From: Alphaproteobacteria bacterium
Lineage (GTDB): Bacteria > Pseudomonadota > Alphaproteobacteria > GCA-2731375
DNA: 64,000 bases
Reading direction: 5' to 3'
NCBI GenBank assembly: GCA_016776605.1
Contig: JADHTB010000007.1
Coordinates: 62,001 to 126,000, forward strand
The translations under genes and the position numbers were made by a program. Positions 1 through 64,000 of the stretch are shown piece by piece. The notes below the pieces were generated by a model. The model was not told where the DNA came from. It worked only from the letters and a program-made list of their open reading frames with translations, and searched no databases. Within the stretch, counting starts at the first letter, position 1, and every line of letters begins with the position of its first letter.

Positions 1-2
1 AG

Positions 3-1274
3 CTGATCGCCGATCTGGACCTCGGCGAGGAAGACGGCACGGAATCCGACGATCTGGAAGATAGTCCGGAAAACGACGAAGAAGAAATGGCCGACGGCGA
101 GGGCGAAGGCGACGGCGGTGAGGGCGCCGCCGATGACGGCGGCGATCCGGATGGTTCGGATTCCGAAGACGGCTCGGCCGATGGCGATGCCGAGGCCGAC
201 TCCGAGATGGAAGCCGAAGACGCCGATGCCATGTCGGGCAGCGAGGAACCAGGCCGGGGGCGGCGGCAGTGGCGGCCCGGCGACATGCTGCCGGAAAACC
301 CGAACGAACCCCCATACCGGTTCTTTACGGATGAATTCGACGAGATTGTCGATGCCGTGGATCTGTGCGATGTCGAGGAACTTGGGCGCCTACGGGCCTA
401 CCTGGACCAACAGCTTTCCAACATGCAGGGCGTCGTGGCGCGCCTGGCCAACCGTCTGCAGCGGCGCCTGATGGCAAAGCAGACGCGTAGCTGGGAATTC
501 GATCTGGAAGAAGGCATGCTGGATGCGGGCAAGCTGTCACGCATCCTCACCGATCCCCTGCTGCCCCTGTCGTTCAAGAAGGAACAGGACACGGATTTCC
601 GCGATACCGTGGTTACGCTGCTGATCGACAATTCCGGTTCCATGCGTGGCCGGCCGATCACGGTGGCCGCCATGTGCGCCGATATTCTGGCCCGCACTTT
701 GGAACGCTGCGCGGTCAAGGTAGAGATCCTGGGCTTTACCACCCGGGCCTGGAAAGGCGGCCAGAGCCGGGAAAAATGGCTGCGCGAGGGCAAACCGGCG
801 GCGCCCGGACGGCTGAACGATCTGCGTCACATCATCTACAAAAGTGCCGATGCGCCCTGGCGCCGGGCCCGGCGTGGTCTTGGCCTGATGATGCGGGAAG
901 GCCTGTTGAAGGAAAACATCGACGGCGAAGCGCTAATTTGGGCCCATAACCGCCTGGTTCACCGGCCCGAACAGCGGCGCATTCTGATGGTGATATCCGA
1001 TGGCGCGCCGGTCGACGATTCAACTCTATCGGTGAATGCCGGCAACTATCTGGAAAAGCATCTGCGCGCGGCGATTAATTGGATCGAAACCCAATCGCCC
1101 GTGGAGTTGATTGCCATCGGCATCGGCCATGACGTCACCCGCTATTACCAGCGCGCGGTCACCATCGTGGATGCCGAACAATTGGGCGGCGCCATGATGG
1201 ACAAACTGGCCGAATTGTTCGATGACGAGGCGAAGAGTGGCCAACGGTCATCGCCGCGCCGCAGAGTGGCCTAA
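3..1274 (+). CDS. cobT: Cobaltochelatase subunit CobT, 3' part (5' end outside window)
   Basis: CobT works with CobS as the AAA+/VWA chaperone pair that drives cobalt insertion by CobN in aerobic cobalamin synthesis. The frame is open from base 3, so the start lies upstream; 423 residues are visible. Seen here: a long Asp/Glu-rich linker over roughly the first 80 residues, then a C-terminal von Willebrand A domain with the MIDAS motif DNSGSMRG and the later sequence [13 protein letters not shown], as in CobT. The acidic linker followed by a VWA domain is the usual CobT layout. The next gene is the phytase-like protein, then rpmB on the other strand, an arrangement I recall from several alphaproteobacteria. 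An internal ATG at base 87 falls inside the acidic linker and is unlikely to be the real start. Confidence 0.93.
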
Positions 1275-1315
1275 ACCAGGCCGCCTGAATCAGTCATCAC
1301 TCAGCGCGCCACGGC

Positions 1316-1430
1316 CTAGAGAAATTTTCAATCAATCGGAGTCGCTCTCGCGACTTAAGTGATTGGTTCAATTGCTCTATTTTTAAGAATTTGAGCGCAT
1401 TTTCTTTGAATACGCTCAAATAGGCGGATA
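1316..1430 (+). repeat. Palindromic intergenic repeat, family 2, copy a
   Basis: The core runs from CTAGAGAAATT (1316) to AATTGCTCTA (ending 1379), so its ends are inverted repeats. It contains a perfect AGTCGC-TCTC-GCGACT hairpin. A second hairpin follows (TTTGAGCG ... CGCTCAAA). The same sequence recurs inverted at 13059-13158 and shortened at 60463-60511. It fills almost the whole space between cobT and the next gene, so it must contain or border that gene's promoter or the cobT terminator. Confidence 0.85.
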
Positions 1431-1435
1431 CCGGG

Positions 1436-2473
1436 ATGAACGCGCCGAAACATATCGCCATCATTAGCGTGCTGCTGGTTAGCGTGGTACTGGGCACGCT
1501 GTTGTCGAACTGCGCCCTGCCGCCCCTGGCTGAACCGCTGAATAGACAGCCGCGGATTAATACCCAAGCCATTTTTTTGAACCCGGAACGGCATAGTCAG
1601 AGCCGCGTCGGCAAGCTGGAATTCCGCGCCGGTTTTGTCTTGAGCAGCGATTCGGCGAATTTTGGCGGCTTTTCAGGCTTGAGCCTGTCACCGGACGGCG
1701 GTGAATTGATCGCCGTATCCGATCGCGGTGATCTACTACGCGCCCGGCTGCTGCGGGATGCCACGGGCCGGCTGCAAGGTTTAAGCGGGGCGGAGATGTA
1801 CCGCCTGCGCGGCGTTGATGGCCAGCCGTTGTCCCAGCGCCTGAACAAGCGGGACCAGGATTCCGAGGCGGTGGAAAGGCTTGACGACGGCAGCTATCTG
1901 GTCAGCTTCGAGGTCCGCCACCGGGTGCTGCGCTATGCCAACCTTTTGGGACAGCCAAGCCTGTTCGCCATCCCGCCCGGCATCGCCGAGGCGCCCCGCA
2001 ATGGTGGCCTGGAGGCCATGGCGCCCCTGCCGGACGGCCGGGTTCTGGTGTTGAGCGAAAAATTCCGCACCCATAAAAATGGCAGCGATAGAAACGGCGA
2101 CTACATCGGCTGGTTGCTGGCGGCGAACGGGCAAAGCCTGGGTCAGGTCTATTGGCCGGGTGCGGGCCTCTTTCGCCCGACGGACCTGGCCGCCCTGCCC
2201 AATGGTGATGTGCTTTTACTACAGCGGCGCTTTACCTTGGTCGGCGGCGGCGCGGCGCGGCTATCGCGCATCCCAGCGGCGCGGATTAAAGCCGGCGGAC
2301 GGCTGATCGGCGAAGAGCTGGCCCAACTGGCACTCCCCTTGTCGGTGGATAATTTTGAAGGCTTGGCGATCGACCGCGACCCTGGCGGTGGCTGGTTGAT
2401 CTATTTGCTGTCAGACGACAATTTCAACCCGCTGCAACGCACATTGCTGTTGCAATTTCACCTGGCAGACTAG
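1436..2473 (+). CDS. Esterase-like activity of phytase family protein, probable lipoprotein
   Basis: 345 residues. The N-terminus is a hydrophobic segment ending in a lipobox-like stretch (VLGTLLSNCALPP), suggesting export and lipid attachment at the Cys near residue 26. The rest matches the phytase-like beta-propeller family (PF13449/COG4246): GGFSGLSLSPDGGELIAVSD near residues 75-95, SEAVERLDDG, GLEAMAPLPDGR and a final NFEGLAIDRDPGG. The biochemical substrate is not established for this family. It starts at an ATG only six bases after a palindromic repeat, and its TAG stop lies in a 17-bp tandem repeat shared with the convergent rpmB gene. Family assignment is firm; function is not. Confidence 0.82.
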   Translation: MNAPKHIAIISVLLVSVVLGTLLSNCALPPLAEPLNRQPRINTQAIFLNPERHSQSRVGKLEFRAGFVLSSDSANFGGFSGLSLSPDGGELIAVSDRGDLLRARLLRDATGRLQGLSGAEMYRLRGVDGQPLSQRLNKRDQDSEAVERLDDGSYLVSFEVRHRVLRYANLLGQPSLFAIPPGIAEAPRNGGLEAMAPLPDGRVLVLSEKFRTHKNGSDRNGDYIGWLLAANGQSLGQVYWPGAGLFRPTDLAALPNGDVLLLQRRFTLVGGGAARLSRIPAARIKAGGRLIGEELAQLALPLSVDNFEGLAIDRDPGGGWLIYLLSDDNFNPLQRTLLLQFHLAD

Positions 2474-2524
2474 TTCAGAGGGCGGATTAGTTCGGGTGGA
2501 AGACTAGTTCGGATGGCAGACTAG
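2464..2524. repeat. 17-bp degenerate tandem repeat spanning two convergent stop codons
   Basis: Units at 2464-2480, 2481-2497, 2498-2514 and a partial unit at 2515-2524, of the form GGCAGACTAGTTCRGAK. Units 1, 3 and 4 carry CTAG, which reads as TAG on both strands; the first provides the stop of the upstream plus-strand gene and the last the stop of rpmB on the minus strand. Confidence 0.8.
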
Positions 2525-2829
2525 GCCGCGGCTGTCACCGCGGCGGCCCCATCCGTCACTTTTTCCACGGCGCGTTTCAGGCGGCGGGCCTTGAGGGAAA
2601 GCTGAGTATCCTTGGCGGCGGTCAGAAAGGCGTCCAGACCGCCCTTTTTCTCGACCGTACGCAGGGTGCTGACACAAACCTTCAAACGGACAGCACGGCC
2701 CAGCGCATCAGAGTGCAGGGCTATTTCCTGTACATTTGGCAGGAACCGCCGACGTGTCTTATTATGGGCATGCGAGACATTATTACCCGTCATCACGCCT
2801 TTTCCGGTAAGTTCACAACGCCGCGCCAT
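2521..2829 (-). CDS. rpmB: 50S ribosomal protein L28
   Basis: 102 residues with the L28 signature: [20 protein letters not shown] at the start, followed by [11 protein letters not shown] and [16 protein letters not shown]. It is a structural protein of the large ribosomal subunit. The alpha-helical, Ala-rich C-terminus is typical of alphaproteobacterial L28. The gene is monocistronic, convergent with the phytase-like gene and divergent from the NTF2-like gene, so its promoter lies in 2830-2951. A TAGGAT purine-rich segment sits about 9 bases before the ATG. Confidence 0.97.
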
Positions 2830-2951
2830 AGCTTAATCATCCTAAAAGTTCCAGCGGCGGAAGTACCGACGGAGCGGCGTTTTTTAAGCAAATGGACCGC
2901 AAACGTCAAGCACGTTGGTAAGATAGCCAGAGAAAAGAAAGCGAAAACATT

Positions 2952-3425
2952 ATGCAGCCGAGTTTTACCGAAATTTTAGACGCCTTTACCACGGCGGTCG
3001 AAACCGCCGACGGGCCTCGATTCAGCGCGCTTTTCACCGAGGATGGCATCTACGATGACGTCTTTTATGGCGAATACCGCGGGCGCGAGGCCATTGCTGA
3101 AATGCTGGTCGGCCGATTTCATCGGGATGGGGAAAATTTCCTCTGGCGGATGCTCGACCCGGTCGACAACGGCACGCATGGCTATGCCCGCTGGCTGTTC
3201 AGTTATGACTGCAAATTGCCCCATATCAAGGGCAAGCGCATCTTCATGGACGGGGTGGGTTTGTTCGAACTGCGCGACGGCCTGATATCCCGCTACGAAG
3301 ATGCGGTGCGCACGGCGGAAATGATGTATCAATTGGAAATGCCCCGCGAAAAACAAACCAGGGTGGTCAGCAAAATGCTGCACAAGCAACTGTCCCACCC
3401 GGGCTGGGCCGAACATCAAAAATAG
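2952..3425 (+). CDS. Nuclear transport factor 2 / SnoaL-like family protein
   Basis: 157 residues forming a single NTF2-like cone fold: an N-terminal helix (FTEILDAFTTAVETADGPRF), the motif LFTEDGIYDDVFYGEYRGREAIAEML cut here as two strands and a helix, then beta strands ending in GVGLFELRDGLISRYED. Such proteins are small hydratases, isomerases or ligand-binding domains; the exact reaction cannot be read from sequence. It ends six bases before the convergent meaB stop. Ribosome binding: GAAAAGAAAGCGAAAAC lies upstream, a weak site. Confidence 0.75.
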   Translation: MQPSFTEILDAFTTAVETADGPRFSALFTEDGIYDDVFYGEYRGREAIAEMLVGRFHRDGENFLWRMLDPVDNGTHGYARWLFSYDCKLPHIKGKRIFMDGVGLFELRDGLISRYEDAVRTAEMMYQLEMPREKQTRVVSKMLHKQLSHPGWAEHQK

Positions 3426-3431
3426 GTTGCC

Positions 3432-4430
3432 TTAAGGTTCTTCCGCGCGGCGCAGAAAGGCCGCCAATATTTCCCGTGCGGCGGCCGAGGGGGCAATTTC
3501 GCCTCTTGCCACCTGTTCTTCGCGCGCCGCGATCAGGGGAGCGAGGTGCGGGTCCGATTTCAGCTCGACCATCAGGTCATCCTGGATTTCTTCCCACAGC
3601 CAGCGCCGCGCCTGGGCGGCGCGGCCCGCTTGTCTGCCTTTGCCAACGTTCAGGGCCGTCTGGAAAGACTGCACCGCCTGCCAGATTTCCGCCAACCCCT
3701 GCCGTTGCAATGCCGAGACCAAGAGCACTTCGGCCCGCCAGGCAGTGGTTTTTGGCCGGATCAGGTTTAGGGCGTTGCGGTAATCAGCCGCCGCATGATT
3801 GGCCGCGTGGAGCAAGCCGCCGTCAGCCTTATTGACCACCAACAAATCAGCCAGTTCCATGATGCCGCGCTTGATGCCCTGTAACTCATCGCCCCCACCC
3901 GGTGCCAATAGCAGCAGGAACATATCCACCATATCGGCAACGGCATATTCCGATTGGCCCACGCCCACAGTTTCGACGATGGTAATGTCATAGCCGGCGG
4001 CCTCCACCAGGGCCATCGCCTCGCGGGTGCGCCGGGCGACGCCGCCGAGGGAACGGCCCGCGGGCGTCGGCCGGATGAAAGCGTTGGGGTCGCGGGCCAA
4101 CAAAGGCATGCGGGTTTTATCACCCAGGATCGAGCCGCCCGTGCGCGAGGACGAAGGATCCACCGCCAGCACCGCGACCCGCCGCCCCAGCGCCGTCAGA
4201 TGGCCGCCAAAGGCCTCGATAAAGGTGGATTTACCAACCCCCGGCGCCCCGGTAATGCCCAGCCGGATAGAGCCCTCCCGTGCAGCCGGCAACACCGTCA
4301 ACAGAGCCTCGGCCAGGGCGCGGTGTTCGGGCCGGGTGGATTCCACAAGTGTGATGGCGCGGGCCAGGGCACGCCGGTCGCCCGCCGCCAAAGCCGCTGC
4401 CAGGGTGGCTATATCAAGATCATTGCTCAT
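3432..4430 (-). CDS. meaB: Methylmalonyl-CoA mutase-associated GTPase MeaB (ArgK family)
   Basis: 332 residues. MeaB is a SIMIBI-class GTPase that gates adenosylcobalamin loading and protects methylmalonyl-CoA mutase from inactivation. Visible motifs: Walker [16 protein letters not shown] near residue 60, [19 protein letters not shown] (switch I region), [11 protein letters not shown] and the guanine-specificity motif VNKADG. Length is normal for the family. The mutase itself is not adjacent, but cobT at the window start shows the organism makes its own cobalamin. The gene is convergent with the NTF2-like gene. Confidence 0.95.
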
Positions 4431-4488
4431 TCCAGGCGCACCATAGCGAAGGGAACCCGCGGGGCCAAGATATCCACGGTTCGCACCA

Positions 4489-5577
4489 CTAATTATGAGG
4501 ACGCAACAGGCCGGTCAGGCGTTGCCAGTTGCGCCGCATGGCGACGCTGGGCTCGGCGCACAATAACCATTCCCGCCTGGCGCGGGCCAAGGCACTGCTG
4601 TCGGTTGGAAACAAGGCCGCATAGTCCGCCACCGCACGCTCAAATTCCGCCCCCCCCGCATGCATTAGGTGTTCGGGCACGGCACGGGTGTCGGCGCCAA
4701 GACGCTTCAGGATGGCCAAAAAGGCACGCACCGGCTTTTCCACCCGGCCTGGGCGCAAGCGCCCCTCGAATTCCCGCCAATCCACCTCGCCGCCATTTTG
4801 CTGCAACAACCGGGCTGCATCGATCAGGGATTTCGCTGTTGACGGGCCAAACAGATCGCGGGCGGCATGGCTGGCGGACAACAGCAGCATGTGGGTGACG
4901 CTGGGCACCCAAATATCGCCATCGGCGGTGGCAATGCTGCGGGCAGCGGCGAAAACAGCGGCGCTGGAAAGGCCCAGATGCAGGGGCCAGGCATCGGGGT
5001 GGACGTGTAAATCAATATTGCTGGCGCCATCCGCACTGGTCAGGGGCAAGTGCGATGCATCGGAAAGGAAGCCCCAGGGAGAACGCGCCTCGGCCTGATA
5101 AAAGCCCAATCCGGCCGCGTGGTAGAGCGCCACCAGACGACCGTGGTCAACGTCGGCGACCAGCAGGTCGGCATCCGACATGGTACGCAGATCGGGGTCG
5201 GGGTAAAACAAATGCGCCGCCGCCAGGCCCTTCAGGCAAATCACCTTGACGCCATGGAGAGCCGCATGACGGACCCATCGCAGGCCATCGGCACGGCGAA
5301 ACCTGTTTGCCAGCCGGCTTTGGGTAACATCACCGTCCGCCAACGTTATATCGGTGTCATGCAGCAAATGCCGGGCCAAGGCGGGACCGATCAGGTCCAC
5401 CAGCCGATCCAACAAGGCCGGGGTGATATCCTGCACATCGGTCTGTTTGCCTGCCAACAACAAAGGCCATGGCCCCGGCCCGCTCTCCGGCCCGCTCCCC
5501 AACCCGATCCCCAACTCGTTCATGGCGCGGCCCCGGTCATGGCGTAGCTGCGCCCAACACGCTTCGAACTGGCCCAT
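4489..5577 (-). CDS. Nucleotidyltransferase family protein (PF14907-like)
   Basis: 362 residues resembling the uncharacterised nucleotidyltransferase family often found in polysaccharide loci. The region [20 protein letters not shown] followed by TMSDADLLV (about residues 115-150) fits the NTase core pattern with a D-x-D metal site; a third acidic residue may come from [13 protein letters not shown]. The C-terminus is helical. It lies between meaB and the exopolysaccharide genes and is transcribed away from the FecR gene, so it may or may not belong to that locus. The Gly/Pro-rich stretch near residues 25-37 suggests the real start could be a downstream codon. Target unknown. Confidence 0.7.
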
Positions 5578-5833
5578 TTTGACGCATCTCGGCGGGCCTC
5601 CACGGGTCAGGCGCGTCCCCGTGTTTGCTGTTTCTTAATATTTCCGCCAAAGACTGCATCATTGGAACTGTTTTTGCATATAATTTGCCGGCTTGCGCGG
5701 ATTTTTGACGGCCATTGACGAAGGCGCCCGAAGAGACCAAGTATGCTATGCTAATGTATATTTTTTGCGCCCTTCGGGCGTGGCCGCCATTTTCCAGAGC
5801 GCCATGACATGGCGCGCCGCTGGGGAGCTTGAT

Positions 5834-7612
5834 ATGAGCCTGCTGTTTCGGGGTTTGCAAGGCGCCATTCTGATGGGGGTGGTTTGCGCCCTGATGATCG
5901 CCGCCAATCCAAGCCCTGCCGCCGCACAGGGTATTTCCTCCGCGGCCGCGGTGGCTGGGGCGGTCAGCGGTACGCCAGAAGGCCAGAAAGTGCTACGGCA
6001 ATATCTGTCCCAGTTCAGCGGCCGGCCCGAGCAGATGGAAAAGAAAACCGGCGATCTGATCAAGGCCTTGGGCAAATCCAAGATTGCCGCCGACCCGATT
6101 GCCCTGCAAGGGGCCATTACCTCCATCTCCCAAGCCAGCCGTCAGGCGTTGTTCGCGACACCCATTGCCGGGGTTAAAATGACGCGCAATTTCCGGCTGT
6201 CGCCACGTTCAATTGGCTTTGACTTTGGCTCCCCGGATTCGAACACCATGGCCAACTTCCAACACGTTACCGCCACGGACAAGCGGCTGACCGGTAAAAA
6301 CCGCCGGGCCTTGCGCCGACCGTCCCGCAATGATCTGTTATCCGACGGCGTGGTCAACGTGCAAAAATTTACAGCTGATATTCCCAACGGGAAATGGCGC
6401 GTCGTACTTTTGACCGACAATCTGGGCATCGGCAAAAACCTACAGAATCCGCTGGGCAAAGAGGTCAAAATCAATGGCAAGGGCACGAAAATTGCCCAGA
6501 CAAGTCCTGCCCAGTGGCTCTCAAACGGCGTTCTTTCAGGCCACAAGGCGGAACTAGCCCGTACGGGCCGCAATTTGGAAAAAGCACTTCCCGAGATCGG
6601 CGCGCAGGCCTCTCTTTCCGGCGACAGCAAGGGCGATGGGGAAACTTCAGGCCCGCCTTCGGTTGGGCGTGCGGACAATATCGTCGCCGTGGTACGTGGC
6701 GAATTGCCGACCAAAACCCGCTATCTGAGCATCACGGACAGGGTTTTCAGCAACGAGAAAATCAGCACCGACACCAGCAGCGCCGTGCGCCTGATATTCC
6801 TCGACAATTCAATAATTTCCATAGGCGCGAATTCATCTGTAACCCTGGACAAATTCGTCTTTGACCCTTCCGGCAGAAAATCCCGGGTTGCCCTGTCGCT
6901 GAGCAAGGGTGTGATGCGGTTCGTCACGGGCAATCTGTCAAAGGAACGGTATTCCATTCGGACGCCAACCGCCACGATGGGCATCAGGGGCACTATTCTG
7001 GAGATCACGGTGGCCAGCAACGGAACGACAACCACATCGGTTGTCGAAGGCGAAGCGTCGGTCAATTCCGCCGGTCAGAGACGAACGGTGAGGTCAGGAT
7101 TCTCGACCACCGTCGTGCGGGGCAAGCCACCCACCCCTCCAAAGGCCATTCCACCCGCGCGGCCGCAGGTAAAAGCGATGAAAACGGCCCTGGGCGCCGA
7201 ACCGGACCTTAAAAAGGAAGCCGAGAAGGCCGAGATACAGGGCAGTCCCGCCGAAAGCAAGAAACCAGTGGCCGACGATGTGGGATCTGGCGGTATGATT
7301 ATTATCGAAGCCGAAGTCGTGGATGGTAAATTGATCATCGATCTTGGTAAGCTGGGTGGTGATTCGACCTATTTGACGGCCATCATTGTTGAACCGGCGG
7401 ATGAAGAGAGCAATCTCGATCTTCGCGAAGAGGTGAAGGAATATTATGAGGAGGACGGCAAACGCCTGGCCGCCACCAATGCCAAGATCGATGAACAGAT
7501 TGGCGCTGTCCTATCGGAAATCGCCACAGCCGCCGGGCCACAGCAGATTGCCGAGGCATTGGGAATTGAGAAATCAGCCAAGGAGCCAAACCTTCAGGCA
7601 TCACCGAACTGA
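5834..7612 (+). CDS. FecR domain-containing secreted protein at the head of the exopolysaccharide operon
   Basis: 592 residues from the ATG at 5834, chosen because GGGGAG lies 6 bases upstream and the protein then begins with a clean signal peptide ending ANPSPAAAQ. An in-frame start 141 bases upstream is less likely. The middle holds a FecR domain: TRYLSITDRVFSNEKISTD, SSAVRLIFLDNSIISIG and TPTATMGIRGTILEI (about residues 295-410). A Pro/Lys-rich linker and an acidic C-terminal helical region follow. FecR domains here are periplasmic, not the TonB-coupled sigma regulators. It is followed after 19 bases by a beta-barrel gene, so the two are probably co-expressed. Confidence 0.82.
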   Translation: MSLLFRGLQGAILMGVVCALMIAANPSPAAAQGISSAAAVAGAVSGTPEGQKVLRQYLSQFSGRPEQMEKKTGDLIKALGKSKIAADPIALQGAITSISQASRQALFATPIAGVKMTRNFRLSPRSIGFDFGSPDSNTMANFQHVTATDKRLTGKNRRALRRPSRNDLLSDGVVNVQKFTADIPNGKWRVVLLTDNLGIGKNLQNPLGKEVKINGKGTKIAQTSPAQWLSNGVLSGHKAELARTGRNLEKALPEIGAQASLSGDSKGDGETSGPPSVGRADNIVAVVRGELPTKTRYLSITDRVFSNEKISTDTSSAVRLIFLDNSIISIGANSSVTLDKFVFDPSGRKSRVALSLSKGVMRFVTGNLSKERYSIRTPTATMGIRGTILEITVASNGTTTTSVVEGEASVNSAGQRRTVRSGFSTTVVRGKPPTPPKAIPPARPQVKAMKTALGAEPDLKKEAEKAEIQGSPAESKKPVADDVGSGGMIIIEAEVVDGKLIIDLGKLGGDSTYLTAIIVEPADEESNLDLREEVKEYYEEDGKRLAATNAKIDEQIGAVLSEIATAAGPQQIAEALGIEKSAKEPNLQASPN

Positions 7613-7631
7613 AGCGGGTCAGTGGGGCGCA

Positions 7632-9041
7632 GTGGGGCGGCGCCTGGGCGCGCTTTGGCTGCTGGTCTGTGCCGCCACCTGGGGCGCGGGCGGGGTGGCC
7701 CAAGCGCAACAGATCATCGCCGTCAGCCAGGATTTCTCCTCTCAGGCCGAGGCAGTGCAGGAGTCCGTAAACAACCAGCCCCGGCCCGAGTATCAACCAA
7801 TTGGCATCCGTCTGGGTCAATTTCTGAATTTTTGGGACAGCCCATTTTCTGCGCAAACCATTCCAGATCCGGCATTGACGCAGTTGCGCCCTGATGCGGC
7901 ACCCAAGAATTCAGCGATGGGTTTGCGCGACAGCCAAGTGGACAGCTTTCTGTTACGGCCCAGTCTGGAAGCGGATCTGGTTTTTGACGATAATTTATTC
8001 CGGGTGGCGCAAAATGCGGATGCCGAAAAGATTTATATACTGCGCCCGACACTCACCCTTGACTCCGATTGGCTGAACCATGCGTTGACGGCCCAGATTG
8101 GCGGTGAACTTGGCCGCCACCAGGATTTCGGTGGCGAAGATTACAACGATTTTTTCATATCGGCCGGGCCGCGGATTGATGTCGATGAATACACGGTCCT
8201 GAACCTGAATTTGGGCTATGCCAACACCCATGTGGCACGTGGTTCAACCGACGATCAGTTGGAAGGATCGGAACCATCAATCGATACGGCCCTGACGGTG
8301 CAGGCCGATTGGCGGTATCAATCAGACAAATATTCTACCCGCCTGCTTTACGATTTCCTGCAGTCGGATGCCAAAGACAATGACGCGATAGAACGTGATT
8401 TTCTCGATTTGCGCAGCCATACGTGGGTATTCCGTCAAGGCTACGAATTCACCGCTGGCACGACCGTCTGGCTGCAACCAGGGTTGGAGCTTGTCGACTA
8501 CCAGCAGTCCCGCGACGACACCGGTCTGGTGCGCGACAATCAGGGCTGGACCTTGCTGGCGGGCCTGACAATTGATCGATCGGCGGTCAGCTTTCTGGAG
8601 CTGGGCCTGGGCGCTATGTCCCGCAGCTTCGAACAGGAGGATCAGGACGATTTTCTGGGCCTGGTTTACCAGGGCCGGCTGCTTTGGAACATCTCACCCC
8701 TCGTTACCCTGGATATCACCGCCGGGCGATCGGCACAGCTGGTGCAAAGCACGGTGTCGCCAATTGCCGTGGACGATAGCATCAGCCTGGAATTGGCCTG
8801 GGATCCCAGGGAATATTTGATTTTTGGCGCCACGGCCGCACTTACCTATTCGGACTACGAGACCCAGCCGGGCTCGGAGCGGGAGGAAGATACGGTGGCA
8901 ATCGGCTTCAATGTGCAGTATCTAATGAATGCTAACGTGTATTTCGAAGCAGCCTATGACTACACACAGCTCAATTCGTCCCTGGCGGGCAGTGATTATC
9001 AAAGTAACCTATTCAGGCTTCGGGCCGGGGTGCATTTATAA
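7632..9041 (+). CDS. Outer-membrane beta-barrel protein of the exopolysaccharide locus
   Basis: 469 residues from the GTG at 7632, chosen because it gives a standard signal peptide (GALWLLVCAATWGAGGVAQAQ, cut here after 21 residues or fewer) and lies 19 bases after the previous stop; a longer frame begins inside the FecR gene. The mature part is a run of amphipathic strands with many aromatic girdle residues (for example VFDDNLFRVAQNADAEKIY, WRYQSDKYSTRLLYDF) and ends in FRLRAGVHL, a typical outer-membrane beta-signal. Such proteins accompany Wza/Wzc-type export systems and may be the outer-membrane pore or anchor. Family assignment is by overall pattern only. Confidence 0.78.
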   Translation: MGRRLGALWLLVCAATWGAGGVAQAQQIIAVSQDFSSQAEAVQESVNNQPRPEYQPIGIRLGQFLNFWDSPFSAQTIPDPALTQLRPDAAPKNSAMGLRDSQVDSFLLRPSLEADLVFDDNLFRVAQNADAEKIYILRPTLTLDSDWLNHALTAQIGGELGRHQDFGGEDYNDFFISAGPRIDVDEYTVLNLNLGYANTHVARGSTDDQLEGSEPSIDTALTVQADWRYQSDKYSTRLLYDFLQSDAKDNDAIERDFLDLRSHTWVFRQGYEFTAGTTVWLQPGLELVDYQQSRDDTGLVRDNQGWTLLAGLTIDRSAVSFLELGLGAMSRSFEQEDQDDFLGLVYQGRLLWNISPLVTLDITAGRSAQLVQSTVSPIAVDDSISLELAWDPREYLIFGATAALTYSDYETQPGSEREEDTVAIGFNVQYLMNANVYFEAAYDYTQLNSSLAGSDYQSNLFRLRAGVHL

Positions 9042-9053
9042 GAGCATGACAGA

Positions 9054-9623
9054 ATGATGGTTCGGCGCCCAAGGCGTGATTGTTACAGCAGCGGTTTGAT
9101 AGTTGGATTACTGTTCCTGGCGGGACTGGTGCTGTTTTCTGGTGCGGCGCAAGCGCAACTTTCCGATTACCTTCTAGGCCCCGGGGACAAACTCAGCCTC
9201 AAAGTTTTTGGCCATGCGGATCTTTCCGGGCAGACCACGGTAGGCTCCGACGGCACCATCGCCGTGCCTCTGGTGGGGCAGGTCAAGGCCGCGTCCCTTA
9301 CTGTGCCGGAATTACAGGCGCAGATCGTAGCCAGATTGAACCGCGATTTTGTGGTCGATCCCAAAGTATCGATTGAGGTGCTGAACTATCGCCCCTTTTT
9401 CATCCTGGGCGAAGTCAAGAAAGCAGGCAAATACGATTATATCGTGGGCATTACGGTGCGTAAGGCCATCGCCATTGCAGAAGGTTATACCAGGCGCGCC
9501 AAGCACGACCCGGTTCTGTTGATTCGCGAAGACCGGCAAGGCACGCCGGTAAGGTATAAAGCGAATTTGAACACGCCGGTTCACCCCGGCGATACGATTG
9601 AGGTGGTGCGGCGGTTATTTTGA
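9054..9623 (+). CDS. Polysaccharide export protein, Wza type
   Basis: 189 residues: signal peptide (LIVGLLFLAGLVLFSGAAQA), then the polysaccharide export domain LLGPGDKLSLKVFGHADLSG with SDGTIAVPLVGQVKAA, and one SLBB domain starting FFILGEVKKAGKYDY. It lacks the long C-terminal amphipathic helix of E. coli Wza, like other short alphaproteobacterial members, so the preceding beta-barrel protein may provide the outer-membrane channel. Two adjacent ATG codons (9054, 9057) are both possible starts. It sits 12 bases after the barrel gene and 228 bases before the chain-length kinase start. Confidence 0.9.
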   Translation: MMVRRPRRDCYSSGLIVGLLFLAGLVLFSGAAQAQLSDYLLGPGDKLSLKVFGHADLSGQTTVGSDGTIAVPLVGQVKAASLTVPELQAQIVARLNRDFVVDPKVSIEVLNYRPFFILGEVKKAGKYDYIVGITVRKAIAIAEGYTRRAKHDPVLLIREDRQGTPVRYKANLNTPVHPGDTIEVVRRLF

Positions 9624-9851
9624 TGGGAATGTGTTAGTCATATTATGTTGCGATTTACAATGCGTTAACTACATTTAACATAGCATTCAATCCGGTAATG
9701 TTTGCAATCCGGCGCTTCGGCATTCTTGGTTGAATAATGCATTGGTCTATTCTCCCTTAATGCTTGCGCGACAATTATATTAGCGTTAATTTATATTTTG
9801 GTGATTGATCGCGCTGGTAAAAATCTTGATCGGGGCCGCGGTAGCGGGCTA
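9624..9851 (+). promoter_or_regulatory. AT-rich intergenic region ahead of the chain-length kinase
   Basis: This stretch is far more AT-rich than the genes around it, with runs such as AACTACATTTAACATAG and TTAATTTATATTTTG, and contains no gene. It probably holds a separate promoter for the kinase and may attract a nucleoid-type regulator. I could not define one -35/-10 pair with confidence. Confidence 0.4.
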
Positions 9852-12173
9852 ATGAGCAACTTAAGTTACATGCCGTTGCGCGACCGCGACGAGGATTTCG
9901 AAGAGATGGACGCGCCGTCTTTCGACGGCATGCCCGCCGATCACGGCGAACAGGCGTTCGATCTGCGCCAAATCATGCACACCCTTTGGCGACGCAAGAT
10001 GATCATCATTGCGACGGCATTTATTTTGACGCTTCTGGCTGTTCTGGGTGTGATGCAGGCAACCCCTTTGTATGTTGCCGAAGCCCAATTGGTGGTGGAA
10101 CGGCAAGGTGATCGGGCCCTTGAATTCAGCCAGGTAAGGCAAGAGGGGCGGTTTGATCATTACACCAACCGGACGGAGGCCGCGGTGCTCATGTCCCGCG
10201 GCTTGGCGGGGAAGGTGGTAGACGAACTGGATTTGGTCAATCACCCGTTGTTCAACCCGGCCCTGGCAAAGCCAAAATCCAAGAGCTTTCTTGAGCGGAT
10301 GGATCTGCGCGGTTTTCTCCGCGGCCTGATACCGGACTGGATTCGGGACGAACTACGCAGTGCCGATCAAAAAGACAAGGGTGCCGCGGATAATTACACC
10401 AAGGCTGAAATGGCGGCCTATTTTCGCGAGGATGTCGTGGAAGCGTTTCTGGCCGGCGTGGATGTATATTCATCGGACATGTCTCGTGTCCTGGAAGTCA
10501 GCTATGTCTCCCGGGATCCGACGTTCGCCGCCCAGGCAGCCAATGCCCTGGCCGAAGTCTATATCAACGAAACCGTATTGCGGAAATTCGCCGCCAACGC
10601 CAGAGCGACCGATTGGCTGAACCAGCAGGTCGCGGAACTACAGCTGCGCCTGGAAGCATCACGAAACGCTTTGGAATCTCATCGGCGCAGCATGGGCTTT
10701 GTCGATGTTCAAGGGCAATCCAGCGTCCTGGGGCAACAACTGGGACAATTAAACATTGATCTTGTACGGGCACGTAGCGGCCGCGCGGAGGCCGAGGCGC
10801 GCTATCAGCAGATACAAAAATTGTTGAAATCAGAGGGCGGTTCGGAATCCGCGGCAACCGTCCTGGATTCACCCTTGATCCAGCGATTGCGTGAACAGGA
10901 AGCAGCGGTAATTCGACAGCTGGGGGAACTCAAAACCCAATTGCGCGGCCGGCACCCGACACTGATGCTGAAAGAATCCGAACTAGCCGATCTGCAGAAA
11001 AAGATTAGCCGCGAGGTTGAAAAAATCACTACCAGTTTGGGTAACGAGCTGGAAATCGCGGAAATTCGGGAAACCACGACCGCCTCGGAGATTGAGAGGC
11101 TCAAGCAGGCTATCCAAAAACAAAACGAGAGCATCGTCACATTACGCGCCTTGGAAAGCGAGGTCGCGGCCAACGACGCGATCTATCAGACGATCCTAAC
11201 CCGCTTCAAGGAGACAGGCGTCCAGGACGATGCCACGCAACAGGCGGATGCCCGGCTAATCTCGCCCGCGGTACCGCCTCTGCGGCCCAGCTACCCACGC
11301 AAGACCTTGATCGTTTTTGTGGTCCTGATGGCCTCGGTCGTCGCAGGTATCGTGCTGGTCTTTGTGCTGGAGCATTTGGATGTCGGCTTCCGTAGCTTGC
11401 CACAAATCGAACGTGTCACCGGGGTACCGCCGTTGGGCATCATGCCGAAGTTGCAGGGCTTTGGCCTGCGGCATCTACGGCCCCAGGACGCCATACTGGA
11501 AAAACCGAATTCCATGTTCGCGGAATCCATTCGAAGTATCCGAACCGCCATGATGCTGTCGGGTCCAGCCGCACCCCGCACTTTCCTTGTGACCTCTTCC
11601 GAGCCGGAAGAAGGCAAGACGTCGTTGGTCCTGTCCCTGGGGCGTTCGGCGGCGCAGGCGGGACAACGGGTAATAGTGGTCGATTGCGACATGCGCCGGC
11701 CGTCCATACATGAAGAGCTGGATGTTCCCAACCTGCGCGGCCTGGCCGAATATCTGGAAGATACGGCGGAATTGGAAGACATCATCGAAATCGACGATCC
11801 GTCGGGAATGCATTTCGTTACCGCCGGGCATAGCGCGCCCAACCCAACGGATCTAATAAATGCAGACCGCATGTGGCAGCTGATCAAACGCCTGGAAAGA
11901 GGCTATGATGTGGCTCTGTTCAAGACGCCGCCGAGCCTGGCCTTTTCCGAAGCCACAATTCTCTCGAAACATGTGGACAAATGCATCTATGTGGTGCGCT
12001 GGGGCGAGACGGATCGGGCCGCCGCAACACTTGGCATTCGCAATCTGCTGGAATCCAAGGCGGATGTGGCCGGTATCGTGTTAAGCCAGGTCGATGCGCG
12101 CAAGCATTCGGGCTATTCCTATGGCAGCCACCGTGACACCTATGGCATTTACGAAAAATACTATCAAAAATAG
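9852..12173 (+). CDS. Wzc/ExoP-type polysaccharide chain-length protein with BY-kinase domain (altered Walker B)
   Basis: 773 residues from the ATG at 9852; a TTG/GTG start 51-54 bases earlier is possible. Order: N-terminal Wzz domain with a membrane segment (MIIIATAFILTLLAVLGVM), a long periplasmic coiled-coil/GNVR region, a second membrane segment (TLIVFVVLMASVVAGIVLVF), then a cytoplasmic kinase domain. Walker A is EPEEGKTS (K589) and Walker A' VVDCDMRRP (D611). The Walker B position reads VALFKTPP, with Lys691 where the family has Asp. The C-terminus carries a tyrosine cluster (GYSYG ... YGIYEKYYQK), the usual autophosphorylation site. The role is control of polymer length and export with Wza; catalytic competence is in doubt. 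Confidence 0.9.
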   Translation: MSNLSYMPLRDRDEDFEEMDAPSFDGMPADHGEQAFDLRQIMHTLWRRKMIIIATAFILTLLAVLGVMQATPLYVAEAQLVVERQGDRALEFSQVRQEGRFDHYTNRTEAAVLMSRGLAGKVVDELDLVNHPLFNPALAKPKSKSFLERMDLRGFLRGLIPDWIRDELRSADQKDKGAADNYTKAEMAAYFREDVVEAFLAGVDVYSSDMSRVLEVSYVSRDPTFAAQAANALAEVYINETVLRKFAANARATDWLNQQVAELQLRLEASRNALESHRRSMGFVDVQGQSSVLGQQLGQLNIDLVRARSGRAEAEARYQQIQKLLKSEGGSESAATVLDSPLIQRLREQEAAVIRQLGELKTQLRGRHPTLMLKESELADLQKKISREVEKITTSLGNELEIAEIRETTTASEIERLKQAIQKQNESIVTLRALESEVAANDAIYQTILTRFKETGVQDDATQQADARLISPAVPPLRPSYPRKTLIVFVVLMASVVAGIVLVFVLEHLDVGFRSLPQIERVTGVPPLGIMPKLQGFGLRHLRPQDAILEKPNSMFAESIRSIRTAMMLSGPAAPRTFLVTSSEPEEGKTSLVLSLGRSAAQAGQRVIVVDCDMRRPSIHEELDVPNLRGLAEYLEDTAELEDIIEIDDPSGMHFVTAGHSAPNPTDLINADRMWQLIKRLERGYDVALFKTPPSLAFSEATILSKHVDKCIYVVRWGETDRAAATLGIRNLLESKADVAGIVLSQVDARKHSGYSYGSHRDTYGIYEKYYQK

Positions 12174-12894
12174 ACCGGCCGGGCTTTATTCTGGCCAACT
12201 CCAAGCCACGGCCCTGTCTCTTGCGGTCGCCGGTCTGGGTATTTGCCTATGCCTGACCGCACTGCCCCGGTTTTGGGCTGCCGCATACCGCCTGCCGGCG
12301 AATGGAGTGCTGGGTCAATTGTCCAACGGCGATGCGGTCAGCGATGCCCGCCTGGCCCGGGCGGAACGCGCGCTCGAAAGAAGCCTGGCCGTTCGCGAGC
12401 AGAGCAAGACCCTTAACGATCTGGCCCGGATTAACCTGCAACAAGCCTTGCAGGGTGATTTGGGCAGCGCCCCGGCCACGGCCTGGCTAGCGTCCAGCGC
12501 GGAACGGCAACGCCGCGCTTTGGCCAGGAGTCCGGCCAACTCTTTTGGCTGGCTACGGCTGTCTCATCTGGCATTGCTACGGGACAGCGTCCGCGGGGCG
12601 CAAAAGAGCGGCGCCGTGGCCGCGTTGCTGCACTCGCGCGCGCAATCACCTTTCTTTGAGGCGTTGTTATGGCGACAACTGGATTTCGCCCTACTGCTCT
12701 GGCCGGTACTGGAGCCGCAACAACGGCTCCTGCTGCAGCCACAAATCGTCGCCGCCGCGAGACGTTCCACGTGGCGGCTGGAAAAATTGACCACACAACG
12801 CCATGCCGCGGTCGCTGTACGCCAAGCCTTGGAGCCGCATGACGCCCTGTTGGCGGATTTTGATCGGCGTTATTTACATCGAATCAAACCGTAA
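12142..12894 (+). CDS. Membrane-anchored helical protein of unknown function, exopolysaccharide locus
   Basis: About 250 residues. The start is uncertain: ATGs at 12121 and 12142 both overlap the kinase gene end, and no good ribosome binding site is visible. After one hydrophobic segment (LSLAVAGLGICLCLTALPRF) the protein is Ala/Leu/Arg-rich helix with TPR-like periodicity (LARAERALERSLAVREQSKT, RRALARSPANSFGWLRLSHL). I do not recognise a named family. Its overlap with the kinase gene suggests translational coupling and a role in polymer assembly or export. A palindromic element begins two bases after the stop. Confidence 0.6.
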   Translation: MAFTKNTIKNRPAGLYSGQLQATALSLAVAGLGICLCLTALPRFWAAAYRLPANGVLGQLSNGDAVSDARLARAERALERSLAVREQSKTLNDLARINLQQALQGDLGSAPATAWLASSAERQRRALARSPANSFGWLRLSHLALLRDSVRGAQKSGAVAALLHSRAQSPFFEALLWRQLDFALLLWPVLEPQQRLLLQPQIVAAARRSTWRLEKLTTQRHAAVAVRQALEPHDALLADFDRRYLHRIKP

Positions 12895-12895
12895 G

Positions 12896-13058
12896 CTAGA
12901 GCAGTTCCGGGCTATTCTGAACCATTTGATGGCGCCCCTACGCCATTCGGGTAGGCGCGTTGCGCAGCGCGATGTGGTACATCGTCCAAGAACCGCAACG
13001 CAGCCACGGGGCCTTGGTGAGCGGTCAAATGGACCAGAATAGCCCGGAACTGCTCTAG
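12896..13058. repeat. Palindromic CTAGAG-ended element, family 1, copy A (163 bp)
   Basis: Perfect 24-bp terminal inverted repeats at 12896-12919 and 13035-13058, beginning CTAGAGCAGTTCCGGG, extended to about 34 bp with two mismatches. The interior (12932-13025) looks like left and right portions of the longer copy at 34534-34798 joined with the centre lost. No transposase is encoded. It lies between the stop of the plus-strand helical protein and the convergent O-antigen-ligase gene. Confidence 0.88.
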
Positions 13059-13158
13059 ACCACATTCGACGAAAATGGGCTCAAACTCTAAAAAATAACG
13101 CAATTAAACCAATCACTTAAGTCACGACTGGCACTTCGATTAATTGAAAATTGCTCTT
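13059..13158 (-). repeat. Palindromic intergenic repeat, family 2, copy b
   Basis: Read on the minus strand this matches the repeat at 1316-1430 across its length: AGAGCAATTTTCAATTAATC, the shared block GACTTAAGTGATTGGTT, then a divergent copy of the TTTGAGC hairpin. The AGTCGC hairpin is degenerate here (GTGCCAGTCGTGAC). It abuts the family 1 element at 12896-13058. Confidence 0.82.
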
Positions 13159-13207
13159 GTGTGCTGTTGCGGCAACGGTGCATACAGCGGGTCTGTTGTC
13201 AGCAGCC

Positions 13208-14626
13208 TCAAGGCGTTTGGCTGGACCAGGATTGAGCGAAACCGACGCCAAACAGGAATAGAAAGACGATGGTGATGGCCGGAATTTGCAGTGGGAAATC
13301 GACCAGGGAATGAGCCGCCAGCAAGGTCGCGGCGGCCACTGCGACGGCGGGATAGACCGAATCCTGTTGCCGTTGCCGCACCCCTTTCAGACAACGGAAA
13401 AACAGCCGTCCATACAGTGCCATAAGCACCAGAAATGCCGGCACCCCAGCCTCGAACGTGAAATCAAGATAGCTGTTGTGGGCCTTGTCAATGATACTTC
13501 CATTTAGCAGGGTCGGCGGGCGGTAGGCCTCAAAAACCCAGCGGTAACTGCCCAAACCGTGACCCAGCCACGGTCTGTCGGCAATAGCCGTCAACGTCGC
13601 GTCGTAAATTTTGACGCGCCCGACAGCGTCAACCGATGCCTCCTGGTCCGCCCGCTTAAAGGTCACCGCACCTGAAATAGCGACAACGGCTATCAGCGTC
13701 AAAGCCAGAATCAGTGGCGCCGTGCCCCACCCAACCCAGCGTCCCTGGCGGCCTTCGCCACGGTGGCCCCAGTCCCGCCACTGCCGGCAGAGGTAAAGTG
13801 CTGCAAAGCCCAGGGCAGTCGCCAACAATCCCGCACGGGAATGGCTGAGCAGGATGGCGGTCAATATGACAATGGCACCAAGCACCAGGGGCAAGCCATG
13901 CGCGGCAAGACGATCCAGGTAGGCCCCGCGGTCCTCCCGCACGACCAACGCGCCAACCTGCCGTTCGACCTTCGCCAACAAGGCGATGCAACATATCAGG
14001 GTGATGCCGCCGAATGCAGCGAAGGAATTACGGTTGATAAATGTGGCGGTCAAGGAGTCGTGATAGGCCCAGCGGCGATACCACAGAATGGTGTCAAAGC
14101 CGCCTAACTGGATAATTATGCCATAAAGGCAATAGACAATGCCCGACACCGCGACGGCCCAAAGCGCCAGCCGTGCCCTGGCCGGGTTGCGGCCATATTG
14201 CATGGCCAGAAAAAATACGGCGCCGTAGCCAAGAAAGCGGACCCATGCGTCCATGGTCGCCTCTGGCGTCGCACTGATCGTCGCCGTGGCGCCGGCTAAG
14301 TCAGATGCTGTCGCGGACCATACGGGATGCTGCAGGAAGTGGGGCGCCAACGGCGTCGCCTGCAGCGGAAACCACAGGACCAAGGCCAGCATCAGGCCTG
14401 CCTCTATCCGATATCTGGCGAATGGCACTGCGACGATGGCCGCGATATTGCCACGGCTTGCCAGCGCGGTCACGGCCCAATAAAGCAACAGCAACCCCAG
14501 TACAGCCGAAATCAGGAACCAGAATAATGGGCGGTTGGCGCCGAAGGGCAAGGGAGCCAGGACCGCGATACCCAGCAGGACCGTAAAGCCTAGGTTATTG
14601 ACTCTCTGCTGCCATCCCGTCGCCAT
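13208..14626 (-). CDS. O-antigen ligase/polymerase family membrane protein (Wzy_C)
   Basis: 472 residues with about 11-12 hydrophobic segments. The Wzy_C region is seen at LLSHSRAGLLATALGFAALY and then GHGLGSYRWVFEAY ... DKAHNSYLDFTFEAGVPAF, the conserved loop that binds undecaprenyl-linked glycan. It may polymerise repeat units or ligate polymer to an acceptor; a second protein of this type is at 23166-24500. It heads towards the converging repeats at 12.9-13.16 kb and follows the small membrane protein gene by 46 bases, within a minus-strand group of three or four genes. Confidence 0.88.
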   Translation of the reverse strand: MATGWQQRVNNLGFTVLLGIAVLAPLPFGANRPLFWFLISAVLGLLLLYWAVTALASRGNIAAIVAVPFARYRIEAGLMLALVLWFPLQATPLAPHFLQHPVWSATASDLAGATATISATPEATMDAWVRFLGYGAVFFLAMQYGRNPARARLALWAVAVSGIVYCLYGIIIQLGGFDTILWYRRWAYHDSLTATFINRNSFAAFGGITLICCIALLAKVERQVGALVVREDRGAYLDRLAAHGLPLVLGAIVILTAILLSHSRAGLLATALGFAALYLCRQWRDWGHRGEGRQGRWVGWGTAPLILALTLIAVVAISGAVTFKRADQEASVDAVGRVKIYDATLTAIADRPWLGHGLGSYRWVFEAYRPPTLLNGSIIDKAHNSYLDFTFEAGVPAFLVLMALYGRLFFRCLKGVRQRQQDSVYPAVAVAAATLLAAHSLVDFPLQIPAITIVFLFLFGVGFAQSWSSQTP

Positions 14627-14672
14627 GACCGCTTCGCCTAGTTCAGCCTGGCCGGATTTGGCGCCCGCATCC

Positions 14673-15101
14673 TCATCGGAACATCAGACTGAATTGCTCG
14701 CTCACCCCACGCCAGAACCCAAGCGAGGTATCCGGCAATAGATCAATACCCAGAGCGGATTTCAGTAAATAAAGCATGCCGAGCACGGAGATGATGCCCC
14801 AAAAAGACAGGAAAATCATAAAGACCACATTGGTTCCCTTGGCGATCCGGCGGGTGCCTTTGTCGCGCCGACGGCGCGCCTGATCCCGGCGTTCCGGGCC
14901 GGCAATAAAAACCAGATAGTAGCGGCGAAACAATAACGGCAGCGACACACGGATATCAATCGAATGGTCCTTTCCGACTTGATCGGCAAAGGCCCGTTTG
15001 ATCGCCAAAAGCTGCTCGTCACTAAAACTTTCCGCCATATCACCCGGAATTCGGGAAAAGAACTGTTCTAAAAACGGGTCATGCATCGCGCGCATAATCA
15101 T
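14673..15101 (-). CDS. Small membrane protein of exopolysaccharide loci, function unknown
   Basis: 142 residues from the ATG at 15101, chosen because AGGAG lies 8 bases upstream. The N-terminal half is soluble (DPFLEQFFSRIPGDMAESF, IDIRVSLPLLFRRYYLVFIA), followed by basic residues and one membrane segment (VVFMIFLSFWGIISVLGMLY). From memory, similar proteins occur beside exopolysaccharide genes in Rhodospirillales and are often mislabelled as 3-phosphoshikimate 1-carboxyvinyltransferase, with which there is no visible similarity. It lies between the sugar transferase and ligase genes and is probably transcribed with them. Confidence 0.7.
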   Translation of the reverse strand: MIMRAMHDPFLEQFFSRIPGDMAESFSDEQLLAIKRAFADQVGKDHSIDIRVSLPLLFRRYYLVFIAGPERRDQARRRRDKGTRRIAKGTNVVFMIFLSFWGIISVLGMLYLLKSALGIDLLPDTSLGFWRGVSEQFSLMFR

Positions 15102-15186
15102 TTTTGATACTCCTGGAACGTAGCCGCGTATCCGGCCCAAGAAAACAGCACCGGCTGCAGGCGAATCTTATCAACCAACTTGTTCA

Positions 15187-16665
15187 TTAATAAGCATTTT
15201 CGTTGATAAAGCCGACAAAGATCGTCGCCAGGATGATTTTCAGATCTAACAGCAAGGACCAGTTATCAATATAATAGAGGTCGTATTTTACCCGATTTTC
15301 CAGTTTGTCTTTGGTATCGGTCTGGCCCCGATAGCCATGGATCTGAGCCCAACCGGTAATGCCCGGCTTAACCCGATGACGGGCATAATATGCCGTAACG
15401 CTCTGGGCAAACTCGGTATTGTGCGCAACGGCATGGGGCCTGGGGCCAACGATCGACATGGCGCCCTGCAGAACGTTGAAAAACTGCGGCAATTCATCCA
15501 GGCTGCTCCGGCGCAACAAACGGCCGAGCCTGGTTACCCGGGCATCCCCGCGGGAGGCCTGTGCCACCGCCTCATCGGCCGCCTCATCGGCCGTATCGTC
15601 AATAGCGCCGCCATGCTGTACAGCGCTATTCCCATCATGGTGATACATGGTGCGGAATTTCCAGACCGTAATGACATTGTTGTTGAAGCCAAAACGCTTT
15701 TGCCGAAATAAGACAGGGCCCGGACTATCAATTTTTATGGCGATCGCAATGAATGCCAACAGCGGCCATATCAGGATCAAAATAATCAACGACAAAAGAC
15801 GGTCTTCAACAGTCTTTACAAGGAATTTCCAGCCCGACAAGGGGCGTTCGAAAACCGTCAGCATCGGCAAACCCGCCAGATTAGTGAACTGACGGCCGAA
15901 TAAATGGAAGCCCACCCGCTCTGGCGCCAATTGCAGGTCCACCGGCACTTGGCGGATCTTATTCATGATCGCGACAAGGCGGGTTTCCGCGCTCCACGGC
16001 AGCGCGATAATCACCAGGTCAATCTCGTCCCTGCGGCAGCGCGCAACCAAATCATCGGTGTTACCCAGAATCGGCCAGCCGTCCAGTTCCTGGCGTGGAA
16101 CCCGGGTATCGCGATCATCAAACACACCGACGATATTGAGCGAGTTGTCCTGCATATTCGCCTTCAAATGCTCCAGCAGCCGGCTGCCGTATTCGCCGGC
16201 GCCGATGATGGCGATATTGCTGACCAATTTACCCTGACGCCGCCAGCTCCGCAGGCGGAGCAGGAGTATGATCCGTAGCAGAACAAAACAAACAAAAGCA
16301 CTCGCCAGCCAGAGCGCGGCCCATAGGCGGGAAAAATCATCTGCCGTTTTGGTGAAAAAGATCAATGCAATCAGCGAAAGGCCAACAATCAGCCAGCCCG
16401 TGGCCAGCTTCCCGATCTGAGTGGGTAACCTGTGCAGAATGCTGAATTTATAGAGCCCTACCAGATGAAAAACCTGAAAGGCGATCAGGACGCAAATCAC
16501 AACGGCCAGCAGATAGCGGCCGGGCAACTCCAGCACGCCGTGATGGCTCCAATAGCTAATTACCGCTGTCAGGACGATCAGCGCGCAATCCGCGAACCTG
16601 ACCAGCCCCAGCAATACCGCTGGTGATCTGGCGGCGGTCGGCACCGATGTTACGTTAATGGTCAT
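15187..16665 (-). CDS. Undecaprenyl-phosphate sugar phosphotransferase (WcaJ/ExoY-like initiating enzyme)
   Basis: 492 residues. It transfers a hexose-1-phosphate to undecaprenyl phosphate and so starts repeat-unit synthesis. Layout: four membrane helices to about residue 130, a CoA-binding-like Rossmann domain (IAIIGAGEYGSRLLEHL), then a membrane helix and the bacterial sugar-transferase domain with GPVLFRQKRFGFNNNVITVW, KFRTMYH, LRRSSLDELPQFFNVLQG, MSIVGPRPHA and GITGWAQIHGYRG. An acidic insertion (DDTADEAADEAVAQ) sits in the catalytic domain, encoded in part by a 12-bp tandem repeat at 15567-15590. The specific sugar is not deducible. Confidence 0.93.
   Translation of the reverse strand: MTINVTSVPTAARSPAVLLGLVRFADCALIVLTAVISYWSHHGVLELPGRYLLAVVICVLIAFQVFHLVGLYKFSILHRLPTQIGKLATGWLIVGLSLIALIFFTKTADDFSRLWAALWLASAFVCFVLLRIILLLRLRSWRRQGKLVSNIAIIGAGEYGSRLLEHLKANMQDNSLNIVGVFDDRDTRVPRQELDGWPILGNTDDLVARCRRDEIDLVIIALPWSAETRLVAIMNKIRQVPVDLQLAPERVGFHLFGRQFTNLAGLPMLTVFERPLSGWKFLVKTVEDRLLSLIILILIWPLLAFIAIAIKIDSPGPVLFRQKRFGFNNNVITVWKFRTMYHHDGNSAVQHGGAIDDTADEAADEAVAQASRGDARVTRLGRLLRRSSLDELPQFFNVLQGAMSIVGPRPHAVAHNTEFAQSVTAYYARHRVKPGITGWAQIHGYRGQTDTKDKLENRVKYDLYYIDNWSLLLDLKIILATIFVGFINENAY
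15567..15590. repeat. 12-bp tandem repeat inside the sugar transferase gene
   Basis: Two perfect copies of CCGCCTCATCGG. In the gene's reading direction each encodes part of a repeated Ala-Asp-Glu-Ala in an acidic surface insertion. The unit is a multiple of three, so copy number change would keep frame. Confidence 0.8.
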
Positions 16666-16744
16666 TAACGATAAAGATATGCATTTTTTCTTAGGTAGGA
16701 CAACTCATTGCGTAACGATAACGCCTTTTTAGCAATGCTTTCTG

Positions 16745-17410
16745 TTAGCCGTGCTTACTGCGCCTGGGCCGGTGCAGCCACCAGGCGTCTTCATTGATGG
16801 AGAAAATCGGTTTGTAATGGCGGATGACCGACGCCTGCACGGTGCGTTGGATCTGATTGTCCAAAATGATGATGCCGTCTCCGGTATAAACGGCCAATAT
16901 GGCGTGCGCCACGCCCAAGTTCAGGTCCTGCAACACCACGATACGCATTCGCGCGGTCGGCACGCCCAGCCGTTTCAGGGTCAGATATTTGGCAATCGCA
17001 TAGTCTTCACAATCGCCATATTTGGCAAAAAACTGCCCCGGTGTCGACCAATAATCCCGCAAGCCCCAATTTACCGGGTCGACGATATAGCGCCGCTTGT
17101 TCATGAACGTATTGACCACTTCCAATTGTGCCGTCAGATCCTGGCCCTGCAACTGAGTGATCATTTCCTGCCAGCGTTGGGCATGACATTTGTTGAAGAC
17201 CTTTGCCGTGCAGGGGCCCGGTTTGGCGCCAGCATCGGCGAAATAGCGGTCCAACATCCCGGTCCATTTTGGGAAGGGCCGCAGATTGTTGTTGCGGACT
17301 TCCTGTGTGCCGAACAAGTCCGCCGATGGTCCGGCCAGGGCGGCATGTGCCGCCGTCAGCGCAAAAACCGACAATATCCCACAGATTATGACCCTGGCTC
17401 GAATGTTCAT
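16745..17410 (-). CDS. Transglutaminase-like cysteine peptidase (BTLCP family), periplasmic
   Basis: 221 residues from the ATG at 17410, chosen because the protein then begins with a signal peptide (ILSVFALTAAHAALA). Family members are 190-230 residues long. The catalytic triad is visible: Cys in YGDCEDYAIAKY, His in GVAHAILAVYTGDG and Asp in IILDNQIQ. In other bacteria BTLCPs (LapG and relatives) cleave adhesins or sit beside exopolysaccharide genes; the location here fits the second group or surface-adhesin processing. No LapD-like partner is seen nearby. Confidence 0.88.
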   Translation of the reverse strand: MNIRARVIICGILSVFALTAAHAALAGPSADLFGTQEVRNNNLRPFPKWTGMLDRYFADAGAKPGPCTAKVFNKCHAQRWQEMITQLQGQDLTAQLEVVNTFMNKRRYIVDPVNWGLRDYWSTPGQFFAKYGDCEDYAIAKYLTLKRLGVPTARMRIVVLQDLNLGVAHAILAVYTGDGIIILDNQIQRTVQASVIRHYKPIFSINEDAWWLHRPRRSKHG

Positions 17411-17725
17411 GCGGCCAGTATCCCGCCGCTTCCTTAAGGTTCTTTTAATATCACCGTTTGTGTCCGAACAGGTCGGCCGCAAAAGCCGGCATTCTCCCAA
17501 TGCCCTAAAGGCGTTAGGGTTATGGCATTGCCATGGTCCGCGCATCGATTGCTCCGTTGTTGGTGCGTGAGGACGACCTGCCGCGGGCCAGCCGCATCGA
17601 CACAGGCCTCCACATGCCGGTAATATTAGCCGGCCTTGTGCCAGGGGTTGATGAACGCCCATACCTGCCGACCAGAACCCATCGATCCGAACTATTGACC
17701 TGAATCCTTTTAACCTGGCTATGAC
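17411..17725. promoter_or_regulatory. Divergent intergenic region with two small palindromes
   Basis: 315 bp between the peptidase gene (minus) and a glycosyltransferase gene (plus), so it should hold both promoters. CCCTAA-AGGCG-TTAGGG at 17503-17519 is directly followed by ATGGC-ATT-GCCAT at 17522-17534. Adjacent palindromes like these could be an operator. No convincing promoter hexamers were fixed and no gene is seen. Confidence 0.35.
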
Positions 17726-18814
17726 ATGCCCCAAAAGCAACGCTACATCATGATGGTCGTGCCCAGCCTGCCGGAACAGGGTGGCGGTGGCGTGGTCCAG
17801 GTTATTGGTTATCTGCGGGATGCCTGGCAGCAAATGGACGATGTGCCGCCTATGCGGCTGTTGGTCACCCGAGGGCGCGGCAGTATCTGGCTCTCGCCAT
17901 TCTTTTTACTGCGCGCCCTGATTATTCTCGCCGTGGAGTGCAGCCGCGGACGGGTTGCCTTGGTGCATGTGAATGTCGCCTCGTGGGGCAGTACGTGGCG
18001 CAAGCTCGCGGTTGTTGTCATGGCTAGCTTGTTCGGTGTTCCCGTGGTGTTGCATCTGCATGGCGGCGGCTATCGGGATTTTTCAGCCACCCTGTCCAGA
18101 TCAGCCCTTTCGATCGTCGGATGGATGTTTCGTCGTGCTGACCGCGTCGTCGTCTTGGGCGAAACCTGGCGCGACTTCGCAACACAAACATTTCAACTGC
18201 CGAAGCAAAATATTGTGGTCGTGCCAAACGGTGTTCCCGACCCCAAACCACATGGGACCGGCCAGGACGATAATACGGCGCATCTGCTGTTTCTGGGCCG
18301 GTTTAGTCCCGGGAAAGGCATTGACGAGTTCCTTGAAGCCTTGTCCAGCGCCGACCTGGCCCGTCTTGAATGGTCCGCTGTGATCGCGGGGAATGGCGAC
18401 TTGCCGGCGATACACGGTTATTTGGACAATGCCGAATTGATGGTCAGAACGACTTTTCCGGGTTGGCTATCGCCGAAACAGGTCGAGCAGGCATTTTCGA
18501 CCGCCAATATCTTTGCCCTTCCCTCTCACGCGGAAGGTCTTTCCATTGCCCTGCTGGAAGCCATGGCCCATGGCCTTGCCATAGTAGCTACCCCTGTCGG
18601 GGCCCACGCCGAAGTCATCGAAAATGGCGAGAACGGCTTGCTTGTCCCCCCCGGAGACAGCGCCGCCCTGGCAACGGCACTGCACCAGATAATCACCGAC
18701 AAGACGTTGCGCCAACGCCTGGGCAGGGCAGCCAGAGAGCGTTTCCTGGCAAAATACGATATCACCCGAACCACCGATCGGTTTCGCACCATCTATGATG
18801 AGGTCATGGCGTGA
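17726..18814 (+). CDS. Glycosyltransferase family 4 protein
   Basis: 362 residues with the GT-B fold of GT4: an N-terminal acceptor domain with PSLPEQGGGGVVQ, and a C-terminal nucleotide-sugar domain with LFLGRFSPGKGIDEFLEAL and the E-x7-E motif HAEGLSIALLEAMAHG near residue 270, then NGLLVPPGD. It adds a sugar from a nucleotide donor to the lipid-linked repeat unit at the cytoplasmic face. Single gene, followed by a 254-bp gap and the convergent PaaK-like gene. Sugar specificity unknown. Confidence 0.9.
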   Translation: MPQKQRYIMMVVPSLPEQGGGGVVQVIGYLRDAWQQMDDVPPMRLLVTRGRGSIWLSPFFLLRALIILAVECSRGRVALVHVNVASWGSTWRKLAVVVMASLFGVPVVLHLHGGGYRDFSATLSRSALSIVGWMFRRADRVVVLGETWRDFATQTFQLPKQNIVVVPNGVPDPKPHGTGQDDNTAHLLFLGRFSPGKGIDEFLEALSSADLARLEWSAVIAGNGDLPAIHGYLDNAELMVRTTFPGWLSPKQVEQAFSTANIFALPSHAEGLSIALLEAMAHGLAIVATPVGAHAEVIENGENGLLVPPGDSAALATALHQIITDKTLRQRLGRAARERFLAKYDITRTTDRFRTIYDEVMA

Positions 18815-19068
18815 AAGCGCCGTATCCCAGACTCTCGCAATGCCGCCTATAGGATGCTACAGATTAATTTCAGGACATATACTGGCCTATATGGACCCCG
18901 GCTATGCCACGGCAATTCGCTTGTTGCATCCACCGGCCGACCAGGGCGACACTCACGCCCAGACCTGTCCGGGTTTCATATGTCGAAGGGTATTCTTCGC
19001 GCCTGCTGATCAGCCCATCAGCAAACCCAGAGTAGAGTATCCTGCCAGGGGCCCTCATCGTTTGAAAT

Positions 19069-20418
19069 CTATACGTTGTGCAAAAGCAGTGGAGTCTTTC
19101 CGAGTTTGGATCTTATGGGGGATTGGACAATCTCAAATTCAATTTTCATATTGATATCGCTTGAGTTGAACAGATCCGAAGGGCACGGGATGTCGCCACG
19201 ACTCGTAATATACACGGTTATCTCACCCGGGATTTTCTGCCTTATCTGAATAAACTCTGCCACCTCGAACAATTTATGATGCCGACCAAAAATCAGCGCA
19301 GTCAGCGCGATACGCCGCCCGCTCAAATCGGTCACAAAATCACCAATCCTCCCCTCTTTGATCCTAAATGAGCGCAGCACATCGCCCTCAAACGCCACGG
19401 GCTCGATGAGATCTCCGGTGTCATAACGGATGAGCGGCCCGACCTGGTTATGCAATGTGGTGCCGATAAGGTGATGCGCGCCGTCAATGATCTCTGCTTC
19501 GGCATAGCCATATGTCTGGAATGGGTAGTAGAGATAGGGCTCATCGCGCTCAGGGGCCAGCACTGCCATTTCCGTGTGTCCATACCAGGAGAGGGTCGGC
19601 ACATCCCATACTTCGCTGATTAGCTTCCTGTATGGTGGCGCCGGATATTCAGAGCCAAGGAAAATGCCTTTGAGGTTCAGCTTCAGAGCGCCAAGAAGAT
19701 CCTGATCATCGTGGTGCAGGGAGGACGTCAGCTCATAAATAGCGCTTGGATAACCATGAAGGTAGGAGATTTTGTATTTTCTCAGGATGCTTCGTAGCGC
19801 ATCGTACAGGTCATCCAACTCGCAAACTGCGTTCACCTGGAATTCGTTCTGCGTAAAATTATACTTCAGCGGATTGGGGCCAATATCTCTGCCGCGAACT
19901 GTCAACTTGATCTGATCCGAGCGATAACCGAGTTGCCTCCAGATCGTGTGCATATGAGCCCATTCCCTCTGATATGCACCATTGTCCTGAACGAGATTGA
20001 GGGGCTGCCCACTCGTTCCTCCGGTATTCATAACCCTCCCACTCATACCGTCCTGTTGGCGGCTTATTAATGGCCATCGTTGCAGGTTTTCTTTTTTGAC
20101 AATCGGGACTTTGGAGATGTCCCCGAAGCTTCCTAAATCGCGAGGCGTAAATCCGTGCTCACGATAGAAATCCTTGTAAAATGGGATTTTCTCATAAGCC
20201 ATATGGACGAGATGCGAGAAGTGCCGAAATATTACGTCTTCCTTTTCGGCCGCAGGCAAAATTTCAAATTCTGAAATCCCAGAAACTATCCGATCATAGG
20301 AAGTTCCCAACCTATATCTAAAGGGTAGGGCTGAGACGCGAGTTCCAATGCACGCCGGCACCTTCTCAACCAGCATCTTTGCGGTCGCTATAGCCAATCT
20401 TTTCATGACATTAAACAT
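19069..20418 (-). CDS. PaaK/CapK-like adenylate-forming protein
   Basis: 449 residues from the ATG at 20418; a TTG 24 bases upstream and an ATG 12 bases downstream are alternatives. It resembles the phenylacetate-CoA ligase / coenzyme F390 synthetase / CapK group: the nucleotide-binding loop NTGGTSGQPLNL (about residues 120-131), SYLHGYPSAIYELTSSL, LSWYGHTEMAVLAPE and RYDTGDLIEP. Members in capsule loci are thought to activate an acyl or amino-acyl group for sugar decoration, but the substrate is unknown. Base composition is clearly more AT-rich than neighbouring genes, and it is transcribed against the flanking glycan genes, both consistent with separate acquisition. Confidence 0.82.
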   Translation of the reverse strand: MFNVMKRLAIATAKMLVEKVPACIGTRVSALPFRYRLGTSYDRIVSGISEFEILPAAEKEDVIFRHFSHLVHMAYEKIPFYKDFYREHGFTPRDLGSFGDISKVPIVKKENLQRWPLISRQQDGMSGRVMNTGGTSGQPLNLVQDNGAYQREWAHMHTIWRQLGYRSDQIKLTVRGRDIGPNPLKYNFTQNEFQVNAVCELDDLYDALRSILRKYKISYLHGYPSAIYELTSSLHHDDQDLLGALKLNLKGIFLGSEYPAPPYRKLISEVWDVPTLSWYGHTEMAVLAPERDEPYLYYPFQTYGYAEAEIIDGAHHLIGTTLHNQVGPLIRYDTGDLIEPVAFEGDVLRSFRIKEGRIGDFVTDLSGRRIALTALIFGRHHKLFEVAEFIQIRQKIPGEITVYITSRGDIPCPSDLFNSSDINMKIEFEIVQSPIRSKLGKTPLLLHNV

Positions 20419-20821
20419 ACTGAGGGGAGTTTCTGTGCGCAATCGTGTTGGGATACTCTGTTCGAAACTACAGGCTTAACAGCATTAATGGATTTGATGA
20501 TTCAGTTCTTGGCAGCGTGATCTGACAGCGCAATATACCTTTAAACAGGCCGTCGATTTGTTCAAGTTATCGGGACCACATCGCATAGCTGCGGGTTTGT
20601 CTCGAGTGAGCGCTTTCAGTTTGCGCAAATAAGCTTGGCTCTTTATTTTTTGTATATACTTCAAATGACGAATTAACACATTACGCTCAACGGTTTATAG
20701 AAAGGCTATTACTGGCTAAGCTGGGAGATCGTTTTGATCTTTAAGGATGTTGGGTTAATAAAAATCCACATTTAAAGAACGGGACGCGGTCATTCTTGAG
20801 ACAAGATATTAAGCAGAGCGA
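20419..20821. promoter_or_regulatory. AT-rich divergent intergenic region
   Basis: About 400 bp between the PaaK-like gene (minus) and the oxidoreductase gene (plus). It is AT-rich near 20640-20700 and 20740-20780 and should hold promoters for both directions. A 64-codon minus-strand frame at 20485-20679 has no recognisable features. Nothing else is seen. Confidence 0.4.
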
Positions 20822-22999
20822 ATGAAACAGGTAACTCAAACATTACGCACCGGTGTTGTGGAAATCAGCGACGTGCCCGTGCCGACCTTGGGCGACAAGT
20901 TCGTCCTGGTTCGAAACCGCGCTTCCGTCATCAGTGCGGGAACCGAAAAAACCAAGATCGACATGGGCCATAAAAACCTGCTGCAAAAGGCCATGGCACG
21001 GCCGGATTTGGTGCGGCAGGTCATTCGAAAAGTCCGCGCCGAAGGCATTGCCAAAACATTGCAAACCGTCAATTCCCGTCTGGGGGCCCCAAGCCCCTTG
21101 GGTTACAGCTCGGCAGGCGAAGTTTGCGCCGTGGGCGGAATGGTTGAGGGGGTAATGCCGGGCGACCGCGTTGCCTGTGCCGGTGCCGGCTACGCCAATC
21201 ACGCCGAATTTATTGCGGTCCCAAAAAACCTAGTCGTGAAAATTCCTAATTCCGTATCAGATGAAGAGGCGGCATTCGCGACCTTAGGTTCCATAGCGCT
21301 GCAGGGGGTGCGCCTGGCTCAGCCTCTCCTGGGGGAAACCTTCCTGGTGCTGGGGCTGGGGCTTATCGGTCAGATCACTGTGCAATTATTGCGGGCCAAC
21401 GGCTGCAACGTTATCGGGACGGATATTGACCGCTCTCTGGTGACCTTGTCGGAACAATACGGTGCGGTTGGTGTCAACGGTGACATTACCAGTGCGTGCG
21501 GGGAATTGACGGGGGGTCATGGGGTCGATGGCGTGCTGCTATGCGCCGGAACGGCAAGCAACCAGCCTATCGAACTCTGCGGAGAAGTAACACGCGAGAA
21601 GGGCCGCGTGGTTGTGGTTGGTGCCGTGGGGATGGACATCCCGCGGGAAGAATATTTCAAGAAAGAAATCAGCATCGTGATTTCGCGTTCCTATGGTCCT
21701 GGCCGTTACGATCCAAATTATGAAGAAGCCGGCAATGATTATCCCTATGGCTATGTCCGCTTTACGGAACAGCGCAATATGGCGGCCTTCCTGGATCTTA
21801 TTGCGAGCAAAAGGCTCGATGTGAGCGGGTTGATTACCCACCGCTTCCCGCTGGAGCAGGCGGCGCAAGCCTATGCACTTATTGAAGGCGCAAAGACGGA
21901 GCCCTATTTGGGCATTGTTTTAGAGTACGGTGCGGACAGTCTGGATAATGCAGCCGTTCAGAATCGCATGTCTGTTTCGCCGCAACCTATTAGTAAGGAC
22001 AAGCTTGGCATTTCATTTTTTGGTGCGGGGAACTATGCCACCGCCACTTTATTACCCATTTTAAAGCATAACGACGCCGTCGCATTGAGAGGGCTTGTTA
22101 CGGCGAGCGGCCGGACTGCCCAAGGGATTGCGAGCCAAAATGACTTCGATTTTTGTGCCGCCGATCTAAACGAACTGCTGGGAGACGATACCGATGCCAT
22201 CATGGTGACCACACGCCATGACACCCATGCCAATTCCGTGATCGCCGCGTTGAAGGCCAAAAAGCACGTTTATGTTGAAAAACCCCTGGGCATGTCGGTC
22301 GAGGAACTGGCGGCAATACACCTTGCCTACATTGAGGGCGATGCCAGACAGGTAATGGTCGGTTTTAACCGCCGTTTTGCGCCATTAACCCAAAATGTCA
22401 TCGAGCATTTTGCGAATGTGCAAAGTCCGTTGGTGATAAATATTCGTATTAATGCTGGTGCCATACCGGCTGACCATTGGATTCAGGATCCGGTCATGGG
22501 TGGTGGTCGCATGATTGGCGAGGGCTGTCATTTTGTTGATTTAGCTTCTGCCCTTTGCAACAGCGAACCGTCCAGTATTTACGCGATAGGCAGCGCCAAA
22601 CCCCATAAGTCGGCCATGCTGAATGATAATTTGTCTGTTTCCTTGACGTTCGAGAACGGCAGTATCGCCAACATCATCTACACCGCGGATGGCTCCACGG
22701 CCATGGGGAAGGAATATGTGGAAGTGTTCGGTGCTGGTCGGTCAGCGGTAATTAACGATTTTAAGGAATTATGGCTGCACGAGGGAGACCAAAACACCAC
22801 CCGCAAAAAGCTCGGCACACAAGACAAAGGGCAAAAAAATATGTTGGCGGCCTGGCTAGTTGGCCTCAAGACCGGCGAACCTTGTATCAGCTACGAATGT
22901 TTGATGAAAACCAGCCTGGCCACCGTTATGGCCGTAGAATCCCTCTCAATCGGCATGCCGATGCAGGTCAATTTGTCGGTGTTGGAACAGACTGAATAA
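20822..22999 (+). CDS. Bi-domain oxidoreductase: zinc-type alcohol dehydrogenase fused to Gfo/Idh/MocA
   Basis: 725 residues in two enzymes. Residues 1-370: medium-chain dehydrogenase (NRASVISAGTEKTKIDMG, LGAPSPLGYSSAGEV, cofactor motif LVLGLGLIGQITVQLL). Residues about 395-725: Gfo/Idh/MocA oxidoreductase (GISFFGAGNYATATLLPIL, the conserved KKHVYVEKPLGMSVEEL and HWIQDPVMGGGRMIGEGCH). I know this fusion from bacterial exopolysaccharide and Leloir-type sugar loci, usually next to a heparinase II/III gene, also present here at 29414. It likely oxidises or epimerises a nucleotide sugar or glycan unit. The catalytic zinc ligands of classic ADH are not obvious in the first half. Confidence 0.9.
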   Translation: MKQVTQTLRTGVVEISDVPVPTLGDKFVLVRNRASVISAGTEKTKIDMGHKNLLQKAMARPDLVRQVIRKVRAEGIAKTLQTVNSRLGAPSPLGYSSAGEVCAVGGMVEGVMPGDRVACAGAGYANHAEFIAVPKNLVVKIPNSVSDEEAAFATLGSIALQGVRLAQPLLGETFLVLGLGLIGQITVQLLRANGCNVIGTDIDRSLVTLSEQYGAVGVNGDITSACGELTGGHGVDGVLLCAGTASNQPIELCGEVTREKGRVVVVGAVGMDIPREEYFKKEISIVISRSYGPGRYDPNYEEAGNDYPYGYVRFTEQRNMAAFLDLIASKRLDVSGLITHRFPLEQAAQAYALIEGAKTEPYLGIVLEYGADSLDNAAVQNRMSVSPQPISKDKLGISFFGAGNYATATLLPILKHNDAVALRGLVTASGRTAQGIASQNDFDFCAADLNELLGDDTDAIMVTTRHDTHANSVIAALKAKKHVYVEKPLGMSVEELAAIHLAYIEGDARQVMVGFNRRFAPLTQNVIEHFANVQSPLVINIRINAGAIPADHWIQDPVMGGGRMIGEGCHFVDLASALCNSEPSSIYAIGSAKPHKSAMLNDNLSVSLTFENGSIANIIYTADGSTAMGKEYVEVFGAGRSAVINDFKELWLHEGDQNTTRKKLGTQDKGQKNMLAAWLVGLKTGEPCISYECLMKTSLATVMAVESLSIGMPMQVNLSVLEQTE

Positions 23000-23165
23000 T
23001 TAGGAGGCAGGCACGCCGTTGAATAGTTCGGTTGCCTGATAAGGCGATACGAAACTGCAGTTCCGCTAAGCCATATATTCAGATGCCATGGTCGCCGGCT
23101 GCGCGGTTTGGGATTATAATGGCGGATCGATTCGGTCGCGATAACGCGCTGATGATGGATCCGAG

Positions 23166-24500
23166 ATGACAATACCAACCGCACCGGCCACCGCCCGACG
23201 CACCGCGACGCCGGGCAGGCGTTCCAAGGTCGCGTCAGTTTTACGCGGACCGACCCCACTTGAATTGTTGGTTGGCGGTGTTTTGGTCGCCATTTACTTA
23301 TATGAAATCCTCTTCAACCTGTTGCCTACTGGCATTCGTCTGAACCTTGCCGCTGGCCTCAGCGGGGGAATCGTATTGCTTTCCTTGGCCTGGATTTTGG
23401 CCAAGCCAAGAATCTGGCGCATTATCCTGTTCGCTTTACTGATGGTAGTGGCGGGCTGTTGGCTGATGGGGGAGGCTGGCGGCGAGGGCAGATTGGATTT
23501 TGTCGTGGGTATCCGCTTCCTGCTGCCGCTATTTTTCGCTCTTTGGGTGATCGAACTGCGTCACGCCATCAGTCCACGACTCGTACTATTTATGGCCGCC
23601 AGCACCCTGGTCATCGCTGCCCTATCCTCGGCCCTTCGTCCGCAGGAGATCATTAGCAGCCTACTGCGGCTGCCGCCCTTTACCGGCGGTGAAGAAGGCG
23701 CCCATGCCTCTGCCTATGTGGTCGCCCTCTGCGCCTTGTTGATCCACCAATTATGGCTGAATAAAGCCATTTCAAAACGCCTTGCCTGGTCGTTCCTGAC
23801 CTTAGCCGCTGTGTTATTGATTGGCATGCGTGTCGCAACACCGATTTTCATGTTGCTGAACTATAGCTTGCTCCACATAATATTGACGAAACGGTTGCGG
23901 ACTGGCACCAAAATTTTGCTCTGGTTTGCGATACTTGCCAGTCTCGTGGCGATATTGTTCTGGCACGAGACCTTGCAGGAGCAAGTGCGCGGCGCCGAGG
24001 CGGCGTCGGTGGAAAACCTCGGCAGTGGCAGGATTGGCACTTGGCTGGGCCGGATTGATTTGCTGTCCCGGCGCAATATACCCACGATGCTGTTTGGCAG
24101 TGGCCCGGGCTCGGACAGCTTCGTCAGCGAAATCTGGTGGTGGGAAAAGAAAAACTCACATAACGATTTTCTCACTATCGTTGTTGAATCCGGTTTTGTT
24201 GGATTGCTGGCGATCCTGTTATTTTTATTTCTGTTGTTCCACCGGCTGGGCCGCGACGGCATCCCGCTGATATTTCTTCTGCTCTCAGCCTCCAGCGTGT
24301 CTAACGCCCTGTTGCAGCGGCCGATCATCGCCACCTTGTTCTGGCTCGCCGTTGCCCTGGCGGCCTTGCGCGTTGATCAACGCCTGCAAGCCAGATGGCG
24401 CGAACAGCGAATGGGTCAACAAAAAAGGCGCCAAGGCCATCGTATCGCCGCTGCCAACCAACCGCGGCGGCGACCTGCAACAGGGGGTCGCACGCCCTAA
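23166..24500 (+). CDS. O-antigen polymerase-like membrane protein (Wzy)
   Basis: 444 residues with roughly 10-11 membrane segments. The polymerase/ligase signature region is near the C-terminus: MLFGSGPGSDSFVSE, then EKKNSHNDFLTIVVESGFVG, in which the His of HNDF is the conserved loop residue. It probably joins repeat units in the periplasm. The C-terminal 40 residues are basic and unusually rich in Arg/Gln. Its TAA stop overlaps the start of the flippase gene (TAATG), which implies coupled translation. The 166 bp upstream contain no gene. Confidence 0.87.
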   Translation: MTIPTAPATARRTATPGRRSKVASVLRGPTPLELLVGGVLVAIYLYEILFNLLPTGIRLNLAAGLSGGIVLLSLAWILAKPRIWRIILFALLMVVAGCWLMGEAGGEGRLDFVVGIRFLLPLFFALWVIELRHAISPRLVLFMAASTLVIAALSSALRPQEIISSLLRLPPFTGGEEGAHASAYVVALCALLIHQLWLNKAISKRLAWSFLTLAAVLLIGMRVATPIFMLLNYSLLHIILTKRLRTGTKILLWFAILASLVAILFWHETLQEQVRGAEAASVENLGSGRIGTWLGRIDLLSRRNIPTMLFGSGPGSDSFVSEIWWWEKKNSHNDFLTIVVESGFVGLLAILLFLFLLFHRLGRDGIPLIFLLLSASSVSNALLQRPIIATLFWLAVALAALRVDQRLQARWREQRMGQQKRRQGHRIAAANQPRRRPATGGRTP

Positions 24501-25825
24501 TGCAAGGGTTTCTCGCCAACGCGGGCTGGATCGTCGGCTTTCGCCTCGCCAATGTGCCATTGCAATTCGCACTATTTACCTTGATCGCCTGGCATTACGC
24601 CCTGGCGCAAGTGGGTACCTATGCTTTGTTCAATGCGGCCTGGTTTTTTTCACGGCAACTTGGCCCCATGGGTTTGGATCAGAGCTCCATGCGTTTCATC
24701 CCGGCCCTTGTGGCGGAGGGTCGCGGGGCCCAGGCGCGCGGCTTCGAGCATCGCGCCCGGCAACTGGTCTTCCTGACGATCAGTGCCTTATCCCTGATCG
24801 CCGGGATAGTCATCTATCTGTGGGATATTGCCGCGCTATCCGGCCTCACCGGCTGGCAATTCGCGGCGGGCCTGGCCGCCCTACCGGGCTATGCTCTGGT
24901 CTCGCTGATGGCCGGGCAGTTTCGGGCCCGTGGCAGAATTCGGACCGGGCAGTGGCCGGATTCAGTTCTTGTCCCCGTCATCGCCATGGTGATTATCCAG
25001 GCTGCCGCTAGCACGGACCAGACATCGCTGTTCTGGCTGCTGGGCGCCCATACAGTGGCTGTCTGGTGCGCTGTTGTTGCCTATTGGCTGTTGTCCCTGT
25101 CCCACTTATCAGGCACCCAGGCCCCCTTGACGGCCGCTGAAATAAGCAACATTCGAACCACATCGCTGACAATCGCGCTGGGGGGCGGAATAAATGCACT
25201 ATCCAACCGTCTGCCGCTGATTGCCGTTTCAACCATTGTGGGCACACCCGCCGCGGCCCTTTACGAGGCGGCGCAACGCGTTGGCGCCCTGGGTACCCTG
25301 GGCACATGGGCGGCGGGAACCGCTGTCTCGCCGATGATGTCAGATGCGTACGCACGAAAACAACAGGACCGCATGCAGGATCTTCTAATCGCTTCATCCT
25401 GGACCGCGTTACTGCCAGCCTTGTTGATGCTTATTGTTCTGCTTCCGGGCGCGGGTTTGGTTTTGAGCCTGTTCGGCTCGGAATACGCCGCGGGCCGCTG
25501 GGCACTTGTGGCATTAACCGGATTTGCCGTCATCAACGCCTCCGCTGGACTGGCCAGCCACACCTTCAACATGACCGGTCACGAGGCGGTTGTTCTGCGC
25601 TTTAACGGCGCGCAACTTTTAACAGTGCTAATATTGGCACCTGTTTTGACCTATTGGTTCGGGATCGCCGGCGCGGCCGTGGCGGTCCTGATCGCCAGCA
25701 TGGTGCGCGATATCGGGATGGGCTTCCTTTTACCCTCGAAACTGGCCCTGTCGCCTGGCGTCTGGTCCCGGCTCGGCGTCCAGCGCGCCTTCAGCCTTGC
25801 CAAGGCAAAGATAGCTGGTTCATGA
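24500..25825 (+). CDS. Lipopolysaccharide/repeat-unit flippase, Wzx (MATE/PST-like)
   Basis: 441 residues from the ATG at 24500, which shares one base with the preceding stop. A longer frame reaches back into the polymerase gene, but the overlap start gives a standard Wzx beginning. Twelve or more hydrophobic segments span the protein, with charged loops and the PST-type pattern (LGPMGLDQSSMRFIPALVAE; LNLVGVV-type segments replaced by ITLALGGGINALSN-like sequence). It moves undecaprenyl-linked repeat units across the inner membrane, matching the Wzy neighbour. Confidence 0.88.
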   Translation: MQGFLANAGWIVGFRLANVPLQFALFTLIAWHYALAQVGTYALFNAAWFFSRQLGPMGLDQSSMRFIPALVAEGRGAQARGFEHRARQLVFLTISALSLIAGIVIYLWDIAALSGLTGWQFAAGLAALPGYALVSLMAGQFRARGRIRTGQWPDSVLVPVIAMVIIQAAASTDQTSLFWLLGAHTVAVWCAVVAYWLLSLSHLSGTQAPLTAAEISNIRTTSLTIALGGGINALSNRLPLIAVSTIVGTPAAALYEAAQRVGALGTLGTWAAGTAVSPMMSDAYARKQQDRMQDLLIASSWTALLPALLMLIVLLPGAGLVLSLFGSEYAAGRWALVALTGFAVINASAGLASHTFNMTGHEAVVLRFNGAQLLTVLILAPVLTYWFGIAGAAVAVLIASMVRDIGMGFLLPSKLALSPGVWSRLGVQRAFSLAKAKIAGS

Positions 25826-25881
25826 ATGCCCTACCGCCACCACCCTGGAATTCCGATCCTATTTGGTGTACGCGATAGAGC

Positions 25882-27426
25882 ATGGAGAAGGCAGATCGAA
25901 ACGTCATGAGCGACAGTCCGGCAATGCTACGGCTTTTGGATGCGTTCCATCGTGGGCGGATCGTCTGCCTGGGCGATCTGATGCTGGACCGTTATGTCTA
26001 TGGCAGCGTGAAACGCATCTCGGCCGAGGCGCCCATCCCCATAATCAACGCCGAGCGGGATGACGCCATGTTGGGCGGTGTTGGTAATGTGGTGCGCAAT
26101 GTGGCCGCCGCCGGTGGCCAGGCGCATCTACTGTCTCTGTGCGGCGATGACGGCGCCGGTGCGGAGGTCGCCGAACAGATCGCGGAGATGGCCAGGGTTG
26201 GGGCCGGGGTTGGCGTCAGGGCAGACCTGATAATCGAAGCCGGCCGCCCGACCACGGTGAAAATCCGCTACGTCGCGGCGGGACAGCAATTGTTGCGGGC
26301 CGACCGGGAAACCACCGAAGCAATTTCCACCGCGAAGGGCGAGGAATTGCTGGCGCGGCTGGACACGGCCCTGGCGGAAGCGGACGTGCTGGTGCTGTCG
26401 GACTATGGCAAAGGGGTGTTGAGCGATACCGTCCTGGCCGCCGCCATCCAACGCGCCCGCGCCGCGAAAGTCCCCATCATTGCCGATCCCAAGCGCAGCA
26501 ACCTGGCCGCCTACGCCGGGGTGGATTTCCTGAAACCGAACCGGATGGAACTGACCGCCGCCACGGGCTTACCCTGCGACAATGACGATCAGGTCACCCA
26601 CGCCGCCCGCGCGGTGATGAACCAGTGCGATATTAGCGCCATGCTGGTCAGCCGCTCGGAGCAGGGCATGAGCCTGATCCCCCGGCACGGCGAACCAATC
26701 CATCTGCCCGTGCGCGCGCCCGAGGTTTTCGATGTATCGGGCGCCGGCGATACGGTCGTGGCTATTTTTGCCCTGGCCCTGGCCGCCGGGGGGGAACCCG
26801 GCCTGGCCGCGCGGCTGGCCAATCTGGCCGCCGGCATCGTGGTTGGCAAAGTGGGCACGGCGGCGGTCAGCCGCGATGAACTGGCCAACGGCATCCTGAC
26901 CGCCGATCTGACCCGGTCCGAGGACAAAGTGGTTTCCTCTGCCATGGCGGGGGCGGATGTGGAACGCTGGCGGGCCGGCGGCCTGCGCGTCGGCTTTACC
27001 AATGGCTGTTTCGATTTGTTGCATCCGGGCCATATCGCGCTTTTGAACGAGGCTAAAAACAACTGTGACCGCCTAATCGTGGCGATCAACGACGACGCAT
27101 CGGTGCGGCGTCTGGAAAAGGGTGAAGGCCGGCCGGTACAGACGGAAGCCGCCCGCGCCCTGGTGCTGGCTTCATTGGCCATGGTTGACCGGGTTCTGAT
27201 TTTTGCCGATGACACACCCATCCCACTATTGCAGCAACTGCGCCCAGATGTACTGATCAAGGGCGGCGACTATGATGTGGATGGGGTGGTCGGCGGCGAT
27301 ATCGTGCGAGGTTATGGCGGCGAGGTGAAGCTGGCCAGCTTCCTGGCGGGGCACAGCTCCACCGCGGTGATCTCGCGTATGGCTGCCGGTGCGACAGCCA
27401 AAGCCGGTTCGAGCCGTGGGGACTAG
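25882..27426 (+). CDS. hldE: Bifunctional heptose 7-phosphate kinase / heptose 1-phosphate adenylyltransferase
   Basis: 514 residues with both HldE domains. Residues 1-330 form a PfkB/ribokinase-type sugar kinase (GDLMLDRYVYGSVKRISAEA, GGVGNVVRNVAAAGG, the anion hole DVSGAGDTVVAIFAL). Residues about 365-514 form a cytidylyltransferase-like adenylyltransferase with GFTNGCFDLLHPGHIALL and GGDYDVDGVVGG. Together they make ADP-D-glycero-D-manno-heptose from heptose 7-phosphate (with a phosphatase), for LPS core or a heptose-containing exopolymer. An alternative ATG lies at 25906. The next gene overlaps its end by 11 bases. Confidence 0.95.
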   Translation: MEKADRNVMSDSPAMLRLLDAFHRGRIVCLGDLMLDRYVYGSVKRISAEAPIPIINAERDDAMLGGVGNVVRNVAAAGGQAHLLSLCGDDGAGAEVAEQIAEMARVGAGVGVRADLIIEAGRPTTVKIRYVAAGQQLLRADRETTEAISTAKGEELLARLDTALAEADVLVLSDYGKGVLSDTVLAAAIQRARAAKVPIIADPKRSNLAAYAGVDFLKPNRMELTAATGLPCDNDDQVTHAARAVMNQCDISAMLVSRSEQGMSLIPRHGEPIHLPVRAPEVFDVSGAGDTVVAIFALALAAGGEPGLAARLANLAAGIVVGKVGTAAVSRDELANGILTADLTRSEDKVVSSAMAGADVERWRAGGLRVGFTNGCFDLLHPGHIALLNEAKNNCDRLIVAINDDASVRRLEKGEGRPVQTEAARALVLASLAMVDRVLIFADDTPIPLLQQLRPDVLIKGGDYDVDGVVGGDIVRGYGGEVKLASFLAGHSSTAVISRMAAGATAKAGSSRGD

Positions 27427-28612
27427 CGACGTCAGGGCCGATATTGTCATCATCGGCGGTGGCATCGCGGGCCTGTGGCTGTTGGATAGCCTGCATCAGG
27501 CCGGTTACAGCGCTATTGTCTTGAACAAGGGCGCTCTGGGCCAGGGCCAAAGCATCGCCGCCCAGGGCATTATCCACGGCGGCACCAAATACACTTTTGG
27601 CCTGGGTCTGGAGTCCGCCGTCCCTGATCTGGCCGCCATGCCCGAACGCTGGCGGGCCAGTCTGGCCGGACAGCAGGGGCCGGATCTGCGCGCCGCCCCG
27701 CCCCTGGCCGACGCCATGCAGATGTGGCTGCCGCCGCAGGTGGGCGGCCGTGCATTAGCCACGTTTTCCCAGAAAATGATGCGCGGCCGGATGCGCGAAC
27801 GTGGCCCCGGCGACCGCCCCACCGTCCTGCCCAAAGGCCGAGGCGGCAGCCTGTTCGATCTGGACGAGACGGTGGTTGATGTGCCGAAGGTGCTCGGTGC
27901 GCTGCTCGCTCTGCATAGCGCGCATATTCGTGAAATACCCGAGGCAGCGGAAATCGCGCTCACGGAATGTAACGATGGCATGGAGGTTGCCGCGGGCGCC
28001 GTCAAAATTCAGGCGCAACGGGTGGTCCTGACAGCCGGCGCCGGCAATGAAGGGCTTTTGCGCCAGGCCGGTCTGACCCGCATTTCCTGCCAACGCCGGC
28101 CCCTGCATCAAATCATCGTTCGTGGCATGCGCCAGCCCCTATACCTGCATTGCGTTGGCAAAAGCAGCAAGCCCCTGGCCACCATCACCTCCCACCCGGA
28201 CGGCACGGGCGCTTATTATTGGTACGTCGGCGGCCTGTTGGCGGAGCAGGGCGTGACACAGGCGCCGGAAAAGCTGATCGAGGTGGCAAAGGCGGAAATG
28301 GCGCGGCTGTTGCCGGGCGCGGATTTCGCCTCGGCAACCTGGGCCACCCATCGCGTTGATCGGGCGGAGCCGGCGGGCAGCGGCGGGTTGCGGCCTACGT
28401 CGGCGTCCGCCTTGGGCAAAGGCGGGGTGATCGCCGGCTGGCCGACAAAACTGGCCTTGGCCCCGGTTCTGGCCGATAAAATCATGGCGCTGCTGGACCG
28501 GGACGCGGTGCGGCCAGGCCCCTCCGACATGGACGGCCTCGCTGCCCTGGCTGCCCTGGCCACCCCAACCATCGCTCGGCCACCATGGGAGACGGTGCAG
28601 CAATGGAATTAA
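27416..28612 (+). CDS. FAD-dependent oxidoreductase, DAO superfamily
   Basis: 398 residues from the GTG at 27416, which places ADIVIIGGGIAGLWLLDSL as the N-terminal FAD-binding strand. Further DAO features: KGALGQGQSIAAQGIIHGGT in the FAD contact region and a C-terminal WPTKLALAPVLADKI helix. Substrate unknown; glycine/D-amino acid oxidase or glycerol-3-phosphate dehydrogenase-like enzymes are the nearest described types. It overlaps hldE by 11 bases and the aldo/keto reductase gene by 10, so it is part of the same transcript. This hldE - flavoenzyme - aldo/keto reductase order is unfamiliar to me. Confidence 0.8.
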   Translation: MGTSDVRADIVIIGGGIAGLWLLDSLHQAGYSAIVLNKGALGQGQSIAAQGIIHGGTKYTFGLGLESAVPDLAAMPERWRASLAGQQGPDLRAAPPLADAMQMWLPPQVGGRALATFSQKMMRGRMRERGPGDRPTVLPKGRGGSLFDLDETVVDVPKVLGALLALHSAHIREIPEAAEIALTECNDGMEVAAGAVKIQAQRVVLTAGAGNEGLLRQAGLTRISCQRRPLHQIIVRGMRQPLYLHCVGKSSKPLATITSHPDGTGAYYWYVGGLLAEQGVTQAPEKLIEVAKAEMARLLPGADFASATWATHRVDRAEPAGSGGLRPTSASALGKGGVIAGWPTKLALAPVLADKIMALLDRDAVRPGPSDMDGLAALAALATPTIARPPWETVQQWN

Positions 28613-29373
28613 GGCAGCTTGGCCCCAGAGGGCCGTGGGTCAGCCCCATCAGTTTGGGCAGCACCAAATTTGGCCGCCATGAAGGCGTGAAATATCCAAA
28701 ATCGTTCGCCCTGCCCAGCGATAAGCAGTTAATCGATTTGCTAGCCCTGGCCAAACAGTGGAGCATCAATCTGGTGGATACAGCGCCCGCCTATGGCACC
28801 AGCGAGGCGCGCATCGGCGCACTAATCGGGGCCGACGATCATTGGCGTATGGCGACCAAGGTCGGCGAGACCTTCGTTGACGGCCACTCTCACTTTGACT
28901 TTTCCCCCGCCGCCATTCGCGCCAGCGTCGAACACAGCCGGCAACAACTGCGCCGGGATGTCTTGGATATCGTGTTACTGCATATGTCCGACGACGATGT
29001 TGCTATTCTAGAGGATGGCGCCGCCATTGCGACATTGTTGGAGCTGCGCGAACAGGGCCTGATCACCGCCGTCGGCGCCTCGACCAAAAATGTCGCGGCG
29101 GGATTAATGGCGGTAGAACTTTGCGATCTGGTCATGATTACCCTGAACCCGGCGGATCAAAGTCAACGGCCGGTTCTGGCCGCCGCGCGCAAGGCCGGCA
29201 AGGGGATATTAATCAAGAAACCGTTAGATAGCGGCCATCACGGCGACGTTGGCGCGGCCCTGGCGGGTTTGGTGCGCGAACCCGGCGTGGGCAGCGTGGT
29301 CGTGGGCACCATCGATCCCGGCCATCTGGCCGACAATTGCGCCGCCGTACGGCGTGCGTTGACGGACGAATAA
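28603..29373 (+). CDS. Aldo/keto reductase
   Basis: 256 residues from the ATG at 28603, preceded by GGGAG 12 bases upstream; an ATG 18 bases earlier is also possible. The AKR tetrad is complete: Asp and Tyr in LVDTAPAYGTSEARIG, Lys in MATKVGETF, His in IVLLHMSDDD. The C-terminal GVGSVVVGTIDPGHL is the usual NADP-binding segment. It reduces aldehydes or ketones, perhaps a keto-sugar intermediate in this locus, but the substrate is an inference. Shorter than many AKRs (about 300 residues), the loops being trimmed. Confidence 0.88.
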   Translation: MELRQLGPRGPWVSPISLGSTKFGRHEGVKYPKSFALPSDKQLIDLLALAKQWSINLVDTAPAYGTSEARIGALIGADDHWRMATKVGETFVDGHSHFDFSPAAIRASVEHSRQQLRRDVLDIVLLHMSDDDVAILEDGAAIATLLELREQGLITAVGASTKNVAAGLMAVELCDLVMITLNPADQSQRPVLAAARKAGKGILIKKPLDSGHHGDVGAALAGLVREPGVGSVVVGTIDPGHLADNCAAVRRALTDE

Positions 29374-29413
29374 GGCACGATCCCAAGGCAAAAGGGGCCA
29401 AGGCGTAGATATA

Positions 29414-31441
29414 ATGGCGCGGCGAGAGGGCAATAGCGGCGATAGCGGCAACAATGGCGGGGGATCGCAAAAGCTGGTCCGCTTTGCCTGGCTGGCCGAC
29501 CGCCTGGCGGCCATGGGCCCGGCGGAAATCGCCTTTCGCGTCAGGGAACAATTCAAACGCGCCGTCTCGCGCCACTATCAACCTGACTTCGCCGGTTTGG
29601 TAAGCGGCCCCTTGGACCCGCTGCCCGCCATACCCGGTTTGGCCGAGGGTCTGAATATATTCGCGAATGCCGGGCAGCTACGCCGCGACTGGCAGCAGCT
29701 GGCGGAACAGATGCGCCAGGGGCGCTTCCAGGCCCTGGGCGTCACCTGGCCGGAGCGCCCTGGCCTGCCTGAATGGCACATGGATCCAAGCACCGAAACA
29801 AACTGGCCAAGCCAACCTTATTGTTTCGATGTACCCTACCGCCATGCCCCGGACCGGGGTGATATCAAATTTGTCCTGGAATTGAACCGCCTGCAGTATT
29901 TACAGCCCCTGGCCGCCGCCGCCGCGATTGAGGACGACGCGGCGCTGGCGGCAATGGTGGTCAGCCATATGGACTCCTGGATCGCCGCCAATCCCGCCTT
30001 TCGCGGCGTGAACTGGATATCGGGGATCGAGCTGGCCTTGCGGGTGGTAAGCCTTCTGGTGGTCACCACACTGATCGGTGAGCAGGCCTATTCAGCCGAA
30101 TTCAGACGACGGCTGCACCATTGTCTGGCCGCGCACGGTTATTGGCTGGCGCGCTTCCCATCGCGCTTTTCCTCGGCCAACAATCACCGCATCGCAGAGG
30201 CAGGCGCCCTGTATCTGCTGGGCCGTCTGGTGCCCACCTTGCACAGCGCCGGCGAATGGGCAGAGATGGGCAAGCGCATCCTGGAAGAAGAACTGGCGCT
30301 GCAATTCCATGATGACGGCGTCGGTGCGGAGCAATCGCCTACCTATGCCGCCTTTTCCCTGGAATGGATCGTGCTATGCGCCACTATCGGCGGGCGCATG
30401 GATGATCCATGGTCCAATGCTTCGTGGCACCGGCTTGTCCAGGCCGGCAGTCATTTGCGGGCCATCACCGATGCCGGGGGTAATCAGCCCCGCATAGGGG
30501 ATGACGATGAAGGCAGGGTGCTTTGTTCCCTGCCCGGCCCAGAATGCCACGTCAATATCGTCCTGGGCTATCTGGCCAGCGCCGCCCAGCGGCCCGGTCT
30601 GGCGCCGCCGAGCGTCGAGGCCCATTTAGGTCATGCCCTGTTTGGCGCGCCCGATCCAGCCCAACGCCATGACTTTGAATATGCCTCCTTTCCGGCCGGG
30701 GGTTACACGGCGGTCCGGGAATGGCGGGGCGGCGAGGAAGTTTTATGGGTCATGGATCATGGCCCCCTGGGCTATCTTTCCATCGCCGCGCACGGTCACG
30801 CGGATGCCCTATCCCTCTGGCTGCATATAGATGGCCGCCCGGTTCTGGTTGATGCCGGCACCTATCTGTATCATTCGGGCGGCCCGTGGCGGGAGCATGT
30901 CCGGTCCACGGCCGCGCACAATACCCTGACCATGATGGGAGAGAGTTCATCCACCACCGCCGGCGCTTTCAATTGGTCGCACAAAGCCGAAAGCCGCCTG
31001 TTGGAAACGCCCACAAATTTCGCCATGGAGGCCGAGCACTGGTCGGTCGAGGCCGAGCATGACGGCTATGCCAAACGCTTCGGCTATCACCACCGCCGCC
31101 GCCTGGAACGGATTGGCGGGGACGGCGTGCAATTGACCGATAGTCTGCATGGCCAGGGTGCCAATGAACAGATAGAGATCGGCTTCCTCATCGCGCCGGG
31201 TTTGGATTTGCGCCGCACCGCCGATGGCTGGCTGGTCAGCGCGGGACAGAAACGTCTGTTGCTGGTCGCCCATGTCGGACGTCTGCATGGCTGGGTGGAA
31301 AGTGGCTTGGAAAAGCCCGCGCGCGGCTGGTATTCGCCCGCATTTGGGCAACGGCTTGCCGCACAACGATTGGTCTTTACCGGCCGCATGGGGGCCGGCG
31401 ATGCCGCGGTCTTTAACCTGACCACGGGGTTCCGGCTATGA
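29414..31441 (+). CDS. Heparinase II/III family protein
   Basis: 675 residues. The N-terminal half is an alpha/alpha toroid (FRVREQFKRAVSRHYQPDF; WHMDPSTETNWP; WISGIELALRVVSLLV; SSANNHRIAEAGALYLLG), the C-terminal half a beta-sandwich with the family signature SIAAHGHADALSLWLHIDGR, VLVDAGTYLYHSG and RSTAAHNTLTM. These polysaccharide lyases cleave uronate-containing polymers, and copies in exopolysaccharide loci may trim or degrade the polymer. No signal peptide is evident, so the site of action is unclear. It overlaps the next gene by four bases (ATGA). Confidence 0.9.
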   Translation: MARREGNSGDSGNNGGGSQKLVRFAWLADRLAAMGPAEIAFRVREQFKRAVSRHYQPDFAGLVSGPLDPLPAIPGLAEGLNIFANAGQLRRDWQQLAEQMRQGRFQALGVTWPERPGLPEWHMDPSTETNWPSQPYCFDVPYRHAPDRGDIKFVLELNRLQYLQPLAAAAAIEDDAALAAMVVSHMDSWIAANPAFRGVNWISGIELALRVVSLLVVTTLIGEQAYSAEFRRRLHHCLAAHGYWLARFPSRFSSANNHRIAEAGALYLLGRLVPTLHSAGEWAEMGKRILEEELALQFHDDGVGAEQSPTYAAFSLEWIVLCATIGGRMDDPWSNASWHRLVQAGSHLRAITDAGGNQPRIGDDDEGRVLCSLPGPECHVNIVLGYLASAAQRPGLAPPSVEAHLGHALFGAPDPAQRHDFEYASFPAGGYTAVREWRGGEEVLWVMDHGPLGYLSIAAHGHADALSLWLHIDGRPVLVDAGTYLYHSGGPWREHVRSTAAHNTLTMMGESSSTTAGAFNWSHKAESRLLETPTNFAMEAEHWSVEAEHDGYAKRFGYHHRRRLERIGGDGVQLTDSLHGQGANEQIEIGFLIAPGLDLRRTADGWLVSAGQKRLLLVAHVGRLHGWVESGLEKPARGWYSPAFGQRLAAQRLVFTGRMGAGDAAVFNLTTGFRL

Positions 31442-32199
31442 CGGGGCAACGCATCAGCTTGATGGGTGTGCCGTTGGACCTGTTGAGCATGGCGCAAACC
31501 GTGGCCCTGGCCGAAGATGCCATGGCCTCGGGTCGGCGCCTGCAGCAGGTTGTGATCAACGTCGCCAAGCTGGTCAATATGCGTACCGATACCGATTTGC
31601 GCCAGGACGTGCTGCAAAGCGACATCATCAATATCGACGGCACGGGTATTCTTTGGGCCGCCCGGTTGCTGGGGCACAGGGTGCCGGAACGGGTCGCCGG
31701 AATCGATTTGATGGGCGCGTTGATCGCCTGTTGCGCCCAGCATGGCTATAAGCCCTATTTCCTCGGCGCCAGCCAGGCCGTGTTGGAACAAGCCATGGCG
31801 CAGCTGCGGGCAGAGCATCCCGCCCTGAACATCGCGGGCTATCGCAACGGCTATTTCACCGCGGCGGAGGAGGCGCAGGTTGTCGCGGATATCCGCAATT
31901 CCGGTGCCCATTGTTTGTTCGTGGCCATCTCCAGCCCGACGAAAGAACGCTTTTTGCGCCAACATCGGGATCAACTTGGCGTACCGTTTCTGATGGGCGT
32001 GGGCGGCGCCCTGGACGTTGTCGCCGGGCGGGTGCAGCGGGCACCGATTTGGATGCGCCACGTGGGCCTGGAATGGCTGTACCGTCTGTGCCAGGAGCCA
32101 CGGCGCATGTGGCGGCGCTATCTGGTCACAAACACTAAATTTCTTTTTTTGCTGTTGGGCGAACTGGCACGGACATGGCTGAGCAGCAAAAAACAATAG
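31438..32199 (+). CDS. WecB/TagA/CpsF family glycosyltransferase (GT26)
   Basis: 253 residues of the GT26 family: QQVVINVAKLVNM, NIDGTGILWAARLLG (the conserved Asp), ERVAGIDLMGAL, YFLGASQAVLEQA, LMGVGGALDVVAGRVQRAP and a basic C-terminus GLEWLYRLCQEPRRMWRR that docks to the membrane. Known members add ManNAcA, ManNAc or glucose to a lipid-linked sugar. The start codon overlaps the heparinase stop (ATGA). The donor here is not known. Confidence 0.92.
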   Translation: MTGQRISLMGVPLDLLSMAQTVALAEDAMASGRRLQQVVINVAKLVNMRTDTDLRQDVLQSDIINIDGTGILWAARLLGHRVPERVAGIDLMGALIACCAQHGYKPYFLGASQAVLEQAMAQLRAEHPALNIAGYRNGYFTAAEEAQVVADIRNSGAHCLFVAISSPTKERFLRQHRDQLGVPFLMGVGGALDVVAGRVQRAPIWMRHVGLEWLYRLCQEPRRMWRRYLVTNTKFLFLLLGELARTWLSSKKQ

Positions 32200-33404
32200 A
32201 GGGCGCCCCCCTGGCAGGCAGACGGGTCCTGTTCCTGGCCGAGAACCTACCCTGCCCGTTTCACACCAGGGTCTGGCAGGAGGCGCGGACGATCCACGAT
32301 GCCGGCGCCCTGGTGTCTATTATCTGCCCCACCGCACCAGGCTACGAGCGGCGCTACGAGGTGATTGACGGCATTCATATTCACCGCCACCCCTTGCCCA
32401 TTGAGGCGCGGCGCGCATGGGGTTTCCTGCTGGAATACAGCGCCGCCCTGATTTGGAAATTCACCCTGGCCTGGCGGGTGTTCCTGGGCCGTGGCTTCGA
32501 TGTTATTCACGCCGCCAATCCACCCGATCTGTTGTTCCTTATCGGCGGCTTTTTCAAGCTGCTGTTCGGGCGCAAGTTCATCTACGATCAGCACGACATC
32601 AACCCGGAACTCTATCTCGCCAAATTCGACCGCCGGGACATCTTCTATCGTCTGTTGCTGCGTTGCGAACGTTGGAGTTTCCGTCTGGCCGATATCGCGA
32701 TCGTCACCAACGAAAGCTATCGCCAAATCGCCTTAAACCGCGGTGGCATGGCGTCCGACAAGCTATTTGTCGTGCGCAACGGACCCGACCTGGCCCGCAT
32801 GCAACCGCGCCCAGGCGATGGACAATGGAAAAAGGGCCGGCGTTTCGGGGTCGGCTATGTGGGCGTCATGGGCCGTCAGGAAGGCCTGCATCATCTGCTG
32901 GCCACCGTCGATCATCTGGTGCATGGGCAAGGACGGCGGGATATTCAGTTCCTGTGTATTGGCGATGGGCCAGAGCGGCGGCATCTGTTGGAACTGGCGC
33001 GGGAACTGGGTGTTGCCGACTATGTCAGCTTCCCCGGCCGCCTGCCCGATGAGCAAATGGTAGCAGCACTCTGTGCCGCCGATCTATGTGTGAATTCCGA
33101 TGACGCCAACGAATTGAACGACAAATCAACCATGTTGAAAATCATGGAATATATGGCCCTGGGCAAACCGATCGTACAGTTTGACCTGACCGAGGGCCGC
33201 ATCTCGGCGCAGGGCGCGGCAAGTTACGCCAAACCAAACGACCCGGTTGATCTGGGCGCAAAGATTACCGCTTTGCTGGGCGATCCGGACGCCCGCCAGC
33301 GTATGGGCGCCCTGGGCCGCGCCCGGGTGCAGGAGGAACTGGCCTGGCACTACCAGGCGCCGAAGCTGCTGGCCGCCTATGCCGCCCTGTGGCAAGAACA
33401 ATGA
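32175..33404 (+). CDS. Glycosyltransferase family 4 protein
   Basis: 409 residues, overlapping the GT26 gene by 25 bases. Acceptor-side domain: VLFLAENLPCPFHTRVWQEA and DVIHAANPPDLLFLI; donor-side domain: FGVGYVGVMGRQEGLHHLL, FLCIGDGPERRHLLELA and the late motif LCVNSDDANELNDKSTMLKI followed by EYMALGKPIV. The N-terminal HTRVW and YDQHDINPE patterns recall a subgroup common in exopolysaccharide clusters. Cytoplasmic or peripheral membrane enzyme extending the repeat unit. Confidence 0.92.
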   Translation: MAEQQKTIEGAPLAGRRVLFLAENLPCPFHTRVWQEARTIHDAGALVSIICPTAPGYERRYEVIDGIHIHRHPLPIEARRAWGFLLEYSAALIWKFTLAWRVFLGRGFDVIHAANPPDLLFLIGGFFKLLFGRKFIYDQHDINPELYLAKFDRRDIFYRLLLRCERWSFRLADIAIVTNESYRQIALNRGGMASDKLFVVRNGPDLARMQPRPGDGQWKKGRRFGVGYVGVMGRQEGLHHLLATVDHLVHGQGRRDIQFLCIGDGPERRHLLELARELGVADYVSFPGRLPDEQMVAALCAADLCVNSDDANELNDKSTMLKIMEYMALGKPIVQFDLTEGRISAQGAASYAKPNDPVDLGAKITALLGDPDARQRMGALGRARVQEELAWHYQAPKLLAAYAALWQEQ

Positions 33405-34537
33405 TCCTGGCCCGGTCCCGGTTGCTTGTTGTGCTGGCGCTGGTGACCGCCACCCTGGTCCTGTTTGGCCTGGTCGAGAGATATCAGGTCCGTCAGCCGC
33501 AATTGCTGCAAAACGGCGATTTCAGCAATGGCCTGAGCGGTTGGCAAAAAAAATTCGACCGCGCGGACCAATTGCAGCTCGACCAGGGCATTTTACGGAT
33601 CCGGTCCGTGCAGGCCGGACAATCTCCCGGCATCCGGCAAATTATCGAGCGGGACCCGGGCATGGACCACGTGCGCCTTTCAGCCTGGGTGCGCCACACA
33701 GGCGTGGCCCCCGGTCTGCGAATTTGGAACACAGCGCGTCTTTTGCTGGCGCAGCGGAATAGCCATGGTGACCGCTTGTGGGAGCTGCCCCATATGGTCA
33801 ATCAAGGCCGGGGCGATAGCCCCTGGCGAAGGGTCAGTGCAGTATTCTGGTTGCCCGCGCAGGTCAATTCGGTGGAGATTATCGCCGAATTGAGCCAGGT
33901 CGCCGGCCAGATGCAGGTGCGTGATCTGAGCTTGGAAGTGGTGCAGGAATTTACGGCCTTCACAATGGCCCGCTACGGTCTGGTGGCAGTCTGGCTATTG
34001 GCGCTGCCCTGGCTGATCCTGCCCTTGTACCGGCCCGGCCCCGCGCGCCGCCGCCGCCTGGCCGTCGTCTTGCTAGGGGCTATCATTCTGGCCGGCGTGT
34101 TGCTCCCACAGACCGCAAAAACCCAGGTGCACCGGCTCGCGCGCGATGTGCTGCAATCGGACTGGGTGGCATCTATCAAGGCGATGCAGGCAAAGCCCAA
34201 GGTAACCGCACGACCGGCGGCAAAGGCCCCGGCAAGCACCACGGACGGCAGCGTGCGGATTGTCCTGGGCTGGCTCGCCGCGCAAAAACTGGGCCATGTG
34301 GGATTTTTCGCGCTGTTGGCGCTGACCGTGACGTTAACCTGGCGCCGGCAACCCTGGCAGCGCTTGTGCCTGTATTTATCGACCTTCGCCGTGGCGGCGG
34401 AGACCCTGCAACTGCTGTCATTGGACAGGAATGCCACCCCGATGGACGCGGGTCTGAACCTATTGGGGACCGCCGCCGGCCTGGCCCTTGGCTTCTATAT
34501 GATCCGCGTGGCAAAATCACTGAGACCGCGAACCTAG
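33401..34537 (+). CDS. VanZ-like membrane protein with extracytoplasmic jelly-roll-like domain
   Basis: 378 residues from the ATG at 33401, overlapping the previous stop by four bases (ATGA). One membrane anchor (LVVLALVTATLVLFGLV), then an extracytoplasmic domain of about 150 residues resembling a carbohydrate-binding fold (QLLQNGDFSNGLSGWQKKF; LSAWVRHTGVAPGLRIWNTA), then a C-terminal VanZ-type four-helix region (GHVGFFALLALTVTLTWRR; LLSLDRNATPMDAGLNLLG). VanZ proteins occur in exopolysaccharide and surface-protein sorting loci with unclear roles. The TAG stop is the CTAG of a palindromic element inserted here. Confidence 0.8.
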   Translation: MILARSRLLVVLALVTATLVLFGLVERYQVRQPQLLQNGDFSNGLSGWQKKFDRADQLQLDQGILRIRSVQAGQSPGIRQIIERDPGMDHVRLSAWVRHTGVAPGLRIWNTARLLLAQRNSHGDRLWELPHMVNQGRGDSPWRRVSAVFWLPAQVNSVEIIAELSQVAGQMQVRDLSLEVVQEFTAFTMARYGLVAVWLLALPWLILPLYRPGPARRRRLAVVLLGAIILAGVLLPQTAKTQVHRLARDVLQSDWVASIKAMQAKPKVTARPAAKAPASTTDGSVRIVLGWLAAQKLGHVGFFALLALTVTLTWRRQPWQRLCLYLSTFAVAAETLQLLSLDRNATPMDAGLNLLGTAAGLALGFYMIRVAKSLRPRT

Positions 34538-34798
34538 AGCAGTTCCGGGTTATTCTGGTCCATTTGCTGGCGTCCCTAAGTCATTCGGGTAGGCGCGTTG
34601 CGCAGCGCGATGTGGTGCATCGGGCAAGCGGCGCAACGCACCCGAATGGCTTAGGGACGCCACCGAAGGCCGCACACCAAGGCCCCGTGGCTGCGTTGCG
34701 GTTCTTGGACGATGCACCACATCGACCTGCAAACCGCGCCTACCCACGGGGCCTTGGTGTGCGGTCAAATGGTTCAGAATAACCCGGAACCGCTCTAG
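34534..34798. repeat. Palindromic CTAGAG-ended element, family 1, copy B (265 bp)
   Basis: Terminal inverted repeats of 24 bp at both ends with one mismatch (CTAGAGCAGTTCCGGG versus CTAGAGCGGTTCCGGG). Inside are two further hairpins: a 22-bp arm at 34569-34590 pairing imperfectly with 34640-34661, and a perfect 21-bp arm at 34670-34690 pairing with 34744-34764. No ORF of substance. Shares termini and interior blocks with 12896-13058. Looks like a non-autonomous, MITE-like or REP-related element. Confidence 0.9.
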
Positions 34799-34853
34799 AG
34801 CACGACTAAACGTCTGGCCGGGTTTTACCACGGCAACATGAAGGAGAGCCGCG

Positions 34854-35297
34854 ATGACACTGCCGATTATTTCCGCCGGCCTGGCCGGAATTCTGCTCGT
34901 TCTGCAACAAATACTTATGTTGTCGGCGGGCGCATACCGGGCCAAGCACCGCGTTGGCGTCGGCTATGATGGCGACCCGAACCTTGAACGCTTGGTCCGC
35001 CGGCACGGTAACCTGGCGGAAAATGCCGCCATATTCATCATCGCCCTGGCGCTTTTGGAAATTCTAGGCGCCTCAAGCATGATCGTACTTTGGTTGGCTG
35101 GAATTTTTCTCGCCGCCCGCCTGTCTCACATGTTCAGTTTTGGCTCGCTCGCCGGCTCGCATGGCGGCGAATACATCAAGCAAGGCGGCCGCGCCTTTGG
35201 CCTGATGCGCGCCGTGGGGGCCATCCTCACGGCCCTGGTCGGAGTGGCCACGGGCGGATACCTCGCCCTGACCGCGTGGCAATTGATGGGGACGTGA
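34854..35297 (+). CDS. MAPEG family membrane protein
   Basis: 147 residues with four hydrophobic helices and the MAPEG pattern RAKHRVGVGYDGDPNLERLV followed by RRHGNLAENAAIFIIALALL. The family includes microsomal glutathione transferases and leukotriene synthases; bacterial members are mostly uncharacterised and may detoxify lipophilic electrophiles with glutathione. AAGGAG lies 8 bases upstream of the ATG. Convergent with mmcB. Confidence 0.9.
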   Translation: MTLPIISAGLAGILLVLQQILMLSAGAYRAKHRVGVGYDGDPNLERLVRRHGNLAENAAIFIIALALLEILGASSMIVLWLAGIFLAARLSHMFSFGSLAGSHGGEYIKQGGRAFGLMRAVGAILTALVGVATGGYLALTAWQLMGT

Positions 35298-35306
35298 TCA
35301 CTTCAT

Positions 35307-35747
35307 CTAGGATTCGGGATCTTCCCAGCGTCTAAGGCGCTTGGCGGCGGCGCGGCCAAAACGCAGGGTTACTTCCCGGCGCCGGCTGGCATGCAGGGGG
35401 TTGGAATTGGCCGGCGCCGGACGGGCGATATCGCCCGAATAGGCGTCCGCCACGATAAGGCCCGGCTTGTCAGGCAAAATCTCAACGGGGAAATCCAATG
35501 GCACCGCGAAATAGAACAGGTCGCAATAATCCATATATTCCGGCCATTTCTGATCGGCACGAAAGTCCGCCACGCTGCTTTTAATCTCGACGATAGCGAT
35601 ACGCCCCTTGCGGTCGATCCCCGCCAAATCAGCCCGCCGGCCCGAGCGCAAGGTAAATTCGGTCAGACTGTGATAGCCCAAATGGGTCAATAGCCGCCCC
35701 ACGCCGCGCGCCAGTTGCCGCGCCGTGTCATCCCGAGGCGCGGTCAT
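35307..35747 (-). CDS. mmcB: MmcB family DNA repair protein
   Basis: 146 residues. MmcB belongs to a PD-(D/E)XK-type nuclease-like family first described in Caulobacter as an SOS-linked repair factor. Seen here: RSGRRADLAGIDRKGRIAIV followed by EIKSSVADFRADQKWPEYMD, which provides the D...ExK core, and YCDLFYFAVPLDFP. It starts three bases before the DUF6285 gene stop on the same strand, so the two may be cotranscribed. No LexA box was identified upstream. Confidence 0.9.
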   Translation of the reverse strand: MTAPRDDTARQLARGVGRLLTHLGYHSLTEFTLRSGRRADLAGIDRKGRIAIVEIKSSVADFRADQKWPEYMDYCDLFYFAVPLDFPVEILPDKPGLIVADAYSGDIARPAPANSNPLHASRRREVTLRFGRAAAKRLRRWEDPES

Positions 35748-35750
35748 TGC

Positions 35751-36113
35751 CTAACCCCGTGGCGTCAGATAGCGCGGGTTGGCCAAGGCTATCTTGTCCT
35801 CTGCGGTTAGGCGCAGATGCTCCAGCACCGCCGCTCTATCGTTGTCCATCGCACCCGAACGAATGGCCCTGGCCAAGGCGCCATTCATTTCGCCTAAATC
35901 GCCGTCCTGGCCAAGCAACTCCCTTAACCGCGCCAGTTCGGCGTCGTCCATGGCCCCACCTTGCGCCATGGTGCGCTCGACAATGGCCAGGGCGTTGACC
36001 GCGACCCTGGTATGAAAGGCTAACTGCCCCTCTACATTCGGCGCCACATGATCGGTGAGGAATTCGCGCACCGCTTCCACCAGTTCCGCCGCCGTCGGTC
36101 TATCTGTTGGCAT
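35751..36113 (-). CDS. DUF6285 protein, likely partner of the adjacent APH-type kinases
   Basis: 120 residues, mostly helical: ELVEAVREFLTDHVAPNVEG, LAFHTRVAVNALAIVERT and a C-terminal KIALANPRYL. Proteins of this kind travel with ACAD10/11-like phosphotransferases and acyl-CoA dehydrogenases; the size and setting resemble LvaB, which is needed by the kinase LvaA for 4-hydroxyacyl-CoA phosphorylation in Pseudomonas putida. That parallel is inference from context. It lies 21 bases downstream of the first kinase gene. Confidence 0.75.
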   Translation of the reverse strand: MPTDRPTAAELVEAVREFLTDHVAPNVEGQLAFHTRVAVNALAIVERTMAQGGAMDDAELARLRELLGQDGDLGEMNGALARAIRSGAMDNDRAAVLEHLRLTAEDKIALANPRYLTPRG

Positions 36114-36134
36114 CGTCGACTCCCCAAATCCTCG

Positions 36135-37178
36135 TTAGTTCAGCAGTTGCAGCAGATCATATTCGGTTTCGGCGGCCCGGCGGCCAATGGCGGCGTATTC
36201 AATCGACCGTTGCTCGCCATCAATATGGGTGAAGCCCAGGATCATACACAGAATGCCCCAACGCAGGGTGCCGAAAACCTGCCAAAAATAGATTTCAGCC
36301 GGGTCCAGCCGGCCGCCGCCGCCGGCCTCATAGCCGTCCAGCATTTCCGAGACATCGCCAAATCCGCCCACCACCTTGTCATGATAGCCATAGCGCCAGG
36401 AACGCACACACATCCAACCCAGATCGCTGTTCGGGTTGCCCAAATGGGCGGATTCCCAATCCAGCACACCGCGCAGGCCATCCGGGTTGACCAGAATGTT
36501 GCCGTTACGAAAATCCCCGTGGTTCAGGGTATAGCGGTCGCCGGCTTGTTCCAGCCGCTCCTGCAACCAGCGGAAACCATATTCAAAACCGGCGTGGGGT
36601 TGATGAAAGGAATCCATGATGCTGCGGTAATGCAGTAATTCTTCCGCCGCCGGCAAGCCCCGCATGGGCGGCAGAAGATCAAGGTCGATACCGTGAAAGC
36701 GGGCGGCGGCATGGCCTATCTGGAAGGCCAGCTTGGGCCGGGCCCCGGCGTAGGTGTCTTCGCGCAGGATACGCCGACCCAACGTCTCACCTTCCAGCCG
36801 CTGAGTGAAAAAACCCTCTGTCGTGCGCTCATCCCTGGCTAGAAAGAACGGCACCTCTGGCACCGGCGTCCCCGCCCCGCCGGCCAATTGAAACAACCTG
36901 CCTTCGGTCCAACGGTCAACCGCCAGACGGCCCTCGGGCACACCTTCGAATTGCTTGTCCGCCTGACGGTCCATGGGGTCGCGTTTCAGGATCAACGGTT
37001 GGCGCGCGCCGGACGGCGGCACGGCATCGAAAGACCAGGTCTCTCGGCTGGCCCCGCCCGAGAGACGTACCAGGTCCTCGACCTTGGTGCCAGGGCCATA
37101 TTCCACCGCCATGCGGTCGCGCAACACCGCCGCCAATTGTTCGCCGGCGGTCAGATCGGGGTTCTGTACCGCGTCCAT
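36135..37178 (-). CDS. APH-family phosphotransferase (ACAD10/11 N-domain-like), copy 1
   Basis: 347 residues with the aminoglycoside phosphotransferase-like kinase fold: RLSGGASRETWSFDAV (nucleotide loop), PLILKRDPMDRQ, catalytic loop TLNHGDFRNGNILVN and metal-binding GVLDWESAHLGNPNSDLGW. Such kinases outside antibiotic resistance phosphorylate hydroxyacyl-CoAs or other small alcohols. It is clearly a duplicate of the next gene upstream, with shared blocks such as EGRLFQLAG / EGRLMQLAG and RRILREDTYAGARPKLAFQ / RRILREDAYAQARPKLAFQ. Three bases separate the two genes. Confidence 0.87.
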   Translation of the reverse strand: MDAVQNPDLTAGEQLAAVLRDRMAVEYGPGTKVEDLVRLSGGASRETWSFDAVPPSGARQPLILKRDPMDRQADKQFEGVPEGRLAVDRWTEGRLFQLAGGAGTPVPEVPFFLARDERTTEGFFTQRLEGETLGRRILREDTYAGARPKLAFQIGHAAARFHGIDLDLLPPMRGLPAAEELLHYRSIMDSFHQPHAGFEYGFRWLQERLEQAGDRYTLNHGDFRNGNILVNPDGLRGVLDWESAHLGNPNSDLGWMCVRSWRYGYHDKVVGGFGDVSEMLDGYEAGGGGRLDPAEIYFWQVFGTLRWGILCMILGFTHIDGEQRSIEYAAIGRRAAETEYDLLQLLN

Positions 37179-37181
37179 CAG

Positions 37182-38261
37182 TTAGTCCACCAACTGCAAC
37201 AGATCGTATTCACCTTCCACCGCGCGCCGGCCGATGGAAACTTTTTCGAGCGAGCGTTCCCGGCCATCAATATGGGTAAAGGCCATGATCATGCACACCA
37301 CGCCCCAACGCAGACAGCCGAAGGCTTCCCAAAAACGCAGCCTCTCCAACGGCACCCGGCCGCCGCCGGCCGCCTCGTAACCATCCAGCAGATCGGCCAC
37401 CTCGCCAAAACCGCCCACCGGCTTGTCGTAATAGCCATAGCGCCAGGCGCGGATGCAAATCCAACCCAGGTCGGAGATGGGATTTCCCAGTTGGCCCAAC
37501 TCCCAATCCAGAACCCCGCGCAAACCGGCGCCATCGACCAGCAGATTGCCGTTACGAAAATCACCATGCACCAGGGTCAACCGGTCGCCGGCCAGTTCCA
37601 AACGTTCACGCAACCAGTGGATACCGTATTCAAAACCGGCGTGCGGCTGCTTGAAGGCATCGATGACATCTTGATGATAATCCAGGGCCTCCGTCGCCGT
37701 CAGGCTTGGCAGCTCCGGCAGTCGGTCGATGGGTATATCGTGAAACCGGGCCGCTGCCTCGCCGCATTGAAAGGCCAGTTTCGGGCGGGCCTGGGCGTAG
37801 GCATCTTCGCGCAGAATGCGCCGGCCCAGCGCCTCGCCGTCCAGGCGCTGCATCACGAAGCCGGCGGAGGTGCGGTCATCGGCGTCCAAAAAGAACGGTA
37901 CTTCCGGTACCGGCACGCCAACCTCGCCGGCCAATTGCATCAACCGCCCTTCGGTCCAGCGGTCGACACCCAGCAGCACATTGGCGCCACCTGGCTGGCC
38001 ATCTGTATTCCCGTCACGTATTTCGTTCAGCGGGTCGCGTTTCAGGATCAGGGGTTTGCGCTTGCCATCGGGCAATAAGGCGTCAAACGACCAGGTTTCC
38101 CGGCTGGCCCCGCCGGACAGACGCACCAACCCGTCGATTTCGGTGCCCGGTCCGTACACGTCTTGCACCCGGCCCCGCAGCACGGCGGCCAGATCCAGCG
38201 TCTGAATTTCGGCCTTCTTCCTGTTTATATCAGCCGTCATCGTCTGGTACTCATCCGCCAT
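37182..38261 (-). CDS. APH-family phosphotransferase, copy 2 (tandem paralogue)
   Basis: 359 residues from the ATG at 38261; a GTG nine bases earlier is possible. Kinase motifs: VRLSGGASRETWSFDALLPD, KPLILKRDPLNE, catalytic LVHGDFRNGNLLVDGAGLRG and VLDWELGQLGNPISDLGW. All catalytic positions are retained in both copies, so neither looks degenerate. It heads a likely operon with copy 1, the DUF6285 gene and perhaps mmcB. It is separated by 69 bases from the stop of the UGA-containing peroxiredoxin gene on the same strand. Confidence 0.87.
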   Translation of the reverse strand: MADEYQTMTADINRKKAEIQTLDLAAVLRGRVQDVYGPGTEIDGLVRLSGGASRETWSFDALLPDGKRKPLILKRDPLNEIRDGNTDGQPGGANVLLGVDRWTEGRLMQLAGEVGVPVPEVPFFLDADDRTSAGFVMQRLDGEALGRRILREDAYAQARPKLAFQCGEAAARFHDIPIDRLPELPSLTATEALDYHQDVIDAFKQPHAGFEYGIHWLRERLELAGDRLTLVHGDFRNGNLLVDGAGLRGVLDWELGQLGNPISDLGWICIRAWRYGYYDKPVGGFGEVADLLDGYEAAGGGRVPLERLRFWEAFGCLRWGVVCMIMAFTHIDGRERSLEKVSIGRRAVEGEYDLLQLVD

Positions 38262-38330
38262 GACCGGCACAATTTGACGTTAGGGTGGCCGGTGCAGTCT
38301 TTGATGAACCGACCACCCTGTCAATCTATT

Positions 38331-38774
38331 CTAGCCCAAATCCCGTAAAACCTCGTCCGGGTGTTCGGCGGGGACCACGGCGTCATAGACCTTGACGATA
38401 TGGCCATCGGGATCGATCAGAAAACTATGCCGGGCGGGATACGGCTTTTCCGCCTGGATCACGCCATAGGCCGCGCCCGCAACCTGATCGGGATCACTAA
38501 GCAGGTCATAGGGAAAGTCGAACTTTTCCTGAAAAGCACGGTTATCCTCCGGCGTGTCAAACGACGCGCCCAGAATCACCGTGTTCTTAGCCGTAAAGTC
38601 TTGGATTCTATCACGGAACCCTTTGCCTTCAACGGTTCAGCCAGGTGTGTCGGCCTTGGGGTACCACCACAGCAGCACGTGCTGGCCGCGATATTGTTCC
38701 AGGGTCGTGGCCGCCCCCTGTTGGTTACGCATGGAAAAGGCCGGTGCCAAATCCCCCGCTTTCAATAACGCCAT
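38331..38774 (-). CDS. Peroxiredoxin (Bcp/Prx-like) with in-frame UGA at the peroxidatic Cys: candidate selenoprotein
   Basis: Read from the ATG at 38774, the frame runs 148 codons to the stop at 38331 with a single internal TGA at 38639-38637 (codon 46). Before it: MALLKAGDLAPAFSMRNQQG and LLWWYPKADTPG; after it: TVEGKGFRDRIQDF, VILGASFDTPEDNRAF, YDLLSDPDQVAGAAYGV and ARHSFLIDPDGHIVKVYD. In Bcp-type peroxiredoxins this position is the peroxidatic Cys of TPGCT, so UGA most simply encodes selenocysteine (Sec46). The predicted protein has no cysteine at all, including none at the resolving position five residues later (Lys51). GAGGAG lies 8-9 bases before the start. It probably reduces peroxides with thioredoxin or glutathione. 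Alternatives: a nonsense mutation or sequencing error. sel genes are not in the window. Confidence 0.82.
38603..38621 (-). promoter_or_regulatory. Candidate bacterial SECIS hairpin downstream of the in-frame UGA
   Basis: On the coding strand GGGTTC (38621-38616) pairs with GAATCC (38608-38603), one G-U pair, around a seven-base loop CGTGATA with G at loop position 2. The loop begins 21 nt after the UGA, within the spacing accepted for bacterial SECIS elements. A competing stem GAACC/GGTTC starts at the UGA itself. Pairing was judged by eye; no folding energy was computed. Confidence 0.55.
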
Positions 38775-38824
38775 GATCTATTCTCCTCTGTTGTCATGGT
38801 GGTGCTAAATATCGAATGAAAATT

Positions 38825-39475
38825 TCAAGCCATCGTAGCGGCCAGGCCGCGCAAATAATCCAACACCTGATCACCGGTGATGACATCGCCATATTTGGCT
38901 TCAATGTCGAACAGGTTGGCGTCATGGGGACCAATGGCCCGATCACCCACGCCATCGCTCACGACAATGGTGTAATAGGCGTACTGCAGGGAATCCACCG
39001 CAGAAGCGCGCACGCAACCGGATGTAGTGGCCCCCGTGATGACCACGGTATCCACGTTCCGGGCGCGCAGATAGCTATCCAAATCCGTGCCAAAGAAGGC
39101 GGAGGCATAATTTTTGGAAACCACATATTCGCCCGGCAGCGGCTTGATCCGCGCGTCCACCGCGCAATTGGGCGAGCCTTTGCGCAGAATACCCAGGGAC
39201 GGTATTTTCTTAACGAAGACGCCGCCGTCTGACAGATCCTCCTGGTATTCCACGGTGGTGTAAACGATGGGCAAACCGGATTTTCGAAACGCCGTCTGCA
39301 ATTGCGCCGTGACCGCCAATTGGCTGGAAAAATCGCCGCCCAGGGGCGAGTCAGGATCGGTAAACCCAACGATGAAATCCACCACCAGCAAGGCCGGCTT
39401 TTTGCCAAAGCCGGACGACACGGCAAAACCCTTGCTTTTATAATCGGCCCGCGTCTCGCGTTCCCAATCCGCCAT
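38825..39475 (-). CDS. Isochorismatase-family cysteine hydrolase
   Basis: 216 residues from the ATG at 39475, preceded by AGAGG six bases upstream; longer frames exist but lack this site. The hydrolase triad is present: Asp in LLVVDFIVGF, Lys in VVSKNYASAFF, Cys in TGATTSGCVRASAVDSL, with the usual cis-peptide before the Cys. Closest described types are N-carbamoylsarcosine amidase and related amidohydrolases acting on small amides. It lies 50 bases upstream of the UGA-containing peroxiredoxin on the same strand and could be cotranscribed. A damaged paralogue is at 56245-56881. Confidence 0.9.
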   Translation of the reverse strand: MADWERETRADYKSKGFAVSSGFGKKPALLVVDFIVGFTDPDSPLGGDFSSQLAVTAQLQTAFRKSGLPIVYTTVEYQEDLSDGGVFVKKIPSLGILRKGSPNCAVDARIKPLPGEYVVSKNYASAFFGTDLDSYLRARNVDTVVITGATTSGCVRASAVDSLQYAYYTIVVSDGVGDRAIGPHDANLFDIEAKYGDVITGDQVLDYLRGLAATMA

Positions 39476-39747
39476 GGTCAACCTCTCACGCATCGGGGGC
39501 CGGGCACCGCCCCACGCCGCCGTTTCCGCTGGCACTAGCAATAGCATCCGAGAGCCGGCACATCAACGCACGCGCCACCAGCGATGTGCGCTTTCGAAAT
39601 TCAACGTCAGAGTATAGAATATCTACCGCCTGATGAATGGTGTTATCGAACACCTCAACAAATTAGTAATAAAATCGATATATTTATAGCATTTAGACTA
39701 CATGCCGGCGGATACCTGCTCATGTTAACCAAAATGGGTACTTTGCA

Positions 39748-42735
39748 TTGATGATAAGTTGGTCTTCCGCCGCGATTACCATATTTGCATTTCTTTTCGC
39801 CGCGCTGGTTTTTGCCTTTGATCTAGCGCTGCCGCTTGGCGTGGCAGGCGGTGTCCCCTACGTGGTGGTCGTACTGCTGGGGATTTGGTTGCCCGGAATA
39901 CATTTCACCATCGGCTTCGCGTTGGCCGGCACGGTGCTGACCGTACTCGGATACGTCATGTCTCCCGCCGGTGGCATTGAATGGATGGTGCTGACAAACC
40001 GGGCATTGGCGCTGTTCGCGATCTGGGCATGTGCGCTTTTGGTTATTCAAGGCAAACGGCGGGAGCAATCACTAAAGCTAAACGATTCCCGCTTCCGTGA
40101 TTTTGCCGAAACCGCATCGGATTGGTTCTGGGAGATGGACGCCGATCTGCGTTTCACCTATCTGTCAGACTCGTTTGATGAAAATCTTGACCGGCCGGCC
40201 GCGCTGTCCATCGGACGCACGAGAAACGATATCTTTGCCGATCTCATCGCGTCGGGCACGCCTGAGGAGCAGGAGAACTGGCGCCAGCATTTCGCCGACC
40301 TTGCGGCCCGGCGGCCCTTCAAGAACTTCCTACAACAGTGGATCACCCCGGCTGGGCAGCAGCGGGTTTTCGCCAACAGCGGCAAACCCTTTTTCGATGA
40401 TGCTGGCAAATTCGCCGGTTATCGCGGTACCGCGTCGAACATTACCGAAACCGTGCTGGCGGAACGGGCCTTGCAAAGCAGTGTAAGCCGGTACCGGGCG
40501 TTGGTGGAAAGCGGCACCGTCGGCATGCTGGTCTTTGATGTGGACTACCGGCCGATCTATGTCAGCAAACTCGCCGCCGAGATATTCGGCTACGCTTCAG
40601 CGGCGGAAATGCAAGCACTACCCAGTTTCGATAGCATCCTGACTGAGGACGAGGCCGAACGAACCGCCGAAAGACGCCGCCGGCGTTTCGCCGGTGAGGA
40701 CATACTACCCATTTACGAAATCGAGTGCCTGCGCAAGGACGGCTCAACAGTCTGGATTTTACAGCATGCCGCGGTGATTGAGTGGGAGGGTGAACGGGCG
40801 GTGCTGTCCACAATCACCGACATCACCAGGCAAAAGCACAACGAAGCGGAAGCGGCCCGGCAATCGGCCGTGGTAACCGCCCTGATCGATACATTGCCAG
40901 CGCATATCTCTCTGCGCGACCGGGAAGGCAAGTTCGTCTTCGTCAACCGCACCATGGCCGAAGACCATGGCTGTGATGTTTCGGAATTCGTTGGCCGAAA
41001 TCTGAACGAGATCAGATCTCCAATTGATACCTTAGGCGCGCCAATCGGTGGCTCAACCCTGCAAGCCATGGCGGAAGAGGTATTGAAAACCGGCAAATCA
41101 ATCCGCAACCACATGTTGACCCCACCCCTATTTCCAGACCGTACCTTTTTGAGCGACGTCCTGCCGTTGCCTCAGGCCGATGGCGTATTGGCAATCTCGC
41201 AGGACATCACCGAGCGCGTGAAGGCGGAAAAAGCGCTGCGGGATAGCGAGCAACAATTGCGCCTGATCGCCAATGCCATGCCGGCACTAATCGCCTACGT
41301 CGATGCGTCCTTGCGTTTCCAATTCATAAACGAGGTGGGCGAGCGTTGGTATGCCCGCCCCAGCGCCGAAATTATTGGCCACGAAATTGCCGACGTACTT
41401 GGCGAGGATTTGGTTCAGGCCCGACATAACCTCTTCGCGGGCGTCTTGGCGGGAGCACCGCAGTTTTTCGAAGATTATTACGTTTACCCTGATGGTCAAA
41501 GGCGACTAGTCAGCGGCAACTATATCCCACACAAAAATGAAGACGGCTCGATCATTGGTTTCTACGCGCTAACGATGGACGTCACCGAGCGGCATGCGTT
41601 GGAGGAACGGTTGCGCCAGGCTCAGAAAATGGAAGCCGTGGGCCAACTGACCGGCGGCATCGCACATGATTTCAACAATCTACTGGCAATTATTCTAGGC
41701 AACGCGGAAATGCTTACCTCCAATTCCAGCCGCAGCCAGACCGCACCCCAGGCAATTGTGCGGGCGGCGGAAAGAGGGGCCGAGTTGACCCGGAACCTGC
41801 TTGCATTTTCGCGCAAACAACCGTTGGCGCCTCGGATTATCGATCCAGCGGCGCTTGTCGCCGACATGTCTGAATTGATGCGGCGCAGCCTGGGCGCAAC
41901 CATCGAAATCACGACGTCTTCGGAGCCTGAGCTGTGGACCGCCATGGCCGACCCAGGCCAGTTGGAAAATGCCCTGCTGAACCTGGCACTGAATGCCCGG
42001 GACGCCATGCCCGGCGGCGGAAAACTCACCCTCGATTGCCGGAATATTCAGCTGCAAGACGTCGATATTGCCGAAGATATCGACGCGATGGCTGGCGACT
42101 ACGTGATGTTGGCGGTCAGCGACACCGGCACCGGGATGGATGCTGAAACACGACAGCACGTGTTCGAACCGTTTTACACCACCAAGGGGGTCGGCGAGGG
42201 CAGCGGTCTTGGACTTTCCATGGTCTATGGCTTCGCCAAACAATCTGGCGGTCATGTGGATATTTGCAGCGAGCCGGGTCTGGGAACGACCGTGAAACTT
42301 TACCTGCCTCGGGCCACGCATCCGTCAGCGGAGATTGAACCCGTAAGGCGCGAAGCTTCGCCGTCAGGCCATGGCGAGGCGGTACTGGTGATCGAGGATG
42401 ATGCGGAAGTGCGGGAGTTGACGGTGGCGATGCTGGAGGCCATGGATTATCGCGTGACCGCGGCAGCGGACGCGGCGGCGGCGCGTAAGGTTATAGAGGG
42501 GGGTGCCGCATTCGATCTGCTACTTTCCGATGTAGTCCTGCCAGGCGGCACCTCGGGCCCTGATTTTGCCAGGGAATTATGCCGGGGCGAACCTGGCCTC
42601 AAGGTTATCTTCATGTCGGGCTATCCCGATGACGCGGCCATCGGCGGCGGCCTGCTGGATCCCGGCAGCGTTTTGCTCAACAAGCCATTTTATCTCCGGC
42701 AACTGGCAACGGCCATGCGCGAAGCCCTTGGTTGA
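39748..42735 (+). CDS. Multi-PAS hybrid histidine kinase with C-terminal receiver
   Basis: 995 residues. About four hydrophobic segments occupy residues 1-100, followed by four PAS domains (approximate starts 112, 245, 375 and 495; for example SRFRDFAETASDWFWEMDAD and RYRALVESGTVGMLVFDVDY). HisKA holds the phospho-acceptor in LTGGIAHDFNNLLAII (His640), then HATPase_c with NALLNLALNARDAMP, SDTGTGMD and GEGSGLGLSMVYGFAKQ. The receiver carries Asp928 in LLLSDVVLPGG. It senses a signal through PAS domains and relays phosphate to its own receiver; no separate output regulator gene is adjacent. The upstream 270 bp are AT-rich and probably carry its promoter. Confidence 0.93.
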   Translation: MMISWSSAAITIFAFLFAALVFAFDLALPLGVAGGVPYVVVVLLGIWLPGIHFTIGFALAGTVLTVLGYVMSPAGGIEWMVLTNRALALFAIWACALLVIQGKRREQSLKLNDSRFRDFAETASDWFWEMDADLRFTYLSDSFDENLDRPAALSIGRTRNDIFADLIASGTPEEQENWRQHFADLAARRPFKNFLQQWITPAGQQRVFANSGKPFFDDAGKFAGYRGTASNITETVLAERALQSSVSRYRALVESGTVGMLVFDVDYRPIYVSKLAAEIFGYASAAEMQALPSFDSILTEDEAERTAERRRRRFAGEDILPIYEIECLRKDGSTVWILQHAAVIEWEGERAVLSTITDITRQKHNEAEAARQSAVVTALIDTLPAHISLRDREGKFVFVNRTMAEDHGCDVSEFVGRNLNEIRSPIDTLGAPIGGSTLQAMAEEVLKTGKSIRNHMLTPPLFPDRTFLSDVLPLPQADGVLAISQDITERVKAEKALRDSEQQLRLIANAMPALIAYVDASLRFQFINEVGERWYARPSAEIIGHEIADVLGEDLVQARHNLFAGVLAGAPQFFEDYYVYPDGQRRLVSGNYIPHKNEDGSIIGFYALTMDVTERHALEERLRQAQKMEAVGQLTGGIAHDFNNLLAIILGNAEMLTSNSSRSQTAPQAIVRAAERGAELTRNLLAFSRKQPLAPRIIDPAALVADMSELMRRSLGATIEITTSSEPELWTAMADPGQLENALLNLALNARDAMPGGGKLTLDCRNIQLQDVDIAEDIDAMAGDYVMLAVSDTGTGMDAETRQHVFEPFYTTKGVGEGSGLGLSMVYGFAKQSGGHVDICSEPGLGTTVKLYLPRATHPSAEIEPVRREASPSGHGEAVLVIEDDAEVRELTVAMLEAMDYRVTAAADAAAARKVIEGGAAFDLLLSDVVLPGGTSGPDFARELCRGEPGLKVIFMSGYPDDAAIGGGLLDPGSVLLNKPFYLRQLATAMREALG

Positions 42736-42867
42736 AGCCGCTGGATGAGACCAGCGCGTGAGGCCACTGGATAAAAATTCACAACCTGCACATTGTCGCG
42801 CGGTCGTCAGGCTGATAGCGTTGGCACGCAAAAAATTAGATGCCGAGAATCCAGAAAGGTTGCGGGA

Positions 42868-44337
42868 ATGAAAACAGCGTTCGAAGAAGTCATGGAAATT
42901 CGGGGCGAAGGAATGCCCGAAAATGACGCGGTCAAGATCACGGGCGCCGATCCGGTATTTTCCACGCCTTTCAAACTTGGTGAAACCTGTGCTTCGGTGC
43001 TGGCCGGCGTTGGCGTCGCGGTGTCCGACATCTGGGAATTGAAAACCGGCCGCCGGCAGAATGTGGCCATTGATGCGCGGCACGCGGCCGCCGCCCTGCG
43101 CAGCACGCTTTATATGCAACAGCCGGGGCCGGATGGCGCCTTCGCGCCCGTGGTAAATGATAACCACGAGGCCATGTTGAAAATCACCCAGCCCTGGCCA
43201 ACCAAGGACGGCCGCTGGTTCCTGCCGCATTTCGGCCTGCCGAATTTAAAGGAACGCGTGCTGGGTGTACTCGGCTGCGAACCAACCCCAGAGTCCGTCT
43301 CGAAGGCGGTTGCGCAATGGAACGCCCTGGATCTGGAAGCGGCAATTGACGAGGCGCGGGCCTGCGGCGGCATGGTGCGCAGTAACGCCGAATGGCTGGC
43401 CCATCCCCACGGCCGGGCCCTGAAGGCGAAGCCCATCGTCGAAATATTCAAGATCGCGGACAGCGATCCCGAACCGTTCCCCATGGGCGATGGGTCCCGA
43501 AATGACCGTCCCCTAAGCGGCATTCGTGCGCTCGACCTAACACGCATCCTGGCCGGACCCATCGCGGCACGTACCCTGGCGGAAAACGGCGCCGACGTTT
43601 TGATGGTGGCGGCGGAACATCTGCCGCAGATCGACGAACACGTCATGGATACCAGCCATGGCAAGCGAAGCTGCTTTCTTAACCTCAAGACCGCCGAGGG
43701 CGCGTCGCAGCTGACGGAACTGGCGCGCGGCGCCGACGTCTTCTCGCAAGGCTACCGCCCCGGCATGTTGGAGGGTCTGGGTTTCGGTCCGGAGGATCTG
43801 GCGAAAATCCGCCCCGGCATTGTCTATCTCTCCATAAGCTGTTTTGGCGCCGGCGGCCCGTTCAGCCATCGCGGCGGCTGGGAACAGGTGGCACAAACCG
43901 TCACCGGCCTTTGCCATGACGGCGGCGACGGCAGCGGCAACCAGCCCGGTCTGTTGCCGGCGGCGGCCTGCGATTACACCACCGGGTATCTGGGTGCCTA
44001 TGGCGTCTTGCTGGCATTGGCCCGGCGCGCCCGCGAGGGGGGCAGCTATCACGTCCGGGTTTCGTTGTGCCAATCAGGTATGTTCATTTACCGCCAGGGC
44101 AAGACCGCATTCGCCGAACCGAACATGGATTTGACGAATAGTGAACGCGATGCTCTGTGCATCGACACGCAGCCGGCACTGGGGCCGCTAAGGCACCTTG
44201 GCCCGATCCTGCAACTGTCGGAAACCCAGCCCCATTGGACGCGACCAACCCCGGTTCTGGGTGGCGACGCGCCGGAATGGCTCGCCACGGCCACCGCCAC
44301 CCAAGCCGGAGCCGGCGCCGCCGACGCGGCTGAATGA
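42868..44337 (+). CDS. Class III CoA transferase (CaiB/BaiF), apparently circularly permuted
   Basis: 489 residues from the ATG at 42868, with AAAGGTTGCGGGA upstream. The order of family blocks is unusual. The N-terminal ~200 residues match the second half of a formyl-CoA transferase-like protein (LAGVGVAVSDIWELKTGRRQ, NVAIDARHAAAAL, DGRWFLPHF). The C-terminal half begins with the normal family N-terminus (GIRALDLTRILAGPIAARTL, ENGADVLMV) and runs to AACDYTTGYLGAYGVLLALA, where Asp369 fits the catalytic aspartate. It would move CoA between carboxylic acids. The neighbouring flavin oxidase and acyl-CoA dehydrogenase suggest a catabolic operon. Confidence 0.85.
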   Translation: MKTAFEEVMEIRGEGMPENDAVKITGADPVFSTPFKLGETCASVLAGVGVAVSDIWELKTGRRQNVAIDARHAAAALRSTLYMQQPGPDGAFAPVVNDNHEAMLKITQPWPTKDGRWFLPHFGLPNLKERVLGVLGCEPTPESVSKAVAQWNALDLEAAIDEARACGGMVRSNAEWLAHPHGRALKAKPIVEIFKIADSDPEPFPMGDGSRNDRPLSGIRALDLTRILAGPIAARTLAENGADVLMVAAEHLPQIDEHVMDTSHGKRSCFLNLKTAEGASQLTELARGADVFSQGYRPGMLEGLGFGPEDLAKIRPGIVYLSISCFGAGGPFSHRGGWEQVAQTVTGLCHDGGDGSGNQPGLLPAAACDYTTGYLGAYGVLLALARRAREGGSYHVRVSLCQSGMFIYRQGKTAFAEPNMDLTNSERDALCIDTQPALGPLRHLGPILQLSETQPHWTRPTPVLGGDAPEWLATATATQAGAGAADAAE

Positions 44338-44394
44338 CGCCGCATCCAGGGCGCGGCAAGCAGCGTCATTAACGCCTGTGCGGACCGTGAAGCC

Positions 44395-45483
44395 ATGAAA
44401 ACAATAGTCATCGGCGGCGGCATTATTGGCGCCTCGGTTGCCTATCACCTGGCTGTCCGTGGCGCGGCGGTCACGGTCCTGACGGACGGCAGACCTGGTG
44501 GGGTCGCCACGGCGGCATCTTTTGCCTGGATCAATGCGGCGCCGGGAAACGCCCGGCCTTACTTCGAATTGCGCGTCAAGGGCATCTTGGACTGGCATCG
44601 CCTGCAACACGAACTGGGTGAGCGCCTGACTATCAACTGGAACGGCTCTCTGACCTGGAGCGACGAGCCGGCAGCCATGCGGACCGCGTACGCGGAACAT
44701 GCATCGTGGGGCTATCCCACATCTATGATCTCGCCAGCCGAGGCGGCGAAACGGGAACCCTCCCTTGCCAGTTACCCGGACCAGGCCGCCTATTCGCCGC
44801 TGGAAGGCAGCCTTTCGCCCAGCGAAACGGCCCGTGATCTGCTGGCTGCGGCAGCCGAGCAGGGCGCGCAGATCAGCCCGGACGGGGTGCGCGCCATTAT
44901 CGCCCGGAATGGGCGCATTACCGGCGTTCAGACGGCGGCCGGCGAGATCAGTGCGGAGCATGTGGTGCTGGCCGCGGGTGCCGCCTGTGAAGCCTTGGCG
45001 GCTGGCGTTGGCGTGACACTGCCCATGGCAAACCGGACAGGCTTTTTAGCGCAAAGCGCCCCGCTGCCCCCCATACTTAACGGATTGGTTCTGGCGCCAC
45101 AGGCCCATATGCGGCAAAACGCGGACGGCAGGATTATTGTCGGCGCGGATTTTGCCGGTGGCGCGGCACCCGATGACGAGGACGCCGCGGCCGAGGCATT
45201 ACTGGCGTCCGTTCGCGGCCTGTTAGCCCATAACGGTGACAGGCGCGGCGATGATGTCCGCATGGAACGTCATACACTGGGCCTGCGTCCCGTCCCCGCC
45301 GACGGCCTGCCCATTATTGGCGCGGCCGCCGGGGCGCCTGGATTATATGTGACGGTGATGCACAGCGGCATTACGCTGGCTGCCCTGGTGGGACGGCTGG
45401 CGGCGGAAGAAATTCTGAGCGCCCAGCCGGTGGACATCCTGGCGCCCTATCGCCCGGAACGGTTTGAAGGCTCCAATTTTTAA
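44395..45483 (+). CDS. FAD-dependent oxidoreductase, DAO family
   Basis: 362 residues. The FAD-binding N-terminus is MKTIVIGGGIIGASVAYHLA, with an acidic-poor second strand (VTVLTDGRPGG). The later motifs AEHVVLAAGAACEALA and GLRPVPADGLPIIGAAAG, then YVTVMHSGITLAALVG are typical of glycine/sarcosine oxidase-like enzymes. Substrate unknown, likely an amino acid or N-methyl amine. It starts 57 bases after the CoA transferase stop and may share its transcript. Confidence 0.87.
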   Translation: MKTIVIGGGIIGASVAYHLAVRGAAVTVLTDGRPGGVATAASFAWINAAPGNARPYFELRVKGILDWHRLQHELGERLTINWNGSLTWSDEPAAMRTAYAEHASWGYPTSMISPAEAAKREPSLASYPDQAAYSPLEGSLSPSETARDLLAAAAEQGAQISPDGVRAIIARNGRITGVQTAAGEISAEHVVLAAGAACEALAAGVGVTLPMANRTGFLAQSAPLPPILNGLVLAPQAHMRQNADGRIIVGADFAGGAAPDDEDAAAEALLASVRGLLAHNGDRRGDDVRMERHTLGLRPVPADGLPIIGAAAGAPGLYVTVMHSGITLAALVGRLAAEEILSAQPVDILAPYRPERFEGSNF

Positions 45484-45596
45484 CGGCTTTTTTTAACAGG
45501 CCATTTTTTAACGGCGGGCACATTTACATGCACCGGTGTTTTTCGGTTATGTTGGGGTCGTAATCGAGCGTAGTTGTGATTGGGAAGGATGCTGCC

Positions 45597-46796
45597 ATGG
45601 ACCTGGTCTTTACCGCCGAAGAACTGGCCTTTCGTGACGAGGTGCGGGAGTTCCTCGGCAACAAGCTGCCGACCGAAATCCGCGACCGGGTTCGCCTGGC
45701 CTCGTCCTATGTGCCCCGCGAAGATTCGGTACGCTGGCAGGCTATCCTGCACGCCCAGGGCTGGGGCGCGCCCAACTGGCCGGTGGAACATGGCGGCACG
45801 GGCTGGAACGCGGTGCAGAAATATATCTATGACGCGGAATATCAGGCCGCCGATTGCCCCCGGCAAAGCCCCTTTGGCATTTCCATGGTCGGCCCGGTGA
45901 TCTGCGCTTTCGGCACCCCGGAACAGAAAAAACAACATCTGGGTCCAATCATTTCCGGCGAGCGTCTATGGTGCCAGGGCTATTCCGAGCCGGGCTCGGG
46001 CTCGGACCTGGCATCGTTGTCAACGCGGGCGGTGCCGGACGGGGATGACTATGTGGTCAATGGTTCGAAAATCTGGACCTCCCATGCCCACCACGCCAAC
46101 TGGATGTTCTGTCTGGTGCGGACCGATCCGGACGCCAAGCCACAGCGGGGGATTTCCTTCCTGCTAATGGACATGACCACGCCGGGCATCAAGGTGGAAC
46201 CAATCATCTCCATCGACGGGCATCATTACCTGAACCAGGTGTTCTTCGACGATGTGCGGGTGCCGATCTCGAACCGGATCGGCGAGGAAAACATGGGCTG
46301 GACCTACGCTAAATTCCTCCTCGGCCACGAGCGCACGGGGATCGCCGGCGTGGGTAAGTCAAAACGCAAGGTCGAACGCCTGAAGGCCATAGCGCAGGTC
46401 GAATTGGATGGCGGCGAAAGCATCCTGAAAAACACCGCGTTCCGCGCCCGGATCAGTCAGGCGGAGGTCAGTCTGCAGGCCCTGGAGTTTACCCAGTTGC
46501 GCATCCTGGCTCAGGAAAAAGCCGGCCAGCCACCAGGACCGGAGGCGTCGACCCTGAAGATCAACGGCACCGAGGTGGAGCAGACCCTGAACGAGTTGAT
46601 GATCGAGGCCATCGGCAACTATGCCGCCCCCTATCCCGCCGACGCCCAGGATCTGGAGCGTAACGAACCCCCCATCGGCCCGGCCCACGGCGTCGGCCTG
46701 ATGCAGGAGCGTCTATTGCGCCGGGCGGCGACCATCTACGGCGGCAGCAATGAAATTCAACGCAACATCATCGCCAAGGCCGTTCTGGAACTTTAA
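45597..46796 (+). CDS. Acyl-CoA dehydrogenase
   Basis: 399 residues from the ATG at 45597, with GGGAAGGA 7 bases upstream. Family signatures: LWCQGYSEPGSGSDLASLST (acyl-CoA/FAD contact), YVVNGSKIWTSHAHHANWMF, and the C-terminal GGSNEIQRNIIAKAVLEL. The catalytic base expected near the C-terminus fits the Glu/Asp-containing YGGSNEIQ region of this subgroup. It oxidises an acyl-CoA to the enoyl-CoA with electrons to ETF. Followed after 28 bases by the LLM gene, with which it is probably cotranscribed. Confidence 0.93.
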   Translation: MDLVFTAEELAFRDEVREFLGNKLPTEIRDRVRLASSYVPREDSVRWQAILHAQGWGAPNWPVEHGGTGWNAVQKYIYDAEYQAADCPRQSPFGISMVGPVICAFGTPEQKKQHLGPIISGERLWCQGYSEPGSGSDLASLSTRAVPDGDDYVVNGSKIWTSHAHHANWMFCLVRTDPDAKPQRGISFLLMDMTTPGIKVEPIISIDGHHYLNQVFFDDVRVPISNRIGEENMGWTYAKFLLGHERTGIAGVGKSKRKVERLKAIAQVELDGGESILKNTAFRARISQAEVSLQALEFTQLRILAQEKAGQPPGPEASTLKINGTEVEQTLNELMIEAIGNYAAPYPADAQDLERNEPPIGPAHGVGLMQERLLRRAATIYGGSNEIQRNIIAKAVLEL

Positions 46797-46824
46797 GCGC
46801 GGGAAATTTAGGGAAGACGACCAC

Positions 46825-47769
46825 ATGCATTATGGATTCTATCTGCCTACACGGGGCCCCACCTCCGGGCCCGACGACCTGGTGACGCTGGCGACACGGG
46901 GCGAGGAATTGGGCTTTCATTCCGTGATGATCGCCGACCACATCATCTTTCCAACCCGGATCGAGTCGAAATATCCCTATACCGTAACGGGCGCCTTCCC
47001 CGGTGAGGGCGATGCGCTGGAGCAATTGACCCTGATGGCCTTTATCGCGGCCAAGACGGAAAAACTGCGTCTGGTCAGCTCCGTGATGATCCTGCCCCAC
47101 CGCAACCCGGTGGTCACGGCCAAGGTATTGGCCACCATCGATGTGCTGTCAAAGGGCCGGGTCACGGTGGGTGTCGGCGTGGGTTGGATGGCGGAGGAAT
47201 TCGCCGCCCTGGGCGCGCCTGATTTTGCCAAGCGCGGCGCCGTCAGTGACGAGTATCTGGAAATTTTCGCCAAACTGTGGGCCGGCGGCCCGGTCAGCCA
47301 CCAGGGCGAATTCTACCAGTTTGACGAGGTTCGTTGCGAACCCCTGCCGGTGCAACGGCCGGGCCCGCCGATCTGGGTTGGCGGTCACAGCCGCCCCGCG
47401 CTGCGCCGCGCCGCCCGCTATGGCGACGGCTGGCACCCGGTGGGCGCAAACGCCGCCGTGCCCCTGCCGCCCGACGAATTGGCGGTTAAGATTTCAGAGC
47501 TGAAACAATTGACCGTGGCCGAGGGCCGGGATTTCGACGCCATGACCTTGTCTTTCAAGGCGCCCCTGTACGATGCGGCCATTGCCGCGCCGGACGGCAC
47601 CCGGCGTCCGTTTTCAGGAACCAACGATCAGGTGATCGAGGACATTCACACCTATGCCGCCCTTGGCATCGAAGAATTGATATTCGACATCCGCGCGCCC
47701 AGCATGGCGGAAAGCCTGGAACGCATGGAGCATTTCGCCACCAACATCATGGCGCCGGCAGGGGCCTAA
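46825..47769 (+). CDS. LLM class flavin/F420-dependent oxidoreductase (TIGR03619-like)
   Basis: 314 residues from the ATG at 46825, with GGGAAG 9 bases upstream; a longer frame runs back into the dehydrogenase gene. Luciferase-like TIM-barrel features: MHYGFYLPTRGPTSGPDDLV, GFHSVMIADHIIFP, LRLVSSVMILPHRNPVVTAK, VGVGVGWMAEEFAALG and GPPIWVGGHSRPALRRAARY. The pattern matches the subfamily described as F420-dependent; FMN/NADPH use is equally possible in an alphaproteobacterium. Likely oxygenates or reduces an intermediate of the same catabolic operon. Confidence 0.88.
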   Translation: MHYGFYLPTRGPTSGPDDLVTLATRGEELGFHSVMIADHIIFPTRIESKYPYTVTGAFPGEGDALEQLTLMAFIAAKTEKLRLVSSVMILPHRNPVVTAKVLATIDVLSKGRVTVGVGVGWMAEEFAALGAPDFAKRGAVSDEYLEIFAKLWAGGPVSHQGEFYQFDEVRCEPLPVQRPGPPIWVGGHSRPALRRAARYGDGWHPVGANAAVPLPPDELAVKISELKQLTVAEGRDFDAMTLSFKAPLYDAAIAAPDGTRRPFSGTNDQVIEDIHTYAALGIEELIFDIRAPSMAESLERMEHFATNIMAPAGA

Positions 47770-47831
47770 CCCTCCGCCTGGGTGTTTGCCACGCTCCAGG
47801 CGCGCAATCACCAAATCTGGGCCTTTTGGCG

Positions 47832-48845
47832 TCAGACGGCCTCGGTCAGATGCAGGATATTTTCGTGCAGAGCCGTGGGAATTGAAAAGCCGGACGCCAT
47901 AATCCGCGCCCGATTGGCATGGCGGCGGTCACCGGGCAGACGGACGCCGTCCTGAGCCAGCATTCTTTCGAAGAATTGTTCCGAATGCGCCAGCCAACCG
48001 ACGGCGTCGCCGAACCGGGCCGGGTCCATGGCGATCATCAATTCGCCGCCACGGCCAGGACCGCCATCGTTGGGCGTTGTTTCCGACGCTTCAAATGCGA
48101 AATTCTCGCCCAACAATCCAGCCGCCAACAATTCGATCATTATACCAATGGCGGATCCCTTGTAGCCGCCAAAGGGCAGCAAGACGCCTTCAATGGCGGC
48201 CTTGGCGTCGATGGTTGGCCGGCCCTCGGAATCCAGGGCAACCCCGGGGGCCAGTTCGTGCCCCTCGCGGGCGGCAATCATCACCTCGCCCTGGGCCATG
48301 ACCGAAACGGCCTGATCAAAAACCATGGGCGGTCCGTCCTTGCGCGGCCAGCCAAAGGCCATTGGGTTGGTGCCGAACAACGCGCTTGTGCCACCCGCCG
48401 GGGCCACCAGGCTCCGCGAAGCGGTGACCGCCAGGGCGCAGAGGCCTTCCTGGGCAATGGCTTCCGTTTCCGGCCAAAGTGCCGCGAAGTGAAAGATGCC
48501 GGCCAGGGACAGCGCCGCGATGCCATTTTCCCGCGCCGCCTCGATCAACGGTTGCCGGCCACGGACCAGGGCCAGCGGCGCAAAACCGCCCCTGCCATCG
48601 ACGCGGACCACCGCGCCGGCGATGCGCTCGATGCTGGGATCGGCCCGGCCATCAACGCGGCCGCTACGCAGGGCGGTTACATATCCCGGTAGCCGGAACA
48701 AACCATGCGAGGGGCAGCCATCGCCCTCGGCGGCAATCATCACATCCGTGGTCGCGGCCGCGTTGGCGTCGTCACAGCCATTGGCCAGCAGACATTGGTG
48801 GGACAGCGCCCGCGCTTCGTCCAGATGCAGCGTTATTTTATCCAT
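47832..48845 (-). CDS. Ldh_2 family oxidoreductase (malate/L-lactate dehydrogenase type)
   Basis: 337 residues of the NAD(P)-dependent Ldh_2/MDH2 family: GCPSHGLFRLPGYVTALRSG, VDGRGGFAPLALVRGR, SALFGTNPMAFGWPR and LPFGGYKGSAIGIMIELLAA. Members reduce or oxidise 2-keto/2-hydroxy acids, ureidoglycolate or cyclic imino acids. It lies 25 bases downstream of a DAO-family oxidoreductase gene on the same strand, suggesting a small operon in which the flavoenzyme produces an imine or keto acid that this enzyme reduces. Confidence 0.92.
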   Translation of the reverse strand: MDKITLHLDEARALSHQCLLANGCDDANAAATTDVMIAAEGDGCPSHGLFRLPGYVTALRSGRVDGRADPSIERIAGAVVRVDGRGGFAPLALVRGRQPLIEAARENGIAALSLAGIFHFAALWPETEAIAQEGLCALAVTASRSLVAPAGGTSALFGTNPMAFGWPRKDGPPMVFDQAVSVMAQGEVMIAAREGHELAPGVALDSEGRPTIDAKAAIEGVLLPFGGYKGSAIGIMIELLAAGLLGENFAFEASETTPNDGGPGRGGELMIAMDPARFGDAVGWLAHSEQFFERMLAQDGVRLPGDRRHANRARIMASGFSIPTALHENILHLTEAV

Positions 48846-48870
48846 TTAATTTAGCCTTAGTTTGCGAGGA

Positions 48871-50037
48871 TCATGCCGAGAAGCCTGTTTCCAGCAGCGG
48901 TTCATCGTCGATAACGCGTTGATAGGACATGCGGGACAAATCGATTGTCTGATAACTGCCGTCGAGCAGTAATTCGGTCATCGCCCGGCCGATTGCCGGG
49001 CCCTTTTGCAGTCCGGCACCTGAAAACCCGGTTGCGACATAGAAATTGTCCAGGCCGCCGATCCACTTGCCGATAATCGTGTTGCCGTCCATCCGGTTAT
49101 AGGCGTAATGCCCGGCCCAGCCCCGCTTGACCTGCAGCGCCTCGAAGGCGGGCACCCGATGCGCCAAGGCGGGCCAGAATACCGTTTCGAACAAATCGTG
49201 ATGGACGTCCCAATTGAATCCGAAGGGGACATTAGTATCGGTCTGCCCAACGGTGAAGCCGGCGCCTTCCTGGCGGAAGGCAACCCCGCCGGTATCCTTA
49301 GTCAGCGGCATGGTTTCGAGCTGGCCGCGAATTTCGAAATAGAAGGTATTGCGGCTCAACGGTTCCACCGGCACGCTCATGCCGACCATGGCGCAGATTT
49401 CCGGCCCCCAGGCGCCCGCGACATTGACGATGATATCGCCCGCCACCCGGTCGCCTGAGCCCAGCACCACCTGCCGGGCCAGACCGCCGCTGACCTCTAT
49501 ATCAACAACCTTGTCCTGAATGTATTTGACGCCCAGGCTGATGGCCTTGCGGCGAAATCCCAGCACGGCGGCGTTGGGGTCGATGAAGCCATCCTGTGGT
49601 GCGTGAATTGCCGCATCGATATCGGCCACGTTCATGGAGGGGAAGCGCTTCGCCAATTCATTCCGGTCGATAAAATCGTTGGGCACCCCGTGCCCGGTCT
49701 GGATGCGCCAGTTTTCCTCGGCAATGGCCACATCCTCGGCGCCCGCGACAAGGTACAGATAGCCCTGTTCGAGAAAATCAAAACCGCCCGGCAGGCCGTT
49801 GACGTCCATGAGACGCGCGAAATCCTTGTAGACTTCGCGCCCATAGCGGGACATTTCGATATTTTCCGGCAGGCCATGCATCAGCCGCACACCGCCCGAG
49901 GAGCGCGGCGCGGCGGCCCATTCATAGCTCGGGTCCGGTTCGATAACGCAAATATCGCCGGCCCGGCCGGTCATCGCCAGATGATAGGCGATACTCGATC
50001 CCATAATGCTGCCGCCGATAATAATAATATCCGCCAT
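48871..50037 (-). CDS. FAD-dependent oxidoreductase, sarcosine/glycine oxidase-like
   Basis: 388 residues. N-terminal FAD motif ADIIIIGGSIMGSSIAYHLA with a Ser in place of one usual Gly, then WAAAPRSSGGVRLMHG, INVAGAWGPEICAMVG and the C-terminal NFYVATGFSGAGLQKGPAIG. This matches dimethylglycine/sarcosine oxidase-like members of the DAO family. Cytoplasmic amine or amino-acid oxidation is likely. Upstream of the Ldh_2 gene and downstream of the cyclase gene (43-base gap). Confidence 0.88.
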   Translation of the reverse strand: MADIIIIGGSIMGSSIAYHLAMTGRAGDICVIEPDPSYEWAAAPRSSGGVRLMHGLPENIEMSRYGREVYKDFARLMDVNGLPGGFDFLEQGYLYLVAGAEDVAIAEENWRIQTGHGVPNDFIDRNELAKRFPSMNVADIDAAIHAPQDGFIDPNAAVLGFRRKAISLGVKYIQDKVVDIEVSGGLARQVVLGSGDRVAGDIIVNVAGAWGPEICAMVGMSVPVEPLSRNTFYFEIRGQLETMPLTKDTGGVAFRQEGAGFTVGQTDTNVPFGFNWDVHHDLFETVFWPALAHRVPAFEALQVKRGWAGHYAYNRMDGNTIIGKWIGGLDNFYVATGFSGAGLQKGPAIGRAMTELLLDGSYQTIDLSRMSYQRVIDDEPLLETGFSA

Positions 50038-50080
50038 AGCTATCCCTTTTCCGTCGTCCGGCGCTGGTTGGCCAAAGGGC

Positions 50081-51379
50081 CTACACTTTAAGTCGCCGCA
50101 CGGTTATTGGTTCCTGACGGCCCTTGACCTGGATCGTTTCAACAGGTCCAAAATCATCGTCCGCCAAAACCGCATCAACCACAATTTCGCCCGCCAGGGC
50201 TTCGGAACAAAGGCGGGCTGAAATATTCACCGCATCCCCAATAACCGTAAAATCACGGCGGCTTTCCGGCCCGATAGCGCCCGAGATAACCTCGCCGCGA
50301 AATACCCCTATCCCAACGTGCCGGGGATAATCGCCTCGGTTCACCGCATCGATAATTTCCCGCGCCGCATCCACCCCCCGTTTGCCGCCGTCTTCGCCAT
50401 CGAAACGGGCCAGCACCGCGTCACCAATCATTTTGTCCACATCACCGCCGTGCCGGGTTACGGCCTCAACCTGTAGCGTCATAAGTTGATTGAGAAAACC
50501 AACGACGGCCTCTGGGGGGTTTTCCTCGGCAAAGCTGGTAAAGCTGCGGATATCCGAAAACAGCAGTGTCGTGATGACTTTGCGCGACTGGATACTGCCT
50601 GTCGAAGCCGCTTCCCTTGCCGCATGCACGGCGGTGACAGAGACGAATGTCTCTATCCTTTTCCGGAGAACATTAAGGGCATCAGTGCGCATATCAATAT
50701 CGGCCTGAGCGCGGTTCACCAATCCGCTCAGCGCAAACATAAGCATCAACAGCATCCCTGCCGGGACTGCCACGGCTGGCAACGCCGCACCGATCATGAC
50801 CGCGTTCAGGTGCCCCACCGGCTCATACAACTCGAACACGGCGCGGAGACGTCCATCACTGTCAAACACCGGCACGTACAATTCGTATTGTTTTGTACCG
50901 TCGGCAAGGGTCTTCGTGACCGCTTTCAAATCCCCCTCATTGATGACATCACGAAGGGGGGCGCCATTCTCTTGCGTGCCGATCTCTTTGGTGCGCGTCG
51001 CAAACAGCACCCTGCGATCCAGGTTATAAACCTTGAGTTCGCGCAAATTTTGTTCCTGCACCTCGCTGGTAAAGGCGGCGACCAAGATGTTCGTGGAGGA
51101 TTGCAAATCGGCAACCGCACGGCCTTCCATTAACCGCTTCCAGGCGTCCGGCGCATGCTTCGCGACGGCCCTGGCGATGGTCTGGGCCCGGCGTTGCGCC
51201 TGTTCCAAATAGATATTCTCGCTCACATATTGAGCCGTAAACCCAATTAAAATCAGGAATATCCCGATAAATCCCAGGAACGCTGGAATAAAACGTCTGC
51301 GAAACAGCCGCTTTAGTGGGAAGGGTTGTTCGGAAGGCAATGCTTCAGAAGTCTGTTCATTACCCTTGGCTACGGTCAT
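50081..51379 (-). CDS. Membrane-bound class III adenylate/guanylate cyclase
   Basis: 432 residues from the ATG at 51379 (a TTG nine bases earlier is possible). Two membrane segments (FIPAFLGFIGIFLILIGFTA; AALPAVAVPAGMLLMLMFAL) flank a periplasmic sensor of about 140 residues; a helical linker leads to the class III cyclase domain. Metal-binding Asp residues are in LLFSDIRSFTSFAEEN and KMIGDAVLARFDGE; the transition-state Asn/Arg are in VIGDAVNISARLC. Probably makes cAMP in response to an extracytoplasmic signal. It follows the acyl-CoA ligase gene by 47 bases on the same strand. Confidence 0.9.
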   Translation of the reverse strand: MTVAKGNEQTSEALPSEQPFPLKRLFRRRFIPAFLGFIGIFLILIGFTAQYVSENIYLEQAQRRAQTIARAVAKHAPDAWKRLMEGRAVADLQSSTNILVAAFTSEVQEQNLRELKVYNLDRRVLFATRTKEIGTQENGAPLRDVINEGDLKAVTKTLADGTKQYELYVPVFDSDGRLRAVFELYEPVGHLNAVMIGAALPAVAVPAGMLLMLMFALSGLVNRAQADIDMRTDALNVLRKRIETFVSVTAVHAAREAASTGSIQSRKVITTLLFSDIRSFTSFAEENPPEAVVGFLNQLMTLQVEAVTRHGGDVDKMIGDAVLARFDGEDGGKRGVDAAREIIDAVNRGDYPRHVGIGVFRGEVISGAIGPESRRDFTVIGDAVNISARLCSEALAGEIVVDAVLADDDFGPVETIQVKGRQEPITVRRLKV

Positions 51380-51426
51380 TCTTTGCAACGCCTATCAATT
51401 GGCCATGCGACAGGATTGGCTCAACC

Positions 51427-53055
51427 CTACGCCTCGGCGCGCAGTTCGACCCGGCGGATCTTGCCGGAGATGGTTTTGGGCAGGGCCTCGCGGTATTCGA
51501 TTTCGCGCGGGTATTTATAGGGCGCGGTCAGGTTTTTGACGAAATCCTGAATTTCCACCGTTAATTCGTCCGAGCCTTCGTAACCCGCCGCCAGAATGAC
51601 GTAAGCCTTGACGATCTCGCCACGCAGAGCGTCGGGTTTACCGACCACGGCGGATTCTATCACCGCTGGATGTTCCACCAGGGCGCTTTCCACCTCGAAC
51701 GGCGAGATGCGGTATCCGGACGAGGAAATGATGTCGTCGGAACGGCCCACGAACCAGATATAGCCGTCCGCGTCCCGGGTCGCGGTATCGCCGGTATAAT
51801 ACCAGCCATGGCGGAAGGACTTGGCGGTTGCCGCCTCATCGCGGAAATAGCCGTGAAACAGGCCGGGCGGATAGGGATCGGTGATCTTGACCGCGATATG
51901 GCCCACGGTATCCTCAGCAACGATATTGCCGTCGTCATCGATAATGCCGATATCGATGCCCGGCACCGGCTTGCCCATGGAACCGGGGCGAATTTCCATG
52001 CCCGGATAGTTGGCGACAATATTGACCGTCTCGGTCTGGCCATAGCCATCGTGAATATCACAGCCCGTGGCCGCCTTCCAGGAACGCATAGCTTCCGGGT
52101 TCAGGGGCTCGCCCGCGCCGATACAATGGCGGATGGAGCTGAGATCATGGCCCGACACATCCATCTGCGCGAACAGGCGATAGACCGTGGGCGGGGCGCA
52201 AAAGGTGGTGACCTTATATTTTTCGATCAGCTTTAAATGCATATCCGCATCGAAGCCCGCGGCGTCGTACAGCATGATCGCCGCGCCCGCGATAATGGGG
52301 GGAAAGATGATGCCCCAGGCCGCCTTGGCCCAGCCGGTATCGGTCAGGGTCCAATGAATATCGTCCCGGCGCAGGCCCTGCCAGTAATTGCAGGTAATGG
52401 TATGGGCCAGACCATAGCTGTGGTCGCGTGCCACCATTTTTGGCATCGACGTGGTGCCGGAGGTAAAATAGATCAACATCAGATCGTCGCGGCTGGTAGG
52501 CGGCGCCAGGCTGCGGCTGAAGGTGTCGGGGGCGGCGGCGGAGGCGCTTTCCTTGCAGGTCCAGCCGTCCCGTTCCGCGCCAATGATGATCAGATGTTCC
52601 AGGGTTGGGCATTTATCACGCACGGCCTCAACCTTTTCGGCGTGCTCCGCCGTGACAATGACAATCTTGGCGCCCGAGCGGTTGACCCGATATTCGATAT
52701 CATGGGCGGTCAGTAAATTAGTGCCCGGCATGGCCACGACGCCGGTTTTCATGCAGCCGAACAGCACGTGATAAAAAGCCGGGATACGGGTGATCATGAC
52801 AAAGGCGAAATCGCCCTTTGCCGCGCCCAGGTCGTTGAGCACATGGGCGAATTGGTTCGAAGCCCGTTCCAGATCGCCATAGCTGTGTTCTATCGCACTG
52901 GCGCCGTCCGTCGCCACGGCGATCAAAGCCGTCTTGTCCGCCTCGGCGGCCTGTTTCGCCAGCACATCGAAGGCGAAATTAAAATCATCCGGTATGTCGA
53001 GCTTGAATTCAGCCCGCGCCGCCTCGTAGTCGAATGCCGCTGCATCGTTACCCAT
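51427..53055 (-). CDS. AMP-dependent acyl-CoA synthetase/ligase
   Basis: 542 residues of the ANL superfamily, nearest to medium-chain or benzoate-type acyl-CoA ligases. Motifs: P-loop IYFTSGTTSMPKMVARDHS, A5 DGYGQTETVNIVANYPGME, A7/A8 GWYYTGDTATRDADGYIWFV and GRSDDIISSSGYRISPFEVE, and the A10 lysine in LPKTISGKIRRVELR. It forms an acyl-adenylate and then the CoA thioester. The substrate acid is unknown. It begins a minus-strand set ending with the cyclase and oxidoreductases. Confidence 0.92.
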   Translation of the reverse strand: MGNDAAAFDYEAARAEFKLDIPDDFNFAFDVLAKQAAEADKTALIAVATDGASAIEHSYGDLERASNQFAHVLNDLGAAKGDFAFVMITRIPAFYHVLFGCMKTGVVAMPGTNLLTAHDIEYRVNRSGAKIVIVTAEHAEKVEAVRDKCPTLEHLIIIGAERDGWTCKESASAAAPDTFSRSLAPPTSRDDLMLIYFTSGTTSMPKMVARDHSYGLAHTITCNYWQGLRRDDIHWTLTDTGWAKAAWGIIFPPIIAGAAIMLYDAAGFDADMHLKLIEKYKVTTFCAPPTVYRLFAQMDVSGHDLSSIRHCIGAGEPLNPEAMRSWKAATGCDIHDGYGQTETVNIVANYPGMEIRPGSMGKPVPGIDIGIIDDDGNIVAEDTVGHIAVKITDPYPPGLFHGYFRDEAATAKSFRHGWYYTGDTATRDADGYIWFVGRSDDIISSSGYRISPFEVESALVEHPAVIESAVVGKPDALRGEIVKAYVILAAGYEGSDELTVEIQDFVKNLTAPYKYPREIEYREALPKTISGKIRRVELRAEA

Positions 53056-53206
53056 GACCCAACACCTAGCCTCCGCCGTTACCTCTATTTGTCTTAGTAC
53101 ATAGCGTAATTCAGTTTGTTATGGACACAAGCAATCTTTGCCCCTGTCAAATGCCTTTGGCCCACCGCCCGCCTCAGCACACCGGGGGCGCGTCGTTAAA
53201 AGCAGA

Positions 53207-53908
53207 CTATCTGGTCAAAAACTCCAGGAGCCAGGCGGCGGCATCGGCTTCATCGGTAGCTTTTTTCAGACTGTTCAGAGCCGTGTCCACAACAGCGTCG
53301 CCCATGCGGTCACGGCGCATCTGGTATAGATCGGTTGCAAATTCCCTGGTCATTTCCGGGTGGTTCTGGATACTTAGAACATTAGGCCCGACGGTCATGA
53401 TGCCGATGGGGCAGAAATCGCTGCCGCCCAACACAACGGCGCCGGGAGGCGGTGTGACGACCTGATCCTGATGCGAGGCCAACAGGGAAAGGCTGCTCAC
53501 GGGCGGCTGCATCCAATCTGATCTAGCTGTCAGATCATGGCGATGCACCCCGACGCCCCAGCCCGGCGCCTTGACCACCGTGCCGCCAAAGGCCTGGGCG
53601 ATCAGTTGATGGCCGAAACAGATACCGACCACGGGACGCTGTTCCGCCGCCGCGCGGGTGAAGGCTTCCAACTGGGCGATCCAATCGTCGCCGTCATAGA
53701 CACTGGCGGCGCTGCCGGTAATCAACCAGCCGTCGCAGGCATCGCCCGCCTGCGGAAATTCACCCAGATAGCAACGGTATGACCGCAGGGCCGGCCCGAC
53801 GCCGCCGGGCGCCAAAAACCGCTGGAATGATTCCGTGTACGTGCTGAAGTGCGAGGTAAAATCCACCCCGACCGAACCCGCTTCAAGAATGCCGATGTTG
53901 AGGGCCAT
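53207..53908 (-). CDS. Class I glutamine amidotransferase domain protein
   Basis: 233 residues, a stand-alone GATase1 domain: the nucleophile elbow GICFGHQLIAQAFGG (Cys near residue 97), GWLITGSAASVYDGDDWI and the His-x-Glu pair in IQNHPEMTREF. Stand-alone forms of this type hydrolyse gamma-glutamyl amides or small conjugates, or act as synthase partners. The next gene in the same direction (a DehI-like protein) is nine bases upstream, so they are likely cotranscribed. Confidence 0.9.
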   Translation of the reverse strand: MALNIGILEAGSVGVDFTSHFSTYTESFQRFLAPGGVGPALRSYRCYLGEFPQAGDACDGWLITGSAASVYDGDDWIAQLEAFTRAAAEQRPVVGICFGHQLIAQAFGGTVVKAPGWGVGVHRHDLTARSDWMQPPVSSLSLLASHQDQVVTPPPGAVVLGGSDFCPIGIMTVGPNVLSIQNHPEMTREFATDLYQMRRDRMGDAVVDTALNSLKKATDEADAAAWLLEFLTR

Positions 53909-53917
53909 GCCGGAAAT

Positions 53918-54745
53918 TTACCCTAGAGCGCCTGCGATCAGACGGCCAAAGATCACCATTTCCGGGCTGGTGCGGCGATACATATCAAGCGCGGCGAGCA
54001 CGGCGGGGAATTCGTCCGGCGCCGGCATCTCCTGCTCTGATAGCGCCGGCAGGGTCGGGAACAGCTCCGCGACCGCCCCGTCGATGCCGGCCAGCAACGC
54101 GGCCCGGGCCGCGGCCGTTTCAGGTGCGGCCCCCAACGGCGCCAGCATCCCGCCCAGATGCGCGATATAAGCCGGCCATCGGGCCAGTATAAGATAGAGC
54201 CCCGGCACGAAGGGCGTGCCGTCGACACCCGTGCCAAGTTGCAGCAGAACCGCGCGAAGGTCTGCATCCGCCGCCGCGATATCGACCAAGCGGGGCAGCG
54301 CCGGCAAAACCTTTGGCGGTTGCCAGGCAACAGCGGCGGGGCTGGGACCGGGGCTGGGGCCGGCCGGGCGCTCGCCATTCAACAGGCGCCGCAGCAGGCC
54401 GGAAAACATCAGGTTCACCGGGGCGACGCGGACGAACCCGGCGCAGACCTCGGCGATTACCTTTTCATCGGCGGTCGCGACACCAAGGTTGCGCAAGGCC
54501 GCCGTGGTCAATGGCTGTAGTTTTGGCAAGTCCAGATCGGCGGCCACCCGCCAGCCGGCGGTCTGCGCCTGCCCGGACAGGAAAGCCGGCCCCAGCGCCG
54601 CCCAGGCCCATTCCAGCCAGCCCGGCCGGGTCGCCAGATGGCGTTGCAGTGACGAGACATAGGGCACGGCCCATAGCCGCCGGATTTCGCCATAGATCTC
54701 GGCGACAGGCCCCTGGGCCGCGTCTTCGGATAATTCAGCCAGCAT
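53918..54745 (-). CDS. DehI-like (halocarboxylic acid dehalogenase family) protein
   Basis: 275 residues, helix-rich with an internal duplication-like layout: GPVAEIYGEIRRLWAVPYVS, RHLATRPGWLEWAWAALGPA in the first half and LYLILARWPAYIAHLGGMLA in the second. The two halves recall DehI, whose known member dehalogenates both D- and L-2-haloacids, but family members in other loci have no proven dehalogenase activity. The Pro/Gly linker GERPAGPSPGPSP joins the halves. It lies directly before the amidase gene, end to start with no gap. Confidence 0.65.
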   Translation of the reverse strand: MLAELSEDAAQGPVAEIYGEIRRLWAVPYVSSLQRHLATRPGWLEWAWAALGPAFLSGQAQTAGWRVAADLDLPKLQPLTTAALRNLGVATADEKVIAEVCAGFVRVAPVNLMFSGLLRRLLNGERPAGPSPGPSPAAVAWQPPKVLPALPRLVDIAAADADLRAVLLQLGTGVDGTPFVPGLYLILARWPAYIAHLGGMLAPLGAAPETAAARAALLAGIDGAVAELFPTLPALSEQEMPAPDEFPAVLAALDMYRRTSPEMVIFGRLIAGALG

Positions 54746-56200
54746 TTAGATCCCCAATGGCGGTTGGCGTTGGTGCCATTCCGTGGCCTGCTCATAAGCA
54801 TCCGCGACCTGCAACAGCAACGGCTCCTCGAACCAGGGGCCCAAAAGTTGCAGACCTATTGGCAGGCCATCCCGGGTGAAGCCGCAGGGAATGGACATTG
54901 CCGGTTGCCCGGTGAAGCAGGCCAATCGTGTCAGTTGCCCCAGCACCTTCCAGCCAATAACCGATTTATCGCCGACCATTATTTCGCCCGTATCAATGGG
55001 GACAGACGGTATCACCGTCGTCGGCATGGCCAGGATTGGTGTCTGTGCCAGAACGCCGGCCATGTCCTGGCGCACTCTGGCCTGGGCTTGCCGCGCCCGG
55101 ATGTAATCCGTGGCCGGCAGCCCCTCGCCCAGACGAAGGCGTTGGTTCACGTCCGGCGACAGATCGTCCGCGTTGTTCTGCAAATGCCCGCCATGCATCG
55201 CGTGGGCCTCGCCCATGGCCATGACGTTCCAGCCCTGCACCGCCTCGCGGTGAAAGGGCAGCACCACTTCCTCGACCACCGCGCCCAGATCGTCCAGAAC
55301 CACCAGGGCGGCCTGCACCGCAGCCTCGATTTCCGGGTGCAGACGGTCAAAATAAAAATCTCGCGGCACCCCGATGCGCACGCCATCCAGGGGCCGGCCC
55401 AGCAGGGCGGTATAGTCAGCAACCCTTGCCCCCGCCGTACTGGGATCGGCCGCATCCTCGCCGGCGATGGCCGCCAGCACCAGGGCCGCATCACGTACCG
55501 TGCGGGCCAGGGGGCCGCCATGATCCAGGCTTTCGCACAGGGGATAGATGCCCGCGCGGGAGGTCAGGCCATAGGTCTGCTTCAGGCCGACCACGCCGCA
55601 AAGGGCGGCCGGAATGCGGATCGAACCGCCGGTGTCGCTGCCCAGGGTGGCCATGGCCAGACGGCCTGCGGTGGCACAGCCCGAACCGGAGGACGAGCCG
55701 CCGCAAACCCGGGACCTATCCCATGGGTTTCGCGCCGTGCCCACATGGGGGTTGATCCCCGTGGGGCCAAAGGCGAATTCGTGCAAGCTCAACATTCCCA
55801 GCATAATGGCGCCGGCCTCGCGCAGACGGGCAACAGACGTCGCATCGCTGTTGGCCACGCCTTCGGAAAGAATTTTTGAACCACAGGTGCGTTCCATGCC
55901 GGCGACCTGAAACAGATCCTTCACCGCCATGGGTATGCCATGCAGGGGGCCGCGATACCGGCCCGCCGCGATCTCCGCCTCCGCCTCCTTGGCCGCCGCC
56001 AGGGCCGCATCGGGGTAAAGCGAGGTATAGGCGTTCAGATCCGGGTTCAGCGCCTCGATCCGGGCCAACTGGCTTTGCATCACTTCAACGGGCGAGACAT
56101 CGCCGTCCGCGATCAACGGCGCCAGAGTGGCAATATCCATCAAGGCCAGCTCGTCAGTCTTCATATCAGTGTCCATATCATTGTTCATATCAGTGCTCAT
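54746..56200 (-). CDS. Amidase (amidase signature family)
   Basis: 484 residues. The Ser-cisSer-Lys triad is visible: Lys in IPMAVKDLFQVAGM, cis-Ser and nucleophile Ser in GGSSSGSGCATAGR ... LGSDTGGSIRIPAALCG. The start region carries a short run of Met-Asn/Asp repeats (MSTDMNNDMDTDMKTDE) that could include a later start. Substrates for such enzymes are amides of small acids or aryl groups. Its position between a DehI-like gene and an isochorismatase-family gene suggests an operon degrading an N-containing compound. Confidence 0.93.
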   Translation of the reverse strand: MSTDMNNDMDTDMKTDELALMDIATLAPLIADGDVSPVEVMQSQLARIEALNPDLNAYTSLYPDAALAAAKEAEAEIAAGRYRGPLHGIPMAVKDLFQVAGMERTCGSKILSEGVANSDATSVARLREAGAIMLGMLSLHEFAFGPTGINPHVGTARNPWDRSRVCGGSSSGSGCATAGRLAMATLGSDTGGSIRIPAALCGVVGLKQTYGLTSRAGIYPLCESLDHGGPLARTVRDAALVLAAIAGEDAADPSTAGARVADYTALLGRPLDGVRIGVPRDFYFDRLHPEIEAAVQAALVVLDDLGAVVEEVVLPFHREAVQGWNVMAMGEAHAMHGGHLQNNADDLSPDVNQRLRLGEGLPATDYIRARQAQARVRQDMAGVLAQTPILAMPTTVIPSVPIDTGEIMVGDKSVIGWKVLGQLTRLACFTGQPAMSIPCGFTRDGLPIGLQLLGPWFEEPLLLQVADAYEQATEWHQRQPPLGI

Positions 56201-56244
56201 GCCGCCATATTTTTACGCCGCTGTAGCATGAAGATTTCCGGTCG

Positions 56245-56881
56245 TTACGATGCATTGCGCCGGCGCACCGTTTCCAGATACTCCAACACATCATCCAGGC
56301 TGACAACATCGGCATAGCGGCGGCCCACGTCCTGCAAATTGGCTTTGTGCGGCCCCTCCTCCACATCACCGACGCAATCTTCCGGCACCGCAACGCGGAA
56401 ACCATAGGAAAAGGCATCAATCACCGAGGCGCGGACGCAGCCGGAGGTATTGCAGCCCGCGATGATCACCGTATCCACCCGTTCCTTGATAAAAAAACTG
56501 ACTGACCGCCGTTTGGAAAAAGATCGACGGCCCGGTTTTGCAATAGACGACGTCATAATCGGGCTCATAGATCCGCGGGTCCAGCTCGGTACAGGGATGG
56601 CCATGACGAAATTCTTCCATTACCGCGGGAATCTTCCAGTAGGGCGCGTCCCGTTGAGAGGTATAGGCGGTATAACAGGTCGCCACGGGGACGTTGGCGG
56701 CCCGGGCGACTTCCAGCATGCGGGCCGTATTCTCCACCGCGCGTTCGACCAGGGGCCGGCCGCCAAGCGGGTATTTCCCATCCGTGAACCCGGTCTGGAA
56801 ATCGACCACGGCAATCGCCGGGCGCTCGCCAAAGCCGATGCTGTGGGCGCCAAAACCAATATCCTTGTAGGTATCCGTCAC
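56245..56881 (-). pseudogene. Isochorismatase-family hydrolase disrupted by a frameshift in a 7-T run
   Basis: Two adjoining frames together form one complete cysteine hydrolase. The first (from the ATG at 56881) gives AIAVVDFQTGF and DVVYCKTGPSIFF up to AVSQFF; the second gives IKERVDTVIIAGCNTSGCVR and RRYADVVSLDDVLEYLETV to the stop at 56245. They join if one T is removed from the TTTTTTT run on the coding strand (plus-strand A-run at 56491-56497). All three catalytic residues are present across the joint. Cause could be a real mutation, phase variation or a sequencing/assembly indel in a homopolymer. Confidence 0.85.
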
Positions 56882-56902
56882 GGCCAGCTTCCCTTCAATT
56901 TT

Positions 56903-57652
56903 CTAAATAAGTAGCGCCACGTCGAAACGATCCTTGAAGGCCTGGCGCAGCGTTTCAAACCGCACACCGACCCGGATCACTGAAAAATCGCGAAAATCTA
57001 TGATAGTCGAGGACCGACCCTGACGGTTAGCATATTGCGACAGGCCATGATCGAAGGCAATGTCAGCGGCGGCGCGCACCACCGCGTCAATATCGCCCAG
57101 GCGATATTTGCTGCCCGATAGGGATAGATTGGCCGAGGAACCAAACACCGGCATTTCGCGGCGCCAGGCCTGCCGGGCGATCTCGTCATGCATCTGCCCG
57201 GCGTTCAACAGCATATCCAGCGTGCCTGCCTTGGAAGAGGATTGCAGGACGAAAGGATCAACATTTGCAAGAATAGGATGATCCTCGCGAAACGGCGCCA
57301 CCACGGAAAACGGCAGACCAACGGCTTCAACCATTTCCCGCACCATGGCGTGCTGCTCATCCGCCAGGAGGTGCAATTCCCGGCTCATGGCAAAATTTCC
57401 AAACATCCCGCTGGGTTTTTCGTAACTACGCTGTTTGGCATCGAAAATGCGGCGAATGCCCTGAGGTGTCGCCGCCAGAATGGCATAGGCCACGTCCAGG
57501 GGCGCGATAGCAACGCCTCCCCCGGCCAGAACATCCAACAGGGCGCCAACATCGGCGCGCAGTTGTTCGGGCGCAACCGTATCCTGGCTACGCCGCTCGT
57601 CAGGCCGCGCCGGCGGCAGCGGCGTTTCAACTTCGGGCATCAGACCTGGCAT
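56903..57652 (-). CDS. Sua5/YciO/YrdC-like protein
   Basis: 249 residues from the ATG at 57652, two bases after the upp stop; an ATG 12 bases further in has a slightly better upstream AGG. The YrdC-type core includes LLDVLAGGGVAIAPLDVAYA, RIFDAKQRSYEKPSGMFGNF and SSANLSLSGSKYRLGDID. The classic members make threonylcarbamoyl-AMP for tRNA; this one has a modified KxR-type motif (YEKPSGMF), so it is a divergent family member. Tight coupling with upp is notable. Confidence 0.8.
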   Translation of the reverse strand: MPGLMPEVETPLPPARPDERRSQDTVAPEQLRADVGALLDVLAGGGVAIAPLDVAYAILAATPQGIRRIFDAKQRSYEKPSGMFGNFAMSRELHLLADEQHAMVREMVEAVGLPFSVVAPFREDHPILANVDPFVLQSSSKAGTLDMLLNAGQMHDEIARQAWRREMPVFGSSANLSLSGSKYRLGDIDAVVRAAADIAFDHGLSQYANRQGRSSTIIDFRDFSVIRVGVRFETLRQAFKDRFDVALLI

Positions 57653-57653
57653 A

Positions 57654-58289
57654 CTATTTGGTACCATACAGGCGGTCACCGGCATCACCCAGGCCGGGCA
57701 GAATATAGCCGATCTCGCTCAATTGCCGATCGATGGCGGCGGTCAATATGGGCACATCGGGATGGGCGGTGGCAAAGGCCTCGATGCCTTCAGGCGCCGC
57801 GACCAGGGCAACCAACTTGATCCGTTTGGCGCCGGCCTCCTTCAGGCGGCTGATGGCGGCGCTGGCGGAATTGCCCGTGGCCAGCATAGGGTCCACCACG
57901 ATCACCTGCCGCTCGCCGATGGAATGGGGCAGCTTCAGGTAATATTGCACCGGCTCCAAGGTATCGTGATCGCGGTACATGCCGATATGGCCGACCCGGG
58001 CGGCGGGGATCAAATCCAGCATCCCCTCCAACAGGCCGTTGCCGGCACGCAGGATCGACACCAGGCACAATTTTTTGCCATCCAGGACCGGCGCGTCCAT
58101 GCTCTCCAACGGCGTTTCGATCTCCACCCGCTTCAACGGCAGATCGCGGGTCGCCTCGAACGCCAGCAACCAGGCGATCTCGCGCAACAATTGCCGAAAT
58201 TGCGCCGTCGAAGTCTCTACCCGCCGCAGCAAGGTCAATTTGTGCTGGATCAGCGGATGATCCGCCACGGTCACATTCGGTGCCGCCAT
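57654..58289 (-). CDS. upp: Uracil phosphoribosyltransferase
   Basis: 211 residues, normal length. It converts uracil and PRPP to UMP in pyrimidine salvage. Signatures: [59 protein letters not shown] and the PRPP loop [16 protein letters not shown], ending [15 protein letters not shown]. The YrdC-like gene starts two bases after its stop. The upstream intergenic region is shared with the divergent flagellin unit. Confidence 0.97.
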
Positions 58290-58507
58290 GCGCTTTGCCC
58301 CTCCATTATTTTGTGGTCCAGTGTAACCACAGGGCCCAAAAGGAACATAGCCCCTTCACGGAATTTCCGCCCGGAACCATTGGAAAACAGCGGAAATCAG
58401 CGGAAATATGCGCCCACCCATAGGCCCGCATACCCGTCGAAACCAATCTTGCATTGTTAACCTGCCATTAATGTTTCACGGCTAGTGTGACCATTGCCCT
58501 GCTCTAT
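58290..58507. promoter_or_regulatory. Divergent intergenic region between upp and the flagellin riboswitch
   Basis: About 218 bp with no gene. It should hold the upp promoter (minus) and the flagellin promoter (plus). No clear sigma-28 or sigma-54 match was found; the AT-richer stretch near 58445-58490 is the likeliest promoter zone for the riboswitch transcript. Confidence 0.4.
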
Positions 58508-58603
58508 GCGGGGGTCGATCCACGAAATGGCAAACCGTCGGTAACGGCGGGACGCAGAGCCACCGGTCCAACCAACCCAGAAAGGGTGATGGATAGCGGA
58601 GCC
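58508..58603 (+). ncRNA. Cyclic di-GMP-I (GEMM) riboswitch upstream of flagellin
   Basis: Matches the GEMM-I core in order: CCACGAAATGGCAAACC, then stem CCGTCG-GTAA-CGGCGG (a GNRA tetraloop closed by six pairs at about 58535-58550), GGGACGCAGAGCC, CCGGTCC, a second stem ACCC-AGAA-AGGGT and GGATAGCGG. Compared by memory with the Vibrio cholerae Vc2 aptamer, the GCAAACC, GGGACGCA-AGCC and AGCGG blocks are conserved. It lies about 20 nt upstream of the flagellin start, where it can control ribosome access or transcription. Boundaries of P1 are approximate. Confidence 0.85.
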
Positions 58604-58623
58604 TTCGAAAAGGAAGACGCACC

Positions 58624-59442
58624 ATGGTGAACTCTATCAACACCAATAACGCCGCCGCGACAGGGTTGCGCCAGTTGTCGGCCACCAGGGATAACCTGGA
58701 AAAAATCCAAACCCACATTTCCACCGGCAAGAAGATCAACTCGCCCAAGGACGATGCCGCCACCCTGGCCATCGCCCAGCAGTTGATTTCGACCTTTGAA
58801 GGCACCGGGGCGGTGCGCGAGGGCCTAAGCCGGGCCAGCGCCACGATCGATGTTGCCTTGGCCGCCGGGGAATCGACCGCAGACTTGCTGGTCGAGATGA
58901 AGGGCTTGGCGGTTCAGGCCAATCAAGCGGGGCTGGATCAAAACTCGCGCGATGCCATGAATTCGGCCTTCAACGCGCTCCGTGATCAGGTCGCCAGTAT
59001 TAACGACAGCGCCAGCTTCGCGGGCACCAATCTGGTTGCCGCAGGCGCAGCGGATCAGAACATCCTAAGTGACGACAACGGCGGACGCATTACCGTCGGC
59101 GCCCAAGATTTATCCACGGGCGGCCTTGGTATTGCCAGCCTTTCGCTGAATACCTTTGGCAACGCCGCAACCGCGTTGAGCGGCCTTGATGCGGCGATCA
59201 CCGATGCTTCGTCGAAACTGGCCAATCTTGGCAGTTCGGCCAAGCGCATCGAAACCCACGACGTACTCCTCGGCAAACAAAACGATACCTTGCGTGCCGG
59301 CATCGGCAATCTGGTGGACGCGGACATGGCGGAAGAAAGCGCCGCGTTGCAGTCCAATCAGATCAAGGAGTCCCTGGGCGTGATCAGCCTTGGCGTCGCC
59401 AACGCGGCCCCTTCGCGGATGCTCGCACTGTTTGGTGGCTAG
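58624..59442 (+). CDS. Flagellin
   Basis: 272 residues, the short form seen in many alphaproteobacteria: conserved N-terminal D0/D1 (MVNSINTNNAAATGLRQLSA, ISTGKKINSPKDDAATLAIA), a reduced central region, and C-terminal D0 (NLVDADMAEESAALQSNQIK, SLGVISLGVANAAPSRMLAL). It is exported by the flagellar type III system and polymerises into the filament. GGAAG lies 7 bases before the ATG, just after the c-di-GMP riboswitch, so filament synthesis is probably tied to c-di-GMP. No other flagellar gene is adjacent. A 10-bp GC hairpin follows. Confidence 0.95.
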   Translation: MVNSINTNNAAATGLRQLSATRDNLEKIQTHISTGKKINSPKDDAATLAIAQQLISTFEGTGAVREGLSRASATIDVALAAGESTADLLVEMKGLAVQANQAGLDQNSRDAMNSAFNALRDQVASINDSASFAGTNLVAAGAADQNILSDDNGGRITVGAQDLSTGGLGIASLSLNTFGNAATALSGLDAAITDASSKLANLGSSAKRIETHDVLLGKQNDTLRAGIGNLVDADMAEESAALQSNQIKESLGVISLGVANAAPSRMLALFGG

Positions 59443-59543
59443 GGGCGTTTCGATCCGCACCTGCTAGAAGGGCTAGGTTGCGGTTCGCCTCGAATGCCAG
59501 CGACAGGCTATCCAGGCCAGTTTCGCGATGGACTGAACCATCC

Positions 59544-59575
59544 GCTCCCCCGGGCGTATTCGCGGCCGGGGGAGC
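59544..59575 (+). terminator. Strong GC hairpin downstream of flagellin
   Basis: Perfect 10-bp inverted repeat GCTCCCCCGG (59544-59553) and CCGGGGGAGC (59566-59575) with a 12-base loop, about 100 bases after the flagellin stop. There is no T-run after it, so it may be a terminator of the L-shaped type or an mRNA-stabilising structure. It also lies 9 bases past the end of the convergent PAS gene. Confidence 0.6.
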
Positions 59576-59584
59576 CGGGATGAC

Positions 59585-60061
59585 TTATACCAACCGTCGT
59601 AGATAATCGACAAACCCCAGTATTTTATTGACTGTTTTCCCGTCATCCGAGATGGGGCAGGTTATGGTTTGCACGCGCAAAAAATCCTTATGGGGCCCAA
59701 CATAAGGAATGGTCTGTAAGCTCGGTTTTCGATAATTGACAACATCGTCCATGGACGCCCAGATACGGCTCCCGGGCCCCCTACCGGGGAATTGGCGCCA
59801 GTAGACGCCCATGCTATTGCCGTAGTTTTTCTCGATAATTCTTTGGCCTGTAATGCGTTCAACAAAATCCAGTGGGTTTTGCAGCACATGAATGACCACC
59901 AAATTAGGCAATAAATCTTTTATTTCCGCCGGTTTTATCTCGCGCCAAGTGGGCGCCGGGCGTGTTCCGGCCTTGGTTTTCCAATAACCGTATCCACGCT
60001 GAATAAGCGCGCTGGCGTTCTCGAAATCCTCGCCATACAGGATCGATTCCTGTTCCTCCAT
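59585..60061 (-). CDS. PAS domain-containing protein (PF07310/PAS_5-like)
   Basis: 158 residues from the ATG at 60061, with GGAG 9-10 bases upstream. One PAS-like domain: SALIQRGYGYWKTKAGTRPA, DLLPNLVVIHVLQNPLDFVE, and a C-terminal GKTVNKILGFVDYLRR. Alphaproteobacterial proteins of this family are small, lack an output domain and are mostly uncharacterised. It is convergent with flagellin. A signalling link to motility is possible but not shown. Confidence 0.8.
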   Translation of the reverse strand: MEEQESILYGEDFENASALIQRGYGYWKTKAGTRPAPTWREIKPAEIKDLLPNLVVIHVLQNPLDFVERITGQRIIEKNYGNSMGVYWRQFPGRGPGSRIWASMDDVVNYRKPSLQTIPYVGPHKDFLRVQTITCPISDDGKTVNKILGFVDYLRRLV

Positions 60062-60231
60062 GCTTCGGCGCTCCACAAATGGTGCAATGACCTGACCCTG
60101 GAAGTATCTACGCCAAATTGACTAAACAAAGGCTAAATGAGTAGAAGTTTTTCAAATCCAACTTGATAACGCGAGATCTTTTGCAACCACCCATGCCTAA
60201 AAGGGTGATGGCTCCCTCGCCATAATTTGGC

Positions 60232-60256
60232 CTAATATCAAGAAAGATTATTAGGA
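60232..60256 (+). promoter_or_regulatory. Hairpin overlapping the ribosome binding site of a small gene
   Basis: CCTAATATC (60232-60240) pairs with GATTATTAGG (60247-60256), with one bulged T, around an AAGAAA loop. The 3' arm contains the AGG of the AGGAG ribosome binding site (60254-60258) for the ATG at 60264, so the folded form would hide it. A second stem, CACCC ... GGGTG, lies upstream at about 60189-60208. Confidence 0.5.
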
Positions 60257-60263
60257 GCGGAGC

Positions 60264-60512
60264 ATGGCGGAGATCAGCTACCCGGAAGATTGGCGCAAGA
60301 TTCCGACCAAGCAATTCAAACGAATGCTGCTGACGCCGGCGCAATATACCGCCATACGGGCGGAACGCCTGGCGCGGGAGGAACCTGCGCCACAGGTGGG
60401 CCAAATCGAGTCGGGCTTTAGCCTGGAGCGGCTGTCGGCGGCGGGCAGACGAACCCACGAGCGAGAGAAAATTTCAATTAATCGGAGTCGCTCTCGCGAC
60501 CTGCTGCTCTAA
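60264..60512 (+). CDS. Small hypothetical protein with a repeat-encoded C-terminus
   Basis: 82 residues, preceded by a strong AGGAG five bases before the ATG. The first 50 residues (MAEISYPEDWRKIPTKQFKR, LTPAQYTAIRAERLAREEPA) look like a real hydrophilic, helical protein; no family recognised. The last ~16 residues (KISINRSRSRDLLL) are encoded by a shortened palindromic repeat (60463-60511), whose end also supplies the TAA stop. The original C-terminus has probably been replaced by the insertion. Confidence 0.6.
   Translation: MAEISYPEDWRKIPTKQFKRMLLTPAQYTAIRAERLAREEPAPQVGQIESGFSLERLSAAGRRTHEREKISINRSRSRDLLL
60463..60511 (+). repeat. Palindromic intergenic repeat, family 2, copy c (internally deleted)
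   Basis: GAGAGAAAATTTCAATTAATC and GGAGTCGCTCTCGCGAC match the left half of the copy at 1316-1379; the right half is lost except the terminal TGCTCTA. It forms the 3' end of the small upstream reading frame. Confidence 0.8.
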
Positions 60513-60515
60513 AGC

Positions 60516-61388
60516 ATGGAAAAGCAATCGGTGCCCCGGGGCATCATCTACGTCATCCTTTCGGCCATGGTTCTGGTGCCCATGGTGTCCGCCTCGATCA
60601 AGCATCTGGGGCAAAATTACGGTGTAGTGGAAATTGTCTGGGTCCGGGCCCTGGGACAAACGGTTTGGATGGCGGCGTTACTGGTGCCGCGTCATGGCTG
60701 GCGGATCTTGCGGCCGCAGCGCCTTGGGCTACAGTTGCTGCGCTCGGGCATCCTTTTCATATCGACCATCTGCTTTGTCTTCGGCATCAAGGCCGTGCCG
60801 TTGGTGACAACCCATGTCATCGGCTTCATCGCGCCGATGATCGTCGTGGCCCTGTCCGCCATCCTACTGGCCGAGCGGATCAGCCCGGCCCGATGGATCG
60901 CTGTGTTCGGGGGCTTCCTTGGGGTCTTGATCGTTCTGCAGCCGGGCATGGATACGGCCCTGCCGCTGGCGTCCCTGTGGCTGCTGGCGGCGGCGACGTG
61001 CTGGGCCGTGGTGCAGATTCTCAGCCGCCAGATTGCCACCCATGACCGTTCGGAAACCACCGCGATCTATACCTATGTGGTTGCCTTGGTTGTCATGACG
61101 CCCCTGGTCCCCGGCAGCTTTGATTTTTCCCTTTCGCCCGGGGCGGGTGATTGGCTGGCATTTGTTCTGATCGGACTGGTCGGCGGCATTCGCCATTATT
61201 GCAGCATCAAGGCCTATGCCCTGGCGCCGGCCTCGATCATCGCGCCGTTCAACTATACCGAACTGCTGGGCGCGACACTGGTCGGGGCGATCGTGTTTGG
61301 CAGCACGCCCGATGGCGCCACCTGGCTAGGCGCGCTGGTGATCATCGCCGCCGGGCTGTACCTGGTCTACAGCGAGCGCCGCCGCTAG
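60516..61388 (+). CDS. DMT superfamily transporter (EamA family)
   Basis: 290 residues with ten predicted membrane helices in two EamA repeats (GIIYVILSAMVLVPMVSASI; the second beginning SLWLLAAATCWAVVQILSR). The conserved pattern near the end of each half (FGIKAVPLVTTHVIGFIAPM; ALAPASIIAPFNYTELLGA) fits drug/metabolite exporters. The substrate is unknown. It starts three bases after the small ORF's stop, so it may be translated from the same transcript. Its TAG stop lies in CTAGAGCAG, the end motif of the family 1 elements. Confidence 0.92.
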   Translation: MEKQSVPRGIIYVILSAMVLVPMVSASIKHLGQNYGVVEIVWVRALGQTVWMAALLVPRHGWRILRPQRLGLQLLRSGILFISTICFVFGIKAVPLVTTHVIGFIAPMIVVALSAILLAERISPARWIAVFGGFLGVLIVLQPGMDTALPLASLWLLAAATCWAVVQILSRQIATHDRSETTAIYTYVVALVVMTPLVPGSFDFSLSPGAGDWLAFVLIGLVGGIRHYCSIKAYALAPASIIAPFNYTELLGATLVGAIVFGSTPDGATWLGALVIIAAGLYLVYSERRR

Positions 61389-61440
61389 AGCAGTTTCAAG
61401 TATGACTGGACAGCCACTGATATGGATCATTTCGCCAAGG
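61385..61440. repeat. Possible isolated end of a CTAGAGCAG-type element
   Basis: CTAGAGCAGTTTCAAGTA at the transporter stop matches the first nine bases of the family 1 element ends and then diverges. No opposing end was found before the next gene, so this is a remnant or another subfamily. Confidence 0.4.
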
Positions 61441-61495
61441 CTGGTTGCCCCCTATAATAACGTCTTTTGATGCCATGGCGGGGAGCCGGACAACA

Positions 61496-62455
61496 ATGAC
61501 GGATCGCAAAGCAGTGACAGATCCCACGGATTTTGGCGATGGGCAATACCCCCATGCCCTGGTCAACGTCACCAATGTCTGCAACCTGGATTGCCGCCAT
61601 TGTTTCGTCTTTCGCGGCGATAACCCGAATGCGCCGCGGGACAAGATGAACGATGCCACCATGCTGCACCAGTTGGAGGTGTTGCGCGACAAGCATGGCA
61701 TCCGCTCCATGCTGTTCATGGGGGGCGAGCCGATGATCCGTAAGGATCTGGTATTGCAGGCGACCCGGCTGTTCCCGGAAAGCGCCATTGTCACCAATGG
61801 CACCTATGGCATCCCATCGCTGCCTGGGCAACTGGTCACGGTTTCCCTGGACGGGCCGGCGGCATTGAACGATCCGATCCGGGGTGACGGCGTCTTCGCC
61901 AAGGTAAGGGAGGCTATATTCGCCCGCGACCCCGCCGACGGCACCACGGTGATGCTGCAAATGGCGGTGACCCGGGAAAATGCCCCCGGCCTGGAGGACT
62001 TCGTGGCGGAGGTTTCCACCTGGCCCATCGCCGGGGTTGCCTTCAGCTTTTATGTCCCCGTCAAGAATGATGCCACCGGCCTGGATTGGAAGGACCTGAA
62101 AGAGCGCGACAAGGTGCTGGATCGGGTGATCGCCCTGAAGGAGAAGTACCCGCACGTGATCAAATCAAACATCCCCACCCTGGAGATGATGAAGTCGGAC
62201 GTCGCCATCCAGTCGACCGGCGAAAATGGTGAGAATTGCATCCTGCGCCGCGACACCCTGCCGCTGTACATGGGCGAGGGCGGCCAGTTCGAAAAGCCGT
62301 TCTGCTGTTACGGCAACGATGTGGATTGCACCCGCTGTGGCGCCTATGCGGTGTTCAACCGGGCCTATCTGGACGCCCAGGGCCGGGGCAAGGCCGCCCG
62401 CTATGGCCGCGACGGTGCGGCAAAACTGGCGGCTTTGGAGGAAATTCCAAGCTAA
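61496..62455 (+). CDS. Radical SAM protein with C-terminal cysteine-rich cluster
   Basis: 319 residues from the ATG at 61496, with GGGGAG 10 bases upstream; longer frames start at 61445. The radical SAM C-x3-C-x2-C motif is in VTNVCNLDCRHCFVFRGDN, followed by FMGGEPMIRKDLV and LVTVSLDGPAALND. A second Cys set near the C-terminus (PFCCYGNDVDCTRCGAY) suggests an auxiliary iron-sulfur cluster of SPASM type. The reaction is unknown; no precursor peptide was found beside it. Divergent neighbours give no clear pathway. Confidence 0.9.
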   Translation: MTDRKAVTDPTDFGDGQYPHALVNVTNVCNLDCRHCFVFRGDNPNAPRDKMNDATMLHQLEVLRDKHGIRSMLFMGGEPMIRKDLVLQATRLFPESAIVTNGTYGIPSLPGQLVTVSLDGPAALNDPIRGDGVFAKVREAIFARDPADGTTVMLQMAVTRENAPGLEDFVAEVSTWPIAGVAFSFYVPVKNDATGLDWKDLKERDKVLDRVIALKEKYPHVIKSNIPTLEMMKSDVAIQSTGENGENCILRRDTLPLYMGEGGQFEKPFCCYGNDVDCTRCGAYAVFNRAYLDAQGRGKAARYGRDGAAKLAALEEIPS

Positions 62456-62513
62456 CGAAGCAACGGCCCCGGCGTTGCTTAAGCGACTGCGCTAGGCCAT
62501 TTTCTTGATTGAC

Positions 62514-63272
62514 TTAGCCGCGCCCCACGAACGGCATCTTGGTGGCCATTACGGTTAGGAACTGCACGTTGGCGTCGGGCGGCAGGCTGGCCATATAGAC
62601 CACCGCGCGGGAGACATTGTCCACATTCATCAGCGGTTCCGGCTTTACCGAGCCATCGGCCTGGGCCACGCCGTCCGCCATGCGCGCGGCCATGGGCGTC
62701 AGGGCATTGCCGATATCCAGCTGGCCGCAGGCAATATCGTATTTGCGCCCGTCCAGCGAGGTGGATTTGGTCAACCCGGTGACCGCGTGCTTGGTTGAGG
62801 TATAAGCAGCCGAATTGGGCCTTGGCGCATGTGCCGAGATCGAACCGTTGTTGATAATGCGCCCGCCCATGGGATCCTGCGCCTTCATCACCTTGAAGGC
62901 TTCCTGGGTACACAGGAAGACGCCGGTCAGGTTGACGTTGACCACGGAAGTCCATTGCTCAAAGGTCAAATCTTCCAAATTTACCGGTGGGGCGCCGGCG
63001 CCGGCGTTGTTGAACAGCAAATCCAGGCGGCCAAAAGCCTTCACCGTGGCCGCGAACAGCGCCGCGACCGAGGCCGGATCGGTGACATCGGTGGGCACGG
63101 CCAGGGCGCGGGCACCGGCATCGCCAGCTTCGGCAATGGACTCCTGCAAGGCATCCGCCCGCCGCCCCGCCAGGGCCACGGAATAACCTTCCCCCAATAA
63201 CGCCACGGCGGCGCCCCGGCCCACGCCCGAACCCGCCCCCGTCACGATGGCAACCTTGCCCTGTCCACTCAT
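62514..63272 (-). CDS. SDR family NAD(P)-dependent oxidoreductase
   Basis: 252 residues from the ATG at 63272 (AGG nine bases upstream); a longer frame begins at 63332. Classical SDR: cofactor motif [35 protein letters not shown], catalytic Ser in [20 protein letters not shown] with the Tyr of YTSTKHAV (Y-x3-K). Substrate not deducible. It lies 57 bases downstream of another SDR gene on the same strand. Confidence 0.92.
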
Positions 63273-63328
63273 CCTGTTCGTCCCTCTATTGCATAAATCA
63301 CTGACCGCGAAGGTAGTCCGCCGGCCGC

Positions 63329-64000
63329 TCAATAATCAATGTTGAAATGCGCCGGCCGGCCCAGCGGCCAATATTCGCCCCAAACGTCGGCGCCGCCATC
63401 GACGGTCAGGACCGTGCCGTTGACGAATTGCCCCGACGGTCCCGCCAGATAGACCGCCGCCTGGGCGATATCCTGCACCGTGCCCATGCGGCGCATGGGA
63501 TTGTGATCAAAACTGGGCCTGGCGCTGTCCGGATAATGCACCAGGCCGGGCGAGGCCACCACGCCGATGGCAATGGAATTGAGCCGGATATCATAGGGCG
63601 CCCATTCCACGCACAGGCTGCGGGTAAGGTGAATTTCCCCGGCCCTGGCAGCCTGGGTATGGGCGATGCCGGAAGTGCAGGTGGCCAGAACCGTCACCAT
63701 GTTGATGACATTGCCCGGTTGTTTGTTGTCCCGCCAGTGCCGTGCCGCCGCCTGCATCATGAACCAGGAGCCGGTCAGGTTGGTGTCGACCACGGTACGC
63801 CAGCCATTGGGGCTGATATCCATGGCAGGCGCGGCGAATTGCCCACCGGCATTGTTGACCAGCACATCCAGGCGGCCATAGCGCTCCCAGACCGCCGCCA
63901 TCAGGCCGCTCACCTGATCGGCGTCGCGGATGGTCAGAGCCTGGGTAAAACAGGGTATCTCCAGGCTTGCCATGGCCGCTTCAAAGGCCGCCATCTTGTC
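63329..64000 (-). CDS. SDR family oxidoreductase, 5' end outside window
   Basis: 223 residues visible; the frame is open to the window edge and the N-terminal Rossmann glycine motif is missing, so the start lies beyond 64000. Seen: [31 protein letters not shown], a catalytic region [20 protein letters not shown] in which Tyr of Y-x3-K appears to be replaced (HTQAARAG), and the C-terminal [15 protein letters not shown]. The resemblance is to peroxisomal trans-2-enoyl-CoA reductase and 2,4-dienoyl-CoA reductase-like SDRs, which tolerate changes at this site. Confidence 0.87.

What the first reader, a model, noticed from the sequence alone, without database searches (positions are those of the whole stretch)
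38331..38774. Candidate selenocysteine peroxiredoxin: in-frame UGA exactly at the peroxidatic cysteine
The sequence shows one uninterrupted 148-codon peroxiredoxin frame except for TGA at codon 46, where Bcp/Prx proteins have the catalytic Cys (WWYPKADTPG-U-TVEG). The frame is the same on both sides, so there is no indel; the flanks are well conserved, and a strong GAGGAG site precedes the ATG. Sec-containing peroxiredoxins are known in some bacteria (for example PrxU of Eubacterium acidaminophilum) and from marine metagenomes. Automated annotation would give only a truncated protein starting at 38579 or call a pseudogene.
Basis: partly seen in the sequence, partly recalled or inferred. Interest (0 to 1): 0.93.

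Follow-up and report, generated by a model that had tools for sequence, protein, structure and literature searches.

The report
Selenocysteine peroxiredoxin of uncultured Alphaproteobacteria
This gene almost certainly reads a stop codon as selenocysteine to make a peroxide-destroying enzyme; the enzyme type was already known from ocean bacteria, and this example is unusual mainly in containing no cysteine at all.

Summary
On the minus strand (38774-38331) a 147-residue peroxiredoxin frame is broken only by TGA at codon 46, the peroxidatic position (TPG-U-TVEG). The genome carries tRNA-Sec, SelA, SelB and a TGA-containing SelD. TGA is conserved in 79 of the 80 loci kept from a genome scan (best 80 of 147). 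dN/dS is about 0.1 on both sides. Of 47 amino-acid-conserved codon columns, the four with least synonymous variation lie just after the TGA and form a SECIS-like hairpin that meets the published model (the energy criterion only with its lower stem). A CGUG-loop hairpin 20-21 nt after TGA recurs in this genome's selD, selW-like and second Sec-peroxiredoxin genes. So it is very probably a genuine selenoprotein. It has no cysteine, so it should act as a one-selenol peroxidase recycled by outside thiols (inferred). Sec-peroxiredoxins (COG1225, TxxU) have been reported from marine metagenomes since 2005: a new member of a known kind. Modest additions: a nearly all-Sec clade among loci seen, no cysteine in half of them, the shared loop, and a genus-level gene cluster.

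The parts
38331..38774 (-). Sec-peroxiredoxin gene (Bcp/PrxQ-like, AhpC-TSA family), 147 aa with Sec46, stop TAG; no Cys codon
38637..38639 (-). in-frame UGA (codon 46) at the peroxidatic position, motif PxxxTxxU (P39, T43, U46); R115 invariant in 13 of 13 aligned proteins
38603..38621 (-). SECIS-like hairpin: 6-bp stem GGGUUC/GAAUCC, 7-nt loop CGUGAUA beginning after 21 nt downstream of the UGA
38783..38788 (-). GAGGAG ribosome-binding site, 8 nt before the ATG
38825..39547 (-). upstream neighbour, isochorismatase-family hydrolase (PF00857), 50 nt from the peroxiredoxin start; neighbour in close relatives too
37182..38270 (-). downstream neighbour, APH-family phosphotransferase (PF01636); neighbour in close relatives too
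36135..37178 (-). second APH-family phosphotransferase (PF01636), 3 nt from the previous gene; neighbour in close relatives too

Best explanation
A genuine selenoprotein gene. SelA, SelD and tRNA-Sec make Sec-tRNA. SelB delivers it to UGA46 by binding the hairpin at +19 to +37 (counted from the U of UGA), whose apical loop begins CGUG (inferred from sequence; binding not shown). The product is a Bcp/PrxQ-like peroxiredoxin with Sec as its only chalcogenol. It reduces H2O2 or alkyl peroxides through Sec46, activated by T43 and R115 (inferred from the family). Having no cysteine, it cannot form a resolving Se-S bond within itself or with another copy of itself, so the oxidised Sec must be reduced by external thiols such as glutathione, a glutaredoxin or a thioredoxin, in a glutathione-peroxidase-like cycle (inferred).
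For: Machinery in the same genome: tRNA-Sec 67.8 bits and ARAGORN tRNA-SeC(tca); SelB 407.8 bits over the whole model; SelA 584.2 bits, next to selB; SelD 386.7 bits with its own TGA. UGA in 79 of 80 kept loci. Purifying selection both sides, dN/dS 0.099 and 0.077 among 10 genomes. Of 47 amino-acid-conserved codon columns in 80 Sec genes, the four with least synonymous variation are 53 (TTC 80/80), 54 (CGT 80/80), 52 (GGG 74, GGA 6) and 56 (CGA 58, AGA 22; together 10% of Arg codons elsewhere in these genes). The hairpin has 6 bp, a 7-nt loop with GU at positions 2-3 and 21-nt spacing, within the model quoted in PMC13188914; bases +4 to +51 fold at -13.0 kcal/mol with stem probabilities 0.95-1.00. 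The own selD, selW-like, second Prx and this gene all have a CGUG-loop hairpin 20-21 nt after TGA (4 of 4, three independent since the two Prx are homologous), against 3 of 1713 TGA triplets in the window at 19-22 nt, this one included. SelA over cut-off in 12 of 13 genomes with the Sec gene against 6 of 48 without, Fisher p 1.2e-7, shared ancestry ignored. G007 and G012 copies end in TGA, so TGA still acts as a stop in those relatives. No Cys in 11 of 13 aligned proteins, this one included, nor within the match in 40 of 79 Sec loci; the CP+5 position, where E. coli Bcp has its resolving Cys (recalled), is never Cys in 79.
Against: The isolated 6-bp stem evaluates at only -6.0 kcal/mol; the -7.5 criterion is met only with the lower stem. 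No double compensatory change in the stem in the 13-sequence alignment. Of four 48-nt folds starting at the UGA, two (this gene and L026) prefer another hairpin, UGAACC/GGGUUC; this gene's energy there is ordinary (z -0.62). 5 of 402 stem cells over 67 distinct sequences are mispaired (counted). G003 has the Sec gene but no SelA hit; the genome of L105 likewise; G002 and G011 show no tRNA-Sec match above 60 bits; assembly gaps are possible but untested. 6 of 48 genomes have SelA without this gene; two of them, G021 and G041, have a weaker (27%) TGA-bearing match that I did not count. Loss of the CP+5 Cys is not special to Sec forms: 7 of 17 Cys-type relatives printed lack it too. Nothing shows expression or enzyme activity, and the thiol donor is not identified.
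Confidence: 0.9

Rival explanations
1. Pseudogene or sequencing error: TGA replaces a cysteine codon by mutation or base-calling error.
For: An automated ORF list shows a truncated gene, and the genome has a separate Cys Bcp-like paralogue.
Against: TGA at the same codon in 79 of 80 kept loci; dN/dS 0.077 after the TGA; Sec machinery present.
Confidence: 0.01
2. UGA is decoded by something else: near-cognate read-through or a reassigned code (UGA = Trp or Cys).
For: No direct proof of Sec in the protein.
Against: The G007 and G012 copies use TGA as their terminator; tRNA-Sec(tca), SelA, SelB and SelD are all present; a CGUG-loop hairpin is shared with selD and selW-like genes; UGA falls on the peroxidatic residue.
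Confidence: 0.02
3. Sec is inserted, but the protein works as a redox sensor or thiol oxidoreductase rather than a bulk peroxidase. With no resolving residue it could pass oxidation to a partner, perhaps linked to its neighbours.
For: No cysteine; an isochorismatase - Prx - APH - APH cluster in 7 loci of close relatives.
Against: The peroxiredoxin signature (P39, T43, U46, R115) is invariant in 13 of 13, and Bcp proteins are peroxidases (established knowledge). The neighbours' families suggest no redox partner.
Confidence: 0.12

Closest known systems
Sec-containing peroxiredoxin, COG1225 (Bcp), motif TxxU, of marine metagenomes (PMC1088965: 43 genes; PMC2398784: 253; listed in PMC9312934 and PMC13188914; passages read of each)
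   Same: Same COG/Pfam family, Sec at the peroxidatic position, TxxU motif
   Different: The passages I read give counts and motifs, not sequences, and do not say whether a resolving Cys is present. Here one group is placed in MAGs with its machinery, its SECIS loop and its gene neighbourhood.
PrxU of Eubacterium acidaminophilum (NCBIfam NF040737)
   Same: A selenocysteine peroxiredoxin
   Different: Different peroxiredoxin subfamily: the model scores 43.3 bits against a cut-off of 270, and is 233 positions long
Cys Bcp/PrxQ (NCBIfam PRK09437; PDB 3drn, 3gkn, 5iph)
   Same: Homologous over nearly the full length; PxxxTxx(C/U) motif
   Different: Sec in place of Cys; no Cys at the CP+5 position; below the Bcp equivalog cut-off (113.6 against 140); separate side of the tree, 100% SH-aLRT
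1-Cys peroxiredoxins and Sec glutathione peroxidases (recalled)
   Same: Would work with a single chalcogenol and external thiol
   Different: 1-Cys Prx6 is another peroxiredoxin subfamily; GPx is another family of the thioredoxin fold

Membership tests
Bacterial selenoprotein | In-frame UGA aligned with a catalytic Cys of homologues | tested here: met
Bacterial selenoprotein | Sec machinery in the genome (selA, selB, selC, selD) | tested here: met
Bacterial selenoprotein | SECIS: 4-16 bp stem, 3-9 nt loop with G in its first two positions, 16-37 nt spacing, MFE at most -7.5 kcal/mol (criteria quoted from PMC13188914) | tested here: met
   6 bp, 7 nt, loop starts CGU, 21 nt; energy -13.0 kcal/mol for bases +4 to +51 with the lower stem, but -6.0 for the isolated 6-bp stem
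Bacterial selenoprotein | Selenium found in the protein | not testable with these tools
   needs 75Se labelling or mass spectrometry
Peroxiredoxin (AhpC-TSA), Bcp/PrxQ type | Pfam AhpC-TSA/Redoxin match and PxxxTxx(C/U) plus conserved Arg | tested here: met
   (the Arg's role is recalled)
Peroxiredoxin (AhpC-TSA), Bcp/PrxQ type | NCBIfam Bcp equivalog cut-off (PRK09437, 140 bits) | tested here: not met
   113.6 bits, although the best NCBIfam hit; called Bcp-like, not the equivalog
2-Cys Bcp/PrxQ | Resolving Cys at CP+5 or elsewhere | tested here: not met
   No Cys in the protein; CP+5 is N 41, K 29, Q 7, S 1, E 1 of 79
PrxU (NF040737) | Equivalog cut-off 270 bits | tested here: not met
   43.3 bits
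Peroxiredoxin (AhpC-TSA), Bcp/PrxQ type | Peroxidase activity | not testable with these tools
   needs purified Sec protein

The most novel reading that the evidence does not exclude
A Sec-committed peroxiredoxin clade, mostly of uncultured Alphaproteobacteria, that has shed its resolving cysteine, and often every cysteine, and so works as a one-selenol peroxidase with external thiol, in organisms whose SelB reads a lineage-specific CGUG-loop SECIS common to several selenoprotein genes. Return to Cys may occur only where the Sec machinery is lost (one case so far, direction undecided).
Probability: 0.4. Interest if true: 0.5.

Novelty: new member of a known kind. Interest (0 to 1): 0.36.

Why it matters
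It recovers a full-length antioxidant enzyme that ordinary ORF calling truncates, with its machinery and a well-defined SECIS placed in an uncultured lineage. A Cys-free peroxiredoxin with one Sec is a clean system for asking what Sec buys over Cys and which thiol recycles it. The shared CGUG loop is a ready search key for other selenoproteins of this lineage.

Tried and rejected
Viral contigs: two protein scans found no relative. Plasmids: no DNA match; by protein 152 records, all under 60% identity, of which 10 were listed; their residue at position 46 was not examined. The phage and E. coli collections were not searched. Covariation as proof of the SECIS: not obtained; synonymous-codon constraint and the shared loop were used instead. 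Sec-to-Cys reversal of L132: the first tree nests it within the Sec clade, but the AU test does not reject all Sec rows held together with L132 outside (p 0.609; that tree is 7.44 log units better), so the direction is undecided. Its genome showed no SelA (completeness not told). A five-sequence SECIS alignment misplaced SelD, so no RNA model was built and no genome-wide SECIS search was made. The 80 loci are the best 80 of 147, so Cys forms farther out are not counted; one of the two scan patterns was written with the Cys codon (PGCT[VI]EGK), which favours Cys forms. Nine weaker TGA-bearing matches (25-29% identity) were left out of the Sec-gene count and not examined. Counting them would move G021 and G041 to the genomes with the gene. 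Promoter and terminator scan gave nothing I use. Structure prediction was not run. In one search my residue counter was off by one and printed G for all 80; the corrected count is. In some searches and 25 loci were missing or read on the wrong strand; one search replaces them.

Full report
What is there. The frame lies on the minus strand, 38774-38331: ATG, 147 codons, TAG, with one in-frame TGA at codon 46 (+ strand 38637-38639) and GAGGAG 8 nt before the ATG. The protein belongs to Pfam AhpC-TSA (E 5.8e-32). Its best NCBIfam model is Bcp, PRK09437, 113.6 bits, below that model's cut-off of 140; PrxU scores 43.3 against 270. The closest solved chain by sequence is a Bcp homologue, 3drn, E 1.2e-22. 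The peroxiredoxin signature P39, T43, U46 and R115 is invariant in 13 of 13 aligned proteins.

The TGA is conserved. A search of 61 genomes (own plus 60 relatives) found matches in 56. TGA-bearing matches of at least 42% identity come from 13 genomes: the own genome, 9 of 10 same-genus genomes and 3 of 4 same-family genomes. In the tenth same-genus genome (G008, 84% complete) and in G013 the only match has no TGA. Nine further TGA-bearing matches at 25-29% identity were not examined. A scan of genome contigs gave 147 relatives, of which the best 80 were kept. 79 of these have TGA and one, L132 (titled Caenispirillum bisanense MAG), has TGC. Titles are mostly Alphaproteobacteria or Rhodospirillaceae MAGs, with some Gammaproteobacteria, Gemmatimonadetes and SAR324. 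A marine origin of this lineage is my inference from a few titles and recall; no call states the habitat of the window.

It is translated on both sides. Among 10 same-genus genomes dN/dS is 0.099 before the TGA and 0.077 after it. TGA also ends the gene in G007 and G012, so the codon still acts as a stop in those relatives.

The machinery is present. tRNA-Sec: 67.8 bits, ARAGORN tRNA-SeC(tca); the next two Rfam hits, at 49.1 and 48.0 bits, are serine tRNAs. SelB 407.8 bits (cut-off 242.25) directly after SelA 584.2 bits (cut-off 267.9). SelD 386.7 bits (cut-off 125), itself with one TGA. Across the 61 genomes SelA is over its cut-off in 12 of 13 with the Sec gene and in 6 of 48 without (Fisher p 1.2e-7, which ignores shared ancestry). 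Two of those six, G021 and G041, have one of the unexamined weak TGA matches. The one Sec-gene genome without SelA is G003, which does have a tRNA-Sec match at 68.2 bits. In one search, 12 of 21 genomes have a match above 60 bits; the Sec-gene carriers G002 and G011 do not, and G014 was not in that call. Of nine genomes behind loci that I chose, 7 have SelA over the cut-off; the two without are that of the Cys form L132 and that of the Sec form L105.

The SECIS. Bases 19-37 counted from the U of UGA form GGGUUC-CGUGAUA-GAAUCC (38621-38603). The published bacterial model (passages of PMC13188914) asks for a 4-16 bp stem, 3-9 nt loop, G in the first two loop positions, 16-37 nt spacing and at most -7.5 kcal/mol. 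Here: 6 bp, 7 nt, CGU, 21 nt; -13.0 kcal/mol for bases +4 to +51, where a lower stem forms and the stem pair probabilities are 0.95-1.00, but only -6.0 for the isolated 6-bp stem. Against it: of four 48-nt folds starting at the UGA itself, two, this gene's among them, prefer another hairpin, and this gene's energy is ordinary (z -0.62); double compensatory changes are absent in the 13-sequence alignment. Codon use is stronger evidence. In 80 Sec genes (79 loci plus the window), of 47 columns with a conserved amino acid, the four with least synonymous variation are codons 53, 54, 52 and 56, all in the hairpin: TTC 80/80, CGT 80/80 (CGT is 15% of Arg codons elsewhere in these genes), GGG 74 and GGA 6, CGA 58 and AGA 22 (7% and 3% elsewhere). 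In the Cys form L132 the hairpin sequence is gone.

A shared loop. The own genome has at least three further TGA-bearing genes of known selenoprotein families: selD, a second peroxiredoxin at 42% identity (GKN-U-TIEA) and a SelW-like Rdx protein. All three and this gene carry a hairpin with a CGUG loop starting 20-21 nt after the TGA. In the window 3 of 1713 TGA triplets have such a hairpin at 19-22 nt, this gene included. The two peroxiredoxins are homologous, so these are three independent cases, not four. None of the 21 formate dehydrogenase alpha matches in the genome has a stop inside.

How it likely works. Shown by sequence: one Sec at the peroxidatic place and no Cys in the protein. Within the match, 40 of 79 Sec loci have no Cys, 33 one and 6 two; the residue five places after Sec, where E. 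coli Bcp has its resolving Cys (recalled), is N 41, K 29, Q 7, S 1 and E 1. Of 17 Cys-type Bcp-like proteins of relatives printed, I count Cys there in 10, so loss of that Cys is not confined to Sec forms. Inferred: Sec46 reduces peroxide, becomes selenenic acid, and is reduced in two steps by external thiol, as in glutathione peroxidases.

Neighbourhood. On the minus strand the order is isochorismatase-family hydrolase, Sec-peroxiredoxin, and two APH-family phosphotransferases, with gaps of 50, 60 and 3 nt. Of 80 loci searched with the neighbours' proteins (many loci are cut short), L054-L063 match all three queries. In 7 of these 10 the two APH queries hit separate, successive stretches just after the peroxiredoxin. 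In L056, L058 and L063 both hit one stretch that starts about 1.6 kb after it. L064 and L102 match the isochorismatase only. The cluster is thus a feature of the genus and close kin; an operon is plausible but unproven. PF01636 is a broad family, and the match says nothing about drug resistance.

Tree. With 17 Cys Bcp-like proteins of relatives and the own Cys paralogue, the Sec rows plus L132 form one side of a branch with 100% SH-aLRT. Whether L132 is a Sec-to-Cys reversal is undecided (p-AU 0.609).

What is in print. PMC1088965 (passages) lists 43 Sec-peroxiredoxin genes of COG1225 with motif TXXU from the Sargasso Sea. PMC2398784 (passages) lists 253 Sec-peroxiredoxins with TxxU from the Global Ocean Sampling data. 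PMC5029168 (passages) lists 91 in 78 bacteria. PMC9312934 (passages) files Prx under COG1225 (Bcp), TxxU. PMC1794560 (passages) in 2006 gave Alphaproteobacteria one selenoprotein family, and Prx five Cys-to-Sec and no Sec-to-Cys events. The paper searches listed none whose title or abstract start is about this clade; one search showed 20 of 73 papers and one search showed 12 of 17, and most subscription journals are not held. Verdict: well supported, ordinary in kind, a new member of a known family.

Noticed in passing
window 58519-58609 (+): c-di-GMP-I riboswitch (54.7 bits, gathering 35) directly upstream of a flagellin-domain gene 58624-59442: perhaps second-messenger control of motility.
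   Followed up: partly
L051:1854-2315 (+) (G000:C31, 93353-93814): Second Sec-peroxiredoxin of the same genome, 42% identical, with GKN-U-TIEA in place of TPG-U-TVEG: the catalytic Thr is replaced although the SECIS is kept.
   Followed up: partly
L138 (G000:C30:11361-11558, -): SelW-like Rdx protein with one TGA and a CGUG-loop hairpin.
   Followed up: partly
L015:1381-3681 (-): Second SelD in the genome: a 766-aa fusion of a pyridine nucleotide-disulphide oxidoreductase with AIRS domains and no TGA, beside the separate TGA-containing SelD. Ndh-SelD fusions are mentioned in PMC2398784 (passages).
   Followed up: partly
L108, L125: Loci titled Phycisphaerae and Flavobacteriales carry proteins that sit on very short branches beside alphaproteobacterial ones (L114, L113): probably misbinned contigs or mislabelled MAGs.
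   Followed up: no
L091, L103, L109, L112, L116, L118, L122, L124: Eight loci have TRG-U instead of TPG-U: Pro to Arg two places before the Sec.
   Followed up: no
G001, G003, G006, G009, G010, G011, G014, G021, G041: Nine weak peroxiredoxin matches (25-29% identity) also carry one TGA inside: possible further Sec Prx-like proteins.
   Followed up: no
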